This document shows, piece by piece, positions 1 through 64,000 of a stretch of 64,000 nt of DNA. The notes under the pieces are model-generated. The model was not told the origin of the DNA and ran no database searches. It saw only the letters and a program-made list of their open reading frames with translations. Source of the stretch: Prosthecobacter sp. (GTDB taxonomy: Bacteria; Verrucomicrobiota; Verrucomicrobiia; Verrucomicrobiales; Verrucomicrobiaceae); assembly GCF_014879935.1 (NCBI RefSeq), contig NZ_JACSRD010000123.1, positions 124,001-188,000 on the forward strand, read 5' to 3'. A program made the translations under genes and the position numbers. Position 1 is the first letter of the stretch, and each line of letters begins with the position of its first letter.

Positions 1-489
1 GAGCTTCAGTCGCTTTCCAGCGCAATCCTGGAGGTTCAACTGCGTCGGGAGCTGGATTCAGTCGATTCCCAATGGGAGAACGACATGCGGAAATATGTGT
101 CCTTTCGTCGGAGCAAAGGCGGCAAGTCAGGACTTGTCCTGGTTTCGCGTGGAGAAGGTTTCGCAGGAGTCCTCGTCGGGCTGGGCATCGCCTCATACGG
201 AGGCTACATGATCTGGCAGATTCTCCAGGACTCCAAAAAGGCAGATGATTCATTGGTCTCTCTACCATTCCTCTTTTTCGCCGTCCTTCTGGCGCTGGGA
301 GCGTGGCTTGTCATCAATAGCTTCGGACAGTTTCATGTGGTGACTGAGTACGAACGGGAACGTGGGGAATACCTCGCTCGACGCAAACAGCTCACGGCTC
401 AATTGCCCAAAGAATCACGCTTTCCTGCGCGCTACTGTCCCAATTGCTTGTCCTGGGACAGCAGGTATCTTGACTCGCCGCCGTGGTGA
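1..489 (+). CDS. Small membrane protein, 5' end outside window
   Basis: Unrecognised protein. The frame is open to base 1 (reads ELQSLSSAILEVQLRRELDSV before the ATG at 85), so the ORF-track start is probably internal and the N-terminus lies outside the window. Two hydrophobic segments are visible, FAGVLVGLGIASYGGYMIWQI and LVSLPFLFFAVLLALGAWLVI, flanked by charged segments that could form coiled coils. The C-terminus carries a single CPNC pair, half of a zinc-ribbon-like motif, and the protein ends soon after. The stop abuts the stop of the convergent peptidase gene with no gap. Function unknown; inner-membrane location inferred. Confidence 0.6.
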   Translation, partial: ELQSLSSAILEVQLRRELDSVDSQWENDMRKYVSFRRSKGGKSGLVLVSRGEGFAGVLVGLGIASYGGYMIWQILQDSKKADDSLVSLPFLFFAVLLALGAWLVINSFGQFHVVTEYERERGEYLARRKQLTAQLPKESRFPARYCPNCLSWDSRYLDSPPW

Positions 490-3402
490 TCAATCGCGCG
501 ACCCTGGCGTGATCTTCATTTCGACCTCTTTGCCATCGCGCTGCACGGTGATCGTCGTCTCCTTGCCGATCTTCAAATCTCCCATCACATAGGTGTAGTC
601 GTAGATGTTCGCGACGTCCTTGCCGCCGAGTTTGATGATGATGTCGCCGGCTTTGACGCCTGCCTTCGCCGCCGGTCCGACTGGTGACACGCCGCTGAGC
701 TTCACGCCTTTGGTGTCGCCTTGGGCGTAATCGGGGATGGTGCCCAAATACGCACGCAGTCCCGTGCGCACGCCGGAGTTTTTCGGCGCTTCCATGGCGA
801 TGTAATCCGGCGCGGCGTCGGCGGTGGCGATGCCGCGGGCGATGAGTCCCATGAGCTTGGTGATCTTCGCGGCGTTCGGGTAGTCGATCTTCTCCGCCGT
901 ATCACTCGGCATGTGGTAATCGGCGTGCGAGCCGGTGAAGGCATTCAGCGTGGGGATGCCCTTCAAATAGAACGCGGTGCTGTCCGTCGGCAGATGCGCA
1001 TCGTTTTGCGTGGTGATGGGCAAGCCGATGGGCGCGTTGCGTTTTTCGATCTCCTTCGCCCACAGCGAGCTGCTGCCGAGGCCCTGGAGCACGAGCGCTT
1101 TCTGAAAACGGCCGATCATGTCCATGTTCAGGCACGCGGCGAACATGCCGGTGAGCTTCGCGTTGGCATCGCCCTTGATCATTTTCGCGTAAGCTTCGAC
1201 GAAGTGATTGCTACCGAGCAATCCGAGTTCTTCACCGCTCCATGCGGCGAAGATGATGTCGCGCTTGAGCGTGAGCTTGCCCTGTTTCTTCAAATCGGCC
1301 AGCCACTGGGCGATTTCGAGCACGCCACCGACACCGCTGGCATTGTCATCGGCTCCGTGATGGATCTTGTTCACTTCATCGCCCTTCGCACGCGAGTTCG
1401 AGCCGCCGCTGCTGCCGAGATGGTCGATATGGGCACCCACAATAAGCGGCGCGACGTGTGGATCAGGCTGCTGGCCGTAAGGCAGCACGGCGAGCACGTT
1501 GCGGCCCTTTTTCTTCTCCTGCTGGATCACGATGTTCGCCGCGAGCGTGCCTTTGCAGTCGATGCCGCCCATCAAATCGCCCGTGTCGAGCTTGTCCTGG
1601 AGTTCCTTGAGTGTCTTGCCGGTGCCCGCGAGCAATTTGTCGCCCACCGCATCGGTCACGCTGATGGCTGCGATGCCGCTGGAGGCCAACGAGGCATCAA
1701 ACGTCATCGGCGCGAGCTGTTGCACGACCTTCGAGTTCGGTCCGCTGACCACGATTAGGCCGCGTGCGCCCTTTTGACGGGCGGTGAGCGCTTTGTAGCG
1801 CAGGCTGGAGTAGCGGCTGAGTTCATTGCGCCGCTCCTGCGTGATGCCTTCCGGCAAATAGCGGAACACGAGCACCCATTTGTCCTTCACATCGAGATGC
1901 GCGTAGCTCGAATAGGTCTCGATGGAGGCCGATTCGGGCGTTTCGATGCCGTAACCGGCGAAGACGATCTTCGCGGCCTTCACTTCGCCGTTTTGGGAGA
2001 AGGAAAGGGGTTTCCAGTCCTGCTCCACTTTGAGCTCTGCATCGCCCAAAGTCAGTTTGTTGCCTTCACCGAGCGCCACACCGGCAGTGAAGTCAAAATT
2101 GTCAAAGTAGGTGTTGTCGTCGCCAAACGGCGCGAGGCCGATCTGCTTCGCCACATCGGCAAAATACTGCGTGGCGAGCTTTTCGCCCTCCGTGCCGGTA
2201 AGACGGCCGCCCAGCTCGTCGGAGGCTAGATACGTGATGTGCTGCTTGAGATCCGCTTCAGCGATTTCCGAGCCCATCGTGTTCAAATCCGGCGTCTTGA
2301 CCTGACTGACCGATTTGACCTCTTGACCCAGTCCGAGAGCGACGCGGGCATGATCGTGATCCCAATCCGCGATGAAAATCTGGCTTTGGCCGCCGCTGGC
2401 GCGTCCGCTGGTCCACGAGAGTTTTTTGCCATCGGGTGAGAAGACCGGGAGGCCATCGAAACCATCGGTGTTCGTCACGCGGACGGGATCATGCTTGCCG
2501 GCGGCATCGACAATGTAGAGCTCGAAGTTGGCGAAGCCGTTGAGGTTGGTGGTGAAGATCAAATACTCGCCGCTGGGATGAAAATACGGCGCCCAGCTCA
2601 TCGCGCCGAGCTTCGTGAGCGGCTTTTGATCGCTGCCGTCGGCGTTCATGGTCCATACCTCGGCCACATCGCCCTTTGGCGTGAAGCGACGCCAGCAGAT
2701 GCGCTGGCCATCGGCGCTGAAGAACGGTCCGCCGTCGTAGCCGGGCGCGTCGGTCAGGCGCTTCACGTTCGAGCCGTCGGCATCGGCGGTGTAGATCTCC
2801 ATGAAGTACTGTTTATCGATCTTCAGACGCTCCTCGTCCTCTTTGCTGAGCTTCGTTTCATAAGCCTGACGATTGCTGGCAAAGACCATCTTCTTGCCAT
2901 CGGGCGACCAACCACCTTCCGCGTCGTAGCCGCGGGTGTTGGTGAGGTTTTTGAGCTTCTTGTCGGCGAGCGTGTATTCCCAGATCTCGTAATGCTCGTC
3001 GTAGTCCCAGGAGTATTTGCGCACCTTCGCGTTCTTCCGCTCCTCATACTCGGCCTCTTGAAGCTTCTTAGAGTTCGCGTCGGTGTGCGTGCTGGCGAAG
3101 AGCACGCGCTTGCCATCGGGATGGATCCACGCGCAGGTCGTCTTGCCCATGCCGGGCGAAATGCGTTCCTGGTCGCCCGTTTCGAGGTCCATCAGGTAGA
3201 TCTGATAAAACGGATTCCCCTCCTCGCGCTCGGATTGAAAGATCATCTTCGTCCCATCGGCATTGAAGTAGCCTTCACCGGCCCGGCGGCCTTCAAAGGT
3301 GAGCTGGCGCGGGTTCGTGATGAAATCGGCCTCTGTCTGGGCAAATGAGGGGGAGGCAATGACAGCGAAAATCAGGGGGCGCATGGTTTGGGGAAAGAAC
3401 AT
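490..3402 (-). CDS. Secreted M28 zinc aminopeptidase with TolB-like propeller and PDZ domain
   Basis: About 970 residues from the chosen start; the ORF track adds 24 residues upstream that overlap the divergent gene's leader. The N-terminus MFFPQTMRPLIFAVIASPSFAQ looks like a signal peptide (an alternative ATG at 3384 also works). Order: TolB/PD40 propeller repeats (for example FNADGTKMIFQSE, FSPDGKKLSWTSG), a PA-like insert, the M28 peptidase core, and a C-terminal PDZ domain. M28 zinc-ligand motifs are present: AHIDHLG near residue 658, GADDNASG near 685, GEELGLLGS, LNMDMIGR and HADYHMPSDT. Known M28 enzymes release N-terminal amino acids. A periplasmic or extracellular role in protein breakdown is inferred. 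Transcribed divergently from the DUF1080-PVC gene. Confidence 0.9.
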   Translation of the reverse strand: MFFPQTMRPLIFAVIASPSFAQTEADFITNPRQLTFEGRRAGEGYFNADGTKMIFQSEREEGNPFYQIYLMDLETGDQERISPGMGKTTCAWIHPDGKRVLFASTHTDANSKKLQEAEYEERKNAKVRKYSWDYDEHYEIWEYTLADKKLKNLTNTRGYDAEGGWSPDGKKMVFASNRQAYETKLSKEDEERLKIDKQYFMEIYTADADGSNVKRLTDAPGYDGGPFFSADGQRICWRRFTPKGDVAEVWTMNADGSDQKPLTKLGAMSWAPYFHPSGEYLIFTTNLNGFANFELYIVDAAGKHDPVRVTNTDGFDGLPVFSPDGKKLSWTSGRASGGQSQIFIADWDHDHARVALGLGQEVKSVSQVKTPDLNTMGSEIAEADLKQHITYLASDELGGRLTGTEGEKLATQYFADVAKQIGLAPFGDDNTYFDNFDFTAGVALGEGNKLTLGDAELKVEQDWKPLSFSQNGEVKAAKIVFAGYGIETPESASIETYSSYAHLDVKDKWVLVFRYLPEGITQERRNELSRYSSLRYKALTARQKGARGLIVVSGPNSKVVQQLAPMTFDASLASSGIAAISVTDAVGDKLLAGTGKTLKELQDKLDTGDLMGGIDCKGTLAANIVIQQEKKKGRNVLAVLPYGQQPDPHVAPLIVGAHIDHLGSSGGSNSRAKGDEVNKIHHGADDNASGVGGVLEIAQWLADLKKQGKLTLKRDIIFAAWSGEELGLLGSNHFVEAYAKMIKGDANAKLTGMFAACLNMDMIGRFQKALVLQGLGSSSLWAKEIEKRNAPIGLPITTQNDAHLPTDSTAFYLKGIPTLNAFTGSHADYHMPSDTAEKIDYPNAAKITKLMGLIARGIATADAAPDYIAMEAPKNSGVRTGLRAYLGTIPDYAQGDTKGVKLSGVSPVGPAAKAGVKAGDIIIKLGGKDVANIYDYTYVMGDLKIGKETTITVQRDGKEVEMKITPGSRD

Positions 3403-3485
3403 ACGTCTGCCGGGGATGTTTGCAGAAACTTTGAGCATGCATGGCGGTGCGAGCCGCGTTTGATCCAGCCCCAAACGTATTCCCC

Positions 3486-6400
3486 ATGAAGCGCCTGTTC
3501 ACGCCCCTCGTCGCCCTGTCCCTGCTATCCGCCGCCGCTGCGCAGCCTGTGCCGCTGTTTGACGGCAAGACGCTCAATGGCTGGGATGGCGAGAAAACGA
3601 AGGTCTGGCGCGTCGAGAACGGCGTGATCGTGGGCGGATCGCTGGAAGGCAATCCGCAGAACGAGTTCCTCACCTCGAAGAAGGTGTATCGAAACTTCAT
3701 CCTGAAGCTGGAATACAAGCTGGAGGGCACGGAGGGCTTTGTGAATGGCGGCGTGCAGTTCCGCAGCGTGCGCATTCCTCAGCCGCCGAACGAAATGAGC
3801 GGCTTTCAGGCGGACATCGGCGCGGGCTATTCGGGCTGCCTGTATGACGAATCGCGCCGGAAGAAGATGCTGCAGCAGCCGGCGAAGGAGCTGATCGAAA
3901 AAGCGGAGAAGCCCGGCGAATGGAATCAATACATGATTCGCGCCGAGGAGCAGCGCATCCAGCTCTTCGTGAACGGCGTCCGCACGGTCGATTACACCGA
4001 ACGTGAGCCGGGCATCGATTTGAAAGGGCTCATCGCCTTGCAGATCCACGGCAAGTGCAAGGCGCAGATCTCCTTCCGCAACATCACCATCGAAGCGCTT
4101 CCAGACGCCATGGTGCCGGAGGAAAAAGACGTTCTCAATCGCTTTGGCAATCCCGGAGCGAATGTGGCGAAGCGCGAGCCCTTCAAAGACGGCAAGTTCA
4201 CGCTCGACAAAGACGAGGTGATCGTGCTCGCCGGGCAGGAGAACCTCGTGCGTGATCAAAAAGCAGGCGAGCTGGAGTCCGTGCTCGGCACCGCCTTTGC
4301 CGCGCAGCAGCCACGATTTCGCTCGATGGCCTGGGAAGGCGACACCGTGTATGAGCAGTGGCGCGATCTGAACTTTGGCGACTGGAAGGCGCAGCTCGAC
4401 GCGGCGGGCGCTGGCATCGTGATCGCCCAATTCGGTCAGGTGGAGGCTTTTGACGGCGTGAAACGCCTCGCAGAGTTCAAATCGGCCTACCATCGGCTGC
4501 TGGACCAGTTCAGCGCCCAGACGCAGCGGCTCGTGCTCGTTTCGCCGATGCCGTTTGAGAAGCCGCTGGCCTCGCATGCGCCCGAATTGAGGCTGCGGAA
4601 CTCGGATGTGAAGAAGTATGCGGAAGCCGTGCGCGAAGTAGCGCAGCAACGCGGCGCGATCTTCATCGATCTCTTCACGCCGCTTTCGGCCCGCGGCGCG
4701 AATCAGCCACGCCTCACCGATGACGGCCTGCATTTGAACGCGGAAGGCCTGCGCGTGGTGGCGCGCGAGATCGCGCAGCAACTCGGCGCTTCGTCGAGCG
4801 ACGCGGATGACCTGTCGGCGCTGCGAAACACGATCGTTGAGAAAAACCGCCTGTGGTTCGACTGCTGGCGCCCGGCGAACTGGTCCTTCGTGTATGGCGA
4901 CCGCGTGACGCAGATGTTTGGCAAGCCGGCGCAGGACGCCCCATCGTTGCGGGAGAGCTTTGAAGTGCGGAAGCCCATGGTCGCGGCGATGGATGCCCGC
5001 ATCCATGCGCTGGCCAGAGGAGAAAAGGTCGAAGACCTGCCGAAACCCGAATCCAAAGTCGTCACCGAGACTGTCCTGACACCGGAGCAGCAGATGGCGG
5101 GCTTCACCGTGGCAGAGGGCTATGAGATGAACCTCTTTGCCTCCGAAACCGAAGGCGTGGCGAAGCCGACGCAGTTCTCGTGGGATGAGCGCGGTCGTCT
5201 CTATGTCGCTTGCTCACCGACGTATCCACAGACGGTTCCCGGCGTGAAGCCCTCCGATTTCATCCTCATCGTCGAAGACACGAACGGCGATGGCAAGGCG
5301 GACAAATCGACGCGCTTCGCGGAAGGTCTGACGATGGTCCAAGGCGTCGAGCCGGGCGCGGGTGGTGTTTACGTCTGCGATTTTGACCAGATCGTGCATC
5401 TCAAGGACACGAACGGCGATGGCAAGGCGGACGAGAAGACGGTGCTCTTCTCCGGCTTTGGCATCGGTGACACGCACCAGCTCGCCAACTCGATCTGCCA
5501 CGGTCCGGATGGCGCATTGTGGTTCACGCAGGGTTTGCATGCGTTTTCACGCGTGGAAACGGCGCACGGGCTCGCACGGCTCGACAAAGCCGGCGTGTGG
5601 CGACTCGATCCGCGCACGCAGAAGCTGGAAGGCTACTTCAATGGCGGCAAAGCGGGCCACAACTGCTGGGGCGTGGCCTTTGACGACCACTTGCAGGTGT
5701 TTCACAAGAGCGGCGACCGCCCCGTCGGCTACTACAGCGTGCCCGGACTCGTCTCCCTGCCTGATCCTGATGAATATCATCCGACAGGGGCGCTGTTTGA
5801 CACGAATCCGAAGACGAACAGCCTCGAATTCATCGGCACCAAGGCGCTGCCGGATGACATCCAGGGGTGCGCTTTGATCGGCGGTTATTTTGGCAGCGTG
5901 GTCGAGCTGCATCGCCTCGAAGACGATGGCGCAGGCTTCAAGAGCACGCAGTTGCCGAAGCTCGTGAAGTCCAGCGATCCGTCCTTCCGTCCCGTGGATG
6001 TGAGCATCGGACCTGATGGCGCGATGTATCTCTGCGACTGGTTCAATCCCGTCATCGGCCACTATCAGGCCAGCTATGCCGATCCTCGCCGCGACCGCAC
6101 CCACGGCCGCATCTGGCGCATCACGGCGAAAGGACGTCCTTTGGTGAAGCAACCGGCGCTGGCAGACATGAAACCGGCGGAGCTGCTCGAACAACTCAAG
6201 TCGCCTGAGCGCTGGACGCGTTATCAGGCGAAGCGACTGCTGTTCGATCGGCCTACGGAGGAGGTTTTGAAGGCCGCGGAGGCCTTTATCGCAAAAAACG
6301 AGGATGAACGCGTGCTGATGGAGGTCAGCGGCATCTTTGAATCGCATGAAGCCACGAATGCCGAGCTCGTGAAACGGCTGCTCGCGGCCAAAGACGCGGG

Positions 6401-7091
6401 CGTTCGTGCTTACGGAGCTCGTGCTGCTGGAAAACTGCCGAACGCGCTGGAACTTCTCGCCACAGCAGTGCACGATGAACATCCCCGCGTGCGCCTGGAG
6501 GCGGTGGTGGCCTGTGCGCATGTTTTGAAGCCGCAGGCGGTCGAAGTCGCCGTGCAGGTGCTCGACAAGCCGACTGACCGATTCATCGACTATGCGCTGA
6601 AGCAGGTGGTGAAGAGCCTGAAGCCGCAGTTCGTGCCGGAGCTGGCCACTCTCACCTTTGGCGGCAACGCCAAGCAGGCGGCCTATGTGAAGCAGATCGC
6701 CAGCGCGGCCGCCGTGGTCGAGCATCCAGGCAAGCTGGTGTATGACGCGCTTTGCCTGAACTGCCACCAGCCGGAGGGCAAAGGTCTGCCGGGCATCTAT
6801 CCCTCGATCATCGGCAGCGACTGGCTCAAAGGCGATCCCGACCGCGTGATCAAAGTGCTGCTGCACGGCCTGAACGGCCCGATCCGGGTGAACGGCGAGG
6901 ATTTCAAGCAGCTCGCTCCTCTGCCGATGCCGCCGATGGGCCTCGACGACCAGCAGATGGCCGACGTGCTCAGCTACGTGCGCTCAAACTTCAGCAACAA
7001 GGCTCCGGCGGTCACGCCGGCGCAGGTGAAGACCGTCCGTGATGCCACAGCGAGCCATTCTGGCTTCTGGACGGCTGAGGATTTGAAGTAG
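3486..7091 (+). CDS. DUF1080-SGNH-PVC dehydrogenase-HEAT-cytochrome c fusion
   Basis: About 1201 residues; start set at MKRLFTPLVALSLLSAAAAQ, a signal peptide, not the upstream ATG at 3441. Domains in order: DUF1080/3-keto-disaccharide hydrolase-like (LFDGKTLNGWDGE, about 20-205); an SGNH-like domain (about 235-430) that keeps DDGLHLN but has VIVLAGQEN where GDS is expected; the PVC-type membrane-bound dehydrogenase propeller (from GFTVAEGYEMNLFASE, with calcium-like DTNGDGKAD loops); HEAT-like helices; and a C-terminal cytochrome c with CLNCH at 1090-1094 and a PMPPMG Met region. Probably periplasmic or membrane-associated sugar oxidation. The substrate cannot be told from sequence. Confidence 0.88.
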   Translation: MKRLFTPLVALSLLSAAAAQPVPLFDGKTLNGWDGEKTKVWRVENGVIVGGSLEGNPQNEFLTSKKVYRNFILKLEYKLEGTEGFVNGGVQFRSVRIPQPPNEMSGFQADIGAGYSGCLYDESRRKKMLQQPAKELIEKAEKPGEWNQYMIRAEEQRIQLFVNGVRTVDYTEREPGIDLKGLIALQIHGKCKAQISFRNITIEALPDAMVPEEKDVLNRFGNPGANVAKREPFKDGKFTLDKDEVIVLAGQENLVRDQKAGELESVLGTAFAAQQPRFRSMAWEGDTVYEQWRDLNFGDWKAQLDAAGAGIVIAQFGQVEAFDGVKRLAEFKSAYHRLLDQFSAQTQRLVLVSPMPFEKPLASHAPELRLRNSDVKKYAEAVREVAQQRGAIFIDLFTPLSARGANQPRLTDDGLHLNAEGLRVVAREIAQQLGASSSDADDLSALRNTIVEKNRLWFDCWRPANWSFVYGDRVTQMFGKPAQDAPSLRESFEVRKPMVAAMDARIHALARGEKVEDLPKPESKVVTETVLTPEQQMAGFTVAEGYEMNLFASETEGVAKPTQFSWDERGRLYVACSPTYPQTVPGVKPSDFILIVEDTNGDGKADKSTRFAEGLTMVQGVEPGAGGVYVCDFDQIVHLKDTNGDGKADEKTVLFSGFGIGDTHQLANSICHGPDGALWFTQGLHAFSRVETAHGLARLDKAGVWRLDPRTQKLEGYFNGGKAGHNCWGVAFDDHLQVFHKSGDRPVGYYSVPGLVSLPDPDEYHPTGALFDTNPKTNSLEFIGTKALPDDIQGCALIGGYFGSVVELHRLEDDGAGFKSTQLPKLVKSSDPSFRPVDVSIGPDGAMYLCDWFNPVIGHYQASYADPRRDRTHGRIWRITAKGRPLVKQPALADMKPAELLEQLKSPERWTRYQAKRLLFDRPTEEVLKAAEAFIAKNEDERVLMEVSGIFESHEATNAELVKRLLAAKDAGVRAYGARAAGKLPNALELLATAVHDEHPRVRLEAVVACAHVLKPQAVEVAVQVLDKPTDRFIDYALKQVVKSLKPQFVPELATLTFGGNAKQAAYVKQIASAAAVVEHPGKLVYDALCLNCHQPEGKGLPGIYPSIIGSDWLKGDPDRVIKVLLHGLNGPIRVNGEDFKQLAPLPMPPMGLDDQQMADVLSYVRSNFSNKAPAVTPAQVKTVRDATASHSGFWTAEDLK

Positions 7092-7109
7092 CGCCGTTGA
7101 AATCGATTT

Positions 7110-7140
7110 CGGGATGAGCATTGAACTTGCTCCATTCCCG
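7110..7140 (+). other. Imperfect hairpin before tamB
   Basis: The segment CGGGATGAGCA, a 7-base loop, then TGCTCCATTCCCG forms an imperfect stem with single-base bulges between the PVC gene stop and the tamB start. There is no T tract, so a Rho-independent terminator is unlikely. It could be an mRNA processing or attenuation hairpin, or chance. Confidence 0.3.
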
Positions 7141-7148
7141 GGCATCGA

Positions 7149-10100
7149 ATGAGCGTGTTTCGTAACGATCCGACAAGGCCGCGCCGCTGGCTCACTTGGC
7201 TAAAACGACTGCTGCTGGCCGGCTTCGCACTCCTGCTGCTGGCCGTGGTCTTCCATGCGCCGCTGCTACGCTGGGTGATCGGCTATGGCGGCATCAAAGG
7301 TGCGGAACTGGCGGGCATCACACTGAAATGGCGTGTGGACGGCTCCGTGCTGGGCGATTTGAAGCTCAGCGGCATTGATGCCAGCGGCTCGCTGCTGGAG
7401 AAGGCCAGCATCGGCGAGATCGGCGCGGAATACGACGCGTGGACGCTCGCCCGCACCGGCGACATCGACATCGTCAAACGCATCACGCTGAAGAACGTCG
7501 ATGCCGTGGTGGACCTGCGGAAGCTGCCGCCAGCGACAACACCTGCGCCTGAGCCGCCGAAGAAGTCATCGAACGCTCCACCACCGCTCGTGTGGCCGAA
7601 AGTCATCGACATCGAGAACGTGAACGCGGTCATCACGCTGGCGCATGGCGGCCGGATCATCGTGCGCGGGCTCACGCTGCGTGTCGGCGAGGGCATGCCG
7701 GGCGTCTTTGAGCTGGCTGAGTTCAAAATGGAGCCGGGCGATGTTCGAGTCGCCGATGTGAAGGCCCAGGTGCAGTGGGGCGAGCGCACGCTGACCATCG
7801 CAGGCCTCGACCTGCCTTACGGAACACGATTGAAGGCGCTGGCGGTCGATCTGACAAAGTTTCCGGAGGATGCGGTGAAGCTCGGGGTCGAACTGGCTTT
7901 GGGAAAAGCCTCAGTCCGAGTGGATGCGGACGCCAGCGGCCTGTTTGCGCCACCCTTGAAAGCCAAGGCGGATGTGAAGCTGGAAAAGCTCAGCAGCGCC
8001 GATCTGGCAGCCTTCAAGCTGCCTGCTGATGTCAGTTTTGACGATGCGAACATCGAATTGCACGCCGAAGGCCTGGATCACCTGACTGTGACCGGAGACG
8101 TCAAGGCTTCCAACGTCCGTGCCGCTGGTGCGGTGCTTGATTCGGTGCACTTGCCGTTGCGAGTCGAGAACGGCCGGGCGCAGATCGACGCGCTGAAGAT
8201 CGTGCGCGGCACCAACACGGTGCAGGTGACGGCGGAAGCCACTTTGCCGCAGGATCTGGCGCAGTGGCAGAAGATTGCGTGGAAGACGCATGCGGACGTG
8301 GCGGTTCGTGATGTGACGCAGCTTCTGACAAAGCCGCCGCCCGCGAAGGGTGCTGTGCTGGTTTCACTCGACGCGCAGGGACTCGGCGGGACGCCAACAC
8401 AGGTGAAAGGCCACGTTGGTGGCGAGAAGCTCGTCTTCGAGGCCTACAAGCTGCCGAAAGTCGATGTGGACTTCGCCCTGGATGGCAAGGAAGCCACCGT
8501 GCGACTGCCGGCACTCGCTTTGGGCGACGGCAACACGATCACACTCGATGCGTCGATGAAAATGGAGGACGCGATGCCGGTGAAGGCCGCGTGGAAGGTG
8601 CAGATCGATGATCCGGTGCGGCTCATGCAAACGGTCGGACTTCCGCCGCTCGACCAACCGGTCACCGCGAAGATTGCCACGACTGGCAAAACGGCTTTCC
8701 TCGCGAACGACGTGATGAATCTCGATGCGGAGGTCGATTTGAACGTCACCGACGGCAAGTGGGGCGATGCGGCGCTGCCTGCGGTGGCCGTGAAGGCCAC
8801 CGTGGCCAAGGGCGAGGCTCATCTGAACCCCTGCCGCATCGTCGTGGATGATCGCAACCGCATCGAGATCACGGCTGAGGCCAAGCTGGCCGCGCCGTGG
8901 AGCTTTGTCGCGAATGGAGACATCGCACTGCCACAGCTCACGAGCCTGAACGCCTTGCTCGCCGCGTTGAAAGCGCCGTCGATCGAATCGGGAAGCGTCG
9001 CGATGAAGCTGGACGTGAAGGGCGACGCGAGTCCGTGGCGTGGCGAAGGCCGCGTGGAGTTGAAAGCGAATGAGGTGAAGACCGCCAGCATGCCGGAGGC
9101 GGCGGATGTTGATCTGAAGACCACTTTTGACGGCACGACCGCGCAGATCGAGACGCTGCGGGCTGTGCTGGGGCCGTGGAAGCTCATCACCGCCGGTAAA
9201 GTCACCGACAAGGACGCGCAGCTCACCGAATTGAGCCTGTGGCAGAAGGACCGGCAGTTGATGACCGGACATGCGCATGCGCCTTTCGATTTGATGCAGA
9301 CCGACGTGCCTGACGGCAGCCAGCTGGATGTCGTCTTGAGTGCGAAGGACCTCCCGGTGCATGAGATTGCCGCCGCGGCGGGCGTGACGGATGTGCCGCC
9401 GGGCATTCTGAACGCGGAGGTGAAGATCGGCGGCAGGCTCGATTCCGCCGACCTTTGGGTGAAGCTCGGTGTGAGCGAGCTGAAGGCTCCCGGAGTTCCT
9501 GCATCGTTCAAACCGGCCGCAGTGGATGTTTCGACGGCGTTGAAGGCGAACCGGCTCACCTTTGATGCGAAGCTGGTGCAGGAGCCGCTGCAGCCGCTGA
9601 CGCTGACAGCCGAGCTGCCGGTGAAATTGCCCGATCTGATGAAGAATCCCGATCTGGCGATGAATCTGCCGGTCAAAGCCACGCTGGACCTGCCGGAGAG
9701 CGATCTGGGCTTTGTGCGAGAGTTTGCGCCGGATGTGGTGAAATCCCTGCCCGCGAAGCTGCGGCTGCATGCGACCGTTGGTGGCACGGTGAAGGAGCCT
9801 CTGATCGATTCCTCGCTGGATCTGAACGCGCCGGAAGTCGGGCTCATGAGCGCAGACATGCCCAGCGTGCGTGATGTGCGCGTGAAAGTGCGCACGCATG
9901 ACCGCAAGGCGACGATCGAGGACATCTCGGCCGTTCTTGCCGGCGGCAAAGTGCGGCTCGCCGGTGTGATCGACGCAGCGAGTCCGCAAGATCCGAAGTT
10001 TGATCTCAAAGTGGAGGCCCGCGAGGCGCTGGTGATGCGCAATCCGACCTCCAGTGTGCGAGCAAATGCGGACATCACCTGCGCGGGAACCCAGAAGGCG

Positions 10101-10955
10101 GCTCGTGTGAGCGGAACGGTCGAAGCCGTGCGCGGACGCATCTTCCAGGAGGTGAATCTGCTGCCAAACGTGACCGGCATGATCCAGCAAGGCGAAAAAC
10201 TCCCGCCGCCACCGCCTTCCACCTCAAAGGTGGATCAGAAACTGGCGCTGCCGCCAATGCTGAAGGACTGGAGCTTCGATTTGAAGGTGAAGACGCGCGA
10301 TCCGGTGGTGATTGCTGGCAATCTGGTGAACGGCGCCGTGTCCGCCGACATCGCTCTCGGTGGAACGGGTGCCGCACCCCGGCTGACGGGTTTCGCAAAC
10401 GTGGATCGCATGGTGCTGAAGCTGCCGTTCAGCCTGTTGAAGATCACCAAGGGCGTCGTGACGATGAATCCGGACAATCCCTTCACGCCAAAGCTGGATG
10501 TGAGGGGTGAGTCGCGTGTGGGCAGCAACGACATCACTCTTTACGTTTACGGCGACGCATCGAATCCGAAGACGCGCTTCACCAGCACTCCACCGCTGTC
10601 GGAGGCGGACATCGTGACGCTGCTCGGCACGGGCATGACCCTGGGTGGCGACAATGCCCAGATGGCCAGCGAGGCGATGACACGCGCGGCCTTCCTCGTG
10701 ATCAGCGAGACCTACCGCAAGATCTTCAACAAGAAGAAGACCGTCAGCGACGAGCCGCCGAAGCTGCACACGACCTTCAATCCCTCCGGCTCCGACCGTG
10801 CCAATGACAGCATGCAGGCGATGTACGAGATCACGCCGAAGGTGCGGTTCATCGGCCGATTCACGCAAACAGGCCGCATGAAGGCGCTGCTGGGCTATGT
10901 GCTGCGCTTCGGCCAGGCGGCGAGGGCGATGGATGATGATGCCAATGACGAATGA
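7149..10955 (+). CDS. tamB: Translocation and assembly module TamB (DUF490)
   Basis: 1268 residues. One N-terminal membrane anchor (LKRLLLAGFALLLLAVVFHAPLL) is followed by a very long beta-rich region and the conserved C-terminal DUF490 segment (PPLSEADIVTLLGTGM, then an LLGYVLRFG-type end). TamB proteins span the periplasm and work with an Omp85 partner in outer-membrane protein assembly or lipid transport. The partner gene follows at once. The last residues (ANDE and the stop codon) are encoded by the TGACGAATG repeat, so the C-terminal tail has been rewritten by that repeat. A proline-rich patch near 130-145 (PATTPAPEPPKK) is a likely flexible spacer. Confidence 0.92.
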   Translation: MSVFRNDPTRPRRWLTWLKRLLLAGFALLLLAVVFHAPLLRWVIGYGGIKGAELAGITLKWRVDGSVLGDLKLSGIDASGSLLEKASIGEIGAEYDAWTLARTGDIDIVKRITLKNVDAVVDLRKLPPATTPAPEPPKKSSNAPPPLVWPKVIDIENVNAVITLAHGGRIIVRGLTLRVGEGMPGVFELAEFKMEPGDVRVADVKAQVQWGERTLTIAGLDLPYGTRLKALAVDLTKFPEDAVKLGVELALGKASVRVDADASGLFAPPLKAKADVKLEKLSSADLAAFKLPADVSFDDANIELHAEGLDHLTVTGDVKASNVRAAGAVLDSVHLPLRVENGRAQIDALKIVRGTNTVQVTAEATLPQDLAQWQKIAWKTHADVAVRDVTQLLTKPPPAKGAVLVSLDAQGLGGTPTQVKGHVGGEKLVFEAYKLPKVDVDFALDGKEATVRLPALALGDGNTITLDASMKMEDAMPVKAAWKVQIDDPVRLMQTVGLPPLDQPVTAKIATTGKTAFLANDVMNLDAEVDLNVTDGKWGDAALPAVAVKATVAKGEAHLNPCRIVVDDRNRIEITAEAKLAAPWSFVANGDIALPQLTSLNALLAALKAPSIESGSVAMKLDVKGDASPWRGEGRVELKANEVKTASMPEAADVDLKTTFDGTTAQIETLRAVLGPWKLITAGKVTDKDAQLTELSLWQKDRQLMTGHAHAPFDLMQTDVPDGSQLDVVLSAKDLPVHEIAAAAGVTDVPPGILNAEVKIGGRLDSADLWVKLGVSELKAPGVPASFKPAAVDVSTALKANRLTFDAKLVQEPLQPLTLTAELPVKLPDLMKNPDLAMNLPVKATLDLPESDLGFVREFAPDVVKSLPAKLRLHATVGGTVKEPLIDSSLDLNAPEVGLMSADMPSVRDVRVKVRTHDRKATIEDISAVLAGGKVRLAGVIDAASPQDPKFDLKVEAREALVMRNPTSSVRANADITCAGTQKAARVSGTVEAVRGRIFQEVNLLPNVTGMIQQGEKLPPPPPSTSKVDQKLALPPMLKDWSFDLKVKTRDPVVIAGNLVNGAVSADIALGGTGAAPRLTGFANVDRMVLKLPFSLLKITKGVVTMNPDNPFTPKLDVRGESRVGSNDITLYVYGDASNPKTRFTSTPPLSEADIVTLLGTGMTLGGDNAQMASEAMTRAAFLVISETYRKIFNKKKTVSDEPPKLHTTFNPSGSDRANDSMQAMYEITPKVRFIGRFTQTGRMKALLGYVLRFGQAARAMDDDANDE

Positions 10956-10991
10956 CGAATGACGAATGACGAATGCAGAATGACGAATGCC
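10944..10991 (+). repeat. TGACGAATG-type repeat at tamB/tamA junction
   Basis: Tandem 7-base units (AATGACG) followed by GAATGCAGAATGACGAATGCC. It supplies the tamB stop codon and the candidate tamA ATG codons. The stretch from 10959 matches the copy at 40321 in 32 of 33 positions. Confidence 0.9.
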
Positions 10992-13031
10992 AGCCGGTTG
11001 CGCCGCAACTGGGCGGCGCTGCTGTGCTCCTTGGTGATGGCGGGTGCTTTGGAAGCGCATGAGGTGAGCTTCGGCCAGACGACCGTGCGCGTGGACGGAG
11101 TCGAGGAGTCGCAGTGGGACGACCTGAAGACGATGCTGATGGACCAGCTGACGTTGAATGGCAGCGGCCCTGCCGGTGAGCCACTGGCTGACGATCTGGC
11201 CTTCTTCACGCGGCAGCAGTTCATTCGCGAAGGCTGGCCGGAGGCCGAGGTGATGTGGAAGATGGAGCCCGGTGGCCTGCGGCTGACCGTGAAGCCTGGA
11301 AAGCCTGTGCGAGTGGGCACGGTGACCTTGAAAGGTGAGACGCCGCTGCCAGACGAAGAACTGAAGAAGTACCTGCTGAAGCCGACGCTGGAACGCGAGC
11401 ATGTGGACAAAAAGCTGCCACAATGGGTGGAGGCGGACATCCAGCAGGGCACCAGCCTCGTGCAGCGCCGTCTGCGTGCCGAAGGTTATCTGAATGCGGA
11501 GACGCTGCTGCTGCCAGCACCGTCCACCGGGCCTGACATGCGACGTGATCTGACACTGGAGATCAAAGCAGGGCCAAAGTTTGTCTTCGGCCACACCGTG
11601 ATCACCGGAGCGCCGCCCGAGCTCGACAAGCAGATGCAGGCCCAGATGACCGAGGCGCAAGGAACGCCTTTCAACGAAGCGCGTGTCCAGCAGATCGAGC
11701 AGCGGCTGGAGGCGATCTGTGCGGAACGCGGCTGGCTTTATGCGAAAACGCTGGCGGACTACACGCTCGGCAAGGCAGGCGGGACGGTGGACGTGACTTT
11801 CCGCGTGCAGCCGGGCGAACGTGTGCGCATCGCCAGCGTGACGCCGCATCCGCAGTTCAGCCGGGGCGCCCGGCGGGTGTTGATGGCGAAGTTCAAACCG
11901 CTGACCGGACGGATCTACGACGCGGACGAGGTGGACTTCCTCTTCAAGCGGGCGCTGGACACCGGCATGTTCGCCTTGCTGGACACACGGGTGCTTTCAC
12001 CTCAAGGCGACGCCGCGACCGGTGATCTGCGAGTCACCGGCGAGGAGACGAAACCCGTCACGCTCGGCTTTGAGCTGGGTTTTGACACCTTCCTCGGCGG
12101 ACAAGTGGGCGTGACCTACAAGAACACGAACTGGCGTGACACAGGCAACACGCTGGCAGCGGAGCTGACCTACAGCGTCGCGGGGCCCGTTGGGTTTGTG
12201 AGCGTGACAAATCCTGCGGTCTTCAATTCCCAGCACTCCGCCACGCTGCGTCTCGCGCTGGAGCAGTTCAATCGGTTCGAATACGACCGCATCGGCACGG
12301 CCTTGGGCCTGGATGTGGCACGCCGCGTGGACCAGGCGCTGAGCTACTCGGTTTTCATCGGCACCTCGGCCAACACGGTGAGCTCGAAGATCCTGAACGA
12401 CACACAGACCGGGCCGAGGAACTACTCGCTCATGAGCCTCGGGGCGAATGTGACCCTGGATCGTCGCGACAGCCCCGTCCTGCCGAAGAAAGGCTGGTAT
12501 CTCTCCGGCCGCATCGAAAGCTCCACGGACATCCTCGGCTCCGGCGTGAGCTTCCTGCGAACCGATCTGCGCGGCGCGTGGTATCGGCCGATCACGAAGA
12601 AGTGGCGATTCGCCGCGGGGGGCGAACTGGCGACGATCCAGGGCGCGGCCGCCGAGAAGATCCCCATCGACAGCCGTGTGTTCAACGGCGGCCCGAACAG
12701 CGTGCGTTCCTTCGGCCAGCGCGAGCTCGGACCAGTCACTCCGGGCGGGACACCGCTCGGCGGCACTTCAGCGCTGTTCGCCAGCGCCGAGTTTTCTTAT
12801 GAGATCATGCCGAATTTCGAGATCGCGTTCTTTGGCGACATCGGAAGTCTTTCACGCGCCAACAACTCATCGCCACTGTCCTACTCCTCCGACTTCCGGC
12901 AGGCGATCGGCGCAGGGCTGCGCTACCACCTGCCGTTCGGGCCGATCCGCATCGACTACGGTCACAACCCAAGCCGCCGCACTGGCGAAAGCAGCGGCTT
13001 TCTGCATGTGACCGTCGGATTCGCGTTCTGA
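10959..13031 (+). CDS. tamA: Omp85/TamA-like outer-membrane assembly protein
   Basis: 690 residues from the ATG at 10959; the ATG at 10980 (MTNASRLRRNWAALLCSLVMAGALEA) is an equally good signal-peptide start, and both sit in the TGACGAATG repeat. POTRA-like repeats (GTVTLKGETPLPDEELKKYLL; FGHTVITGAPPELDKQMQAQ; VRIASVTPHPQFSRGARRVLM) occupy about 20-360, followed by a C-terminal Omp85/D15 barrel with VRSFGQRELGP and a terminal Phe (VTVGFAF) typical of beta-barrel signals. Its position three bases behind tamB supports TamA rather than BamA. Location: outer membrane. Confidence 0.9.
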   Translation: MTNDECRMTNASRLRRNWAALLCSLVMAGALEAHEVSFGQTTVRVDGVEESQWDDLKTMLMDQLTLNGSGPAGEPLADDLAFFTRQQFIREGWPEAEVMWKMEPGGLRLTVKPGKPVRVGTVTLKGETPLPDEELKKYLLKPTLEREHVDKKLPQWVEADIQQGTSLVQRRLRAEGYLNAETLLLPAPSTGPDMRRDLTLEIKAGPKFVFGHTVITGAPPELDKQMQAQMTEAQGTPFNEARVQQIEQRLEAICAERGWLYAKTLADYTLGKAGGTVDVTFRVQPGERVRIASVTPHPQFSRGARRVLMAKFKPLTGRIYDADEVDFLFKRALDTGMFALLDTRVLSPQGDAATGDLRVTGEETKPVTLGFELGFDTFLGGQVGVTYKNTNWRDTGNTLAAELTYSVAGPVGFVSVTNPAVFNSQHSATLRLALEQFNRFEYDRIGTALGLDVARRVDQALSYSVFIGTSANTVSSKILNDTQTGPRNYSLMSLGANVTLDRRDSPVLPKKGWYLSGRIESSTDILGSGVSFLRTDLRGAWYRPITKKWRFAAGGELATIQGAAAEKIPIDSRVFNGGPNSVRSFGQRELGPVTPGGTPLGGTSALFASAEFSYEIMPNFEIAFFGDIGSLSRANNSSPLSYSSDFRQAIGAGLRYHLPFGPIRIDYGHNPSRRTGESSGFLHVTVGFAF

Positions 13032-13032
13032 G

Positions 13033-13938
13033 TCATCGATTCGTCACCTTGCGGCCAAATCCACCGACGACCGTGTGGTAGCTGCCCCAGAGCACCAGCA
13101 CGCCACCCATCGCCTGCGCAAACGTGAAGCTCTCGGCAAATAGCAGGATGCTGGAAAGCGAGATGACGACCGGAACCAGCATCTGGAAGGCCCCGCCTGC
13201 GGCCACGGACAGGAAACGGAAGCCCTCCGTCATCGCCAGTTGCCCCACGCTGGCGCACAAGGCTGCCGCGGTGAGAAGGCAGACATCCATCGTCTCAAGC
13301 GACTTGAAATGGGACATCGCAAAGGGCAGCGCCAGCAGCACTGCGTAGATGCATTGCGACGAGAAGATCGTGGCGCTGCTTTCCGTGCGCGTGAGCTGAC
13401 GGATCACCACCACCACGGCCGCAGCCAGCACCGCGCCTGTCAGCGCGATCAGCTCATGATGTCCAAACTGCGCGATGGTTCCAGGTGCGATGCCCGTGAG
13501 CAGGCTGAGGCCCGCCATTGCCAGCAGGATTCCCAGCACCTTCACCACGCCGAGTTTCTCATGCAGGACGAAGGCGGCCATGATCGCGGCAAAAATTGTC
13601 CAGGTGTTGCCGATCAGCGTCGCCTTCCCTGCCCCGAGCGGGCCGATGGTGATGTAATACGCTGCCGTGCCCAGCGCACCGAGCACCCCGCGCGAGGCGA
13701 GCAGCCAGCTTTGGAACGAGCGCTTCAACTTCAGCGATCCAGCCGGGGCAAACAGCACAATCGTGAGCAGCAGGCCGACGACCGCGCGAAACGTGAGCGC
13801 CATCCATGGATCGGCGTGACGCACCGAGGCGAGCACTTTCAGCAGCAGCGCATTGCCGGTGAAACAGGTCAGGGAAAGAAACATCCACAGCGTGCCACGC
13901 CGGGGATGATGCTGGAGTTCGGTGGAGGGAGTGCTCAT
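13033..13938 (-). CDS. EamA/DMT-family transporter
   Basis: 301 residues with about ten hydrophobic segments and the internal two-fold layout of EamA (drug/metabolite transporter) permeases, for example LTCFTGNALLLKVLASV near the start and FAQAMGGVLVLWGSYHTVVGGF at the end. Small-molecule efflux in the inner membrane is the family role; the substrate cannot be assigned. It converges on tamA with one base between the two stop codons, so read-through or transcriptional interference is possible. Confidence 0.88.
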   Translation of the reverse strand: MSTPSTELQHHPRRGTLWMFLSLTCFTGNALLLKVLASVRHADPWMALTFRAVVGLLLTIVLFAPAGSLKLKRSFQSWLLASRGVLGALGTAAYYITIGPLGAGKATLIGNTWTIFAAIMAAFVLHEKLGVVKVLGILLAMAGLSLLTGIAPGTIAQFGHHELIALTGAVLAAAVVVVIRQLTRTESSATIFSSQCIYAVLLALPFAMSHFKSLETMDVCLLTAAALCASVGQLAMTEGFRFLSVAAGGAFQMLVPVVISLSSILLFAESFTFAQAMGGVLVLWGSYHTVVGGFGRKVTNR

Positions 13939-14173
13939 GGAGGCGCCGGTTTGAGGGCTGCCTTTGGCATCATGTCTGATGGATCTTTGAAATGATGATC
14001 GCGTCAGCGAGGCTCCTCAAACCGTTGGATTAGGCACGCCAAATGGCACGCACCGCTTTTACAGCGGCCACGAGTGCGATTCGGCTGGCAGGTTTGAGGT
14101 TCATCAGACGGCCGGAGAGTGGCGCGTCCACCCGCTGATGCAAGGTGGAACTTCAGCCGTCACGGACAGGCTC
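13939..14173. other. Intergenic region upstream of EamA gene
   Basis: About 235 bases between the EamA start and the end of the deacetylase gene on the same strand. No convincing small gene, tRNA or strong terminator. A short inverted repeat CCGC-ttttaca-GCGG is present. It should hold the EamA promoter, but no clear -35/-10 pair stands out. Confidence 0.4.
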
Positions 14174-14923
14174 TCAATGGGCGGAGCGCCTGGCGAGATA
14201 TTCGCTCGGGGTCATGAAGACGACGTTCTTCGATTTCAGGAAGTCGATGATCTTCGTGAAGCCGGACCAGCGCTCGTCATTCCACTGCTCAGGATGGCCT
14301 TGGAGCACGAGGACGTCTTTTTGCGCGGCGTGCTTCTCGTAGAAGGCGATGAACTTGTCCGCGTCGGGCACGAAGGTCGGATTTTCGAGCGCCATGACGC
14401 GTGGGATGCTCAGGCGTGTGAAGAATTTTGGCTTCGCTGGGCCGTAAAGCCAGATCTTGACCTCGGGCACGCCTTCCATGGCCTCGTCCGTCGCATCCGT
14501 GGTTCCGCTCCAGTGCGGACCGAAGGCCGGGAACGTGAAGCCGAGCTTTTCCTTCGCGAGTCGCTCGCCTTTGGCCAGGATCGCGCGTTGCTCGTCGGCG
14601 GTGCCGTTCTCGAACTCGCCGGTGTCGCTCGCGCCTCGCATCTTGTAGCCATGCATCCAGAGTTCGATGCGCCCGGCGGCCTGCACGTCCTTCAGCCACT
14701 GAAAATACATCGGGTTGTCCTTCTCCAACGACTCGGTGATGACACCGAAGGAGCCTTTGATGTCCTGCGCGATGAGATAATCATGCACCTTCTGCCAGCG
14801 GTCCGACACCGGCTTTGTGCCGACACGCCGCGCGATGACGTCATCGAGCTTCAAGAGGATCACCTGCTGGGCGGGGCAGACAGAAACGGCAAAAAGGCTG
14901 AGAAGGAGAAGCAGACGGAGCAT
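14174..14923 (-). CDS. Secreted NodB-like polysaccharide deacetylase family protein
   Basis: 249 residues with signal peptide MLRLLLLLSLFAVSVCPAQ. NodB-like landmarks: LLKLDDV early (metal-binding Asp pair), IELWMHGYKM, and LVLQGHPEQW with a late His. These fit polysaccharide deacetylase/DUF2334-type metal hydrolases, though the histidines are spaced differently from classic NodB. It probably acts on a glycan or acyl-amide in the periplasm. It lies 46 bases downstream of the PVC cytochrome gene on the same strand, so co-transcription is likely. Confidence 0.75.
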   Translation of the reverse strand: MLRLLLLLSLFAVSVCPAQQVILLKLDDVIARRVGTKPVSDRWQKVHDYLIAQDIKGSFGVITESLEKDNPMYFQWLKDVQAAGRIELWMHGYKMRGASDTGEFENGTADEQRAILAKGERLAKEKLGFTFPAFGPHWSGTTDATDEAMEGVPEVKIWLYGPAKPKFFTRLSIPRVMALENPTFVPDADKFIAFYEKHAAQKDVLVLQGHPEQWNDERWSGFTKIIDFLKSKNVVFMTPSEYLARRSAH

Positions 14924-14969
14924 GCGCTCATTCCATGGACTTCGTGGGAGATGTCAACTCCGGCCGACT

Positions 14970-17294
14970 TCACGGTTCAAGGGGCGACCGCAAAAACGCG
15001 ATGATATTCGCGATTTGCGACGGTTGGAGGGCCTCGCCGAGGCCTGCGGGCATCAGCGAGACATTTCGCACCGTGCGGATGTCGGCGCGTTTGCGCAACA
15101 CGGTGCGTTCGCTGCCGCCGGGGAGCTTCAAGGTGATGCTGGTGGGTGAATCGGAGGCGGTGATGCCGAGCAGGGTCTCGCCGCGATGCGTTTTGGCGTG
15201 GATGGTGTCGTAGCCGGGCCGTGCGGCTTCGCTGGGGAAGAGGATGTCGCGCAGGATGACCTCGGGGGCGCGTTGGAACTCGGCATCGAGATCCGGACCG
15301 ACGGCGAAGCCGATGCCGTGGCTGCGATGGCACGCGGAGCACATGGCGGTGAAGAAGGTTTTGCCTTCGGCGAGGTCGGGTTGCTGCTTCAAGGCTTCCA
15401 AAATGGCCGGGACGCGTTTTTCCCACGCGGCGATTTGAGCGGCGGTGGGCGCTGTGGGCGCGGGCACGTCGGTTTTGGTCGTGAGCGGCTTGGTGTCTTC
15501 GAGACCGAGCTTCAGAATGTCGTGCGCTTTGCCAGTTTGGACGACAGCGAGGCATTCGGTGAGTTCTTGGACGTTTCCGCGAGCGGCGATGATGCCGGCG
15601 AGATTGGCCATGACGGGCTCGCTTTGGCCGGAATCGGCGGCGAGAGCTAAAAGGAGGTCTTTTTCGATCTTGGAGGCTGAACTGGCGATGGCGGCGTCCA
15701 TCCAGCGGAGTTGGCCGTGTTTTCGTGCGAGAGTCAGAAGCGCGTCTTTTTGCGGTCCGAGGCTCAAAGCAAGCTGGAGGGCGAGTTGAGGCTCCCAAGC
15801 GGCTTTGAGGTCGATTTTGGACGTGTCGTCCGTTTCACGAAGTTGGAGCACTTTCGCGTCGGCGGTGCTGAGAGGTGGTTTGGACCACTTTTGCTTTGCT
15901 TCGAGGATCCACACGCGACCGCGATCATGGCCGTTGATGAGGCCGTATTGCTGCTGGAGGTGCCGCGGGATGGCGGAGTAGTCTTCAATGATTTCGCGGT
16001 AGTAATCGACGATGGCGAGATGGCCCTGCGGCGTCTGCGTGAGTGCGATGGGATGGAACCACGCATCGCGCGAGGCGAGGAATTCGCGCTGCTCCTCGCC
16101 CTTCACACGCTGGAGTCGCAGGCGTGTGCCATCGCGCACGATGTCGGCGCGGTGGATGAGGTTTTGCGCGGGTTCGCAGACGAAATACTGGCCGCGCCAG
16201 ACGATGGGTGAGCACGCGCTGGTGAAGTAGCCGGACGCGGCGGCATCGCTGAGGCTTATTTTGCGGTAGAAGGCGAAGTATTCGGCATGCTGCTCCCGCT
16301 TCGTGCGCCACGGATGCGGCGCGGCGATGGGATAGACGCGTGTGTCGTCGCTGGCCGGTGCATCGAGCACCGGCGCGGCGGCATCGGGATTCCGCGTGAG
16401 GTAACGCCACGGCATGGGCGTGACGTAGAGGCCGGGATGCGTGGTGGTGGCGGTGAAGCGCTCGCCGCTGTCAGTGAAGGCCATGCCGGTGGTCTTCGTG
16501 CTGCCGCTGACAGGCTCAATGGCGCTGCCGTCGGCACGAATGCGGAAGTCGGTGGGCGGCAGATCGACAGGCTTTTTCAAATGCGGGCCGGTGATGGTGC
16601 CGGTGGCGTTGCCACGGCCGAAATACAGCCAGCCATCGGGTCCCCGAGTCGGTGAATTGATGCGACGCTCGAGAATCGGCGAGCCGAAGCCGGTGAAGAG
16701 CTGCTCATTCACATCCGCTTTGTCGTCGCCATCGCTGTCTTTGAGGAAAACGATGTGCGGTGAGCACGCCACGATGATGCCGCCATTAGCAGCGGCGATG
16801 CCGTGACAGGGTGGTAGTCGATCTGCCCACAGGATGGCTTGGTCCATGACGCCGTCGCCATCGGTATCGCGCAGCAGTTTCACGGTGCCGTAGGTTTCGG
16901 CCTCGGCTTTCTTCTTGGCTTCCTCGCTGGCCTGGATGCGGCGCACTTCGAGGTCGAGCCGGCCGGTTTTGTTCAGCTCGTCGATGTCATACTGGCCTTC
17001 GAGATTGTAGCCGTGCAGTTCGCAGACAAAGCAGCGGCCTTTTTCATCCCAGCAGATGCCGGAGGGCTCGGTGATGAGCGGTTCGCTGGCGAGGAGTCGG
17101 ATCGAGTAGCCTTCCGGCACGGCGAATTGCTTCACACTTTCCGCAGGCGGCAGCGGCTTCGGTGCATCGTCGGGACGCGGGATCTCACCAAGCACCGTCC
17201 CACCAACCACCGCAAGCATGGCCGGACAAAACAGGGCCAGGGATCGCAGCGCCCGTCTTTCTTCCGGCAAAGCTGGCATTCGGAGCGTATTCAT
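14970..17294 (-). CDS. PVC-type membrane-bound dehydrogenase with cytochrome c domain
   Basis: About 774 residues from MNTLRMPALPEER; the ORF track begins nine codons earlier. A hydrophobic export segment (LRSLALFCPAMLAVVGGTVLG) leads into the PVC dehydrogenase propeller (FAVPEGYSIRLLASEPLITEPSGICWDEKGR; DTDGDGVMDQ loop), a helical HEAT-like stretch, and a C-terminal cytochrome c with CSACH at about 652-656 followed by a heme-domain tail (TLLGITASDSPTSITLKLPGG). Family members are assigned to periplasmic sugar or alcohol oxidation passing electrons to heme. Divergent from pntAA; probably in one unit with the deacetylase gene. Confidence 0.88.
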   Translation of the reverse strand: MNTLRMPALPEERRALRSLALFCPAMLAVVGGTVLGEIPRPDDAPKPLPPAESVKQFAVPEGYSIRLLASEPLITEPSGICWDEKGRCFVCELHGYNLEGQYDIDELNKTGRLDLEVRRIQASEEAKKKAEAETYGTVKLLRDTDGDGVMDQAILWADRLPPCHGIAAANGGIIVACSPHIVFLKDSDGDDKADVNEQLFTGFGSPILERRINSPTRGPDGWLYFGRGNATGTITGPHLKKPVDLPPTDFRIRADGSAIEPVSGSTKTTGMAFTDSGERFTATTTHPGLYVTPMPWRYLTRNPDAAAPVLDAPASDDTRVYPIAAPHPWRTKREQHAEYFAFYRKISLSDAAASGYFTSACSPIVWRGQYFVCEPAQNLIHRADIVRDGTRLRLQRVKGEEQREFLASRDAWFHPIALTQTPQGHLAIVDYYREIIEDYSAIPRHLQQQYGLINGHDRGRVWILEAKQKWSKPPLSTADAKVLQLRETDDTSKIDLKAAWEPQLALQLALSLGPQKDALLTLARKHGQLRWMDAAIASSASKIEKDLLLALAADSGQSEPVMANLAGIIAARGNVQELTECLAVVQTGKAHDILKLGLEDTKPLTTKTDVPAPTAPTAAQIAAWEKRVPAILEALKQQPDLAEGKTFFTAMCSACHRSHGIGFAVGPDLDAEFQRAPEVILRDILFPSEAARPGYDTIHAKTHRGETLLGITASDSPTSITLKLPGGSERTVLRKRADIRTVRNVSLMPAGLGEALQPSQIANIIAFLRSPLEP

Positions 17295-17386
17295 TCCACC
17301 AATACAGCCCGTCCGCGCCAAATCTCCCGGATTCCTGCCCGCGAGATGGGGCGCCTGGACGACGTTGTAGTCAGCGCCACCAGCCT

Positions 17387-18514
17387 ATGACTGCCGTCTT
17401 TCCAAAGGAGACCCATGCGGGAGAATCGCGCGCAGCGGCGGTCCCCGAGCAGGTGGCCAAGCTGAAGGCGCTGGGATTGGAAATCGAGGTGGAAGCGGGT
17501 GTGGGTGCCTCCTGCGGACACACGGACGACGATTACGCGAACGCAGGGGCGACCGTGCGCAGCGATCGCGCGGCGATGATTCAAGGCGGGGACATCGTCG
17601 CACGGGTGCGCAAACCCTCGGGCGACGACGTGGCGCAGATGCGCGATGGCACGGTGTGCATCGCGTTGCTCGATCCGTTCCAATCACCGGACCTCATCAA
17701 GGTGCTGGCCCAGCGGGGGGTGACCGCGATCAGCCTGGAGATGATTCCCCGCAGCACTCGGGCGCAGAAAATGGACGTGCTGTCGTCACAGGCGAGTCTG
17801 GCAGGCTACGCGGCCGTGATCACCGCAGCTGCGCAGACGGGGAAGATTTTTCCGATGATGATGACGCCTGCGGGCACGATCAAACCGGTGAAAGTCTTCA
17901 TCATCGGCGCTGGCGTGGCCGGTTTGCAGGCCATCGCGACGGCAAAACGCCTCGGCGCGAAGGTGGATGCCTTTGACACGCGCCCGGCGGTCGAGGAGCA
18001 GGTCAGATCGCTCGGCGCGAAGTTTGTGAGGATCGAAGTCGGTGAAACCGGGCAGACCGAAGGCGGCTACGCGAAAGCGCTTACTGACGAGCAGCTCAAG
18101 CTCCAGCGCGAGGGCATGACGCGTGTGTGCGCGGAGTCGGACATTGTCATCACCGCAGCGCAGGTCTTTGGACGACGCGCGCCGATTTTGCTCACAAAGG
18201 AGATGCTCGACGCGATGAAACCGGGCAGCGTCGTCGTCGATCTCGCCGTGGAAAGCGGTGGGAATGTGGAGGGCGTGGTGGCGGATCAAATCACCGGCCG
18301 CAAGGGCGTGAAGATCGTCGGCACGGCCAATCTGCCAGGCACGGTGCCGGTGCATGCCAGCCAGATGTTTTCCTCGAACATCACCGCACTGATCACGGAA
18401 TTCTGGGACAAGGAGTCGAGGACGCTGAAGCTGAACCTCGACGACGACATCCTGAAAAGCTGCGTCGTGACGCACGGCGGGCGCATCGTGAACGAAAAAC
18501 TCGCCGCCACCTGA
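17387..18514 (+). CDS. pntAA: NAD(P) transhydrogenase alpha subunit, part 1
   Basis: 375 residues starting MTAVFPKETHAGESRAAAVP; the ORF-track extension to 17162 is non-homologous leader. Landmarks: FPKE near the N-terminus, SSQASLAGYAAV, the NAD-binding GAGVAGLQAIATAKRLGA, and KIVGTANLPGTVPVHASQMFSSNI. This is domain I of proton-translocating transhydrogenase, which passes hydride between NADH and NADP+ at the cost of proton motive force. The split into PntAA, PntAB and PntB is common outside enterobacteria. The gene heads the pnt operon. Confidence 0.95.
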   Translation: MTAVFPKETHAGESRAAAVPEQVAKLKALGLEIEVEAGVGASCGHTDDDYANAGATVRSDRAAMIQGGDIVARVRKPSGDDVAQMRDGTVCIALLDPFQSPDLIKVLAQRGVTAISLEMIPRSTRAQKMDVLSSQASLAGYAAVITAAAQTGKIFPMMMTPAGTIKPVKVFIIGAGVAGLQAIATAKRLGAKVDAFDTRPAVEEQVRSLGAKFVRIEVGETGQTEGGYAKALTDEQLKLQREGMTRVCAESDIVITAAQVFGRRAPILLTKEMLDAMKPGSVVVDLAVESGGNVEGVVADQITGRKGVKIVGTANLPGTVPVHASQMFSSNITALITEFWDKESRTLKLNLDDDILKSCVVTHGGRIVNEKLAAT

Positions 18515-18521
18515 TCCCGTC

Positions 18522-18803
18522 ATGCCCGCTGAAATGCTCGTGTTCTTCATTTTTGTGCTGTCGATCTTCCTCGGCTTCGAATTGATCTCCAAAGTGCCCT
18601 CGATGCTGCACACGCCGCTGATGTCCGGCACGAACGCGATCCACGGCATCATCCTGATCGGCGGCATGATGGCGCTGGCAGGCGCGGAGGGATTCATCCA
18701 GCACGTCGCGGGTTTTCTGGCCGTGGTGCTCGGCGCGGCCAACGTTTTCGGCGGCTTCATGGTCACCGACCGCATGCTGCAGATGTTCAAACGGAAGAAA
18801 TGA
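18522..18803 (+). CDS. pntAB: NAD(P) transhydrogenase alpha subunit, part 2
   Basis: 93 residues with three hydrophobic segments: LVFFIFVLSIFLGFELISKVP, AIHGIILIGGMMALAG, and AGFLAVVLGAANVFGGFMVTDRML. The motif SKVPSMLHTPLMSGTNAIHG is diagnostic for PntAB, the membrane part of the split alpha subunit that forms the proton channel with PntB. It begins seven bases after pntAA and ends sixteen bases before pntB, so the three are one transcription unit. Confidence 0.96.
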   Translation: MPAEMLVFFIFVLSIFLGFELISKVPSMLHTPLMSGTNAIHGIILIGGMMALAGAEGFIQHVAGFLAVVLGAANVFGGFMVTDRMLQMFKRKK

Positions 18804-18819
18804 GACGCCTGCCGCCGCC

Positions 18820-20211
<1,392 letters not shown>

Positions 20212-20251
20212 TCAGTTAGAGCCATCCCATAGCCTCCGTATTGGCTGCCTG

Positions 20252-21652
20252 ATGTCCTCTCCCGATCACAGTTGCTCCGGCCACGGTGAGTCACACGCGT
20301 TCACCTTCATGAATCCGCGTGTGCGTGACGGTGTGGTCGTGCACAGCCGCCGCTCGGTGCTGAAAACGAGCCTCGCGGGGCTGGGCGGGCTCACACTGCC
20401 CGGTTTGATGAAACTGCGAGCAGACGGCAAAGCGACGAAGAGCGGCAAATCGGTCATTTTGCTCTGGATGACGGGCGGGCCCTCTCACATCGACACGTGG
20501 GATCCAAAGCCGGATCGGCCCATCGAGAACCGCGGGCCGTTCAAGACGATCCAAACGAAGCTGCCGGGCGTGCGCATCTGCGAATTCCTGCCGAAACAGG
20601 CGGCGATGCTGGATCAGTTCACGCTGATCCGCTCGGTCGATTGCCGCTTCAGCAATCATGAGCCGAACATGGTCATGCAGACGGCCAATCTGACCAACGA
20701 GCCGCGCACGAACCCGAAGGCGAAGTATTTCCCCTCCTTCGGCAGCATCGTGGCGAAGCATCACGGCGCGAATCATCCCGCGATGCCGCCCTACGTGGTG
20801 CTGAACATGAAATCGCGCTCGCACGTGGCCTGGGGCGGTTACCTCGGCACGCAGTATGATCCTTTCGATGGCAACAACGCCGCCAAGCTCTTCCAACTGC
20901 CCGCCGGGCTCAGCATGGACCGTTTGCAGGCACGCCAGGCGCTCAGCCGGCAGATGGACGGCCTGCGGGCGGAGATCGACGCCAGCGGCATGATGGGCGC
21001 GATGGACAGTTTTGGCCAGAAAGCCTTCGACATTGTCGCCGGCGGCCGTGCGCAGGAGGCCTTTGATTTGGAAAAGGAGCCGAAACAGATGCGAGACCGC
21101 TATGGCGACCACGATTGGGCCAGGCAGGCGCTGCTGGCACGTCGCCTCGTCGAGCGTGGCTCGTCCTTCGTCACCATCGACCTCAGCAATCACGGCGCGT
21201 CCGGCACCTGGGACAACCACGGTGACAACATCCCGCCCTACGGCGGCATTTGGAATGGATTGCGCCCGCTGCTGCCCGTTTTCGACCACGTCATCACCAC
21301 GCTGGTCAGCGATCTACGGGAGCGGGGCCTGCTGGATGACACGCTCGTCATCGCGATGGGTGAATTTGGCCGCACACCGAATCTCGGCACGCAAGGCAGC
21401 ACGGATGGCCGCAATCACTGGCCCGTCGTGATGAGCATGTGCATGGCTGGTGGCGGGTTCAGGCACGGGCAGGTCATCGGCGCGAGCACCAAAGACGGTG
21501 CGGAGATCGCCGAGCGGCCTGTGACGCCGTCAGATCTCGCCGCGACGATTTATCATCACATGGGCGTGCCGCTGGATGCGACGTACAACGACCATCAAGG
21601 CCGTCCGAACTTCATCGTCGATGGCGGCAGGCCGATTTCGGAGCTGATTTGA
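20252..21652 (+). CDS. DUF1501 domain protein with Arg-Arg export signal
   Basis: 466 residues. The N-terminus carries SRRSVLKTSLAGLGGLTLPGL, a twin-arginine-like signal, preceded by a cysteine/histidine-containing stretch. The body has DUF1501 landmarks: VILLWMTGGPSHIDTWDPKP, LIRSVDCRFSNHEPNM, SFVTIDLSNHGASGTWDNHGDN, VIAMGEFGRTP and GRNHWPVVMSMCMAGGGF. The family resembles the alkaline phosphatase/sulfatase fold and is greatly expanded in Planctomycetes and Verrucomicrobia, often beside PVC cytochrome proteins. Its catalytic activity is not established. Probably periplasmic. Confidence 0.9.
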   Translation: MSSPDHSCSGHGESHAFTFMNPRVRDGVVVHSRRSVLKTSLAGLGGLTLPGLMKLRADGKATKSGKSVILLWMTGGPSHIDTWDPKPDRPIENRGPFKTIQTKLPGVRICEFLPKQAAMLDQFTLIRSVDCRFSNHEPNMVMQTANLTNEPRTNPKAKYFPSFGSIVAKHHGANHPAMPPYVVLNMKSRSHVAWGGYLGTQYDPFDGNNAAKLFQLPAGLSMDRLQARQALSRQMDGLRAEIDASGMMGAMDSFGQKAFDIVAGGRAQEAFDLEKEPKQMRDRYGDHDWARQALLARRLVERGSSFVTIDLSNHGASGTWDNHGDNIPPYGGIWNGLRPLLPVFDHVITTLVSDLRERGLLDDTLVIAMGEFGRTPNLGTQGSTDGRNHWPVVMSMCMAGGGFRHGQVIGASTKDGAEIAERPVTPSDLAATIYHHMGVPLDATYNDHQGRPNFIVDGGRPISELI

Positions 21653-21653
21653 C

Positions 21654-21690
21654 CCGCCAAAACGGTCAGCAGGTGACGTTTTCGGGGCGG
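21654..21690 (+). terminator. Weak hairpin after DUF1501 gene
   Basis: CCGCCAAAACG, a 12-base loop, then CGTTTTCGGGGCGG can pair imperfectly just after the DUF1501 stop. No T run follows, so this is only a possible terminator or processing stem. Confidence 0.25.
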
Positions 21691-21699
21691 AAAAACCAC

Positions 21700-21727
21700 T
21701 TGCCGCAGCAGGGGTTGCCGGTAACAT
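21700..21727 (+). promoter_or_regulatory. Candidate sigma-70-like promoter for rpsB-tsf
   Basis: TTGCCG and TAACAT are separated by 16 bases, about 130 bases before the rpsB ATG. Each hexamer matches four or five consensus positions. The long leader between this site and rpsB could carry the S2-type feedback control known in other bacteria, but I could not verify the fold. Confidence 0.35.
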
Positions 21728-21854
21728 CGCGGCCCTTTTGCCGGGCCACGTTGGCCGGGTCAAAGGGTCCACCCCAAGCCGAATCGACCGGATCAGCCCC
21801 ACGGCTGAGCGCTTTTCCAAAGCGTGCGGAAGAGAGGCGCTCTCACACAACATC

Positions 21855-22547
21855 ATGTCAGCACAGATCCTTGCCGAGCTCGTCGAAGCCGGCGTTCACT
21901 TTGGTCACCAGACCAAGCGTTGGAACCCCAAGATGAAGGGTTTCATTCTCGGTTCGAAAAACCAGATCCACATCCTCAACATCGAGGAAACCGTCAAGCA
22001 GATCGACAAGGCCGCCGATTTCCTGGCCGACCTCGCCCGCAAAGGAAAGAAGATCCTCTTCGTCGGCTGCAAACGCCAGGCGCAGGAGGCCATCAAGCAG
22101 GCCGCCGAGGCCTGCGGCCAGTTCTACGTCAACCATCGCTGGCTGGGCGGCACGCTCACCAACATGGAGACGATCAAGAAGAGCATCGCACGTCTCAACT
22201 ACCTTGAGGACATTGAGAACAAGCCTGAGTTCAAGCTCATGTCCAAGAAGGAGCTCGCCGGCCTCAACCGCGAGCGCATCAAGCTGGAGCGCAACCTGCG
22301 CGGCATCCGCAACATGGGCGGCAAGCCCGACGCCGTGGTGATCGTCGATTCCGCCCGCGAACACATCGCCGTGCATGAATCCCGCCGCCTTAACATCCCG
22401 ATCGTGGCCCTGGTCGATACAAACGCCGACCCGAACATCATCGACTACCCGATCGCCGCGAACGACGACGCCATCCGCTCCATCCGCATCATCCTGCAGA
22501 AGCTGATCGACCCCGTCATCATCGCCGCCTCCGAGGCCAAGAAGTAA
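21855..22547 (+). CDS. rpsB: 30S ribosomal protein S2
   Basis: 230 residues starting MSAQILAELVEAGVHFGHQTKRWNPKM; the ORF track adds 39 upstream codons that are leader. Hallmarks: GVHFGHQTKRWNPKM, YVNHRWLGGTLTNMETI, RNLRGIRNMGGKPDAVVIVD and IPIVALVDTNADPNIIDYPIAANDDA. S2 helps bind S1 and shape the small-subunit head. It is followed 24 bases later by tsf, the standard rpsB-tsf pair. Confidence 0.98.
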   Translation: MSAQILAELVEAGVHFGHQTKRWNPKMKGFILGSKNQIHILNIEETVKQIDKAADFLADLARKGKKILFVGCKRQAQEAIKQAAEACGQFYVNHRWLGGTLTNMETIKKSIARLNYLEDIENKPEFKLMSKKELAGLNRERIKLERNLRGIRNMGGKPDAVVIVDSAREHIAVHESRRLNIPIVALVDTNADPNIIDYPIAANDDAIRSIRIILQKLIDPVIIAASEAKK

Positions 22548-22571
22548 TCCCAACCCTCACCAACCGACACA

Positions 22572-23168
22572 ATGGCTGAAATCTCCGCAAAACTCGTCAT
22601 GACCCTGCGTGAAAAGACCAACGCAGGCATGATGGAGTGCAAAAAGGCGCTCACCGAAGCCGGTGGCGACCTCGAAAAGGCAGAAACCATCCTCCGCAAG
22701 AGCGGCACCATCAAGGCTGAGAAGAAGGCCGACCGCCAGACGAAGGAAGGCATCATCGCCTCCTACATCCACATGGCCGGCCGCATCGGCGTCCTGATCG
22801 AAGTGAACTGCGAGACCGACTTCGTCGCCCGCAATGAAAACTTCCAGGCGCTCGTGAAGGACATCTCCCTCCACATCGCCGCCTCCAATCCCCGCTTCCT
22901 CCAGCGCGAAGACATCCCTGCGGATCTCATCGCCAAGGAGCGTGAGATCGGTGCCGAGCTCGTCAAAGGCAAGCCCGCGAACATCGTGGACAAGATCGTG
23001 GACGGCAAAATGGAGAAGTTCTACGCCGACAACTGCCTCCTTGAGCAGCCCTTCATCAAGAATCCGGACATCAGCATCCGCGACCTCGTGAAAGGCAAGA
23101 TCACCGAGCTGGGCGAGAACCTCATCATCCGCCGCTTCGTGCGCTACGCCGTGGGCGAGGAGATCTGA
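22572..23168 (+). CDS. tsf: Translation elongation factor Ts
   Basis: 198 residues. The N-terminal UBA-like region has MTLREKTNAGMMECKKALTEAGGDLEKA, then the core IEVNCETDFVARNENFQALVKDISLHIAA, the EF-Tu-contacting TDFV motif. It is shorter than the roughly 280-residue enterobacterial protein and close to the compact forms seen in some other phyla. EF-Ts recycles EF-Tu-GDP to EF-Tu-GTP. Co-transcribed with rpsB; a strong terminator follows. Confidence 0.97.
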   Translation: MAEISAKLVMTLREKTNAGMMECKKALTEAGGDLEKAETILRKSGTIKAEKKADRQTKEGIIASYIHMAGRIGVLIEVNCETDFVARNENFQALVKDISLHIAASNPRFLQREDIPADLIAKEREIGAELVKGKPANIVDKIVDGKMEKFYADNCLLEQPFIKNPDISIRDLVKGKITELGENLIIRRFVRYAVGEEI

Positions 23169-23193
23169 TTCGATCGACACAACAGTTCCCACG

Positions 23194-23222
23194 AGGGCGG
23201 TCGGCGACGACCGCCCTTTTTC
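23194..23222 (+). terminator. Rho-independent terminator of rpsB-tsf
   Basis: Perfect 10-base stem AGGGCGGTCG / CGACCGCCCT with a GCGA tetraloop, followed by TTTTTC. It lies 25 bases after the tsf stop. Confidence 0.93.
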
Positions 23223-23560
23223 GTGCCTGAAATTGCCGGACCGTCATCTCAAGAGCCTGCGAGAGGTCCGAATTGGTGGGATGGCATGTGTTACCTCAGA
23301 TCTTTGCCCGTCAGCCTGATATTTAGCTTTGCTAAAATACCTGCCGCGTGCCAAATTTCCGTAATTGGCATATTTCCCATGCCCCCATCCAAGGCGGCTG
23401 CGGCCTTCTGCCTGCGTCCTCGTGCGCACCTTTCTCCATCGACTCGCGGTGGTGCCCGATTCATGGGCACCAACGGCGGCAGCATGCCTTCCGGCGTGAA
23501 GGGCGAACAGTGAACGACTGACGGCGCACTTTTTCAGTTTCCTCCGGGCCAGAATCCTCC
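23223..23560. other. Intergenic region before DAHP synthase
   Basis: About 340 bases. The overlapping ORF-track frames here look compositionally spurious and match nothing I recognise. It contains an AT-rich island (GATATTTAGCTTTGCTAAAATACC) with a short inverted repeat TTTAGC-tt-GCTAAA and TTGGCATATTT just downstream, the likeliest promoter area for the DAHP synthase gene. No tRNA or clear small RNA was seen. Confidence 0.4.
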
Positions 23561-24661
23561 ATGCTGCGGCCCCATTTTTCGCCCCCTTCGTTTCCCGTGA
23601 GCCTTTCGCACCCCACTGACGACATCCGCATCGCCGAGATCCTGCCTTTGATCCAGCCGGCGCTGCTCATGCATGAATTCCGCCTCGGGGAACTGGAGTC
23701 TGCTTTTGTCGAAGAATCCCGTCGTCGCTGTGAGGACATCCTGACGCTGAAAAACGACCGCCTTCTCGTCGTGGTCGGCCCTTGCTCCATCCACGATCAG
23801 AAGTCAGCGCTCGAATACGCCCAGCACATCGTTGAGGCACGGCAGAAACACGGAGCCGACCTCGAAATCGTCATGCGCGTCTATTTTGAGAAGCCGCGCA
23901 CGACCATCGGCTGGAAGGGCTTCATCAACGATCCGCACCTCGACGGCACCTTCGACATCAACAGCGGCCTGCGTGGCGCGCGCGACTTGCTCATCAAGCT
24001 GACCAAACGCGGCATTCCGGCCGGAACGGAGTTTCTCGATGTCATCACGCCGCAGTACATCGCCGATGTCGTCGTCTGGGGCGCGATCGGTGCCCGCACA
24101 ACGGAAAGCCAGGTGCATCGCCAGCTTGCCTCCGGTCTTTCCATGCCGGTCGGCTTCAAAAACGGCACGGATGGTGGCGTTCAGGTGGCTTTGGACGCGA
24201 TTGAGGCCGCCAAAGGCCAGCATTGCTTCCTTTCCGTCACCAAGGACGGCGTCGCCGCCATTGTGAACACGAAGGGCAACAACGCCTGCCACGTCATTCT
24301 GCGCGGTGGCAAGGGCGGCACCAACTTCGACGCCGCCTCGATCAAGACCGTGGCCGATCAACTCACGGACCGTGGCCTGCCTGCCAGCGTGATGATCGAT
24401 TGCAGCCACGGCAACAGCCTCAAGGACTACCGCAAGCAGCCGGTCGCCTCGGCTTCCCTAGCCGAACAGATCGCCGCTGGCAGCAAAGCCATCACCGGCG
24501 TGATGATCGAAAGCCATCTCGTCGAAGGACGTCAGGACACCAAGCCCGGCCAGCCGCTCACCTATGGCCAGAGCATCACGGACGCCTGCGTGAACTGGGC
24601 CACCACCGAAACGATGCTCGACGAACTCGCCGCCGCCGTGCGCGAGCGCCGCAAAAAATGA
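23561..24661 (+). CDS. aroG: 3-deoxy-7-phosphoheptulonate synthase (class I)
   Basis: 366 residues. Class I DAHP synthase motifs: LLVVVGPCSIHDQKSALEYA, VMRVYFEKPRTTIGWKGFINDPHLDGT, GARTTESQVHRQLASGLSMPVGFKNGTDGG, VILRGGKGGTNFDAASI, MIDCSHGNSLKDYRKQ and GVMIESHLVEGRQD. It condenses phosphoenolpyruvate with erythrose 4-phosphate, the first step of aromatic amino acid synthesis, in the cytoplasm. Its last codon overlaps the hldE start (ATGA), so it is translationally coupled to the polysaccharide operon. The symbol could equally be aroF or aroH. Confidence 0.95.
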   Translation: MLRPHFSPPSFPVSLSHPTDDIRIAEILPLIQPALLMHEFRLGELESAFVEESRRRCEDILTLKNDRLLVVVGPCSIHDQKSALEYAQHIVEARQKHGADLEIVMRVYFEKPRTTIGWKGFINDPHLDGTFDINSGLRGARDLLIKLTKRGIPAGTEFLDVITPQYIADVVVWGAIGARTTESQVHRQLASGLSMPVGFKNGTDGGVQVALDAIEAAKGQHCFLSVTKDGVAAIVNTKGNNACHVILRGGKGGTNFDAASIKTVADQLTDRGLPASVMIDCSHGNSLKDYRKQPVASASLAEQIAAGSKAITGVMIESHLVEGRQDTKPGQPLTYGQSITDACVNWATTETMLDELAAAVRERRKK

Positions 24662-25647
24662 ACTTCACCCGCAACTGCCTCGGTAGCCTCGCGAAAGTGC
24701 GCATCCTCGTGATCGGGGACGTGATGCTCGACCACTTCATCTGGGGCCACGTGCGTCGCATCTCGCCGGAGGCTCCCGTTCCCGTCGTGGAGGTGACGAA
24801 GGAGGAGTTTTATCCCGGTGGCGCCGCCAACGTCGCCCGCAACATCTCGCCCTTCTCGACGCACACTCATCTCATGGGCCGTGTGGGCCGGGACATGGCG
24901 GCGGATCAGTTGCGCACGCTGCTGGTGGCGGACCAGATTGATCCCGCGCCCCTGCTGGTACATGAGACGCTTCCGACCATCTCCAAGGCGCGGGTCTCCG
25001 CCCGCCAGCAGCAGATCGTCCGGGTGGATCGTGAAAAACTGATGCCGCTGACCGATGACGAGCTCGCTGAGATCGAGCGCCGTCTGCGCGACCTCGCACC
25101 CAACCTCGACGCCATCATTCTGGAAGACTACGGCAAGGGTTTCATCACGACGCCGCTGATGCAGTTGGTCGCGAAAATCGCCTCCGAACACCAGCTCATC
25201 GTCACCGTCGATCCTTCGCCGCGCAATCCCCTGCCTTGGGCCGGAGTTTCGCTCGTGAAACCGAACCGCCTCGAAGCCTTCGCCGCGGCAGGTCTGGAAG
25301 ATCATCTGCTGCCCGGCCCGCCGCTTGAAAACCAGGAACTGCTCGAAGTCGGCCGCGTTCTTCTCGGCAAATGGGATGTCGCCAGCGTGCTCGTCACGCT
25401 CGGCGAGCACGGCATGATGCTGTTTGAACGCGGAAAGGCGCCGCATCACATCCCGACACGCGCGCGCGAAGTTTTCGACGTCTCCGGTGCGGGCGACACG
25501 GCCATCGCGCTGCTCACGCTCGCGCTCGCCGCCGGATTCAAGCTGCAAGACGCCGCGGACATCGCCAACCACGCCAGCGGCATCGTCGTGGGCAAGCTCG
25601 GCACCGCCACGCTGACACCCGACGAACTCCTCGCCGCCTTTTCCTGA
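24658..25647 (+). CDS. hldE: D-glycero-beta-D-manno-heptose-7-phosphate kinase domain (RfaE domain I)
   Basis: 329 residues from MNFTRNCLGSLAKVRILVIGDVMLDHFIWG; the ORF track over-extends to 24223. PfkB-family motifs: EFYPGGAANVARNIS near the N-terminus and VFDVSGAGDTAIALLTLALAAG near the C-terminus. It phosphorylates heptose 7-phosphate to the 1,7-bisphosphate in ADP-heptose synthesis. Only the kinase domain is present; the adenylyltransferase half of bifunctional HldE is absent from the window and must be supplied elsewhere. Starts on the ATGA overlap with aroG and is followed one base later by gmhA. Confidence 0.92.
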   Translation: MNFTRNCLGSLAKVRILVIGDVMLDHFIWGHVRRISPEAPVPVVEVTKEEFYPGGAANVARNISPFSTHTHLMGRVGRDMAADQLRTLLVADQIDPAPLLVHETLPTISKARVSARQQQIVRVDREKLMPLTDDELAEIERRLRDLAPNLDAIILEDYGKGFITTPLMQLVAKIASEHQLIVTVDPSPRNPLPWAGVSLVKPNRLEAFAAAGLEDHLLPGPPLENQELLEVGRVLLGKWDVASVLVTLGEHGMMLFERGKAPHHIPTRAREVFDVSGAGDTAIALLTLALAAGFKLQDAADIANHASGIVVGKLGTATLTPDELLAAFS

Positions 25648-25648
25648 C

Positions 25649-26230
25649 ATGAGCACCGATTTCTCCTCTCTCTTCAAGACGCACCTGGATGAGCATCAGG
25701 ACGCCATCGCGAAACTTGGCGCGATGAGCCATGAAATCGCCCCGCTGGCCGATGCGTGGCTCACAGCGCTGACGAACGGCAAAAAGATCCTCTTTTTCGG
25801 CAACGGCGGCAGCGCTGCCGACGCGCAGCACCTCGCGGCGGAGCTCGTCGTGCGCTATCGCATCAATCGTCCGGCCCTGGCAGGCATCGCTTTGACCACG
25901 GACACGTCCATCATCACCGCGCACAGCAACGACTTCGGCTTTGAGACGCTGTTCTCGCGTCAGATCGAAGCGCTGGCACAACCCGGCGATGTCGTCATCG
26001 GCATCTCCACCAGCGGCACGAGCAAAAACGTCCTTCTGGGCCTCCAGGCCGCCAACAAACTCGGCTGCGTCACCATTGCCTTCACCGGCGAAAAAGGCGC
26101 GGATTGCGCCGCCGAGGCCAAACTGGCCTTCAAAGCACCGTCGAGCATCACCGCTCGCGTCCAGGAGTGCCATCTCCTCATCGGCCACCTCCTCTGCGAT
26201 GTGGTCGAGCAGGCTTCTGCCGCCGCCTGA
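25649..26230 (+). CDS. gmhA: Sedoheptulose 7-phosphate isomerase
   Basis: 193 residues of SIS-domain type. Motifs: GKKILFFGNGGSAADAQHLAAELVVRY, TTDTSIITAHSNDFGFETLFSRQIEAL, GDVVIGISTSGTSKNVLLGLQAA and a C-terminal VQECHLLIGHLLCDVVEQ with the usual metal-site His. It converts sedoheptulose 7-phosphate to D-glycero-D-manno-heptose 7-phosphate, the substrate of the upstream kinase, so the two form a functional pair for LPS core or S-layer/EPS heptose. Confidence 0.95.
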   Translation: MSTDFSSLFKTHLDEHQDAIAKLGAMSHEIAPLADAWLTALTNGKKILFFGNGGSAADAQHLAAELVVRYRINRPALAGIALTTDTSIITAHSNDFGFETLFSRQIEALAQPGDVVIGISTSGTSKNVLLGLQAANKLGCVTIAFTGEKGADCAAEAKLAFKAPSSITARVQECHLLIGHLLCDVVEQASAAA

Positions 26231-26241
26231 CGGCGGTTTTC

Positions 26242-27597
26242 ATGAACGATCCTTCCCAGTCGGCGCCGCATCCGCGCGCTGGCCTGCACCGCATGATCTC
26301 CGGCTTCTCGCAGTCGGTCATCCTGCGCGTTCTCAGGCTCAGCCTCAATGTCGTGGTCACCGGCCTGCTGGCACGCCATCTGGGCAGCGCCGGCTTTGGA
26401 GCCCTCGCGGCAAGTCTGGCGCTCGTGTCGCTGCTCTACACGCTGGCTGAGCTTGGCATGAATCGCGTCCTGGTGCGTGAACTGCTCCACTCTGAAGCGG
26501 ACGAGGCCGCTCTGATGGGATCCAGCTTTTACACGCGCATGGTGGCGGGGCTGGTGCTGTTTGCCGGCCTGGTGATCTATGCCGGTGTTTTCAAGCCTGC
26601 CGAGGCTTCACTGCTGCTCATCTACGGCCTCGCATTGCTGACGCATGCCATTACTGACGTGATCGCATGGTTCGAGGCCGAACGCCACATGCCAGAGGCG
26701 GCTTGGTGCCAGTTCGGCGGCTTCGCCCTCAGCGTGGCGGCCATCGTGGCCGGCGTATTGTGGCGGGCGCCGCTGTGGTTCTTTGCGCTGACCTTCATTA
26801 TCGAATGCCTCGCCGTCGCCACCGCATTGCTCGTTCGTTATCACCAGCTCGGCGGCTCGTGGAAGACCTGGCGGTGGAGCAAGACAGTGTCTTTCCGGTT
26901 GCTGCGGGAGTCCTGGTATGAACTGGCCACGCAGCTCACCCTCCTCATGCTGCTGCGTCTGGATGCGGTCATGGTGCAGGCCCTGCGCGGTGAGACAGAA
27001 GCCGGATTTTACAGTGCTGCGGTGCGTGTGTCCGAGGTGGCCTACTTTCTGCCCGTGTTGTTGTGCGGGTTCATGATGCCGCCGCTCATGGACAGAAAAC
27101 AGAAAGGCAGCCCTGACTACGCAAACCGCATCGCGGACTATTTCGGCGTCACTTTGGCGGTCACGGTGCCCATCGCCGGGCTCATGGTCCTCGCCTCGGC
27201 TCCAATCATCAGCTTGCTGTTCGGTGCTGGCTTTCGGCCTGCGGCTTCCATGCTGGTCGTTCATGCCTGGGCCTTGATCCCTTACGCGCTTGGCATCGCC
27301 AGGACCCAATATCTCACCATCGAGGGCCGCTTGTCGGCGAACGTGCCTGCCGTCATCTTCGCCTTGATCATCAATATGGGCCTCAACTGGCTCTGGATTC
27401 CAGTGCATGGCGGTCTGGGCGCTGCCTGGGCCACTTTGATCGCCTACAGCATCGCCTGGGTCGTCAGCACCCCGATCATGCCTGCGACACGCGGCCTGAC
27501 GTCACTGACGTGGCAGGGCATTCTGCGACTGCCGCGCCTGCTGGAAGACACGCTGGGCCGCCTGCGGCGGCCCGTCTCACCTCTTTCCGAACCATGA
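26242..27597 (+). CDS. Wzx-like polysaccharide flippase (MOP superfamily)
   Basis: 451 residues from MNDPSQSAPHPRAGLHRM; the ORF track starts earlier inside gmhA. About 12 to 14 hydrophobic segments, with the N-terminal signature ILRVLRLSLNVVVTGLLARHLGSAGFGALAASLALVSLL typical of oligosaccharide flippases. It is expected to move undecaprenyl-linked repeat units across the inner membrane. Overlaps the next gene by an ATGA junction. Alternative: another MOP exporter, but the context supports Wzx. Confidence 0.87.
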   Translation: MNDPSQSAPHPRAGLHRMISGFSQSVILRVLRLSLNVVVTGLLARHLGSAGFGALAASLALVSLLYTLAELGMNRVLVRELLHSEADEAALMGSSFYTRMVAGLVLFAGLVIYAGVFKPAEASLLLIYGLALLTHAITDVIAWFEAERHMPEAAWCQFGGFALSVAAIVAGVLWRAPLWFFALTFIIECLAVATALLVRYHQLGGSWKTWRWSKTVSFRLLRESWYELATQLTLLMLLRLDAVMVQALRGETEAGFYSAAVRVSEVAYFLPVLLCGFMMPPLMDRKQKGSPDYANRIADYFGVTLAVTVPIAGLMVLASAPIISLLFGAGFRPAASMLVVHAWALIPYALGIARTQYLTIEGRLSANVPAVIFALIINMGLNWLWIPVHGGLGAAWATLIAYSIAWVVSTPIMPATRGLTSLTWQGILRLPRLLEDTLGRLRRPVSPLSEP

Positions 27598-29111
27598 ACC
27601 AAGGCAAACCTGGAGCCACCGCGCTCATTGTCATGCTGATGCTCGGCGGCTTGTATGCCATCGCTTCGGTGGTGCTGACCGAGGGCAACTCGATCGGCCA
27701 GATGTGCCTCTACCTGCTCGTCGGTGGCTTCGTGTTTGCGCTGGCGGCTCCGCGCGCGGGCTTCTTCGTGTGGATCATCTTCTGCGGCTACAACGACCTG
27801 CTGAAACGTCTGCTGGTCGTCGGCGGGCGGGTCACGCAGGAGGATTTGAAATTCGTGCTCGGCATCACTCCGGCGATGTTCTCAGGCGTCGTCGTTTCAC
27901 TCGTCTTCAGCGGGCTCATGGGCTCCCGCCGCGTTTCTGGACGCGACTGGGCGCTGCTGCTGGTGGGCGTCTTTCTCATGATGCTGGCAGGCGGACTGGC
28001 GGCCAAGCAGGGTGGCGGCGGGTTGAACACGGTCCTGCAAAGCATCGCCAACAACGGCCTCTACTCGCTTCTGCTGTTCGTCGTTCCCTTGTTGTTCCGG
28101 GAGAAAGGCAGCCTGGTTTCCCTTTGGAAGACCCTCGTGCTCACTTGGCTGCCCGTTTCCATCTACGGCGTCATCCAGCAGATCAATGGTTTCGCCGACT
28201 TCGAGGTCGAGTACCTCCTCAGCGGCCTCAGCATCGAGATCAAGCAGCTCTACACCGACGATGTTCGTGCTTTCTCGACGTTGAACTCGCCCACCGCCCT
28301 CTCCGTCATCGACGCCGTGCTTGCCGTGTGCAGTCTGCTGCTGGGATTCATGTATCGCGGTGAAAACGGCCGGACACCCCTTTCGCGTCCGGTCGCGCTG
28401 TTCTGCTTCGTCGCCCACACCGCAGGCTTGATTGCCTCCACGGGCCGCACGTCCCTGCTCATCCTGCCCGCCGCCCTCGTCGCCACGTGGTGCTTTGTCT
28501 CCCATCGGCGCACCAAGGCGTTTTACATCAGCGTGGTGTCCGCCTTTCTGATCCTGGTGGCGTCCTCTGGCTGGCTGATCAATCACCTGGAGGAGCTCAA
28601 TGAACGCGCCATGGCCCTGGGAGCTCCGGGCGGCTTCATTTCACGCATGGTCATGGTCGGGACCTACTGGGACCGCCTCTCCGGGTTCTCCAACGTGCTG
28701 ATGAATCCTGCCGCCTGGTCGCTCTTCGGGTTCGGAGAAGCCGGTGACAGCGAGGGCTTGTATCACTACCACGACCCGATCTCCGAAATTCTCATGCGCT
28801 ATGGAGCGGTCGCCCTGTTTGCCGTGATCGCTGCTGTCACAGTGATGCTGCGCTGGTTTCACAAGAAAGCCTGGCAGATCGAATCGGCACCCGACCGCAA
28901 GTTTGCCTCCGCCATGATCGCGCTGTCCTTCTCCATCCTCTTGATCTCGGCTGTCAGTGGTTCAGTGATGGCCGTCTTCCCGGTGAACATCTTCTTCTGG
29001 CTCTCCTGTGCCGCGGTGCTGGGCCTCTCCCGCAAGCCCGAGCCGGTGAACCGGCAGGCCCCGGCACATCCGCACGCATCCTTTGCCTTCCAACGTCATA
29101 CCACGCCATGA
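27594..29111 (+). CDS. O-antigen ligase/Wzy-like membrane protein
   Basis: 505 residues from MNQGKPGATALIVMLMLGGLYAI. Roughly eleven transmembrane segments and a long periplasmic loop, the architecture of O-antigen ligase (WaaL) and Wzy polymerases; no strict sequence signature separates them. The region VAHTAGLIASTGRTSLLILPAAL contains the Arg often seen in these families before the large loop. It sits between the flippase and methyltransferase genes with ATGA overlaps on both sides. A role in polymerising or ligating the EPS repeat unit is inferred. Confidence 0.75.
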   Translation: MNQGKPGATALIVMLMLGGLYAIASVVLTEGNSIGQMCLYLLVGGFVFALAAPRAGFFVWIIFCGYNDLLKRLLVVGGRVTQEDLKFVLGITPAMFSGVVVSLVFSGLMGSRRVSGRDWALLLVGVFLMMLAGGLAAKQGGGGLNTVLQSIANNGLYSLLLFVVPLLFREKGSLVSLWKTLVLTWLPVSIYGVIQQINGFADFEVEYLLSGLSIEIKQLYTDDVRAFSTLNSPTALSVIDAVLAVCSLLLGFMYRGENGRTPLSRPVALFCFVAHTAGLIASTGRTSLLILPAALVATWCFVSHRRTKAFYISVVSAFLILVASSGWLINHLEELNERAMALGAPGGFISRMVMVGTYWDRLSGFSNVLMNPAAWSLFGFGEAGDSEGLYHYHDPISEILMRYGAVALFAVIAAVTVMLRWFHKKAWQIESAPDRKFASAMIALSFSILLISAVSGSVMAVFPVNIFFWLSCAAVLGLSRKPEPVNRQAPAHPHASFAFQRHTTP

Positions 29112-29854
29112 GCACCAGCTACTACGAGACTTACTGGCAGAGATCAGACGGTTGGAATCCCGACGAAGGTGTCAATCACCCCATCGAAAGGAAAATCTTC
29201 TCCCAACTGCTCAAGCCAGGCATGCGGCTCATCGACTATGGATGCGGCAATGGCGAACGCTACGGTCGTGACATGCTCAATCGGCAGATCGACTACCGGG
29301 GCTTCGACATTTCAGAGACAGCGCTCGCCAACGCCGCTGTTCTCGGCCTGAATGTGGCCCGTATTCGTGAGGATGGCAGCCTGCCACTGGACGAGGCCAG
29401 CGCAGACTGTGCGATGTGTTTTGAGGTGCTGGAGCATCTGAATGAGCCGGATCAGGCTCTGGCTGCCATCCGCTACGCGCTCAAACCCGGCTCACACGCC
29501 GTCTTCAGCGTGCCGAATGCCGCCCATTACGTGCAGCGCATCGAATTCCTCCTCACCGGCTTCTGGAATCCGGGCGGCAGCCCGCACACCGCTCGCAAGT
29601 CGCCCTGGCGTGATCCTCACATCCGCTTCTTCAATCCATCCATGCTGCGACGCATGCTCGAAGCCAGTGGCTTCGAGGTCGAACGCATCATCGGCGAGCC
29701 GTTCACCTTCCAGGCGCTGCCGTGGTTCTACAAACAGAAGAAACTGCTGCCGTTCCTGACCTTGCTTTCGAAGCCCTTCGCCTGGCTCGGCACCCGCTTC
29801 CCGGGCCTGTGGTCGGCACGTCTGTTCGCCATCGTTCGCAAACCTCAGCGCTGA
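29108..29854 (+). CDS. Class I SAM-dependent methyltransferase
   Basis: 248 residues. SAM-binding motif I MRLIDYGCGNGERYG, the acidic post-I residue in GFDISETA, and CAMCFEVLEHLNEPDQALAAIRYALKPGSHAVFSVPNA match Methyltransf_11-type enzymes. The C-terminal half (FLLTGFWNPGGSPHTARKSPWRDPHIRFF) resembles methyltransferases of polysaccharide loci that modify sugars or lipids. Encoded in the EPS operon with an ATGA overlap upstream. Target unknown. Confidence 0.85.
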   Translation: MSTSYYETYWQRSDGWNPDEGVNHPIERKIFSQLLKPGMRLIDYGCGNGERYGRDMLNRQIDYRGFDISETALANAAVLGLNVARIREDGSLPLDEASADCAMCFEVLEHLNEPDQALAAIRYALKPGSHAVFSVPNAAHYVQRIEFLLTGFWNPGGSPHTARKSPWRDPHIRFFNPSMLRRMLEASGFEVERIIGEPFTFQALPWFYKQKKLLPFLTLLSKPFAWLGTRFPGLWSARLFAIVRKPQR

Positions 29855-29855
29855 C

Positions 29856-30551
29856 ATGCTGCGTCCTCTCCTCCGCCGCTTCTGCTACACGGCCAACACC
29901 ATCCGCTACCGGGTGGAATGGCCGCGTCTGCGAGAGGCTTTCGCCAAAATGCCGCCTGCGCAGTTGTTGTTTGATGGCGGTGCAGGCTCAGGTGAGTTTG
30001 TGTGCCGCACTTTGGCCGGAGGCTTCGCCAAACGCGTCATCGCGCTTGAGTTCGACGCCAGCAACTTCACCCGGCTGCAGGAAAACCTCGGCTCCGACCC
30101 CCGTGCCACCCTGATCCAAGGCTCGCTGCTGGAAATCCCGCTCGAAAACGAGTCCGCGGACATGGTGATGAGCACCCAGGTCATCGAACACATCGAAGAT
30201 CACGAAAAAGCCGCCGCGGAACTCTGCCGTGTCCTCAAGCCGGGCGGACATGCGCTCATCACCGTGCCGCATCCGCCGGAGCCGTTTCCCAACGACGGTC
30301 ATTTCCGCGAAGGCTACACCGCCGCGGACCTCACGGCCCTGTTCGCGCCGCATGGCATGACGCCGCTGCACACCGACTACTTCCTCACCCGCGCAACGAC
30401 GGACCGCATGGGCCTGGTCTGGAAGCTGCCGGCGCATGGCGTCTTCCTGCCCGTGTCGTGGGTGGATGCCGAATCCGGCCTCACGAGCGAGCAGCGTCGT
30501 GCGGGCACGCCGTACGGCCTGCTCATGCTCTTCCAGAAAGCGCTGCGATGA
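29856..30551 (+). CDS. Class I SAM-dependent methyltransferase (second copy)
   Basis: 231 residues. Motif I is LLFDGGAGSGEFVCRTL, followed by IALEFDASNF and MVMSTQVIEHIEDHEKAAAELCRVLKPGGHALITVPHPPEP, a UbiE/Methyltransf_11 pattern. It differs from the upstream methyltransferase in sequence and length, so it is not a recent duplicate. Probably methylates a glycan or carrier lipid in the same pathway. One base after the previous gene and overlapping the next by ATGA. Confidence 0.85.
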   Translation: MLRPLLRRFCYTANTIRYRVEWPRLREAFAKMPPAQLLFDGGAGSGEFVCRTLAGGFAKRVIALEFDASNFTRLQENLGSDPRATLIQGSLLEIPLENESADMVMSTQVIEHIEDHEKAAAELCRVLKPGGHALITVPHPPEPFPNDGHFREGYTAADLTALFAPHGMTPLHTDYFLTRATTDRMGLVWKLPAHGVFLPVSWVDAESGLTSEQRRAGTPYGLLMLFQKALR

Positions 30552-31681
30552 GGGTTCTCATCATTGATCCGAACCTGAGCCTCTCCAGCCCGTCGATGAA
30601 GGGCGTCGTGCGTTCACTCGGAGCCTGGCAGGAACGCGGAATCAAAGCCGAGGCCTGGTGCTGGTATTGTGATGAGGATTTGCCGCTGGACCGCGTCTTG
30701 AAGCTGCCGCGCATCGCGGTGCCGCTCCTGGGTGGTCTTTTCTTCGCATGGCAGGTGTTCTGGCGTGCGTGGTGGCAGTTCAGCGTGCTCAAAAAGCCGC
30801 GGCCGGATATCATCTATGCCATCGGCTGGTATCACCAGGCCTGCGATGTCGCCCACGTGCATTTTTCTCCGTTCGACTGGGAGAACCGCCAGCGCACGCT
30901 CGGCACGCACTCGCTGCGTGACTTCATCGAGCGTCTTGCGAACGGCATCCACCTGCGGCGCGCCCGTCGTTCGTTGCGTGAAACCACCGCCAAGGCGGTC
31001 CTTTGCGTGTCAGAGGCGGTCGCGAATGACATGCGGGCGGAGAACCCGCGTCTCCCGATCGAAGTCCTGCCGAACAGCTACGACCCGGAGCGCTTTCATG
31101 CGGGTGTCCGCGATCAATGGCGTGAATCCACACGGGAGAAACTCCACTTCGACCCCTCTCACAAGGTCTTCATCTTTGTCAGCACCGGTCATTACCGACG
31201 CAAAGGCTTCCTCCTCGCTGTTGAAGCCTTGCGTTGCCTTCGTCAAACTCATCCCGAGGTCCGGTTTCTCGTCGTCGGCGGCCGTGAAGAACGTCTGGCC
31301 GGCTTGCGCAACCAGATCGGACCTGACAACGACTGGATCACCTTCACCGGCATGGTGCCAGACGTGGAGAAGTATTTCGCCGCGGCCGATGCGCTGCTCT
31401 TTCCATCGTACTCGGAAGCATTCGCCTTGGTTGAAGTCGAAGCGGCGGCCTGCGGCCTTCCGCTGTTCCTCACACCTCATCACGGCTCGGAAATGATCCT
31501 GGAAGACGGCGTGAATGGCCGGCTCATCGATTTTCATCCGCCGCAGATTGCCCGTGTGCTGGCTGAATTCATCGAGGGACGCTGGAAGCCGCGGCAGATT
31601 CCCCTGAGGCACGCCATGGACGCCACCACCTACGCGGCACGACTGGGCGATGTGCTCATCCGGGCCTCTTCAAAGGCATGA
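30548..31681 (+). CDS. Glycosyltransferase family 4 (GT-B)
   Basis: 377 residues from MRVLIIDPNLSLSSPSMKGVVRSLGAW. The C-terminal GT1/GT4 nucleotide-sugar domain is clear: KVFIFVSTGHYRRKGFLLAVEAL, WITFTGMVPDVEKYFAAADALLFPSYSEAFALVEVEAAACGLP with the EX7E-type acidic motif, and GVNGRLIDF. A retaining GT-B glycosyltransferase that adds a sugar during repeat-unit assembly on the cytoplasmic face. Start chosen at the ATGA overlap with the upstream gene. Confidence 0.9.
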   Translation: MRVLIIDPNLSLSSPSMKGVVRSLGAWQERGIKAEAWCWYCDEDLPLDRVLKLPRIAVPLLGGLFFAWQVFWRAWWQFSVLKKPRPDIIYAIGWYHQACDVAHVHFSPFDWENRQRTLGTHSLRDFIERLANGIHLRRARRSLRETTAKAVLCVSEAVANDMRAENPRLPIEVLPNSYDPERFHAGVRDQWRESTREKLHFDPSHKVFIFVSTGHYRRKGFLLAVEALRCLRQTHPEVRFLVVGGREERLAGLRNQIGPDNDWITFTGMVPDVEKYFAAADALLFPSYSEAFALVEVEAAACGLPLFLTPHHGSEMILEDGVNGRLIDFHPPQIARVLAEFIEGRWKPRQIPLRHAMDATTYAARLGDVLIRASSKA

Positions 31682-32238
31682 TCTCCACTTTTCTGGCCGC
31701 ACTGAACAGCCTCATCGTGGCGTTGCGCAGCGGCGGCGTCTGGCATCGCTGTCAGCGTTTCTACGGCCTGCCGATCCTCATCCGGCAGCCGGGAGCCAGG
31801 CTGGAGATCGGCCGTCGCGTCGTGGCACTGAGCAAACCTCGACTGAACGAGATCGGGCTCATTCAGCCGGTCGTCTTCTCCCTGCTGACACCTGAGGCGG
31901 TCATCCACATCGACGATGATGCCGGGCTTTCAGGCTGCACGCTCAGTGCCCGTCGTGAGATCCGGGTCGGCCAGGGCACCATGATCGGCAGTGGTGTGCT
32001 GATCATGGATCACGACGCGCATGCGCTGCCGCTGCCGGGCACGCACGGTTCAGTGGCGGTCAAACCAGTCCACATCGGACGTGAAGTCTTCATCGGCGCC
32101 CGGGCCATCATTCTCAAAGGCGTCACCATCGGGGACCATGCCGTCATCGGCGCGGGGGCGGTCGTCACTCACGACGTGCCGGCACACCATGTCGCCGTGG
32201 GCAATCCTGCCCGTGTCGTTCCACCGGAAACAGAATGA
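31678..32238 (+). CDS. Hexapeptide-repeat acyltransferase
   Basis: 186 residues of left-handed beta-helix type. Hexapeptide repeats run through IHIDDDAGLSGCTLSARREIRVGQGTMIGSGVLIMDHDAHALP, then IGREVFIGARAIILKGVTIGDHAVIGAGAVVTHDVPAHHVAVGNPARVV, the common C-terminal signature of WcaF/maltose acetyltransferase-like enzymes with the catalytic-type His in MDHDAH. Probably O-acetylates the exopolysaccharide using acetyl-CoA. Overlaps both neighbours by ATGA. Confidence 0.9.
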   Translation: MISTFLAALNSLIVALRSGGVWHRCQRFYGLPILIRQPGARLEIGRRVVALSKPRLNEIGLIQPVVFSLLTPEAVIHIDDDAGLSGCTLSARREIRVGQGTMIGSGVLIMDHDAHALPLPGTHGSVAVKPVHIGREVFIGARAIILKGVTIGDHAVIGAGAVVTHDVPAHHVAVGNPARVVPPETE

Positions 32239-33074
32239 ACACACCCACTGAACACGGCGTGCTTTATGTCGCTTACGGTCAGCGTCATCTGGCCGAGGCA
32301 ATCCACTCCTGCGGCAGCCTGCGGCGGGTGCATGCGGAAATCCCGGTTCACCTCGTGACCTCCGCGGAGGATCTCGCCACCCGTGGCGACGAGCTGCACG
32401 CTCATTTTGGCTCATGCTCGGTTCATCCTGACATCCGCCGCACTTTCAGGGACAAGATCATCGGCATGCAGATGTCCCCCTTCCCCCGGACGCTTTACCT
32501 GGACTCTGATACCGAGCTGCTGGGACGTGTGGATGATGTGTTCGACATTCTGGGCAAATTTGAGTTCGCCTACTGCCGCGACACCGTTCGCTACGCCATG
32601 CCTGCCCCCGAGGTTCCGCCCATTTTCAGCGAACCCAACGGCGGTGTTCTGGCCTATCGCAGATGTCCTGCTGTTGAGGCGCTGCTTACGCGCTGGCTTC
32701 AGATCAATGACTCGGAGGAAGCCGCCTACAAGAAGGCGCATGGACCGCGCTCGGTGTATGTGGACCAGGGTGCCTTGCGGATCGCGCTCTATGAGTCTGA
32801 CGTCCGCCAGTATGTGTTTGGCTCGGAGTACAACCTCCGTGCCTATGCGCTTTGGTATGCAGGCGCCAGGGTCCGCATCCTGCATGCGCGGGAACCTTAT
32901 CTGACCAAGTACCGTCACAGCATCAACAACAACGAGGACATGCGTTATGGTGATGGCGAATCGTGGCCAGTCCGCCAGGTGATCAAACTGAAGATCTGGA
33001 TCAAGGAGAACTTGTTTGGCCGGTCACGCAACTGGCGTGACAAGGAGCGTCTCAGCAAGCAGTATCCGACTTGA
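32235..33074 (+). CDS. GT-A type glycosyltransferase with DxD motif
   Basis: 279 residues. FPRTLYLDSDTELLGRVDDVFDIL contains a DxD metal/nucleotide-sugar motif, and FSEPNGGVLAYRRCPAVEALLTRW resembles the acceptor region of GT8-like or nucleotide-diphospho-sugar transferases; VDQGALRIALYES fits the family pattern. The precise family is uncertain. A cytoplasmic sugar transferase in the EPS pathway is inferred from context. Its stop codon shares one base with the next start. Confidence 0.75.
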   Translation: MNTPTEHGVLYVAYGQRHLAEAIHSCGSLRRVHAEIPVHLVTSAEDLATRGDELHAHFGSCSVHPDIRRTFRDKIIGMQMSPFPRTLYLDSDTELLGRVDDVFDILGKFEFAYCRDTVRYAMPAPEVPPIFSEPNGGVLAYRRCPAVEALLTRWLQINDSEEAAYKKAHGPRSVYVDQGALRIALYESDVRQYVFGSEYNLRAYALWYAGARVRILHAREPYLTKYRHSINNNEDMRYGDGESWPVRQVIKLKIWIKENLFGRSRNWRDKERLSKQYPT

Positions 33075-34252
33075 TGAAGCCCTCCCTGCTTCTGATCTGC
33101 CACACGTATGCCGTGCCCGAGCATGCGAAGAAGGTCACTGAGCTCGCACGCCATTTCACGCTGACCTGTGCCACCGTGCGGCCGCAGGATCTGGGGCCGG
33201 TTTATGGCTCCATCGTGCCGCCTCAGGACGATTCCTCCCTGACGTGGCGCTATGTCGAGCTGCCCGCCCTCGGTGTGAAGCCGTTCACCACCGCGGCTTT
33301 CTTGAAGGGTCTGTGCGGTGTCATCTGGAGCCAGCCGTGGGACTACGTGCTCGTGGAAAACGAACCGTGGTCCCTGGTCAAATGGCAGACGCTGTTCGCC
33401 TGCCGCATGGGCGGTCGAGTGAGCCGTTATGGCGAGTTCACCTGGGAGAACATCCGCCGCCCCGGACTGAAGGGCGTCATTCTTGATCTCGTTTACGATC
33501 TGACCGCTCGATGGACCGATTTCTGGGTGTGTGGCAATCAAGCCGCCGCCAACCTGGTCAAGGACCACGGCACACCAGACGAACACGTCATGGTCTGCCC
33601 GCAGCTCGGCGTGGACACGCAGGCTTTTCATCCTCTCACGCCTGCCGCGCGTGAACGGCAGCGGGAATCCCTGAAGCTGCCTCCGCGGGCGTTCATCATC
33701 GGTTTCGCCGGCCGGCTTGTTCATGAAAAAGGTCTGCTGGATCTCATCGCGGCCGCTGATGACTTGCAGCGCTCCGCGTCCACGATGAATCAGGCTGTCT
33801 GCGTGTCGCTCATGGGACAGGGGCCGCTGACGGCCAGGATCTGTGACGCAGCGCGATCGCGTCCATGGCTGCATTTGCTGCCGCCGGTGCCACATGGCGA
33901 GGTGCGGACCTTTCTCCAGTGCCTGGATGTGCTGGTGCTCGGCAGCCACCCGGTGCGCACAGGGCCGCATGTCTGGGAGGAGCAGTTCGGCCACATTTTG
34001 ATCGAGGCTCAGGCCTGCGGGGCTCTCGCCATCGGCAGCACCTCCGGTGCCATCCCTGAAGTGCTGGCGGATGAAGATCTGCTTTTCCCGCCCGGTGACA
34101 TCGTGCGGCTTCGCGCTCTTCTGGAGCGGCTGGTCGCTGATTCCGCCTTTTACCAGACCAAGCGGAACGCGTCTGCCACGCGTCTGCATGAACGCTACAC
34201 GCACGCCGCTGTGGCCGACCAGCTTGCCCGCGCCCTACTGAGCCTGCGATGA
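33074..34252 (+). CDS. Glycosyltransferase family 4 (GT-B), second copy
   Basis: 392 residues from the ATG at 33074; the ORF track uses a TTG one codon earlier. N-terminal HTYAVPEHAKKVTELARHF and a C-terminal GT4 domain: FIIGFAGRLVHEKGLLDLIAAADDL, LHLLPPVPHGEVRTFLQCLDVLVLGS and WEEQFGHILIEAQACGALAIGSTSGAIPEVL with the EX7E motif. Adds a sugar to the growing repeat unit; donor and acceptor unknown. ATGA overlap with the downstream GT2 gene. Confidence 0.9.
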   Translation: MKPSLLLICHTYAVPEHAKKVTELARHFTLTCATVRPQDLGPVYGSIVPPQDDSSLTWRYVELPALGVKPFTTAAFLKGLCGVIWSQPWDYVLVENEPWSLVKWQTLFACRMGGRVSRYGEFTWENIRRPGLKGVILDLVYDLTARWTDFWVCGNQAAANLVKDHGTPDEHVMVCPQLGVDTQAFHPLTPAARERQRESLKLPPRAFIIGFAGRLVHEKGLLDLIAAADDLQRSASTMNQAVCVSLMGQGPLTARICDAARSRPWLHLLPPVPHGEVRTFLQCLDVLVLGSHPVRTGPHVWEEQFGHILIEAQACGALAIGSTSGAIPEVLADEDLLFPPGDIVRLRALLERLVADSAFYQTKRNASATRLHERYTHAAVADQLARALLSLR

Positions 34253-35088
34253 CTTGCGTCTTGATACCGGTCTTCAACCGCAAAGCCCTCACGCTGCGCT
34301 GTCTCGACCTTCTGCAATGGACCCGCGATCAGCCTGGATGGCGTGTCGTGGTGATCGATGACGCCTCCACCGATGGCACGGCCGATGCTGTGCGGCAGGC
34401 GCATCCGCACGTGGACGTGGTCCGCGGGACAGGTGACCTTTACTGGACCGGCGGCATGCGCCTGGGCATGCAGCATGCGGCCAAAGCGGGCGCTGAAGTC
34501 TTCATCTGGCTCAATGACGACACGCATCCCGATGAGACCTCGCTGCGTCGCATCGACCGCATCGTGCGCGAACAGCCGGATCTGGTACTGGCCTCCACAC
34601 CGATCGTCGATGGCGAGGTTCACGTCTGTCATTCGTTGAAGCGAGGCCGTGCGCCCATCACTGGAGCGGAGTTTGACGTGGCGGACGTGCTCGCGGGTTA
34701 TCAGGTCGCCTTTTCGCGCAAGCTGGTGGAGACAATCGGCTTTCCCGATGACCAGCGCTGGCCGCACTACGCGGGTGACAGCTCCTACACGCATGCGGCA
34801 CATCAACACGGCTTCAAAGTGCGCATCGACTCGCTCAGCCGCATCGAACTGCCCGGATTCGAGCCCTACCTCACCGTCGCGCAGACCTTCTGGCACGGAG
34901 ACAAGAGCCTGGGGCGGCGCATTCACGACTGCTTCATCGCGAAGAGGTCGAAATACCGGCTGCCGACGCAATGGCACCTCGATGTCCTCTATCGTGGCCG
35001 GTTGGGTGCCAGCCTGATCTTTCCCGCCCGTCTGGGGCTGTGGACGCTGCAGATCATCCGCGAAGGCCTGAAGACCAAAGCCGCATGA
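34249..35088 (+). CDS. Glycosyltransferase family 2
   Basis: 279 residues. VLIPVFNRKALTLRCLDLLQ, VVVIDDASTDGTADAV and VFIWLNDDTHPDETSLRRIDRI are the GT2 nucleotide-binding and DxD-like motifs; the DLYWTGGMRLGMQHA segment resembles rhamnosyltransferase-type GT2 proteins. Inverting glycosyltransferase in the cytoplasm, presumably for the EPS repeat unit. It is the last glycosyltransferase before the exosortase gene and overlaps it by ATGA. Confidence 0.9.
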   Translation: MTCVLIPVFNRKALTLRCLDLLQWTRDQPGWRVVVIDDASTDGTADAVRQAHPHVDVVRGTGDLYWTGGMRLGMQHAAKAGAEVFIWLNDDTHPDETSLRRIDRIVREQPDLVLASTPIVDGEVHVCHSLKRGRAPITGAEFDVADVLAGYQVAFSRKLVETIGFPDDQRWPHYAGDSSYTHAAHQHGFKVRIDSLSRIELPGFEPYLTVAQTFWHGDKSLGRRIHDCFIAKRSKYRLPTQWHLDVLYRGRLGASLIFPARLGLWTLQIIREGLKTKAA

Positions 35089-36074
35089 GTTCGCCACAGA
35101 AGACATCCTCGCACATCCGCAGCGCCATCGTCGTGGGGCTGGCGGCGGCTGCGATCGTGCTTCTGATGGCCGTGCAGCCCTATGCGGCGGGCTACGGTCA
35201 CTTCCGGCGCACGCTGCTGGCCGAATTGCTGATGCGGTGGAAGGATCCCACGTGGCAGCATGGTGCGCTGATGCCGTTCATTGTCGGCTGGCTCGTGTGG
35301 AGGCGCAGACAGGAGGTCAGCCGGCTGCCGGAGACGTCCAATCGCGGGGGTTTTGCCCTCGTCGTGCTCGCCTTGCTCCTCTACTTCGCCGGCTTCCGCG
35401 CGAACAACTTCTACTGCGGTTACGCGACCGTCATGCTGCTGCTGGCAGGCGGATCGCTGTGGCTGCAGGGCTGGCTGCGCAGCCGGGTGATGCTGTTTGC
35501 GTGGCTGATGCTCGGCTTCATGTGGCCGCTGCCGTTTCTGGAGGAAAGCATCGGCTACCAGATGCGCCTGATGATGGTCAAGACGAGCGGATTCGTGCTG
35601 AACACCCTCGGCGTCGAGTCGCTGGTGTCCGGTACGGCGTTGCAATCCATGCCGAACCTCGAACTCGGGCGGAAAGCGGGGGATTTGTTCAGCGTGGGCA
35701 TCGCCGCGCCATGCTCCGGCATGCGCTCGCTGTTTGCGCTGCTCGTGGTGGGCGCCTTGTTCAGTTATTTTCGCCAGCGGTCGCTTGGACGCAGGCTGGC
35801 GTTATTCAGCACGATCCTGCCCATCGCCATCCTCGCCAACATGACACGCATTCTCGTTCTGATCTTCGCGGCGATGATTTTCGGCCAGGACTGGGCCATC
35901 GGCGATGCGCAGAAAGAGGTTTCCGCCTTCCATGAACTGACGGGCATCCTGGTCTTTCTCGTGGCCTTGCTGCTGCTCCAGGGCGCCTCATGGGTTCTGA
36001 ACCAGCTCTGTGGCGGGCCAGGTTCCCGCCGTGGACGGGTGGTTTCACGTCAGGTGGTCTCCTCGGTGACATGA
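35085..36074 (+). CDS. Exosortase (exosortase/archaeosortase family)
   Basis: 329 residues from MSSPQKTSSHIRSAIVVG; the ORF track starts inside the GT2 gene. About eight transmembrane segments. The catalytic set is visible: Cys210 in IAAPCSGMRSLFALL, Arg255 in NMTRILVLIFAAMIFG and His283 in FHELTGILVFLVALLLL. Exosortases act as transpeptidase-like enzymes that process PEP-CTERM tails at the inner membrane for surface display with EPS. A likely substrate lies 2.4 kb downstream. The downstream gene overlaps by ATGA and encodes the EpsI-like partner. Confidence 0.95.
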   Translation: MSSPQKTSSHIRSAIVVGLAAAAIVLLMAVQPYAAGYGHFRRTLLAELLMRWKDPTWQHGALMPFIVGWLVWRRRQEVSRLPETSNRGGFALVVLALLLYFAGFRANNFYCGYATVMLLLAGGSLWLQGWLRSRVMLFAWLMLGFMWPLPFLEESIGYQMRLMMVKTSGFVLNTLGVESLVSGTALQSMPNLELGRKAGDLFSVGIAAPCSGMRSLFALLVVGALFSYFRQRSLGRRLALFSTILPIAILANMTRILVLIFAAMIFGQDWAIGDAQKEVSAFHELTGILVFLVALLLLQGASWVLNQLCGGPGSRRGRVVSRQVVSSVT

Positions 36075-36784
36075 TTTTGCGTGCCGTCATTCTCTTCGCA
36101 CTCTGCGGCATGACCATGCTGCTCTGCCAGTTCTCACCCCAGCCAAGGGGTGGCGACGACATCGGCATCGTGGCGGACCTGCCGATGGTGGCGGGCAGTT
36201 TCGTGGGTGAATCCGAACCGCCCAGTGAGAAGGAGCGCGCGCTGCTGCCAGCCGACACGATCATCGTGAAGCGGGAGTATCGCACGCCCGGTCGTGCGCT
36301 CGAAAACCGCGATCTGGCGCATGCATCACTCGTCATTGCCGGCAATGACAGCCGCAGCATCCATCGCCCCGAAGTCTGTCTCGACGGCCAGGGCTGGACG
36401 ATCACCGATTCGCGGGTGCATGAGGTGAAACTGCTCTCCGGCGAGGTTTTGCGTGTGCGTGACCTCGCCATCGGACGCGAGGTGCTGCTGTCCGACGGCT
36501 CCAAGCTGCCGTTGCGGGCGCACTACGTTTACTGGTTCGTCGGCGCGGATGTCAGCACGCCGAGCAACCTGGAACGTCAGCTCATCAGTTTCCGTGACAG
36601 CGTCCTGCGGAATGTGAACCATCGCTGGGCTTATCCCTCGGTGATGGCACGCGTGACGGACAATCTCACGCTGCAGCAGAGCGGTGAACGTCGTCGTGAT
36701 GACGAGGAAACGGTGAAGATGCTCCTTTCACTGATCCGCAGCCTTGCGCCGCGATTGCAGAAGGATTTGGTGCCGCATTCATGA
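36071..36784 (+). CDS. Exosortase-associated EpsI family protein
   Basis: 237 residues from MILRAVILFALCGMTMLLCQF, one N-terminal membrane anchor then a periplasmic domain. SIHRPEVCLDGQGWTITDSRVHEV and HYVYWFVGADVSTPSNLERQLISFRDSVLRNVNHRWAYPSV match the EpsI domain, which in other bacteria is either fused to exosortase or encoded next to it. It is required for exosortase-linked EPS export in known systems; its biochemical role is unclear. Separate-gene arrangement here. Confidence 0.92.
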   Translation: MILRAVILFALCGMTMLLCQFSPQPRGGDDIGIVADLPMVAGSFVGESEPPSEKERALLPADTIIVKREYRTPGRALENRDLAHASLVIAGNDSRSIHRPEVCLDGQGWTITDSRVHEVKLLSGEVLRVRDLAIGREVLLSDGSKLPLRAHYVYWFVGADVSTPSNLERQLISFRDSVLRNVNHRWAYPSVMARVTDNLTLQQSGERRRDDEETVKMLLSLIRSLAPRLQKDLVPHS

Positions 36785-37581
36785 TTTCGAAGCTTATCGC
36801 CCATTTGCAGCCGCTCGGTCGCGTCGCGGTCGCCTATTCCGGCGGCGTGGACAGCACGCTGGTTTTAAAGGCCGCCGTGGATGCGCTCGGAGCGGACCAT
36901 GTCGTCGCCCTGCTAGCTGTTTCGCCCAGTTTGCCGCAAAGCGAGAAGGACGAGGCTGTTTCGCTCGCCAAACAGCTCGGCGCGCGACTGGAACTGCTGC
37001 CAACGAAGGAAACGAACGATCCGCAGTATCAGGCGAACGCGCCCAACCGCTGTTACTTCTGCAAGGACCACGTCTATCGCGCTCTGCGGCAGTTTGCGGA
37101 GCAAAACGGCATCATGCATGTGCTGGATGGCATGAACGCCGAGGACACGCTCGATGTCCGTCCGGGCCGGGCGGCGGCGCGTGAGCTGAAGATCCTCAGC
37201 CCGCTGCATGATCTCGGTTTCAGCAAGAAGGATGTGCGTGAGGCGGCGAAAGCAGTCGGTTTACCGAACTGGGACAAACCCGCTGCCGCCTGTCTCGCCT
37301 CCCGCGTGCCGTATGGCACGAGCGTGACGCCGAAACTGCTGTCGCAGATCGAGCGTGCGGAGGCCGCGCTGTTTGATCTGGGCTTCCGTGAGCTGCGCGT
37401 CCGGCATCATGGCGATGTCGCCAGGCTGGAGGTGCCCGAAGCCGACCTGGTGCAGGCCTTGCAGCAACGAAACGAGATCACGGCAGCCTTGCGGGCCGTG
37501 GGATACACCTACATCACGCTCGATCTCGCCGGATTCCGCTCCGGCAGCATGAACGAAGTGCTCAAAGCCCGCGCCGCATGA
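36781..37581 (+). CDS. larE: LarE, ATP-dependent sulfur transferase for nickel-pincer cofactor
   Basis: 266 residues. PP-loop motif VAVAYSGGVDSTLVLKAAV for ATP pyrophosphatase activity, then NRCYFCKDHVYRALRQFA, GMNAEDTLDVRPGRAA and KPAAACLASRVPYG. LarE adds sulfur to the pyridinium precursor of the nickel-pincer nucleotide used by lactate racemase (LarA) and relatives. Here a CxxC-type pair plus a third Cys is visible, the three-cysteine pattern associated with iron-sulfur-dependent rather than sacrificial LarE. Overlaps EpsI and larB genes by ATGA. Confidence 0.9.
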   Translation: MISKLIAHLQPLGRVAVAYSGGVDSTLVLKAAVDALGADHVVALLAVSPSLPQSEKDEAVSLAKQLGARLELLPTKETNDPQYQANAPNRCYFCKDHVYRALRQFAEQNGIMHVLDGMNAEDTLDVRPGRAAARELKILSPLHDLGFSKKDVREAAKAVGLPNWDKPAAACLASRVPYGTSVTPKLLSQIERAEAALFDLGFRELRVRHHGDVARLEVPEADLVQALQQRNEITAALRAVGYTYITLDLAGFRSGSMNEVLKARAA

Positions 37582-38363
37582 ACGAATCGAAGCTTCGCGA
37601 ACTCCTCGCCCAGGTCAGCGCCGGACAGCTTCCCGCCGAGCAGGCGTTGGAACGTCTGCGCACGTTGCCGTTCGTGGAGGCAGGTCAGGTGCTGGCGGAC
37701 ACGCACCGCGCCATCCGCCAGGGCTTTCCCGAGACGGTGTTTGCGGAGGGCAAGACGCTCACGCAGACCACCGATGCGCTCACCTTGCTGGTCGGTGCAC
37801 ACGGTTGCGCGCTCGCGACGCGGGTGAGCATCGAAATGGCATCGCTGCTGTTGCAGCGCTTTCCGACAGGCAGCTACGACGGCGTTTCACGGCTGTATCG
37901 GATCGGGCAGATGGATCGCTCGTTTCAGGCGGCACCGGTGACCGTCGTCAGTGCCGGAACGTCCGATCTGCCGGTCGCGGAGGAGGCGGCGCAGACCTTG
38001 GAATTCGCCGGAGCCCGCGTGAACCGCATCAACGACGTCGGCGTGGCTGGATTGCACCGCGTTCTTGCCCGCATTGATGAACTGCGGGCGGCGAGCGTGG
38101 TGATCGTCGTCGCAGGCATGGAAGGGGCCCTGCCCAGCGTGGTCGGCGGTTTGGTGGCAGCCCCGGTGATCGCCGTGCCGACCAGCGTCGGCTACGGAGC
38201 CAACCTGCACGGCATCGCGGCGCTTTTGGGCATGCTGAACTCCTGTGCCAGCGGCCTGACCGTGGTAAACATCGACAACGGCTTCGGCGCGGCCATGGCA
38301 GCGTTGAGAATTTTGGGAACGGAGCAGCCCCGGCAGGCGCTGACGGCGAACGGAGGGCATTGA
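37578..38363 (+). CDS. larB: LarB, nickel-pincer cofactor biosynthesis carboxylase/hydrolase
   Basis: 261 residues. An N-terminal helical region (MNESKLRELLAQVSAGQLPAEQALERLR) precedes a PurE-like domain with VVSAGTSDLPVAEEAAQTLEFAGARVNRINDVGVAGLHRV, GMEGALPSVVGGLVAAPVIAVPTSVGYGANLHGIAALLGMLNSCASGLTVVNIDNGFGAAMAAL. These are LarB signatures. LarB carboxylates and hydrolyses nicotinic acid adenine dinucleotide to make the LarE substrate. No larC (nickel insertion) or larA is in the window. Last gene of the tightly coupled run. Confidence 0.92.
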   Translation: MNESKLRELLAQVSAGQLPAEQALERLRTLPFVEAGQVLADTHRAIRQGFPETVFAEGKTLTQTTDALTLLVGAHGCALATRVSIEMASLLLQRFPTGSYDGVSRLYRIGQMDRSFQAAPVTVVSAGTSDLPVAEEAAQTLEFAGARVNRINDVGVAGLHRVLARIDELRAASVVIVVAGMEGALPSVVGGLVAAPVIAVPTSVGYGANLHGIAALLGMLNSCASGLTVVNIDNGFGAAMAALRILGTEQPRQALTANGGH

Positions 38364-38379
38364 TGGCTCAGCACTGGTT

Positions 38380-38385
38380 TATAAT
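38380..38385 (+). promoter_or_regulatory. Candidate -10 element for PEP-CTERM gene
   Basis: An exact TATAAT lies in an AT-rich patch (TTTATAATTTCCATAAATTAG) 57 bases before the PEP-CTERM ATG. No good -35 at 16-18 bases upstream; TTGATG is present but only 14 bases away. It may depend on an activator. Confidence 0.4.
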
Positions 38386-38441
38386 TTCCATAAATTAGTG
38401 CTCGCGCTGTCCTGAACTTCCCCTTAGCGTACTCAACTCTT

Positions 38442-39236
38442 ATGAACTCGCGTTGGGTCCTTGCCATCATCTCAGCCGCAGCCCTGGCATCCCCGGTCTG
38501 GGCCGATCCGCTTTCCATCACTGGCGTGGATGACAATGGATCGGCAGGCGTTTATGAGATCGGTGGTCAGAACTACTGGTGGCTCTGCATCGAGCCAGTC
38601 ACACCCGGCAATGTGCTGCCGGCCCAGACGATCTCGGTGGATGCCATTTCCGTGCTCGAAGGGTGGGACCAGCAGAACCAGGAGCGCCTGGACTTTTACA
38701 CCCTCAATGCCGGCTACTACACCACGGCCATTCCGAGACAGGTGGCCGTCATGCAGTATGTGCTCGACACCTACCTCCCCTGGGACACGCTGGCAGGTGC
38801 CTCCGGGCGCTTCGCCGAGCAGGACAGCGATGCCTCGAATTACGGCAACCATGACGCTTTCTACAATCCTCTGTTCGCCGTGCAGAACTTCCTCGCCGAG
38901 ACCTACGGCAAGGCAGTGAAGGAGGACTTCACCGACATGAGTGACTTCGTGGACTACTATCTGGCCGATCTGTCCCCCGCAGGCGTGGCCCGCTCCGGCA
39001 TCTTCCAGGACATCCTCGCTGACGTGGAAGGCCGCAGTGCCGCCTTCTTTGACAGTTACACGGCGCAGCACGGCTACCTCATCGCCAACACGCTTTTCCC
39101 CGAGGCCGACTCGAACAACTATCAGGACTCGCTCATCATCTTCTCCTTCGCTCCGGTGCCGGAGCCCGGTGGTGCGCTGTTGATCGCATGCTGGGGCTTT
39201 GTGGTGATGCTGCGCCGCCGCCGAGTGGCCCGATGA
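38442..39236 (+). CDS. PEP-CTERM sorting-domain surface protein
   Basis: 264 residues with signal peptide MNSRWVLAIISAAALASPVWA. The C-terminus reads VPEPGGALLIACWGFVVMLRRRRVAR: a PEP motif, one hydrophobic segment and an Arg cluster, the tripartite exosortase sorting signal. The mature part is acidic and aromatic-rich with a single early Cys (WWLCIEPVTPG) and later AVQNFLAETYG. It is likely exported and processed by the exosortase encoded upstream, then released or retained with the EPS. The domain of the mature part is unrecognised. Confidence 0.92.
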   Translation: MNSRWVLAIISAAALASPVWADPLSITGVDDNGSAGVYEIGGQNYWWLCIEPVTPGNVLPAQTISVDAISVLEGWDQQNQERLDFYTLNAGYYTTAIPRQVAVMQYVLDTYLPWDTLAGASGRFAEQDSDASNYGNHDAFYNPLFAVQNFLAETYGKAVKEDFTDMSDFVDYYLADLSPAGVARSGIFQDILADVEGRSAAFFDSYTAQHGYLIANTLFPEADSNNYQDSLIIFSFAPVPEPGGALLIACWGFVVMLRRRRVAR

Positions 39237-39288
39237 TCCGCCCAGTGCGGCATTGCCAGGAACTCTCGCGACCTGCGTCGCGAACGCC

Positions 39289-40680
39289 ATGTCTCTCGAA
39301 GACACCCTTTATCCGCTGCTGAAACTCTACGAGGCAGCGCCGCAACCGGTCAAATCGGTCGTGGGACGAGTTTACCGGACCATTCCGGCCACACTGCGGC
39401 ATGGCAGGGCCTATGAGCGGTTCCGTCAGGAAGCCCAGGCGGTGGAAGCGTGGGATGAGGACAGAATCCGTCGTTACCAGATCCATGCGCTGCGTGAATC
39501 GCTCCTCGCAGCGGCAAAAGCACCGTTTTACGCGGAGCGTTTTGCTGAACGCGGCCTGGATCCCGCCAGCTTTGAGTGCCTGGAGCAACTGGCAGATTAT
39601 CCGCTGCTCACCAAGCAGGACCTGCTGCAGCATCGTGAGCAGATGGTGAATCCCGAGTTTGATGCGAGGCATCGGCTTTACATCACCACGGGCGGTTCGA
39701 GCGGTGTGCCGGTTGGCTTTTATCTGCACAAAGGCGTGAGCCGTCCAAAGGAGCAGGCCTATCTGGAGGCGCAGTGGTCACGACGTGGCTACCAGCCCGG
39801 TGATCGCGTGGCCGTGATCCGCGGCGGCGTCACCTCCAGCCGCGCGGCCGGCCGCATCAGTTACTACGACGCCACACGGAACTGGCTCATCCTGTCCTCG
39901 TATCACCTCACACCGGAACGACTGCCGGAGTATGTGGCCGCGCTGAATCGTTTTCGGCCGCAACATCTCCATGCCTACCCCAGCGCGGCGCTCATGCTTG
40001 CGCGTGCAATGGAGCAGACCGGCACGAAGCTCGATTTCCCGATCACTTCCATGCTCTGCGGTTCGGAAAAGCTCACGGCGGAGTCCCAGCACTTCCTGGA
40101 GCAGTTCTTCCACACCCGCGTGTTTCATTGGTATGGCCACAGCGAGCGTGTCGTGCTCGCCGCACAGAGTCGCAGCTCGAATCAACTGCACTTCTGGCCC
40201 ACCTATGGCTTCGTCGAGTTCGGAGAACCAGATGCCGATGGCAATCGCGAGATCATCGGCACCTCGTTTCACAATCACGTCATGCCGCTGATCCGGTATC
40301 GCACCGGAGATCTGGCAAAAATGACGAATGACGAATGCGGAATGACGAATGCCGTGGTTTCAGAGGTCGTGGGTCGTGATTACGAGTTCCTCATCAGCGC
40401 CACCGGCCGCCGCATCTCTCTCACGGCCATCAACATGCACGATGATCTCTTCGAGGGGCTTTTGGCGGTACAGTTCGTCCAAGAACGCGAAGGTGAGGTC
40501 GAATGCCGCTTTCAAGCCGGTCCTCGATGGCAAAACTCCCGCCAGGAACTCATGCGTGCCGGTTTGCTGGCCAAGCTGGGAGATGATTTTATTCTCACGC
40601 TGCGTGAAGTGGGTGAAGTGGAGAAGACCAGCGCCGGGAAGCACAAGTGGCTGGTGAGCTTTCTGAAACCATCATTTTGA
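39289..40680 (+). CDS. CapK/PaaK-like AMP-forming ligase family protein
   Basis: 463 residues from MSLEDTLYPLLKLYEAAPQPV; the ORF track uses an upstream TTG. Adenylate-forming landmarks: LYITTGGSSGVPVGFYL (phosphate loop), WYGHSERVVLA and MPLIRYRTGDLA. CapK-type relatives of phenylacetate-CoA ligase are common in capsule and EPS loci, where their exact substrate is rarely known. Directly after RTGDLA, residues 345-355 read MTNDECGMTNA, an in-frame copy of the TGACGAATG repeat in a loop where relatives often have a Cys-rich CxCGR segment. It is followed by the oxidoreductase and heparinase-like genes. Confidence 0.85.
   Translation: MSLEDTLYPLLKLYEAAPQPVKSVVGRVYRTIPATLRHGRAYERFRQEAQAVEAWDEDRIRRYQIHALRESLLAAAKAPFYAERFAERGLDPASFECLEQLADYPLLTKQDLLQHREQMVNPEFDARHRLYITTGGSSGVPVGFYLHKGVSRPKEQAYLEAQWSRRGYQPGDRVAVIRGGVTSSRAAGRISYYDATRNWLILSSYHLTPERLPEYVAALNRFRPQHLHAYPSAALMLARAMEQTGTKLDFPITSMLCGSEKLTAESQHFLEQFFHTRVFHWYGHSERVVLAAQSRSSNQLHFWPTYGFVEFGEPDADGNREIIGTSFHNHVMPLIRYRTGDLAKMTNDECGMTNAVVSEVVGRDYEFLISATGRRISLTAINMHDDLFEGLLAVQFVQEREGEVECRFQAGPRWQNSRQELMRAGLLAKLGDDFILTLREVGEVEKTSAGKHKWLVSFLKPSF
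40321..40353 (+). repeat. TGACGAATG-type repeat inside CapK-like gene
   Basis: The 33-base stretch ATGACGAATGACGAATGC(G)GAATGACGAATGCC differs at one base from the copy at 10959 and keeps the host reading frame, encoding MTNDECGMTNA. Confidence 0.9.
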
Positions 40681-40685
40681 AACTC

Positions 40686-42848
40686 ATGCGACAACTCGCC
40701 CAATACCAGGACGGACGGCTTGAACTTCAGGACGTGCCTGCTCCCGTGCCACCTCCAGGCGGAATCCTGGTGCGGACGACGTGTTCAGTGATTTCGCCAG
40801 GGACGGAGCGGATGAAGGTGGAGCAGGCGCGGATGTCGCTGCTGCAAAAGGCGAAAGCGCGCCCGGATCAGGTGAAGAAGGTGCTCGATACAGCGAAGAC
40901 ACTGGGCTGGAAGGCTGCGATGGAGAAGGTGCGAAACCGTCTCGAATCGCCCACCCCGTTGGGTTACTCGGCGGCGGGTGTGGTGGCGGCGGTGGATGAA
41001 CTGAACACGCGTTTCCGCGTGGGAGATCGTGTCGCCTGCGGCGGGGCCGAGTGTGCACATCATGCGGAGATGATCGCGGTGCCAGACTTGCTTGCGGCTC
41101 CAATTCCCGAAGGAGTGGAGGACTGGCAGGCGGCTTACACGACGCTGGCCTCGATTTCGATGGAGGCTGTGCGCCAAAGCGGTGCGCGCCTCGGTGAACG
41201 TGTGCTGGTGATGGGCCAGGGGCTCGTGGGCCTGCTGGCAACGAGCCTTCTCAAGGCCTCTGGCGCACGCGTGATGGCCGCCGACTTCGTCGCGTCCCGA
41301 TTGGACGTTTCCAGGCAGATGGGGGCTGAACGCGTGGTGAACCCGGGGCAATCAAAGCTCGAAGACGAGGTGCGTGACTGGACCGGCGGCCACGGCGTGG
41401 ACGCGGTGTTGCTTTGTGTCGGCGGCAAAGGTCGTGAGGCGGCAGATTCGGCCATCGACTGTCTGCGTGATCGCGGCGTGATGGTGATCGTGGGCATCTA
41501 CGACGCCGAACTGTCGTGGAAGACGGCCTACATGAAAGACATCCAGGTGCGCTACTCGCGCAGCTACGGCCCCGGCCGCTACGATCCGCAGTATGAGTGG
41601 GGCGGGCAGGATTACCCCATCGGTCATGTGCGCTGGACGGAGAACCGGAACTTCGAAGCGTGCCTGGAACTCATGCGCACGGGGCAGCTTGATCTGAAGC
41701 CGGTGACCACGAGGCGGGTGCGTTTTGACGAAGTCACCGCCGTGTACGACTCACTTGAAAGTGAAGTGGGTATCGTGGTCCAGTATGATTTGGCGGCTCG
41801 CCGCAGCGTCCTGGAGTGCGCCGGCCCTCCGGCGCTTTCGGACGTCTCGCAGCCTGCGGGAAGCTCCAGAGGGCTGGAGCACTCCAAAACGCTGTCGCGC
41901 ATGCCATGCACCAGCCTCGATGTGATCGGTGCCGGGAACTTCGCGCGGACGATGCTGCTGCCGCATTTGAAGGGGAAAATCGCCTTCGGAACCATCGTGA
42001 ACGCCACCGGCCTCTCCGCACGGCATGTGAAGGAGAAGTTTAGCTTTGCCGACGCTGGGACCGACGCTGCGAAGGTGCTGGGAGCTTCGGGCGGAGCGGT
42101 TTCGATCAGCACGCGCCATCATCTGCATGCGGCCCAGGTGCTGCTGGCGCTGCAAAGCGGGAAACAGGTGTTCGTGGAGAAACCACTGTGCCTCACGCGT
42201 GAGGAACTGGCGGAGATCGACGAGGCGATGACGAAAACGAGCGGCAGCGTGATGGTGGGATTCAACCGGCGCTTTGCCCCGGCCACGGCTGCGATGATGG
42301 AAGTGCTGAAATCGGTTTCCGGACCGAAGACACTGGCCTTCCACGTGAACGCCGGTGTGCTGGCACCGGATCACTGGTATGCGAACGTCGCCGAGAGCGG
42401 CGGACGTGTGCTGGGCGAGGCCTGCCACTTCTTCGATTTCGCCTGCCACGTGCTCGGCAGGCCGGTTCAGGTGACGGCGCAGACCATCGGCCGGCCGAAG
42501 GTGCCTGATTCGGTGACGGCGCAGCTCGAATTCGCGGATGGATCGTCCGCACAATTGATCTACTCAGCGGAGGGCGATTCCGCGTTTGCGAAAGAGTCGT
42601 TCCGAGTGTTCGCAAACGGCCTTGTCGTTGAATGCGAGAACTTCATGACGCTCTCCATCTTCCAGAAACGGAAGAAGTCGGTGATGAAATTCAGCTCCAA
42701 AGGTCATGCGGAGGAAATGGCCGCGTGGCTGGCTTATTTGAAGGCGGGCGCTGAGCATCCTCTCCCCTACGAGCAGTCGCGCCAGAGCATGCGGCTGACG
42801 TTTGCGGCTCTGGATTCCATCCGCGAGGCACGAAGCATCTCACTGTGA
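40686..42848 (+). CDS. Bi-domain oxidoreductase (zinc-type dehydrogenase plus Gfo/Idh/MocA)
   Basis: 720 residues from MRQLAQYQDGRLELQDVPAP. N-terminal half: medium-chain dehydrogenase fold with CSVISPGTERMKVEQA, RVACGGAECAHHAEM and the nucleotide-binding VLVMGQGLVGLLATSLLKASGA. C-terminal half (from about 410): Gfo/Idh/MocA with SLDVIGAGNFARTML, QVFVEKPLCLTREEL and VMVGFNRRFAP. Between them residues about 373-404 are encoded by a 93-bp palindromic element. Such fused proteins occur in polysaccharide clusters next to heparinase-like genes, as here, and probably modify a sugar nucleotide or glycan. Its stop shares a base with the next start. Confidence 0.88.
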   Translation: MRQLAQYQDGRLELQDVPAPVPPPGGILVRTTCSVISPGTERMKVEQARMSLLQKAKARPDQVKKVLDTAKTLGWKAAMEKVRNRLESPTPLGYSAAGVVAAVDELNTRFRVGDRVACGGAECAHHAEMIAVPDLLAAPIPEGVEDWQAAYTTLASISMEAVRQSGARLGERVLVMGQGLVGLLATSLLKASGARVMAADFVASRLDVSRQMGAERVVNPGQSKLEDEVRDWTGGHGVDAVLLCVGGKGREAADSAIDCLRDRGVMVIVGIYDAELSWKTAYMKDIQVRYSRSYGPGRYDPQYEWGGQDYPIGHVRWTENRNFEACLELMRTGQLDLKPVTTRRVRFDEVTAVYDSLESEVGIVVQYDLAARRSVLECAGPPALSDVSQPAGSSRGLEHSKTLSRMPCTSLDVIGAGNFARTMLLPHLKGKIAFGTIVNATGLSARHVKEKFSFADAGTDAAKVLGASGGAVSISTRHHLHAAQVLLALQSGKQVFVEKPLCLTREELAEIDEAMTKTSGSVMVGFNRRFAPATAAMMEVLKSVSGPKTLAFHVNAGVLAPDHWYANVAESGGRVLGEACHFFDFACHVLGRPVQVTAQTIGRPKVPDSVTAQLEFADGSSAQLIYSAEGDSAFAKESFRVFANGLVVECENFMTLSIFQKRKKSVMKFSSKGHAEEMAAWLAYLKAGAEHPLPYEQSRQSMRLTFAALDSIREARSISL
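41803..41895 (+). repeat. 93-bp palindromic element forming the inter-domain linker
   Basis: Left arm 41803-41829 and right arm 41869-41895 are 27-base imperfect inverted repeats (22 of 27 pair, around TGGAGTGC and CCCTC). The length is exactly 31 codons and the frame is open, reading VLECAGPPALSDVSQPAGSSRGLEHSKTL-like low-complexity sequence. It looks like a REP/MITE-type insertion rather than conserved protein. Confidence 0.8.
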
Positions 42849-44692
42849 TGAAACTGGGCCAGAAGGCTTCGTGGTATGCGCAGCGATTGCGCGCCATGAG
42901 CGTCGGCGAGATCGGCCGCCGTGTGATCGAGCGCTGGGGACGTGCTGCCGAGCCGGCGAAGCTGAAAAAGCTCTCGCGAAGCCCCTGGGACGGCACTTTC
43001 ACCGATTTCCCAAAGCTGCCCTGGCGTGAACGCGTCCCGCAGGAGCTGCGCAAACAACTGGCGGCGGATGCGGAACGGCTGGTCCGTGGTGAATGGGAGC
43101 TGTTCGGCTGGCGCAGCATCGAGGTCGGCGCACCGCCGTGCTGGCATCGTGATGCGACGCTTGGAGTGGTGATTGACCCCGAAGTTCCGGCGCGGAAGCT
43201 CGATCATCGTCATCTGGAGCATGGCGCTGACGCACGCGCCATCTGGGAGATCAACCGCTGGTCGGAAATGACGCGCATGGCCATGCACAGCGCGTTGAAT
43301 GGCGACGTGCATGCCATCCGCGTGGCGCAGCTGTGGCTGGAGGACTGGTGTGACCGCAACCGGCCCGGACACGGCATCAACTGGACCAGCCCGCTCGAAG
43401 CCGCGCTGCGGTTGATGAACTTCTGCTGGTTCGACGCGCTGGTGCGCGGCTGCAACGACCCGGAACTGGCCCGCCGCCAGGATGAACTGACCGCGCGGAT
43501 CGTTCCTGTGCATGCCTGGTGGATCTGGCGGCGGAGATCGTTCGGATCGTCAGCGAACAATCACCTGATTGGAGAACTGGCCGCGTTGGTGATGGCGATC
43601 ACGCGCTGGCCGGCGCTCGCACGCATGACGAGTTCCGTGATGCACGTGCGGGAGCTGCTCGAACGCGATTTTTTGCGGCAGTTCGCCACGGATGGCGGCA
43701 ACCAGGAGCAGGCGCTGCATTATCATCTCTTCGCATGGGAGATGGGCTGGCATGCAGCGGCGGCCGTCGGCGGCTTGGGAGGCGAGGTGCCCGACAGAAT
43801 GAGGAAAGCGGCGCAATTTTTCATCGATGTCGCCGAGACTTCGGAGCCATGGGACTACGGCGATTCGGACGATGCGCAGGTACTGCCGCTGGCGCTGAAA
43901 CGATGCCGGGCTGTGGGGGAATTTCGCGGCTGGCTGCTGAACAAGCCCGAGGGAGCGAGCCTGCGCTTCTGGATGGGAGCGCCGCCCGCAGGACTGAAGG
44001 CAACGGCACGCAGCACGTGGCACAGGTATGTCGAAAGCGGCCAGGCGGTGTGGCGTGACGCCCGCTGGACGGTGCGGGCAGACGCGTCTCCGCTGGGATT
44101 TGGCGCCATGGCGGCACATGGCCACCTCGACGCGCTGCATGTCTCGCTGTGGTTCGAGCAACATGCCCTCGTCGTCGATCCCGGCACCGGCGCCTACTAC
44201 AGCGATCCCGCTTTGCGCGCACAACTGGCCTCGTGGGAGGCGCATAACGGACCCGTTCCGCTGTGTGGCCGCACCACACCGCGACGCATGGGCGCGTTTC
44301 TGTGGGCCGATCATCACGACCGCCCGGCGGTGGAAATCAGCGATGACATTTGCGTGATGCGACTCGCCCACGAAGGCGGACCGGTCCAGCGGGCCGTGTG
44401 CGCGGCGCAGGGCCAGGTGGAGATCTGCGACAACGTGGGCGACGCCCAGGAGCATGTGGTGACATGGCAGCTCGCTCCCGGCTGGACCATCGAAAAGACC
44501 GGCGGCCAGGCATTCGTTTGCAGTCACGAGGAGGGCTTGCGTGTCCAGGGCCTCTTCAACGGCGACGCGATCAGCGGCTGGGAGACGGTGGAACGCGAGG
44601 TGTCCCCCCATTTCCGCGAGCTGACCCGTTCGCTGGCTGTGAGAATCATCTTCAAAGGCACTCTGACAACTCTCTGGAGCAAGGCCGGATGA
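42848..44692 (+). CDS. Heparinase II/III-like (alginate-lyase-like) protein
   Basis: 614 residues from the ATG at 42848; the ORF track uses a GTG one codon earlier. N-terminal alpha-toroid with EINRWSEMTRMAMHSALNGD, INWTSPLEAALRLMNFCWF and SSANNHLIGELAALVM; the central-to-C-terminal beta domain has GAMAAHGHLDALHVSLWFEQHALVVDPGTGAYYSD, the heparinase II/III pattern with its catalytic-type His and Tyr. The family cleaves uronic-acid polysaccharides; in EPS loci it may trim or remodel the glycan. No clear signal peptide, so export is uncertain. A strong terminator follows. Confidence 0.88.
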   Translation: MKLGQKASWYAQRLRAMSVGEIGRRVIERWGRAAEPAKLKKLSRSPWDGTFTDFPKLPWRERVPQELRKQLAADAERLVRGEWELFGWRSIEVGAPPCWHRDATLGVVIDPEVPARKLDHRHLEHGADARAIWEINRWSEMTRMAMHSALNGDVHAIRVAQLWLEDWCDRNRPGHGINWTSPLEAALRLMNFCWFDALVRGCNDPELARRQDELTARIVPVHAWWIWRRRSFGSSANNHLIGELAALVMAITRWPALARMTSSVMHVRELLERDFLRQFATDGGNQEQALHYHLFAWEMGWHAAAAVGGLGGEVPDRMRKAAQFFIDVAETSEPWDYGDSDDAQVLPLALKRCRAVGEFRGWLLNKPEGASLRFWMGAPPAGLKATARSTWHRYVESGQAVWRDARWTVRADASPLGFGAMAAHGHLDALHVSLWFEQHALVVDPGTGAYYSDPALRAQLASWEAHNGPVPLCGRTTPRRMGAFLWADHHDRPAVEISDDICVMRLAHEGGPVQRAVCAAQGQVEICDNVGDAQEHVVTWQLAPGWTIEKTGGQAFVCSHEEGLRVQGLFNGDAISGWETVEREVSPHFRELTRSLAVRIIFKGTLTTLWSKAG

Positions 44693-44719
44693 CAGGCCCG
44701 ACATGGAAGGACTGATGCG

Positions 44720-44750
44720 AGGCGCGGGAAAAGGTTCCCGCGCCTTTTTC
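44720..44750 (+). terminator. Rho-independent terminator of the EPS tail operon
   Basis: Perfect 11-base stem AGGCGCGGGAA / TTCCCGCGCCT around AAGG, followed by TTTTTC, 28 bases after the heparinase-like stop. Confidence 0.93.
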
Positions 44751-44815
44751 GTGCCGTCGTTCATGACAACGCACAGTCTTTGACAGGCGCGGGCGGCCGG
44801 CACGTAGATGCAGCC

Positions 44816-45277
44816 ATGAACCGCCCTCTATGCTGCGTATTCTTCGTCCAGATGCTGTGCGCTGGCAGTTTGCCGGCTCAACGAGCGGACCCGATCGGGC
44901 ACAAGCGCCTCGCCCAGGCTCACGCCTACGCGGCCAACGCCGAGGCCCTCGCCAATGGCGGGGCGGAATTCCCGCACAAGCGACGACTGGACGCCGCCAA
45001 CAAGCTCGAAAACACCGTGTTGCGCCATGAGCTGAAGATCATGGTCGAGGTGGTGCGGGTGAAGTTCACCTCCATCCAGCTCGAACCGGTGCAGAACAAT
45101 GTGCTCGCCCACATCCGCATGATCCGGCACCAACTGACCAACGACAAGGTGGATCGCTCGCTGGAGGACATGCGGAAAACCATCCGGAAACACCGCAATA
45201 ACGAAAAGAAATACAGCCCGACGCGGGATCTGCAGGATCAGGTGGAGGCCATCAACGCGGTGCTCCGTTCGCAATAG
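44816..45277 (+). CDS. Secreted helical protein of unknown function
   Basis: 153 residues from MNRPLCCVFFVQMLCAGSLPAQ, a signal peptide; the ORF track uses an upstream TTG. The mature part is charged and almost entirely helical (LAQAHAYAANAEALANGG, DKVDRSLEDMRKTIRKHRNNEKKY, LQDQVEAINAVLRSQ), consistent with a coiled coil. No family recognised. It stands alone between a terminator and a convergent ABC gene. Function unknown. Confidence 0.6.
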   Translation: MNRPLCCVFFVQMLCAGSLPAQRADPIGHKRLAQAHAYAANAEALANGGAEFPHKRRLDAANKLENTVLRHELKIMVEVVRVKFTSIQLEPVQNNVLAHIRMIRHQLTNDKVDRSLEDMRKTIRKHRNNEKKYSPTRDLQDQVEAINAVLRSQ

Positions 45278-45282
45278 AATCC

Positions 45283-46917
45283 TCAGGGCTTCAATTCCAC
45301 CGCCTTGTAGCAGCGATGCTCCAGCAGCGAGGGCAGCAGGCCTTTGACCTCCGGCCGCATGAGATAGGAATGCGTGTACCAATACACGGGCAGCACCGGA
45401 GCCTCGTTGAGCATGAGGGTTTCGGCCTCCTTGAGAATCTGCAGGCGCTTCGCCGCATCGCCTTCGCGGAAGCTCTGGCTGATGAGTTGGTCATAGCGCG
45501 GGCTGCTCCAGCCGGTGTTGTTATTGCCGTCACCCGTCTGCCACATGGCCAGGAAGGTGGAGGGGTCGAGATAGTCGCCCACCCACGCGGCGCGGCAGAC
45601 ATCGTAGTCCAGCTTGCGCTGGGAGTCGAGATTCACGCCCCAGTCCTGGTTCAGCACTCGCACCGGAATGTTCAGATGCTTCTTCCACATGGCCTGGACG
45701 GCCTCGGCCAGCGTGCGGTGCGCCTCGCTGGTGTTGATGAGAATGTCGAACACCGGAAAGCCTTCCCCATCCGGATAACCGGCAGCCGCCAGCAGGCGTT
45801 TCGCCTCCGCGGGATCGAAGCGCATGACGTCCGGCGTGTGATAGTCAGCCAGCGTGCCTGGCGGCGTGAGACCTGTGGCGGGCTTCTGCCCCGCACGCAG
45901 GATGTTTCGCGTGATGGACTCACGATCGATCGCCAGTGCGAGCGCACGGCGCACGTTCACATCGTCAAACGGCTTCCGGGTGACATTGCAGCGGTAGAAA
46001 TAGACGCTGAGCAGTGGATCGGAGTGGAAGAAGGGAGATTTTTTCTCGCGATAGACGGGAATCTTCGCCAGCGGCATCGTGAGCGTGGCGTGGAGCTGCC
46101 CGTCGAGAAAGGCACGCTCCTCGGTGGTGTCGCTGACGATCGGGAGAAACACAATGCCATTGAGCTTCACGCTGGCGGCGTCCCAGTAGTGTGGATTGCG
46201 CTCGACTTCGACATTCTGGTTCACGAGCCAGCTTTTCAGCCTGAAGGTGCCGTTGCAGACCATGTTGCCGGGACGCGTCCAGCGTGTGTTGCCGCGATCA
46301 TCGATTTTCCCGTGCTTTTCGATGACGTGCTTCGGCACCGGGAACCACGAGTAGTGTTTCAGCATGCTCGGCAGGTAAGGGGCCGGGCCTGTGAGCGTCA
46401 CTTGCAGCGTGTGATCATCCAGCGCCTTCACTCCGACCTGCGTGAAGTCTTTGAGCTTGCCGGAATGATAGGCCTCGGCGTTGAGCAGCGGGTAAAGCAT
46501 GGTCGCGTAGTCGGCGCCTAGCTTTGGCGAAAGGATTCGCTGGTAAGCAAAGAGGAAATCCGCCGTGGTGACGGGCGAACCGTCGCTCCATCGGCCCTGC
46601 GGCTGCAGTTTGAATGTCCATGTGGTGAACGTGCCGTCGTGCGTCCAGGATTCGGCGGCACCGGGAGCATCGCCGTCCGGATTGCCGGCCGCAGGTGCGA
46701 TCAGTCCCTCGAATATCGAGTGGAAGATCATGTGCTCCGGCTGTCCGCTGGCGAGCTGCGGATCCAGCGTGGCGGGCTCCGTGCCATTGCCGAGCAGCAG
46801 GATTCCCTTGCGGTTCGCCTCCTCCACCCGCGTTGGCCGGTGCGTGCGCACCTGATGAAACCAGGCGATGCCTGCCACGGCGGCGATGAGAATGAGGATG
46901 CGGACAAGCCACTGCAT
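45283..46917 (-). CDS. Peptide ABC transporter substrate-binding protein (family 5)
   Basis: About 544 residues from MQWLVRILILIAAVAGIAWF; the ORF track adds 27 upstream codons. The single N-terminal segment may be an anchor rather than a cleaved signal. Family 5 (OppA/DppA) landmarks: LGNGTEPATLDPQLASGQPEHMIFHSIFEGLI, WTFKLQPQGRWSDGSPVTTADFLFAYQRIL, VRRALALAIDRESI and NTGWSSPRYDQLI. It captures oligopeptides or other solutes in the periplasm for the dppBC-like permeases upstream on the same strand. No ATP-binding gene is in the cluster. Confidence 0.92.
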   Translation of the reverse strand: MQWLVRILILIAAVAGIAWFHQVRTHRPTRVEEANRKGILLLGNGTEPATLDPQLASGQPEHMIFHSIFEGLIAPAAGNPDGDAPGAAESWTHDGTFTTWTFKLQPQGRWSDGSPVTTADFLFAYQRILSPKLGADYATMLYPLLNAEAYHSGKLKDFTQVGVKALDDHTLQVTLTGPAPYLPSMLKHYSWFPVPKHVIEKHGKIDDRGNTRWTRPGNMVCNGTFRLKSWLVNQNVEVERNPHYWDAASVKLNGIVFLPIVSDTTEERAFLDGQLHATLTMPLAKIPVYREKKSPFFHSDPLLSVYFYRCNVTRKPFDDVNVRRALALAIDRESITRNILRAGQKPATGLTPPGTLADYHTPDVMRFDPAEAKRLLAAAGYPDGEGFPVFDILINTSEAHRTLAEAVQAMWKKHLNIPVRVLNQDWGVNLDSQRKLDYDVCRAAWVGDYLDPSTFLAMWQTGDGNNNTGWSSPRYDQLISQSFREGDAAKRLQILKEAETLMLNEAPVLPVYWYTHSYLMRPEVKGLLPSLLEHRCYKAVELKP

Positions 46918-46950
46918 GTGACGACCATGACATGCGATGCCCCAGGTGGC

Positions 46951-46984
46951 AACAAAACGGCCCCGCCGTGCACTGGCGGGGCCG
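46951..46984 (-). terminator. Terminator downstream of the His-rich protein gene
   Basis: On the minus strand CGGCCCCGCC / GGCGGGGCCG is a perfect 10-base stem with a 7-base loop followed by TTTTGTT. It should stop transcription between the small secreted gene and the binding-protein gene, or reduce it. Confidence 0.8.
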
Positions 46985-47017
46985 CGTGGGTTTTTCACGG
47001 GTCAGTTTTCGGCGCTG

Positions 47018-47344
47018 CTACCTGCCGAAACCGAAGCTGAAACTGATGCCGCTGCGCGGAGATCCATAGGAGGGACGATACCCGCTGTGGCCATGATGGT
47101 GATGGCCGGAGCTGTAACTCGGACCGCAGCCAGGGCGCTGTGTGGGGAGCGTGACCCATTGGCCGATGGGGCGACCGCAGCGGTCATATCCGACGATGCG
47201 ATACTGGGCCACGATCGGAGCGCCCCAGGAGGTGTAACCGACCACACGAGTGGCGCCATTGTGGCAGGTGTCGGCCTTGGCGGACGAGGGAGCTGCAAAG
47301 CCAAGAACAGCAGCCGCAGCGATGACAGAGAAGAGTGTTTTCAT
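47018..47344 (-). CDS. Small secreted Gly/His-rich protein
   Basis: 108 residues with signal peptide MKTLFSVIAAAAVLGFAAPSSAKA. The mature protein starts with a short domain (DTCHNGATRVVGYTSWGAPIVAQYRIVGYDRCGRPIGQWV, two Cys that may form a disulfide) and ends in a low-complexity tail rich in Ser, Gly, Tyr and His (SSGHHHHGHSGYRPSYGS). The His cluster suggests metal binding. It lies between the ABC permease and binding-protein genes but has its own terminator. Function unknown. Confidence 0.75.
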   Translation of the reverse strand: MKTLFSVIAAAAVLGFAAPSSAKADTCHNGATRVVGYTSWGAPIVAQYRIVGYDRCGRPIGQWVTLPTQRPGCGPSYSSGHHHHGHSGYRPSYGSPRSGISFSFGFGR

Positions 47345-47416
47345 GGAAGAGTGGAATTGTTTCCGCTCTCTCAGACGAGGTCGCTTTCAGGCTATTCAGC
47401 CGCCACGAAATTTTTT

Positions 47417-48292
47417 TCAGGCCTGGTGTTGCGACATCGATTTCGGATCGAAGGCATCGCGAAGACCATCGCCAAGGAGATTCAATGCGAGCAACGTGGC
47501 CGAGAAAAAGAGGCCGGGATAGAGCAGCAGCCACGGATAAGTCTCCATGGAACTGGCACCTTCACGAATCAACACCCCCCAGCTCGCATCCGGTGGCTGG
47601 ATGCCGAGGCCGAGAAAGCTGAGCGCGGCCTCCAGTAACATCACTCCTGGAACCGTGAGGCTGGCGTAGATGATCACCGGCCCGGTCACATTCGGAAGCA
47701 GGTGTTTCCACACGATGTGCCAGAAACCCGCGCCGCTGGCACGCGCGGCGGTCACAAACTCGAGATTCTTCAAGGCGAGCACCTGTCCGCGCACCACACG
47801 TGCCATGGTGAGCCATTCCACTGCGCCGATGGCGACGAAAATCAGCCAGAACTCGCGGCCCACGATCACCATGAGCAGGATGACAAAATTGATGAATGGA
47901 AAGGCATACAGGATGTCCACGACGCGCATCATCGCCGCGTCAGCGCGTCCTCCTGCGAGGCCGGAAATCATGCCATAAAACACACCGATCACTGCCGCGA
48001 CGGCCGTGGCGAGCAGCCCGACCTCCAACGACACTCGCCCGCCATGCAGGATGCGCGTGAGCATGTCCCGCCCGAGCGGATCTGTGCCCAGCCAGTGGCT
48101 GAGACTGGGATTCGTGGCCTTCAGCTCGAGATTCTGCTGCGACTGTTCGTACGGTGACAGCTCCGGCCCCACGCCGCAGAGGATGACGAGCATCACGATC
48201 AATCCCAACGCGCAGGCATTGATGCGGCTGCGCATGAGCCGCCGCCCGGCGGCACGCATGGGGGAAACGCCAGTCATTGCAGGGCTGCTCAT
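47417..48292 (-). CDS. Oligopeptide ABC transporter permease (DppC-like)
   Basis: 291 residues. N-terminal anchor, then SLSHWLGTDPLGRDMLTRILHGGRVSLEVG (OppC/DppC signature) and the EAA loop region VTAARASGAGFWHIVWKHLLPNVTGPVIIYASLTVPGVMLLEAALSFLGLGIQPPDASWG. An inner-membrane permease subunit that pairs with the upstream DppB-like protein. Its start overlaps the dppB-like stop by ATGA on the minus strand. Confidence 0.93.
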   Translation of the reverse strand: MSSPAMTGVSPMRAAGRRLMRSRINACALGLIVMLVILCGVGPELSPYEQSQQNLELKATNPSLSHWLGTDPLGRDMLTRILHGGRVSLEVGLLATAVAAVIGVFYGMISGLAGGRADAAMMRVVDILYAFPFINFVILLMVIVGREFWLIFVAIGAVEWLTMARVVRGQVLALKNLEFVTAARASGAGFWHIVWKHLLPNVTGPVIIYASLTVPGVMLLEAALSFLGLGIQPPDASWGVLIREGASSMETYPWLLLYPGLFFSATLLALNLLGDGLRDAFDPKSMSQHQA

Positions 48293-49209
48293 GCGTGAAG
48301 TCGGATGCGGGGGTTCAGCAGCGCCTGGAGGATGTCCACCAGCAGGTTGAAGCTCACGATGAGAGCCGCGTAAAACGTGGAGATGGCGATCGTGAGCTGG
48401 TGGTCGCCGTTGGTGGCGGCAGCGATGAAGAACTGGCCAAGGCCCGGGAGCTGGAAGATGGTCTCCACAATGAACGAGCCGGTGAGCAGCCCCGCCGCCG
48501 CTGGACCGAGGAAGTTCAGCACCGGCAGACTGGCGAGCTTCATCGCATGCAGAAACACCACGGACGTCTCTCCCGCGCCCTTCGCTCGTGCGGTGCGGAT
48601 GAATTCCTGCGCCAGGGTCTCCCGCAGACTGCCACGCGCGAGCCGGGCGATGTAGGCGCTGTAAATGACGCCCAGGGTGAGCGCTGGCAGCACCCAGTCG
48701 GTGGAGTCAAACCAGCCGGCCACATTGAACCAGCGCAGCTTCAAGCCGAACAGCATGGCAATCAACGGCCCGAGCACCATGCTGGGCGTGCAGATCCCGA
48801 GCGTGGCCACCAAAGTGCTGCCACGATCTTCGAGCGTGTTCGGCCGCAGCGCCGCGATGGCCCCCAATGGCACACCAATGCCCAACGCGATCACCAATGC
48901 GGCGATTCCAACCGTCGCGGACACCGGAAACCCGGAGGCAATGATCTCGTCCACGCCACGGCCTTTGTAGTGGTACGAGTCAGGAAGATCGAGCGTGACG
49001 TAATGCTTGAGGGTGAGGCCCAGGCGCACAATCCACGGCTTGTTCAGGCCGAAGTACTCCTCCTGCGCCTTCTTCGTCTCCTCGGAGACGTTGCGCTCGT
49101 TCCTGATCGCACCCCCGGGCACCATTTGCGACAGCGTGAAGGTGATCGTGATCACCGCCAGGATGACGACGACGCCTTGGACGAAACGGCTGACGAGGAA
49201 GCGGATCAT
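48289..49209 (-). CDS. Oligopeptide ABC transporter permease (DppB-like)
   Basis: 306 residues from MIRFLVSRFVQGVVVILAVITITFTLSQMVPGG; the ORF track runs 59 codons upstream into the creatininase gene. OppB/DppB signatures: N-terminal anchor with FTLSQMVPGG, and EFIRTARAKGAGETSVVFLHAMKLASLPVLNFLGPAAAGLLTGSFIVETIFQLPGLGQFFIAAATNGD. A pore-forming inner-membrane subunit for peptide-like solutes. Overlaps the creatininase gene by ATGA, so the two are translationally coupled. Confidence 0.93.
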   Translation of the reverse strand: MIRFLVSRFVQGVVVILAVITITFTLSQMVPGGAIRNERNVSEETKKAQEEYFGLNKPWIVRLGLTLKHYVTLDLPDSYHYKGRGVDEIIASGFPVSATVGIAALVIALGIGVPLGAIAALRPNTLEDRGSTLVATLGICTPSMVLGPLIAMLFGLKLRWFNVAGWFDSTDWVLPALTLGVIYSAYIARLARGSLRETLAQEFIRTARAKGAGETSVVFLHAMKLASLPVLNFLGPAAAGLLTGSFIVETIFQLPGLGQFFIAAATNGDHQLTIAISTFYAALIVSFNLLVDILQALLNPRIRLHA

Positions 49210-49982
49210 TTCGACGGCTCGTAGAGCTTCGTGATGTCCACGGCGGCGAGTTCGACGAGGTAGGTGGCGATCTTGGCACCGAGCGCCTCCAGATAGCGCC
49301 TTCCTTTGTCGGCGGTGCTGTGCTGTGGATCGCCGCTGCCAGTGTCGTTCGTGGCCTTCAGCCAGTCCCGTTGCGCCCAGGCCCACTTCTCATTGATGGC
49401 CTTCAGTTTCCAGCGGTTGTCCGTGCCGGGGCCCCATTCGCCCTTCGGCAGCACCAGATGCGGATGCAGGTGCATGATCAGGCTCGTTTCACGTTCGTCA
49501 GCGTGATCACCGATGATCTCGAAAATGTCATCGCCTTTCACGGCCTGGAACCAGCTCACGGTGCTGAGAAACATCTTTGGATGACGCGCCTGAAGCTCAC
49601 GCAGCATCTGGCGGAAGTCGTTGCCGCCATGGCCGTTCATGATGACGAATTTCATCACACCGACGCCTTCCAGACTGGAGATGACATCCTCCAGCACGGC
49701 GAGTTGCGTACTGGGATTCATGTTGATGCAGAACGGGATGTCGAGCTGGCCGGTTTGGACGCCGAAGGGCACGTTTGGCAGGATGGCGACCTTCGCGCCG
49801 GCCTCCCATGCGATGCGTCCGGCTTCGGCGGCGATGGCATCGTTCTGCAGCGAGTCGGTGGCATACGGCAAGTGATAATTGTGCGCCTCAGTCGCGCCCC
49901 AAGGCAGAACAGCGACCTCATAGCGGGTCTGCTGCACGTGTTTCCAGTTCGTTTCGGCGATGATCCAGGGTCTCGGGTTCAT
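49206..49982 (-). CDS. Creatininase-family amidohydrolase
   Basis: 258 residues. Creatininase (creatinine amidohydrolase/MftE-like) motifs: AVLPWGATEAHNYHLPYATDSL with metal-binding Glu/His/Asp, KFVIMNGHGGNDFRQML, and GDHADERETSLIMHLHPHL. Family enzymes cleave cyclic amides or peptide-linked substrates with a two-metal site. Its ATGA coupling to an oligopeptide permease suggests it processes what that transporter imports, but this is inference. It is first in the minus-strand operon. Confidence 0.88.
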   Translation of the reverse strand: MNPRPWIIAETNWKHVQQTRYEVAVLPWGATEAHNYHLPYATDSLQNDAIAAEAGRIAWEAGAKVAILPNVPFGVQTGQLDIPFCINMNPSTQLAVLEDVISSLEGVGVMKFVIMNGHGGNDFRQMLRELQARHPKMFLSTVSWFQAVKGDDIFEIIGDHADERETSLIMHLHPHLVLPKGEWGPGTDNRWKLKAINEKWAWAQRDWLKATNDTGSGDPQHSTADKGRRYLEALGAKIATYLVELAAVDITKLYEPSK

Positions 49983-50115
49983 GAGGGGACTAGCATTAAA
50001 GTTTCAAGCTGCCGATGGCAATAGTGTTTGGCTCCCCTCCAGATGTTTAATTACACCGCAGAGGTCGCAGTGAACGGAAGCAGGAGCCAAGGTTGCATTT
50101 CGCAGCATCGCCGGG

Positions 50116-50484
50116 ATGATGCGGGCCATGTTTGAGTCGAAAACCGAACCGCTGGCACCACGCCATGCCTTTTTGTGGCGCGTGGTGAAACATCTGGGAG
50201 TGGCAGCCGCCGTGGTGCTGTCTGCCCTGGCCATCGGTGTCCTGGGGTATCACCACTACGCGAGATTGGGCTGGATCGACAGCCTGTTGAATGCGTCGAT
50301 GATTCTCGGCGGCATGGGACCGGTGGGAACGCTGGACACGGACGCGGCAAAGCTGTTCGCCTCGTTTTACGCCTTGTTCAGCGGGCTGGTGTTCATCTCT
50401 GTCATGGGCATCGTGCTCGCACCGGCAGCGCATCGTGCGCTGCACCTTTTCCACCTCGACGAAAAAGACCTCGAAGAATCATGA
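50116..50484 (+). CDS. Two-helix membrane protein resembling an ion-channel pore
   Basis: 122 residues with two transmembrane segments (VAAAVVLSALAIGVLGYHHYA and ASFYALFSGLVFISVMGIVLA) around a re-entrant-like stretch ASMILGGMGPVGTLDTDAAKL. The layout resembles small two-transmembrane potassium-channel modules, but the selectivity signature is not present. Function unknown. Overlaps the following CoA-binding gene by ATGA. Confidence 0.7.
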   Translation: MMRAMFESKTEPLAPRHAFLWRVVKHLGVAAAVVLSALAIGVLGYHHYARLGWIDSLLNASMILGGMGPVGTLDTDAAKLFASFYALFSGLVFISVMGIVLAPAAHRALHLFHLDEKDLEES

Positions 50485-50849
50485 AAACCGAACGCGTTGC
50501 CATCGTGGGTGCCAGTGACAATCCTGAACGATACAGCCACAAGGCGCTGCTCCTGCTGCGCCGCCACGGCCATGAAGTCGTTCCAGTGCACCCAAAACTG
50601 ACAGAGATCGAAGGAGCCCCGGTGGTGCCCGACTTGAGCGCCATCACCGGTCAGGTGGACACTGTGACGATGTACGTCGGCCCGGCCATCTCCGCCGGAT
50701 TGCAGGAGAAACTCACCCTGCTGCGACCACGGCGAGTCATTTTCAATCCTGGCGCGGAAAATGCAGCATTGGAGACAGCTTTGACGAAAGCTGGAATTGT
50801 CTGCGAGGAGGCATGCACGCTGGTGCTGCTGAACACGGGGCAGTTTTGA
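50481..50849 (+). CDS. CoA-binding (succinyl-CoA synthetase-like) domain protein
   Basis: 122 residues from MKTERVAIVGASDNPERYSHKALLLLRRHGHEVVPVHPKL; the ORF track starts inside the upstream gene. A stand-alone Rossmann CoA-binding domain: VAIVGASDNPERYSH nucleotide loop, TMYVGPAISAGLQEKLTLLRPRRVIFNPGAEN, and a late conserved CEEACTLVLL. Such single-domain proteins are widespread and poorly characterised; they may bind CoA and sense or regulate acyl metabolism. Confidence 0.88.
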   Translation: MKTERVAIVGASDNPERYSHKALLLLRRHGHEVVPVHPKLTEIEGAPVVPDLSAITGQVDTVTMYVGPAISAGLQEKLTLLRPRRVIFNPGAENAALETALTKAGIVCEEACTLVLLNTGQF

Positions 50850-50881
50850 ACGCCTCCCTTCACCGCCCCGTCTCAAACCGC

Positions 50882-51088
50882 ATGCTCGAAATCCAGAAAG
50901 CCCGCATCCATGAACGCAGCAGGCTCCGCGCGAAGGGAGCGAGCGAGGACGAGATCGAACGGCTGCAAAACGCCGACCGGCTCCCTTTCAGGGCCGCTTT
51001 CGAGAATGGCAGACGCCGCCCGCGAACCGACACTCCACCTGCGGATGGGCCGCTGCTGGCTGCCCGCCAGCCCGGTATTCGCAGGTGA
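50882..51088 (+). CDS. Possible small basic protein
   Basis: 68 residues from MLEIQKARIHERSRLRAKGASEDEIERLQNADRLP. The start region is helical and charged, the end is Arg/Pro-rich. Unrecognised. It fills a gap that otherwise has no gene, between the CoA-binding gene and dgt, but coding character is uncertain and an upstream ATG at 50813 overlaps the previous gene. Confidence 0.35.
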   Translation: MLEIQKARIHERSRLRAKGASEDEIERLQNADRLPFRAAFENGRRRPRTDTPPADGPLLAARQPGIRR

Positions 51089-51140
51089 CTTGGTCCTTGC
51101 CCGGTCCGCCTGACCTGCCAACATCGCGGGCACGACCTGC

Positions 51141-52412
<1,272 letters not shown>

Positions 52413-52488
52413 GAAGCCAGAATTCTATTGGAATCTATTGCGCTCCGAAGCTCTAATCCTGCGTCTGGAACCAGCTCAGCATCCTCCC

Positions 52489-53136
52489 ATGAAGAACCTT
52501 TTGATATCCCTGCTGTTGTTTTCTATCGCCGCATGCTTCGCCGCTGACGCCCCGAAGAAACAAGCGCAGCTCCTGCGCACTGTGGCAGCCCAGGTGCTGG
52601 GATCAGACGGCTTCCCCAAAGGCACTGCCCAGCTTTCCAAGGGCGTCATCTTCGACGTGGTGGAGGAAACTTTTGCCGACGTGATCGGATCCATGAATGG
52701 CCGGAAATTCCGGGTGTCGAAACAAGCAGTGACGATTACCGAGAAGGAAGGCGAGCTGAAGAGCACCGTCGCAGGGTTCAAACCGGGGCAGCTTGTCATT
52801 CTCAGCGCCCGGTATTCGCTGGAGGGGAATCAGCCGCGTAATGTGAAGCAGCGGCTTCAGAAGTATCTTCCCCCGGATGGCATCCTCACGGAACCCTTCA
52901 CTTTTCTCGTCACGGACGACCTCAGCCTCGCCGCTGAAAATCAAAAAACACTGGTTCAAAGCAGCCAGACAGCGGTCGTCGTGACTGACCCGCTCACCGG
53001 CCGTCGTGTGATGGTCACCCAGACGCAAAACACCGCCACCCGCACCGCTCCGAACACGCTTGTGGTCGAATACACGTTCAATGGCAGGAAAGGCCGGAAG
53101 GTCGGGATGGAAGGCAAGCAGATGACGCTGCCTTGA
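52489..53136 (+). CDS. Secreted protein of unknown function
   Basis: 215 residues from MKNLLISLLLFSIAACFAADA, a signal peptide; the ORF track uses an upstream GTG inside the end of dgt. The mature part is beta-rich and ends with FNGRKGRKVGMEGKQMTLP. No family recognised. Probably periplasmic or surface. It stands between dgt and a GDSL hydrolase gene. Confidence 0.65.
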   Translation: MKNLLISLLLFSIAACFAADAPKKQAQLLRTVAAQVLGSDGFPKGTAQLSKGVIFDVVEETFADVIGSMNGRKFRVSKQAVTITEKEGELKSTVAGFKPGQLVILSARYSLEGNQPRNVKQRLQKYLPPDGILTEPFTFLVTDDLSLAAENQKTLVQSSQTAVVVTDPLTGRRVMVTQTQNTATRTAPNTLVVEYTFNGRKGRKVGMEGKQMTLP

Positions 53137-53254
53137 ATCGAGTGCACGGTTTCAATAGCCGTGCTGACATCGAAGTTGCGATCCACCGGAGCGGCAGAAA
53201 CGACGATCCCGCCTTTGGATGAACTTCCACGTCCGTTTTCCGTCTGAGTTCCGG

Positions 53255-54505
53255 ATGAGAAAACTGATTTCCGCGCTCCTGCTTCTGGCCTGCACCAGCC
53301 AGGCGGAGCAGTGCCTGGTGATTGGCGACAGCCTCACGAAGGAGTACGAGGCTGAGTTTCCGGGATTGTTTCCGAGCAATCCGGCTTCCTGGCAGGCACG
53401 GAACTGGATCGAGATCCTCCATCAGCACCGCACGGACTGGTTTGACACGGGCTCCTTCGACGTCTGGGCGGACATACGGGCCACAGGACATGCGCACAAC
53501 TGGGCCGTGCCGGGAGCGACGACGAGTGAATTGAAAAGCCTCATCACCAATCCCGTGAACCAGTTCTGGTGGGTACCATCGCTCAAGAATCACATTCGCT
53601 ACGATGTGGAGCGCGTCGTGATCTTCGCGGGGGGCAATGACGCAGACAGTTACTATGCGAATATCTACAACGGCCTCGCCGGCCCTGAGGTCACGAACAC
53701 GACGCTGAGCAACCTGCAGTGGCTCGTGGACTGGGTGCGTGGATTGAAGCCCTCCATTCCCATCGTGCTCGTGAGCGTGCCTCACGTTGGATGCACTCCG
53801 AAGATTCAGCAGGGCTATCCCACGGATCCCGTGAAGACCGCCCGCGTCACCGCTGCGATGGATTCTTTGAACGCCAGCCTCGCCGCGTGGGCACAGACGC
53901 AGGGCATCGGTTTCGTGCCAGGGGTGTATGAGATGACGAAAGCCCTCATCACCGACCCGTTTCGCATCAACGGCATCGAATTCTATCGCGTGGCGGATGC
54001 CGATGCCCGGCCGCGGTATGTCTTCAGCGGCGATGGCTTCCACCCCAGCACCTGTGCGCACGCGAAGATCGCCCAAATGGTGGTGCAGGCCTTCAACAAC
54101 ACCTATCCAGCGACTCCGATCGAGCCACTGACTGACGACTATCTCACCACGACCGTGCTCGGCCTCGATCCGAACCTGCCATTCAACGAATGGATGGCTG
54201 CCCAGGGCCTCAGCGGCACGTTCACTGATGATTCAAATGGCAATGGCGTGCCGAATTTGATCGAGTTCGCCCTCGATCAGCCCGCGATGCCGCAGCCGGC
54301 GATGCAAAGCGGTGTGTTGAGCCTCACGTATCGTCCACGAACCGTCTTCACCGAATGGGGCACGCTGAAGGTGCAATCCTCCACCAACCTCCTCGACTGG
54401 ACCGACGTGCCCGAAAACCAGATCACGACCAATCCCGATGGCACACGCACCGTGAGCACCGCGGCGACGGAGAAGGCGTTTCTGAGGTTTCAGGCGCTGC
54501 CGTAA
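53255..54505 (+). CDS. Secreted SGNH/GDSL-like hydrolase
   Basis: 416 residues from MRKLISALLLLACTSQAEQ; the ORF track starts 12 codons earlier. SGNH blocks: CLVIGDSLTKEYEAE (block I Ser), VIFAGGNDADSYY (block III Asn) and YVFSGDGFHPSTCAH (block V Asp/His). A C-terminal module (TDDSNGNGVPNLIEFALDQP, then a beta domain SLTYRPRTVFTEWGTLKVQSSTNLLDWTDV) is typical of secreted Verrucomicrobia proteins. Probably an esterase acting on acylated glycans outside the cell; substrate unknown. Confidence 0.85.
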   Translation: MRKLISALLLLACTSQAEQCLVIGDSLTKEYEAEFPGLFPSNPASWQARNWIEILHQHRTDWFDTGSFDVWADIRATGHAHNWAVPGATTSELKSLITNPVNQFWWVPSLKNHIRYDVERVVIFAGGNDADSYYANIYNGLAGPEVTNTTLSNLQWLVDWVRGLKPSIPIVLVSVPHVGCTPKIQQGYPTDPVKTARVTAAMDSLNASLAAWAQTQGIGFVPGVYEMTKALITDPFRINGIEFYRVADADARPRYVFSGDGFHPSTCAHAKIAQMVVQAFNNTYPATPIEPLTDDYLTTTVLGLDPNLPFNEWMAAQGLSGTFTDDSNGNGVPNLIEFALDQPAMPQPAMQSGVLSLTYRPRTVFTEWGTLKVQSSTNLLDWTDVPENQITTNPDGTRTVSTAATEKAFLRFQALP

Positions 54506-54511
54506 GCCAGA

Positions 54512-55747
54512 TCAAACCAGCGCGGCGATGCGGCGGCAGACTTCCTCGACGTTCGAGCGGCTGTTGAAGGCGCTGATGCGGAAATAGCCTTCGCCGGCGC
54601 TGCCGAAGCCGCTGCCGGGCGTGATGACCACGTTTGCCTCGTTGAGCATCTTGTCGAACATCTGCCAGCTCGTGAGGCCATTCGGGCAGCCGACCCAGAC
54701 GTAGGGAGCGTTCACGCCGCCATAGACGGCCAGCCCGGCCTTTTTGCAGGCTTCGACGAGCAATGTGGCATTGCCCATGTAGTGCTCGATGAGCGCTTTG
54801 ACCTGCGCCTTGCCTTCGGGGCTGTAGATGGCCTCGGCTCCGCGCTGGACGATGTAGCTCGTGCCGTTGAATTTCGTGCTGTGACGACGACTCCAGAGCG
54901 GATGGATGGCCTGCTTGCCACCAGCCTTCGTTTTGCCCATCAAACCCTTCGGAATGACGACGATGCCGCAGCGGACACCGGTGAAGCCACCGTTCTTCGA
55001 GAAGCTGCGGAACTCGATCGCGCAGTCGCGAGCGCCTTCAATCTCGTAAATGGAACGCGGCAGCTCCGGATCGCGGATGAAGGCCTCGTAAGCGGCGTCG
55101 TAGAGGAGCGTGGTGCCGTTCGCGAGGGCGTATTTCACCCAAGCTTCGAGCTGCGCACGCGTGGCGACGGCCCCAGTGGGATTGTTCGGGTAGCAGAGGT
55201 AAGCGAGATCGACGGGCTCGGAGGGAATGTCGGCCACGAAACCATTTTCGGGCGTGCATTTGAGGTAGTGCAGGCCGGCGTAGGCCCCCGCTTCGTTCGC
55301 ATCACCGGTGTTGCCAGCCATGACGTTCGTATCGACGTAAACCGGATACACCGGATCGGTGATCGCGATCTTGTTCCCCGCGCCAAAGATGTCGAGGATG
55401 TTGCCGGTATCGCACTTGCTGCCGTCGGAGATGAAGATCTCATCGGCCTCGATGTTCAGCCCGCGAGATTTGAAGTCGTGCTCAGCGATGGCGTTGCGCA
55501 GGAAGTCGTAACCCTGCTCCGGGCCGTAACCGCGGAAGGTGTTGCGGTCGCCCATCTCATCGACGGCCTTGTGCATCGCCGTGCGCACGGCTTCGGGGAG
55601 CGCCTCGGTCACATCGCCGATGCCACAACGGATCAGGCGCTTCGCAGCCTCCGCGTTCGCCTCGGTGAAGGCTTTCACACGGCGGGCGATTTCGGGGAAG
55701 AGGTAACCGGCTTTGAGCTTGTTGTAGTTTTCGTTGATGTAGGCCAT
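54512..55747 (-). CDS. dapL: LL-diaminopimelate aminotransferase
   Basis: 411 residues from [24 protein letters not shown]; the ORF track adds 12 upstream codons. DapL landmarks: [85 protein letters not shown] and the PLP-lysine region [14 protein letters not shown]. It converts tetrahydrodipicolinate to LL-diaminopimelate in one step, supplying lysine and peptidoglycan in bacteria that lack the succinylase route. Confidence 0.95.
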
Positions 55748-56013
55748 GGCAGGAAAAGGAGGGCCGCCATGGTGGCGAATCAAAGCAAAGGGTCAAGAGA
55801 GGTGGTGATCGTGCGCGAACCCTGGAATCGCACCACCTAATTCTAGGAAAACAGCGGTTAAATCACTGACTCCAAATGAGTTACAACAGGGCCAGGGACA
55901 CTTTTTACAATTATTTTAATGCAACAAAACTCGGCTCGTCTTTTCTGAGGAGGTTCTTAAAATTGCGTCAAGCAATCGACAAACTGAGAATTGTGGCAGA
56001 AATACAACCAACC
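55748..56013. other. AT-rich intergenic region
   Basis: About 265 bases, clearly more AT-rich than its surroundings. The ORF-track extension through here is not needed, since a signal peptide starts at 56014. It contains TTTACAATTATTTTAATGC (55904 on), a stretch that resembles one upstream of the second matrixin gene. It probably holds promoters for the divergent dapL and matrixin genes. Confidence 0.45.
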
Positions 56014-56664
56014 ATGAAAAGCACGCTGTCCAGGCTCGCGCCCCTGCTCTTGATCCCTTGCCTCCTTGCCAATTGCGCGTATCCGCGCGCCACCGAATGG
56101 CAGTCCAGGCCGGTCAGTTATTACAAGCCCGGATTGTGGCACAAACCGCATTTGACCTGGCGGCTGAACACGCTGACCCCGATTCCGGCCCATTTGTCCG
56201 AACCTGAGCTTCTTCGCGAGATCGACAAAAGCTTCAGGAGCTGGGAGCCAGGCCGGGTGTTCACCTTTTCTCCCTCCAGTGGTGGAAAAGCCGACATCGT
56301 GGTCGGCTTCGACTCGGCACCGGGAAAATCATGGGACGGGCGGTTGGGGATGATGGCGGATGCAGCCTTTCCGTGGACTGCCAATCGCGGTCATATCTAC
56401 CTCGATCCATCCGAATGGTGGACCACGAAATCGTTCGCCTGGCTCGGGGACCCCATCACGGCCTGGCTGCCTTACTCCATTGGCAACGTTCTAGGCCTGC
56501 CACATTCCGATCGTTTTGGTTCGAACATGGGCAAAGGGCCGTTTAGCCCGCCTGGAAAGAAGGATTTTGAGTCGTTGCGGCTGCTGTATGCGGCAGACTC
56601 CCTGTCTCCCACCGGTGTTTACGGGGTGAACGAGCGCTCGGGTTACCGTTTCAGCGCTCACTGA
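56014..56664 (+). CDS. Matrixin-like lipoprotein with degenerate zinc site (pseudoprotease)
   Basis: 216 residues from MKSTLSRLAPLLLIPCLLANC, a lipoprotein signal (lipobox LANC, Cys21). It aligns end to end with the next gene: HKPHLTWRLNTL, RGHIYLDPSEWW and WLPYSIGNVLGLPHSDRFGSNMG. In matrixins the motif HExxHxxGxxH binds the catalytic zinc; here it is YSIGNVLGLPH (154-164), so only the last His remains. The structural-zinc-like His of the partner is also replaced (MADAAFPW). It is probably catalytically dead but folded and exported. Tandem duplicate of the downstream gene. Confidence 0.85.
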   Translation: MKSTLSRLAPLLLIPCLLANCAYPRATEWQSRPVSYYKPGLWHKPHLTWRLNTLTPIPAHLSEPELLREIDKSFRSWEPGRVFTFSPSSGGKADIVVGFDSAPGKSWDGRLGMMADAAFPWTANRGHIYLDPSEWWTTKSFAWLGDPITAWLPYSIGNVLGLPHSDRFGSNMGKGPFSPPGKKDFESLRLLYAADSLSPTGVYGVNERSGYRFSAH

Positions 56665-56881
56665 GGAATCGGGAGCACCCTCACTTCGTGTCGTCCGGGC
56701 TTCTGCTGAGGATTGGGCTGACGAGCTATGGACGTCGATGGGGCTGTCGAGGGCTTTGACGTATCGATCAGGAGCCTGGCTCGCGTCCTCAATGACATGC
56801 GTCTAAACAAGGATTTACAATTCTTACATATGCGAATCGGGCTCATAAGCGAGACTCAAAGATCGGAATTTTGGGTCTGTC
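56665..56881. other. Intergenic region between matrixin paralogs
   Basis: About 215 bases with no convincing gene. It contains TTTACAATTCTTACATATGC (56815 on), similar to a stretch upstream of the first paralog. It likely carries the promoter of the second copy. Confidence 0.45.
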
Positions 56882-57532
56882 ATGAAGCAACATTCACTCG
56901 CGTTAAGTCTTGCCTTAGGAACAGCTGCGCTGCTGGGAAGCTGCGCCTATCACGAAGTCGCCTGGCAGGAGCATCCAGTGCGGAGAATGCCTGTCAGCTA
57001 CGCCAAACCCCAGCTTTGGAACAAACGCCATCTGACTTGGCGGCTCGACGCCATTGGTGTGCCCACCCGTCTCTCTTCCACGGAACTGCAGCAGTCCATC
57101 GGCACCTGTTTCCGATGCTGGGAGGCTGCCGGTGTCTTCACTTTCTCCCAAGCGCCCGTCGGGGCACCGGCGGACATCGTGATCAGCTTCCAATCACCGC
57201 CCGGCCGCTCCTGGGACGGCCAGCTCGGCCACATGGGCCATGCGACCTTTCCGTGGAGCCTTGAGCGCGGCCGGATCTACCTCGATCCCTCCGAATGGTG
57301 GAGCACCAACGCCGTCTCCCTCATCGGCGATCCGCTGCAAAGCTGGCTCCCGCATGAAATCGGCCATGTCCTCGGCCTCCAGCACACCCCGAAGCAGGAT
57401 GAGACCATGAGCGAATCCGGACCCTATGAGCAGCCCGGAGTGGAAAGCTACGCCCAGCTTCGTCGGCTTTATGCGCCGCACACGCCTGTGTTCACCTGGC
57501 TGCAATGCGTCACGGATCATTCGGCTGAGTGA
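56882..57532 (+). CDS. Matrixin-like metalloprotease lipoprotein
   Basis: 216 residues. Lipoprotein signal MKQHSLALSLALGTAALLGSC (Cys21). The full zinc-binding motif HEIGHVLGLQH (158-168) is followed by a Met-turn-like Met176, and SWDGQLGHMGHATFPWSLERGRIYLDPSEWW resembles the matrixin structural metal region. Peptidase M10-like: a zinc endopeptidase anchored in a membrane and exposed to periplasm or outside. Same length as the upstream inactive copy, so this is a duplicated pair. The substrate is unknown. Confidence 0.85.
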   Translation: MKQHSLALSLALGTAALLGSCAYHEVAWQEHPVRRMPVSYAKPQLWNKRHLTWRLDAIGVPTRLSSTELQQSIGTCFRCWEAAGVFTFSQAPVGAPADIVISFQSPPGRSWDGQLGHMGHATFPWSLERGRIYLDPSEWWSTNAVSLIGDPLQSWLPHEIGHVLGLQHTPKQDETMSESGPYEQPGVESYAQLRRLYAPHTPVFTWLQCVTDHSAE

Positions 57533-57585
57533 CTCGATTCAAAGCCCGAAGGCAAGAAAACGCCTGCCCCAGCCGTGCTCAGTGG

Positions 57586-60500
57586 ATGATCCGGCATCAT
57601 CTGCTCATCGCCTTCCTGGGTTCGTGCTTCGCCGCTGTGGCTTGGAGCGCGAATTCGAAGCTCGACTTCCCCTCCACCCCGCCCGTCGAGCCCAAGGACG
57701 CCGCGAAGACCTTCCATGTGCTCGATAGCTTCGAGATGCAGCTCATCGCCGCCGAGCCGCTCGTCACCGATCCCGTCGCCATCACCTACGATGCCGATGG
57801 TCGCGCCTATGTGTGCGAGATGAACGACTATCCCTACACCGACAAGGCCGCGCACAAGCCCAGCCAGGAAAACCCTACGGATGCTCACATCGGCAGGGTG
57901 CGCCTGCTCACCGACACCGATGGCGACGGCACCTTCGACAAGGCCACCGTCTTCGCCGACGGCCTGTCGTGGCCCACCGGCGCTGCGTGCTGGAAAGGCG
58001 GCATCTTCGTCACCGCCACGCCGGACGTTTGGTATCTCAAAGACACGAATGACGACGGCGTGGCCGATGTGCGGCAAAAGGTCTTCACCGGCTTCAAAAA
58101 GCTCAACGTGCAGGCCGTCATGAACAACCCCATCTGGGGCCTCGACCATCGCATCTACATCGCCGGAGGCTCAAACGGCGGCGAAATCCAACGCGTGCCC
58201 GGCAGCGAGAGCGTCATGCCGCTTCCAAAAGACTTCAAACCGCTGCCCATCAAGCGAAACGACTTCTCCTTCGATCCCAGCACCGGCGATGCGCGCCTCG
58301 AAAGCGGCGGCGCACGTTTTGGCAATACCTTCGATGATTGGGGCAACCGCTTCCTCTGCAACATCCGCAATCCCTGCCAGCACGTCGTCCTGCCGTATCG
58401 CTACCTCGCGCGGAATCCGTATCTCGTCGTCCCCAGCGCCCTCAACGACTGCGCCGAGGCTGGCGACCAGCTCCCCGTCTATCGCACCAGCCCGCCCGAG
58501 CCCTGGCGCGAGTTCCGCGCGAAGCGCTGGGTGCAGGAAGGCAGCCATCTGCCGAAAAGCGAGCTCGTCGGCGCTGGCGTCGTCACTTCATCGAGCGGCA
58601 TCACCGTCTATCGCGGCGATGCGTATCCGAAAGAGTATCGCGACTTCGCCTTCGTCGCCGATGTGGCCGGCAATCTCTTCTACCGCATGAAGCTCGTCCC
58701 CGACGGCGTCACCTTCAAAGCCGTGCAGGTCGATGGAAAAGCAAACTTCTGCACCAGCGACGACCTCTGGTTCCGCCCCGTGAATTTCGTCAACGCCCCC
58801 GACGGCTGCCTCCACGTCTGCGACATGTATCGCGAGGTCATCGAGCACCCCTGGAGCATCCCCGACGACATCCACACCGCCGTCGATCTGCTGCGCGGAA
58901 GGGATCGCGGGAGAATCTGGCGACTCACCCCACGCGGTTCCGTAGTCCCGCCTTCAGACGGTTCAGACAAAGCACCGGCTAAAGCCGGGACTACAAAACG
59001 AGTCACGCCCAAGCTCAGCCAAGCGAGCACCACAGACCTCGTCGCCCTCCTCGACCACCCCAACGCCTGGCACCGCGAAACCGCGCAGCGATTGCTCTTT
59101 GAACGTCAGGACAAAGAGGCTGTGGAGCCGCTGCGGGAGCTGGTGAAGAGCGGGAAGACGGCGCAGGGGAGGATTACAGCGCTATGGGCCATGGTTGCAG
59201 CAGCGACCGGCCAGAGCGGAGACTTGTCTCAACTCGCATTCGACTCACTTCGCGACGCTTTCGATTCGAACGACAGTCGGCTTGTTGATCAGGCGGCAGT
59301 CATCAGTGGAGAAGTAAGGTCCGCCATTTCTTTGATTCAGTCTTCTATTCTCATGCACCAGCAAACAAAGCTGCTCGAGCGGTCTGGCGAGCAGGGCCAG
59401 GGTATTCTTGCCGCTGTTTTCAGTCTTAGCGATGCATCAGACTCCCAAATCGCAACTCTTGCGCAATCGCTTCTTCGCATCGGATCGCGGGACCCCTGGC
59501 TGGCACCTGTTGCCATCAATGCGTGTCTGCGTGCCGGCGTGACAAAAGTCGCAACTACAGCTTTTGATCCGAGGAAAGAAGACACCAAGCAAAAGATGCT
59601 GCTGTTTCCTCTAATCGTGGAAGCAGCCGCGCAATCCGCCGATTCCAAAGTGGCCGTCGAGGCGATGGAGTTGCCAGCGGCGTTGGAAGGCATTGAGCGG
59701 GGCATGTCTGACTATCCGGTCGTTCCCTCCGGGTTCGCGGAAATTGCAGCGCGTTCTGTTCCCAAAGGTGCGCTCAAAAAGGGACGAAAGCTGGCGGATT
59801 TGCCTCTGAGCACGGCTTGCTCCGCATGGTGGAACAAGCGGATCGACACAACGTCCGAAAAGACTCTCCGTGATCATGAAGAGATAGATGAGAGCAGCCT
59901 CGCCCTGGTGGCGCTGGCTTCGATCGATCGCTTTTCACCCATGCTGAGAAACGCACTTTCGCCCTCTTCAGCCAGTGATCTTCAACTCGCCGCCCTCGAA
60001 GCCCTTGGCAGCTACCGCGAGCCCGCCGTCGCCGACATGCTCATCGACGCGTGGCCGAAGATGACGCCGGCGCTGCGTGACAAAGCCACCACCATCCTGC
60101 TCTTACGCACGGATCGCATCGCGAAGCTGCTGGATGCCATCGAGGCGAAGAAGATCACGCCCGCGCAGCTCAGCGTCGCCGCGAAGGCGACGCTCGGACG
60201 GCAGAAAACACCCGCGCTAGCCAAGCGCATCGCTAAACTCATCGGCGACGGCTCGTCGTCGAACCGGAAAGAGGTCATCGCCAAATACGTAGCGGTCATG
60301 GCTTTGACCGGCGATGTCGCCCGCGGCTCCAAAGTCTATGAAACCGCCTGCATGGTCTGCCACAAGTTCGCGGACAAGGGCAACGATGTCGGCCCGCACC
60401 TCGGCACGATCAACGCATGGACCGCCGAGCAGCTCGTCACGAACATCCTCGACCCGAATCGCGAGGTTTCGCCGAACTTCAGCCTCTACCTCGTCGAAAC

Positions 60501-60711
60501 CATCGACGGCCGCACCTTGAGCGGCCTCATCGCCAGCGAGACGGCGGGCAATCTCACGCTCAAACGTGCCGATGGCGGCACGGACACCGTTTTGCGCAGC
60601 GAGATCAAATCCCTCACCAGCCCCGGCATCTCCCTCATGCCCGAAGGCCTCGAAGCCGCCATCACCCCGCAGCAGATGGCGGACCTCATCGCCTACCTGC
60701 AGGCCCGATGA
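57586..60711 (+). CDS. PVC-type dehydrogenase with HEAT-like region and cytochrome c
   Basis: 1041 residues from MIRHHLLIAFLGSCFAAVAWS; the ORF track uses a GTG 19 codons earlier. The PVC dehydrogenase propeller (FEMQLIAAEPLVTDPVAITYDADGRAYVCEMNDYPYT; DTDGDGTFDKAT loop) is followed by a linker at about 453-470 encoded by a 53-bp palindrome (VVPPSDGSDKAPAKAGTT), HEAT-like helices, and a C-terminal cytochrome c with CMVCH at 922-926. Probably periplasmic sugar oxidation. The region about 59200-59990 has visibly lower GC than the rest of the gene. Followed by Gfo/Idh/MocA and sialidase-like genes. Confidence 0.88.
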   Translation: MIRHHLLIAFLGSCFAAVAWSANSKLDFPSTPPVEPKDAAKTFHVLDSFEMQLIAAEPLVTDPVAITYDADGRAYVCEMNDYPYTDKAAHKPSQENPTDAHIGRVRLLTDTDGDGTFDKATVFADGLSWPTGAACWKGGIFVTATPDVWYLKDTNDDGVADVRQKVFTGFKKLNVQAVMNNPIWGLDHRIYIAGGSNGGEIQRVPGSESVMPLPKDFKPLPIKRNDFSFDPSTGDARLESGGARFGNTFDDWGNRFLCNIRNPCQHVVLPYRYLARNPYLVVPSALNDCAEAGDQLPVYRTSPPEPWREFRAKRWVQEGSHLPKSELVGAGVVTSSSGITVYRGDAYPKEYRDFAFVADVAGNLFYRMKLVPDGVTFKAVQVDGKANFCTSDDLWFRPVNFVNAPDGCLHVCDMYREVIEHPWSIPDDIHTAVDLLRGRDRGRIWRLTPRGSVVPPSDGSDKAPAKAGTTKRVTPKLSQASTTDLVALLDHPNAWHRETAQRLLFERQDKEAVEPLRELVKSGKTAQGRITALWAMVAAATGQSGDLSQLAFDSLRDAFDSNDSRLVDQAAVISGEVRSAISLIQSSILMHQQTKLLERSGEQGQGILAAVFSLSDASDSQIATLAQSLLRIGSRDPWLAPVAINACLRAGVTKVATTAFDPRKEDTKQKMLLFPLIVEAAAQSADSKVAVEAMELPAALEGIERGMSDYPVVPSGFAEIAARSVPKGALKKGRKLADLPLSTACSAWWNKRIDTTSEKTLRDHEEIDESSLALVALASIDRFSPMLRNALSPSSASDLQLAALEALGSYREPAVADMLIDAWPKMTPALRDKATTILLLRTDRIAKLLDAIEAKKITPAQLSVAAKATLGRQKTPALAKRIAKLIGDGSSSNRKEVIAKYVAVMALTGDVARGSKVYETACMVCHKFADKGNDVGPHLGTINAWTAEQLVTNILDPNREVSPNFSLYLVETIDGRTLSGLIASETAGNLTLKRADGGTDTVLRSEIKSLTSPGISLMPEGLEAAITPQQMADLIAYLQAR
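58942..58994 (+). repeat. 53-bp palindromic element in a PVC protein linker
   Basis: Arms 58942-58961 (GTAGTCCCGCCTTCAGACGG) and 58975-58994 (CCGGCTAAAGCCGGGACTAC) pair at 17 of 20 positions; the outer nine are perfect. The frame stays open, encoding a Gly/Pro/Ala/Lys-rich linker. Confidence 0.85.
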
Positions 60712-60748
60712 ATGCGGACAGGCTTCGACACCGTATTCACGAGCGACC

Positions 60749-61750
60749 ATGAAATCGACTCTTCTCGCTCTTTCCGCTCTTTTTGCCGTCTCGGCTGCTT
60801 TCGCTCAAAACGACCTCAAACCGCTCCGTGCGGGCATTGTGGGACTCGATACGTCGCATGTGCCGGCGTTCACGAAGCTCTTCAACAAAGGTGAGACGAC
60901 AGGCGAACTGGCGGGGATCAAGGTAACCACCGGCTACACGGGCGGGACGGACATGCCGGCCAGCGCGACTCGGAAGGAGAAGTTCACACAGCAACTGCGT
61001 GAGATGGGCGTGGAGATCGTGCCGACGATTCCGGAACTGCTCGCGAAGGTTGATGTGGTGCTGCTGGAGAGCGTGGATGGCCGCATTCATCTGCAAGAAG
61101 CGCGGGAGATTTTCAAAGCGGGCAAGCCGGTGTTCATCGATAAACCGCTCGCAGGCACGCTGGCGGAGGCGATTGCCATCGTGGAACTGGCGAAGAAGCA
61201 CAACGTTCCGTTTTTCAGCAGTTCATCGTCGCGATTCGGCGCGGAAATGGTCGCTCTGAAGGCGAATGCGGACCTCGGTGAATTGCTGGGCGCTCAGACT
61301 TGGGGGCCATGCTCGTATCAGGAAGGCACGCCGGACTTTTTCTTCTACGGCATCCACGGCGTCGAGGCGCTCTACACACTCATGGGCACGGGTTGCGAGA
61401 CCGTTTCGCGTGTCAAAGCAGGCAATCATGATGTGGCGACCGGTGTGTGGAAAGATGGCCGCATCGGCGCGTATCGCGGCATCGTGAAGGGCAAGGCGGA
61501 CTTCGGCGCGGTGGCCTACGGCAGCAAATCCATCGGCCAGGCTGCCAAAGCGGTGAGCTACGAGGGCCTCTGCCGCCAGATCGGCCAGTTCTTCCGCACG
61601 GGCGTCGCCCCAGTGAGCGCGGAGGAGACAATCGAGATCTTCACCTTCATGGAAGCCGCCGATGAAAGCCTCCGCCAAGGCGGTAAACCCGTCGCGCTGG
61701 CTGAAGTGCTCGCGAAGGCGAAGGAAGAGGCGGCGAAACTCATCGAGTAA
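60749..61750 (+). CDS. Secreted Gfo/Idh/MocA-family oxidoreductase
   Basis: 333 residues from MKSTLLALSALFAVSAAFAQ, a signal peptide; the ORF track starts inside the upstream gene. LRAGIVGLDTSHVPAFTKLF is the nucleotide-binding region, KPVFIDKPLAGTLAEAIAIVELAK is the typical EKP-like motif (here DKP), and FYGIHGVEALYTLMGTG fits the C-terminal domain. Exported members of this family are common in Verrucomicrobia and Planctomycetes; they may carry a bound NAD(P) cofactor. Placed between a PVC cytochrome gene and a sialidase-like gene, suggesting glycan use. Confidence 0.9.
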   Translation: MKSTLLALSALFAVSAAFAQNDLKPLRAGIVGLDTSHVPAFTKLFNKGETTGELAGIKVTTGYTGGTDMPASATRKEKFTQQLREMGVEIVPTIPELLAKVDVVLLESVDGRIHLQEAREIFKAGKPVFIDKPLAGTLAEAIAIVELAKKHNVPFFSSSSSRFGAEMVALKANADLGELLGAQTWGPCSYQEGTPDFFFYGIHGVEALYTLMGTGCETVSRVKAGNHDVATGVWKDGRIGAYRGIVKGKADFGAVAYGSKSIGQAAKAVSYEGLCRQIGQFFRTGVAPVSAEETIEIFTFMEAADESLRQGGKPVALAEVLAKAKEEAAKLIE

Positions 61751-61757
61751 ACGCGCC

Positions 61758-62819
61758 ATGTTTCGCTTCGCACTGCTTTGGGCTTTTGCCTCGTCATTCA
61801 CCATTCCTCATTCGTCATTGGCGGCAGAGCCGCCCCCGGTTTCCGTCTCAAACATCCGCCGCGTCTTCCACAACGGCGAACAAAATGCCTTCACCGACCT
61901 CGTGCGCTTCAAAGGAGCGCTTTACCTGTGCTTCCGCAGTTGTCCGGACGGTCACATGGTATTCAACACAGCTTCGGTCATCGTTTTGCGCAGCGCGGAT
62001 GAAGGCGTGTCGTGGCAGCCGGTGCATCGCTTCAGCGTGAAGGATCGCGACACGCGTGATCCGCACTTCCTCGTCTTCAAAGAGCGCCTGTTTGTCTATA
62101 CCGGCACGTGGTGGACCGGCCCCGGACTGCTCGACCGCAAGGACTACGACATGAACAAGCAGCTCGGCTACGCCGTGTCCTCCGCGGATGGCACCCAATG
62201 GAGTGAACCGACACTCTTGGAGGGCACCTTCGGCTACTACATCTGGCGAGCTTCCACACACGACGGCAAAGTTTATCTCTGCGGCCGGCGGAAGGCCAGC
62301 TTCGCCGTCGAGGGCATGGGCGAGCGCGGTCACAACCAGTCCATCATGCTCGAAAGCGATGACGGCATCATCTTCCGCCACCGCGCCTATTTTCAGGAGA
62401 GCGGTGGCAATGAAACTGCCTTCTTCTTTGAGAAAGACGGCAGCGTCCTGGCCCTGGATCGCAACGGGAGCGGAAACTCGATGCTGTGCAGTTCCAAACC
62501 GCCCTACATCGACTGGAACCGCCGCCCGCTTGACCGCTTCGTCGGTGGCCCGATGCTGGTGAAATGGGGAGATCACATCCTCGTCGGCGGTCGTCATCAA
62601 ACGAAAGACAAAGGCCCGAAAACCTCCATCGGCTGGCTCAACGACGATAAGTTCCACGAATTCGCCGAACTCCCCAGCGGCGGCGATAACTCCTATCCCG
62701 GCTTCATCGAGCTTTCGCCGACCAAGGGACTCGTCTCCTGGTATTCGAGCCATGAAAAGGACGGCGCAGGCAAAACGATCACGGCGATTTACCTGGCGGA
62801 GTTGAGCATGGCAAAATGA
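61758..62819 (+). CDS. Secreted sialidase-like (BNR-type propeller) protein
   Basis: 353 residues from MFRFALLWAFASSFTIPHSSLAAEPP. The mature part shows sialidase/BNR-like propeller features: ASVIVLRSADEGVSWQPVHRF (Asp-box-like SxDxGxxW), TRDPHFLVFKERLFVYTG, LGYAVSSADGTQWSEPTLL and an ESDDGIIFRHR repeat. It may release or bind a glycan, but the catalytic set of true sialidases is not confirmed. The signal peptide core SSFTIPHSSLA is encoded by an inverted TGACGAATG-type repeat. Confidence 0.8.
   Translation: MFRFALLWAFASSFTIPHSSLAAEPPPVSVSNIRRVFHNGEQNAFTDLVRFKGALYLCFRSCPDGHMVFNTASVIVLRSADEGVSWQPVHRFSVKDRDTRDPHFLVFKERLFVYTGTWWTGPGLLDRKDYDMNKQLGYAVSSADGTQWSEPTLLEGTFGYYIWRASTHDGKVYLCGRRKASFAVEGMGERGHNQSIMLESDDGIIFRHRAYFQESGGNETAFFFEKDGSVLALDRNGSGNSMLCSSKPPYIDWNRRPLDRFVGGPMLVKWGDHILVGGRHQTKDKGPKTSIGWLNDDKFHEFAELPSGGDNSYPGFIELSPTKGLVSWYSSHEKDGAGKTITAIYLAELSMAK
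61791..61821 (-). repeat. Inverted TGACGAATG-type repeat in a signal peptide
   Basis: On the minus strand this reads CCAATGACGAATGAGGAATGGTGAATGACGA, the same repeat family as at 10944 and 40321. On the plus strand it encodes the hydrophobic SSFTIPHSSLA in the signal peptide. Confidence 0.8.
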
Positions 62820-62828
62820 GTGTGGATG

Positions 62829-62863
62829 AGTCCTCCGGACTCAACGGGTCAGCCGGGACGGCT
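62829..62863. repeat. Two adjacent short palindromes between convergent genes
   Basis: AGTCC-tcc-GGACT (62829-62841) and AGCCG-gga-CGGCT (62851-62863), between two convergent genes. No T run. Could be a bidirectional transcription-stop structure or part of another dispersed repeat. Confidence 0.5.
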
Positions 62864-62880
62864 GCCCCACAATTATGAAC

Positions 62881-63111
62881 TCAGGTTGGTCCGTATGCTT
62901 TGAAGGCAAGCTCTTTGCCCAACAGATGTTCGGCGTATAAACGATGAATTTCTGCCGGTGATAAATGAGGGTGCTGCTGGCGCAGTGAGCTACGCATCAA
63001 ATCTCGCAACAACTTGCTCCAACTGAGCGCGAGGTCCAAGCGACGAGTTGGCGTCATCGCCTGCAAGGCGCGCAGGCGCATGGCTTCAGCGGTGGAGGTG
63101 GTGTCGTTCAT
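62881..63111 (-). CDS. Small conserved-looking protein of unknown function
   Basis: 76 residues. MTPTRRLDLALSWSKLLRDLMRSSLRQQHPHLSPAEIHRLYAEHLLGKELAFKAYG: helical with a HPxLSxxE-RLxAExLLGxELAxKxYG pattern I associate with small proteins often placed beside nucleotidyltransferase-like genes in PVC bacteria and cyanobacteria. No such partner is next to it here. Function unknown; a toxin-antitoxin or regulatory role is only a guess. Confidence 0.6.
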   Translation of the reverse strand: MNDTTSTAEAMRLRALQAMTPTRRLDLALSWSKLLRDLMRSSLRQQHPHLSPAEIHRLYAEHLLGKELAFKAYGPT

Positions 63112-63340
63112 GACGCCAGACTGCCATGCGCGGCTGGATTGGCAACAAGGTCTGAGGCAAGTTTACATCGGGAGTAAACGAACTCTACTGTGCTGAGTGT
63201 GGAACAGGGAGTAACTTGTCTGCGAACGCAGGGCAAACTCACGTTTGCCGCTACGAATCCAGCGGGTGCCAGCCTCGTAGAAGAAGTCGTCAGACTTCCC
63301 CGAAGCGCATCAAGTTATTCAGGAGTGGGCTGATCGAATC

Positions 63341-64000
63341 TCACTCTCGAAACAGCTCATCCGCCACCACGGAGTTCGCCACCAGCTCTTTGGCATAAGG
63401 ATTGTCCGCGATGCCGAAGGTGGTGACCATGGTGAGGAAGATGTTCTTCCGAGTGCCAGTGATGCGGCGCAGGGTGTCGCGCTTTTGACGAAGTTCGGCC
63501 GCATACGATTTGTCGATGGTGAACGGGGCCTCGGAGAACTTCATCTCGCAGACGCTGATGGTGCCATCGGCGCGGTCGATGAGGAGGTCGATCTGGGCAC
63601 CGGGTGCGGCATCGGAGCCCGCGTGACGCCAGGGTGCCTCCGTGGTCTGCACGCCGCCGATGCCGAGTGCTGCTTTGATTCGCGGTGCATGTTTGAGGCA
63701 GGCATTTTCGAATGCGTATCCCGACCAGGCACGCCATTTGGGGCTGCCTCGTTGTTTCAGCCAGTAGCCTTCGTCCGCCGATTTTTTTCCAAGCGGTGCG
63801 ATCCAGGCATGATGGAAAAGCGAGAACTCATCGGCCAGGCGGATCACGGCGTCTTTCTCACGTTTTCCGAACGGGACGCTCATCTGGATAAAGCCGGATT
63901 CTGCCAGCTCTTCGAGCCGTCCGGTAGCCGTTCCACCCGAGGGCAATCCGGCGGCGGCGAGTAGTTCGGTTCGTGTGAGGCCGCTGGGCTTTTTTGCGAG
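63341..64000 (-). CDS. AAA-family ATPase, C-terminal part (DUF234-like), 5' end outside window
   Basis: The ORF-track start (TTG at 63946) is internal: the frame is open to base 64000, reading LAKKPSGLTRTELLAAAGLPSGG upstream. The visible part has a winged-helix-like segment (TATGRLEELAESGFIQMS) and a C-terminal nuclease-like domain with PGAQIDLLIDRADGTISVCEMKFSEAPFTIDKSYAAELR, a PD-(D/E)xK-type pattern (DLLID...EMKF). This matches the C-terminal half of ATPases fused to DUF234; the P-loop domain should lie outside the window. Similar proteins are common in accessory regions. Substrate unknown. Confidence 0.75.
   Translation of the reverse strand, partial: LAKKPSGLTRTELLAAAGLPSGGTATGRLEELAESGFIQMSVPFGKREKDAVIRLADEFSLFHHAWIAPLGKKSADEGYWLKQRGSPKWRAWSGYAFENACLKHAPRIKAALGIGGVQTTEAPWRHAGSDAAPGAQIDLLIDRADGTISVCEMKFSEAPFTIDKSYAAELRQKRDTLRRITGTRKNIFLTMVTTFGIADNPYAKELVANSVVADELFRE

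Follow-up and report, generated by a model that had tools for sequence, protein, structure and literature searches.

In-frame copies of a dispersed GAATGAC heptad repeat in a CapK-like ligase and other enzymes of Prosthecobacter sp. and its relatives

Positions 40321-40353 of the window (the whole 64,000-nt stretch of Prosthecobacter sp. DNA analysed here) belong to a family of dispersed 7-bp tandem repeats and are read in frame within the gene of a CapK-like ligase. The resulting 21-nt excess is present in three relatives, one of which carries a secondary insertion in it. The CapK copy is a three-unit gain common to several species, and neither a fresh insertion nor a lone tamA-to-CapK event. 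Our main reading, with a probability of about 0.78, is that it is a heptad-family array of largely neutral effect, tolerated in protein loops and putatively spread by slippage and/or by copying or exchange. The features discussed are collected in Table 1.

Table 1 Genes and heptad arrays discussed; positions are those of the window unless a contig or locus is named.
Feature	Position	Strand	Details
TamB-like gene ending within array	7149..10955	+	PF04357, E 1.6e-27
Heptad array, 7 units, tamB/tamA junction	10941..10991	+	gives tamB stop TGA (10953-10955) and possible tamA starts 10959, 10980
TamA/BamA-like Omp85 gene starting within array	10980..13031	+	PF01103, PF07244; NCBIfam TIGR03303/NF047950 below cut-off
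PaaK/CapK-like AMP-dependent ligase gene, 463 aa	39289..40680	+	PF00501 over cut-off; NCBIfam PaaK-type matches; PDB 4r1l/2y27 by sequence and fold
Heptad array, 5 units, AC AC CG AC CC	40320..40353	+	residues 344-354, MTNDECGMTNA, at hairpin tip
Heptad array	61791..61822	-	read SSFTIPHSSLA in signal peptide of BNR-type secreted protein, likely start ATG 61759
IspG gene (MEP-pathway enzyme)	L029:429-2321 = own genome C59:4826-6715		inverted heptad pair in frame (NDEIRMTNDECDPRFGLPSSFVIRHSS)

The heptad family and its placement

The consensus unit of the repeat is GAATGAC, with GAA almost invariant and the last two bases variable; the family pattern is GAATGNN, mostly GAATGAC. In the strain's own genome (7.7 Mb, 286 contigs) AATGNCGAATGNCGAATG gave 206 matches (116 + 90) and the reversed control none. 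A 17-mer heptad probe, some two and a half units long, matched the window nine times at ≤3 mismatches, against 0.11 expected. With its 7-bp tandem unit and many arrays per genome, above chance, the family is a bacterial heptanucleotide SSR. The pattern AATGNNG, with two free positions, was present in 31 of the 35 same-genus genomes (0 to about 300 matches each), and a stricter pattern was positive in 16 of 141 genomes of the class.

The census comprised 80 arrays, those listed on contigs up to C211 and in the window, with the gene context taken from our own crude calls by a simple codon-usage gene caller. The listed arrays had 3 to 10 units, with AC (195), GC (21), TC (18), CA (17), CC (14) and CG (11) as last two bases. 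In units flanked by two perfect neighbours, GAA was near-invariant and change fell mainly on the last two bases, GAAATCC being a recurrent variant. Heptad arrays formed contig ends on C27, C28, C43, C53, C69, C110, C120, C133, C147, C153, C174 and C211 of the own genome. Because contig ends coincide with arrays, the assembly probably stops at the longest ones, which would then be longer than recorded here.

Most listed arrays (64/80) were intergenic or at the edge of a gene and 16 lay within genes, in keeping with the non-coding, near-gene-start preference of bacterial heptamer SSRs. Forty preceded a start codon in antisense orientation, and for 26 of these the distance was ≤22 nt. In co-directional gaps, the orientation antisense to the downstream gene prevailed by 32 vs 14 (25 vs 5 for single arrays), and these antisense arrays were mostly within about 20 nt of the downstream start codon. 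Pairs of arrays in opposite orientation were found at 12 examined loci.

The in-gene arrays were mostly antisense, translated as SSFVIRHSS and often placed in an apparent signal peptide, such as MKHLLLLFSSFAILHSSFAAEP, MRFLLAVLVSSFCILHSSFAAT and the window's MFRFALLWAFASSFTIPHSSLAAEP. The window array at 61791-61822 has a similar counterpart, SFVLPHSSLA, in G011 (L177) and is absent in G008, G031 and G004. Together with L106, L107, L109 and L140, it codes for part of apparent signal peptides (SSFAIxHSSFA-A) of secreted proteins, two of them sulfatase-like. A run of pure GAATGAC read in the sense direction meets a TGA once every seven codons whatever the frame; the critical unit of a sense coding array must therefore be non-AC. 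The stop-making unit was replaced by a variant in sense arrays: CA in tamA, GC in an oxidoreductase, and CG in CapK, where TGC stands instead of the stop.

The array in the CapK-like gene

The CapK-like frame is open from TTG 39253, with ATG 39289 as the likely start. Its product has an AMP-binding domain and the PaaK fold, as expected of a PaaK/CapK-type ligase, and shares 70-85% identity with orthologs in the genus. Genes for LarE and LarB, of nickel-pincer cofactor synthesis, lie just upstream of this region, at 36781-38363.

In structure models of moderate confidence (pLDDT 72-75) the array loop is placed between predicted strands 337-345 and 357-361. The distance from RYRTGD to GRDYE was 20 residues in the window, L032 (G014) and L033 (G008), and 13 in 12 orthologs (e.g., LAIITNGEVSEVV, LATVTNDEISEVV); of the other orthologs, some had 19 or 20 unrelated residues and others 21 or 22. 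Compared with the 12 relatives, the array is a net gain of 21 nt, or three units and seven residues. At the hairpin turn the usual sequence among orthologs is (I/V)T(N/D)G(E), encoded by DNA (ATNACGAATGGCGA) that resembles two degenerate units.

The initial annotation, made from the window alone, had named an 11-residue insertion confined to this lineage as what would support its reading. The alignment reduces the insertion to seven residues, added to a ATNACGAATG-like stretch that was already there, and the loop is common to G014 (L032 = L062), G008 (L033) and L061, with a related one, SNDECGMRNGG, in L077. A recent single-lineage insertion was rejected, as the loop is common to three to four relatives. 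A Cys-rich loop, said to be usual at this place, does occur in true PaaK (CPCGRTH in 4r1l); close orthologs have instead a plain hairpin (e.g., AKITDGEVSEIVGR), and we rejected the loss of such a loop in this lineage. Homologs that carry the loop residues in genomes without the repeat, which would have refuted the initial interpretation, were not found: G014 and G008 are both rich in genomic copies.

In L061, which groups in the G008/G014 clade, RYRTGD and GRDYE are 40 residues apart, and the array is split by a 60-nt in-frame insert between GACGA and ATGCGG. The loop peptide is MTNDE-PSEARQTAEGCPEGETQRNQ-CGMTNA, and this long loop is predicted to be disordered (pLDDT below 50). The L061 record (CAMCWM010000033.1) is titled Akkermansia muciniphila; its CapK gene is 92–93% identical to Prosthecobacter-clade genes, and the label looks wrong.

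The array at the tamB/tamA junction

The resemblance to the tamA copy, 32 of 33 bases between 40321-40353 and 10959-10991 and the same register in both (MTNDECGMTNA and MTNDECRMTNA), had been described correctly. The repeat comparison gave 33/34 (97%) for 40320-40353 vs 10958-10991, 29,362 bp apart. A 32/33 match is ordinary: of the 32 listed arrays with at least five units, 20 match another part of the genome at 32/33 or 33/33. Both copies belong to a large dispersed family and are not a private pair; a special copy relation between them was rejected, equally good matches being common among the longer arrays. Translation of the tamA array depends on the ATG used (10959 or 10980), and the codon-usage caller takes 10980. 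Orthologous, degenerate tamA arrays were found in G020, G001 and G011 (L155, L156, L158), and are absent from G032, G022 and others.

Other enzymes and the 60-nt element

IspG carried a stretch of 49–50 residues that takes in the two arms of an inverted pair of arrays in the own genome (G000), G031 and G014, compared with 11 residues in 14 relatives. G031 and G014 were the only other carriers among the genomes searched, and the carriers are not nearest neighbours. In a molybdopterin oxidoreductase, MTNDEWRMTNE was found in G000 and in the genome of L061 (shared with G189), and relatives had other, variable sequence at the same spot (SKFEVSSFK-like). In RfbB an in-frame array is read as SSFDIRHST, in a loop that is variable among relatives. 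Insertion in frame into unrelated genes, judged against orthologs, is a feature of Rickettsia palindromic elements and REPs; it was recognized in CapK, IspG and the signal peptides.

The insert of L061 (L061:4059-4118) is a 60-nt element (GCCGAGCGAAGCGAGACAGAC...GTAATCA), in frame inside the CapK heptad array. With ≤2 mismatches it was found at 8 places in the own genome, 13 in G008 and 16 in the genome of L061. It was present in all five genomes tested, mostly abutting heptads. This 60-nt GCCGAGCG element resembles REPs in size. Empty and filled (L061) arrays thus occur at the same CapK codon, and an insert also occurs in the MEP-pathway enzyme IspG. The family is an example, spread over many species, of non-coding repeat DNA turned into in-frame protein sequence, in the CapK-like and other enzymes.

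Inheritance of the coding arrays

In a CapK tree built without the loop, the array carriers were scattered: the array-less L067 and L072 fell among L033, L061 and L062, and the window gene fell elsewhere. A single clade of carriers was not rejected (AU p 0.06). By third-position identity no other 11-codon stretch of the gene is as conserved as the array: its informative third codon positions were 9/9 identical in three species vs 45% elsewhere (about 8e-4), on small numbers. For the IspG array the figure was 14/17 vs 53% (p 0.012), weaker than for CapK and again on small numbers. This conservation of the array DNA suggests short-tract exchange, homogenisation or constraint at the DNA level. 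A neutral loop passed down vertically since long ago does not fit without one of these three, given that the array DNA has diverged less than the gene around it.

Origin of the coding copies

Under the main reading, arrays lie mainly in intergenic, antisense and near-start positions and would be kept inside genes under three conditions. The net length would have to keep the frame; as 7 nt is not a codon multiple, only three-unit steps (21 nt) are tolerated there. There should be no in-frame stop, with the critical unit non-AC, and the position in the protein should be a tolerant one (hairpin tip, linker, signal peptide). In CapK, three units would have been added to the beta-hairpin turn after RYRTGD, with the two-unit-like DNA of the orthologs as a possible seed for expansion. 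Slippage on this seed, copying from other arrays and homologous exchange between species may each have contributed, and both in-situ expansion and tract exchange are possible for the CapK copy. Pure slippage would copy the seed units, and the CG and CC variants in the array are unlike them. The added heptapeptide is most likely a neutral passenger in an enzyme that remains under selection.

A transposition-like process, in which arrays (single, in inverted pairs or with the 60-nt element) jump into genes like Rickettsia palindromic elements, appears unlikely, although it has the most in its favour among the alternatives. The IspG insert contains both arms and the spacer, beyond what slippage can make; the 60-nt element is a clean gain in L061 when set against L033, L062 and the window, where the array is empty; and the opposite-orientation arrays at 12 loci and the patchy distribution over gene trees also fit. 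Against it, a target duplication was not recognised at the CapK site, where the net excess amounts to exactly three units of this one repeat. Nor was a link to a transposase found: Y1 transposase genes are equally common in the heptad-free G033 and G018. Heptads were within 1.5 kb at only 2 of 20 Y1 loci, the other 18 having no flanking copies, and mobilisation by a Y1/RAYT transposase was rejected, the Y1 count being unrelated to heptads. Of the initial claim that a mobile or copied repeat was inserted into a living gene, in-frame repeat DNA, an intact conserved gene and an excess over most orthologs stand; mobility of the CapK copy is only a possibility.

A broader view is that heptad arrays and the nested 60-nt element are a moving source of protein sequence. 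They would enter repeatedly at the same tolerant sites (the CapK hairpin, the IspG linker, the oxidoreductase and RfbB loops, signal peptides), move from one species to another in short tracts, contribute functional parts (signal-peptide c-regions, for example), and be copied free of a transposase. We put this forward tentatively and rather doubt it as a whole.

Still less probable is that the array DNA is conserved for a function in DNA or RNA (a protein binding site, translational control, a hairpin) and that the coding copy is kept for that. The unchanged third codon positions inside the array and the strong placement bias, antisense to the downstream gene and often close to its start codon, would agree with such a role. 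Selection against the spurious ATG and TGA of the sense orientation accounts for the bias as well, and the CapK copy is mid-gene, oriented relative to its gene opposite to the intergenic majority, in a loop missing from most orthologs. Chance likeness of an ITNGE-type loop to the heptad, suggested by the ACGAATGGCGA-like DNA of array-less orthologs, is hardly credible given five consecutive units, a 21-nt step, array-type CG/CC variants, a nested second dispersed element and the excess of heptad matches in the window.

Comparison with known repeats

One of the closest parallels comes from Beggiatoaceae, cyanobacteria and Bacteroidetes, in the form of heptamer direct repeats with the unit TAACTGA (MacGregor 2015, PMC4679880). 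Like GAATGAC, these are 7-bp tandem units with roughly a hundred arrays or more scattered over each genome. Most of the arrays lie a few nt ahead of a start codon; there are stops in all three sense frames, and a minority is translated within ORFs, mainly at protein ends. GAATGAC differs in its unit, its variable positions and its opposite-orientation pairs, and in occurring mid-protein in enzymes, where the in-frame gain is seen by ortholog comparison. We rejected membership of the TAACTGA family, the unit being GAATGAC.

Heptameric repeats GGGAATC / GGGGA(C/T)T are described from Xanthomonas and Nostoc (PMC4692102). These and the cyanobacterial STRR heptamers share with GAATGAC the dispersal, the inverted copies and the variation in length and sequence between close species. 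The Xanthomonas and Nostoc heptamers are G-rich G-quadruplex candidates and mainly intergenic, whereas GAATGAC has no G runs.

In-frame repeats within proteins are known from Rickettsia palindromic elements and intragenic GTAG/CGTC REPs, and Opitutus terrae, of the same phylum, is among the richest in intragenic REPs (PMC3733652, PMC10969869). As with GAATGAC, dispersed non-coding repeats are translated in frame in otherwise normal proteins. Those elements are palindromes, whereas GAATGAC forms tandem heptads for which no link to a transposase was found; in CapK the units are repeated directly in tandem, and inverted pairing occurs only at some other loci. The GAATGAC family combines the anatomy of the TAACTGA and G-rich heptamers with an in-frame presence in enzymes like that of the palindromic elements and REPs. 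No description of the family was found in the literature searched for its unit or for such repeats in Verrucomicrobia (with partial journal coverage), and as far as this search extends it is a new heptamer family with unusually clear coding copies. The spread of bacterial heptamer repeats, and the reason for the 7-bp length, become testable questions.

Other 7-bp-type repeats apparently exist in the genus, as SKFKVSS-type coding stretches and GAAAGCA/GAAATGA arrays (L236-L245, L203, L207). Some of them occupy the protein site where the own genome carries GAATGAC.
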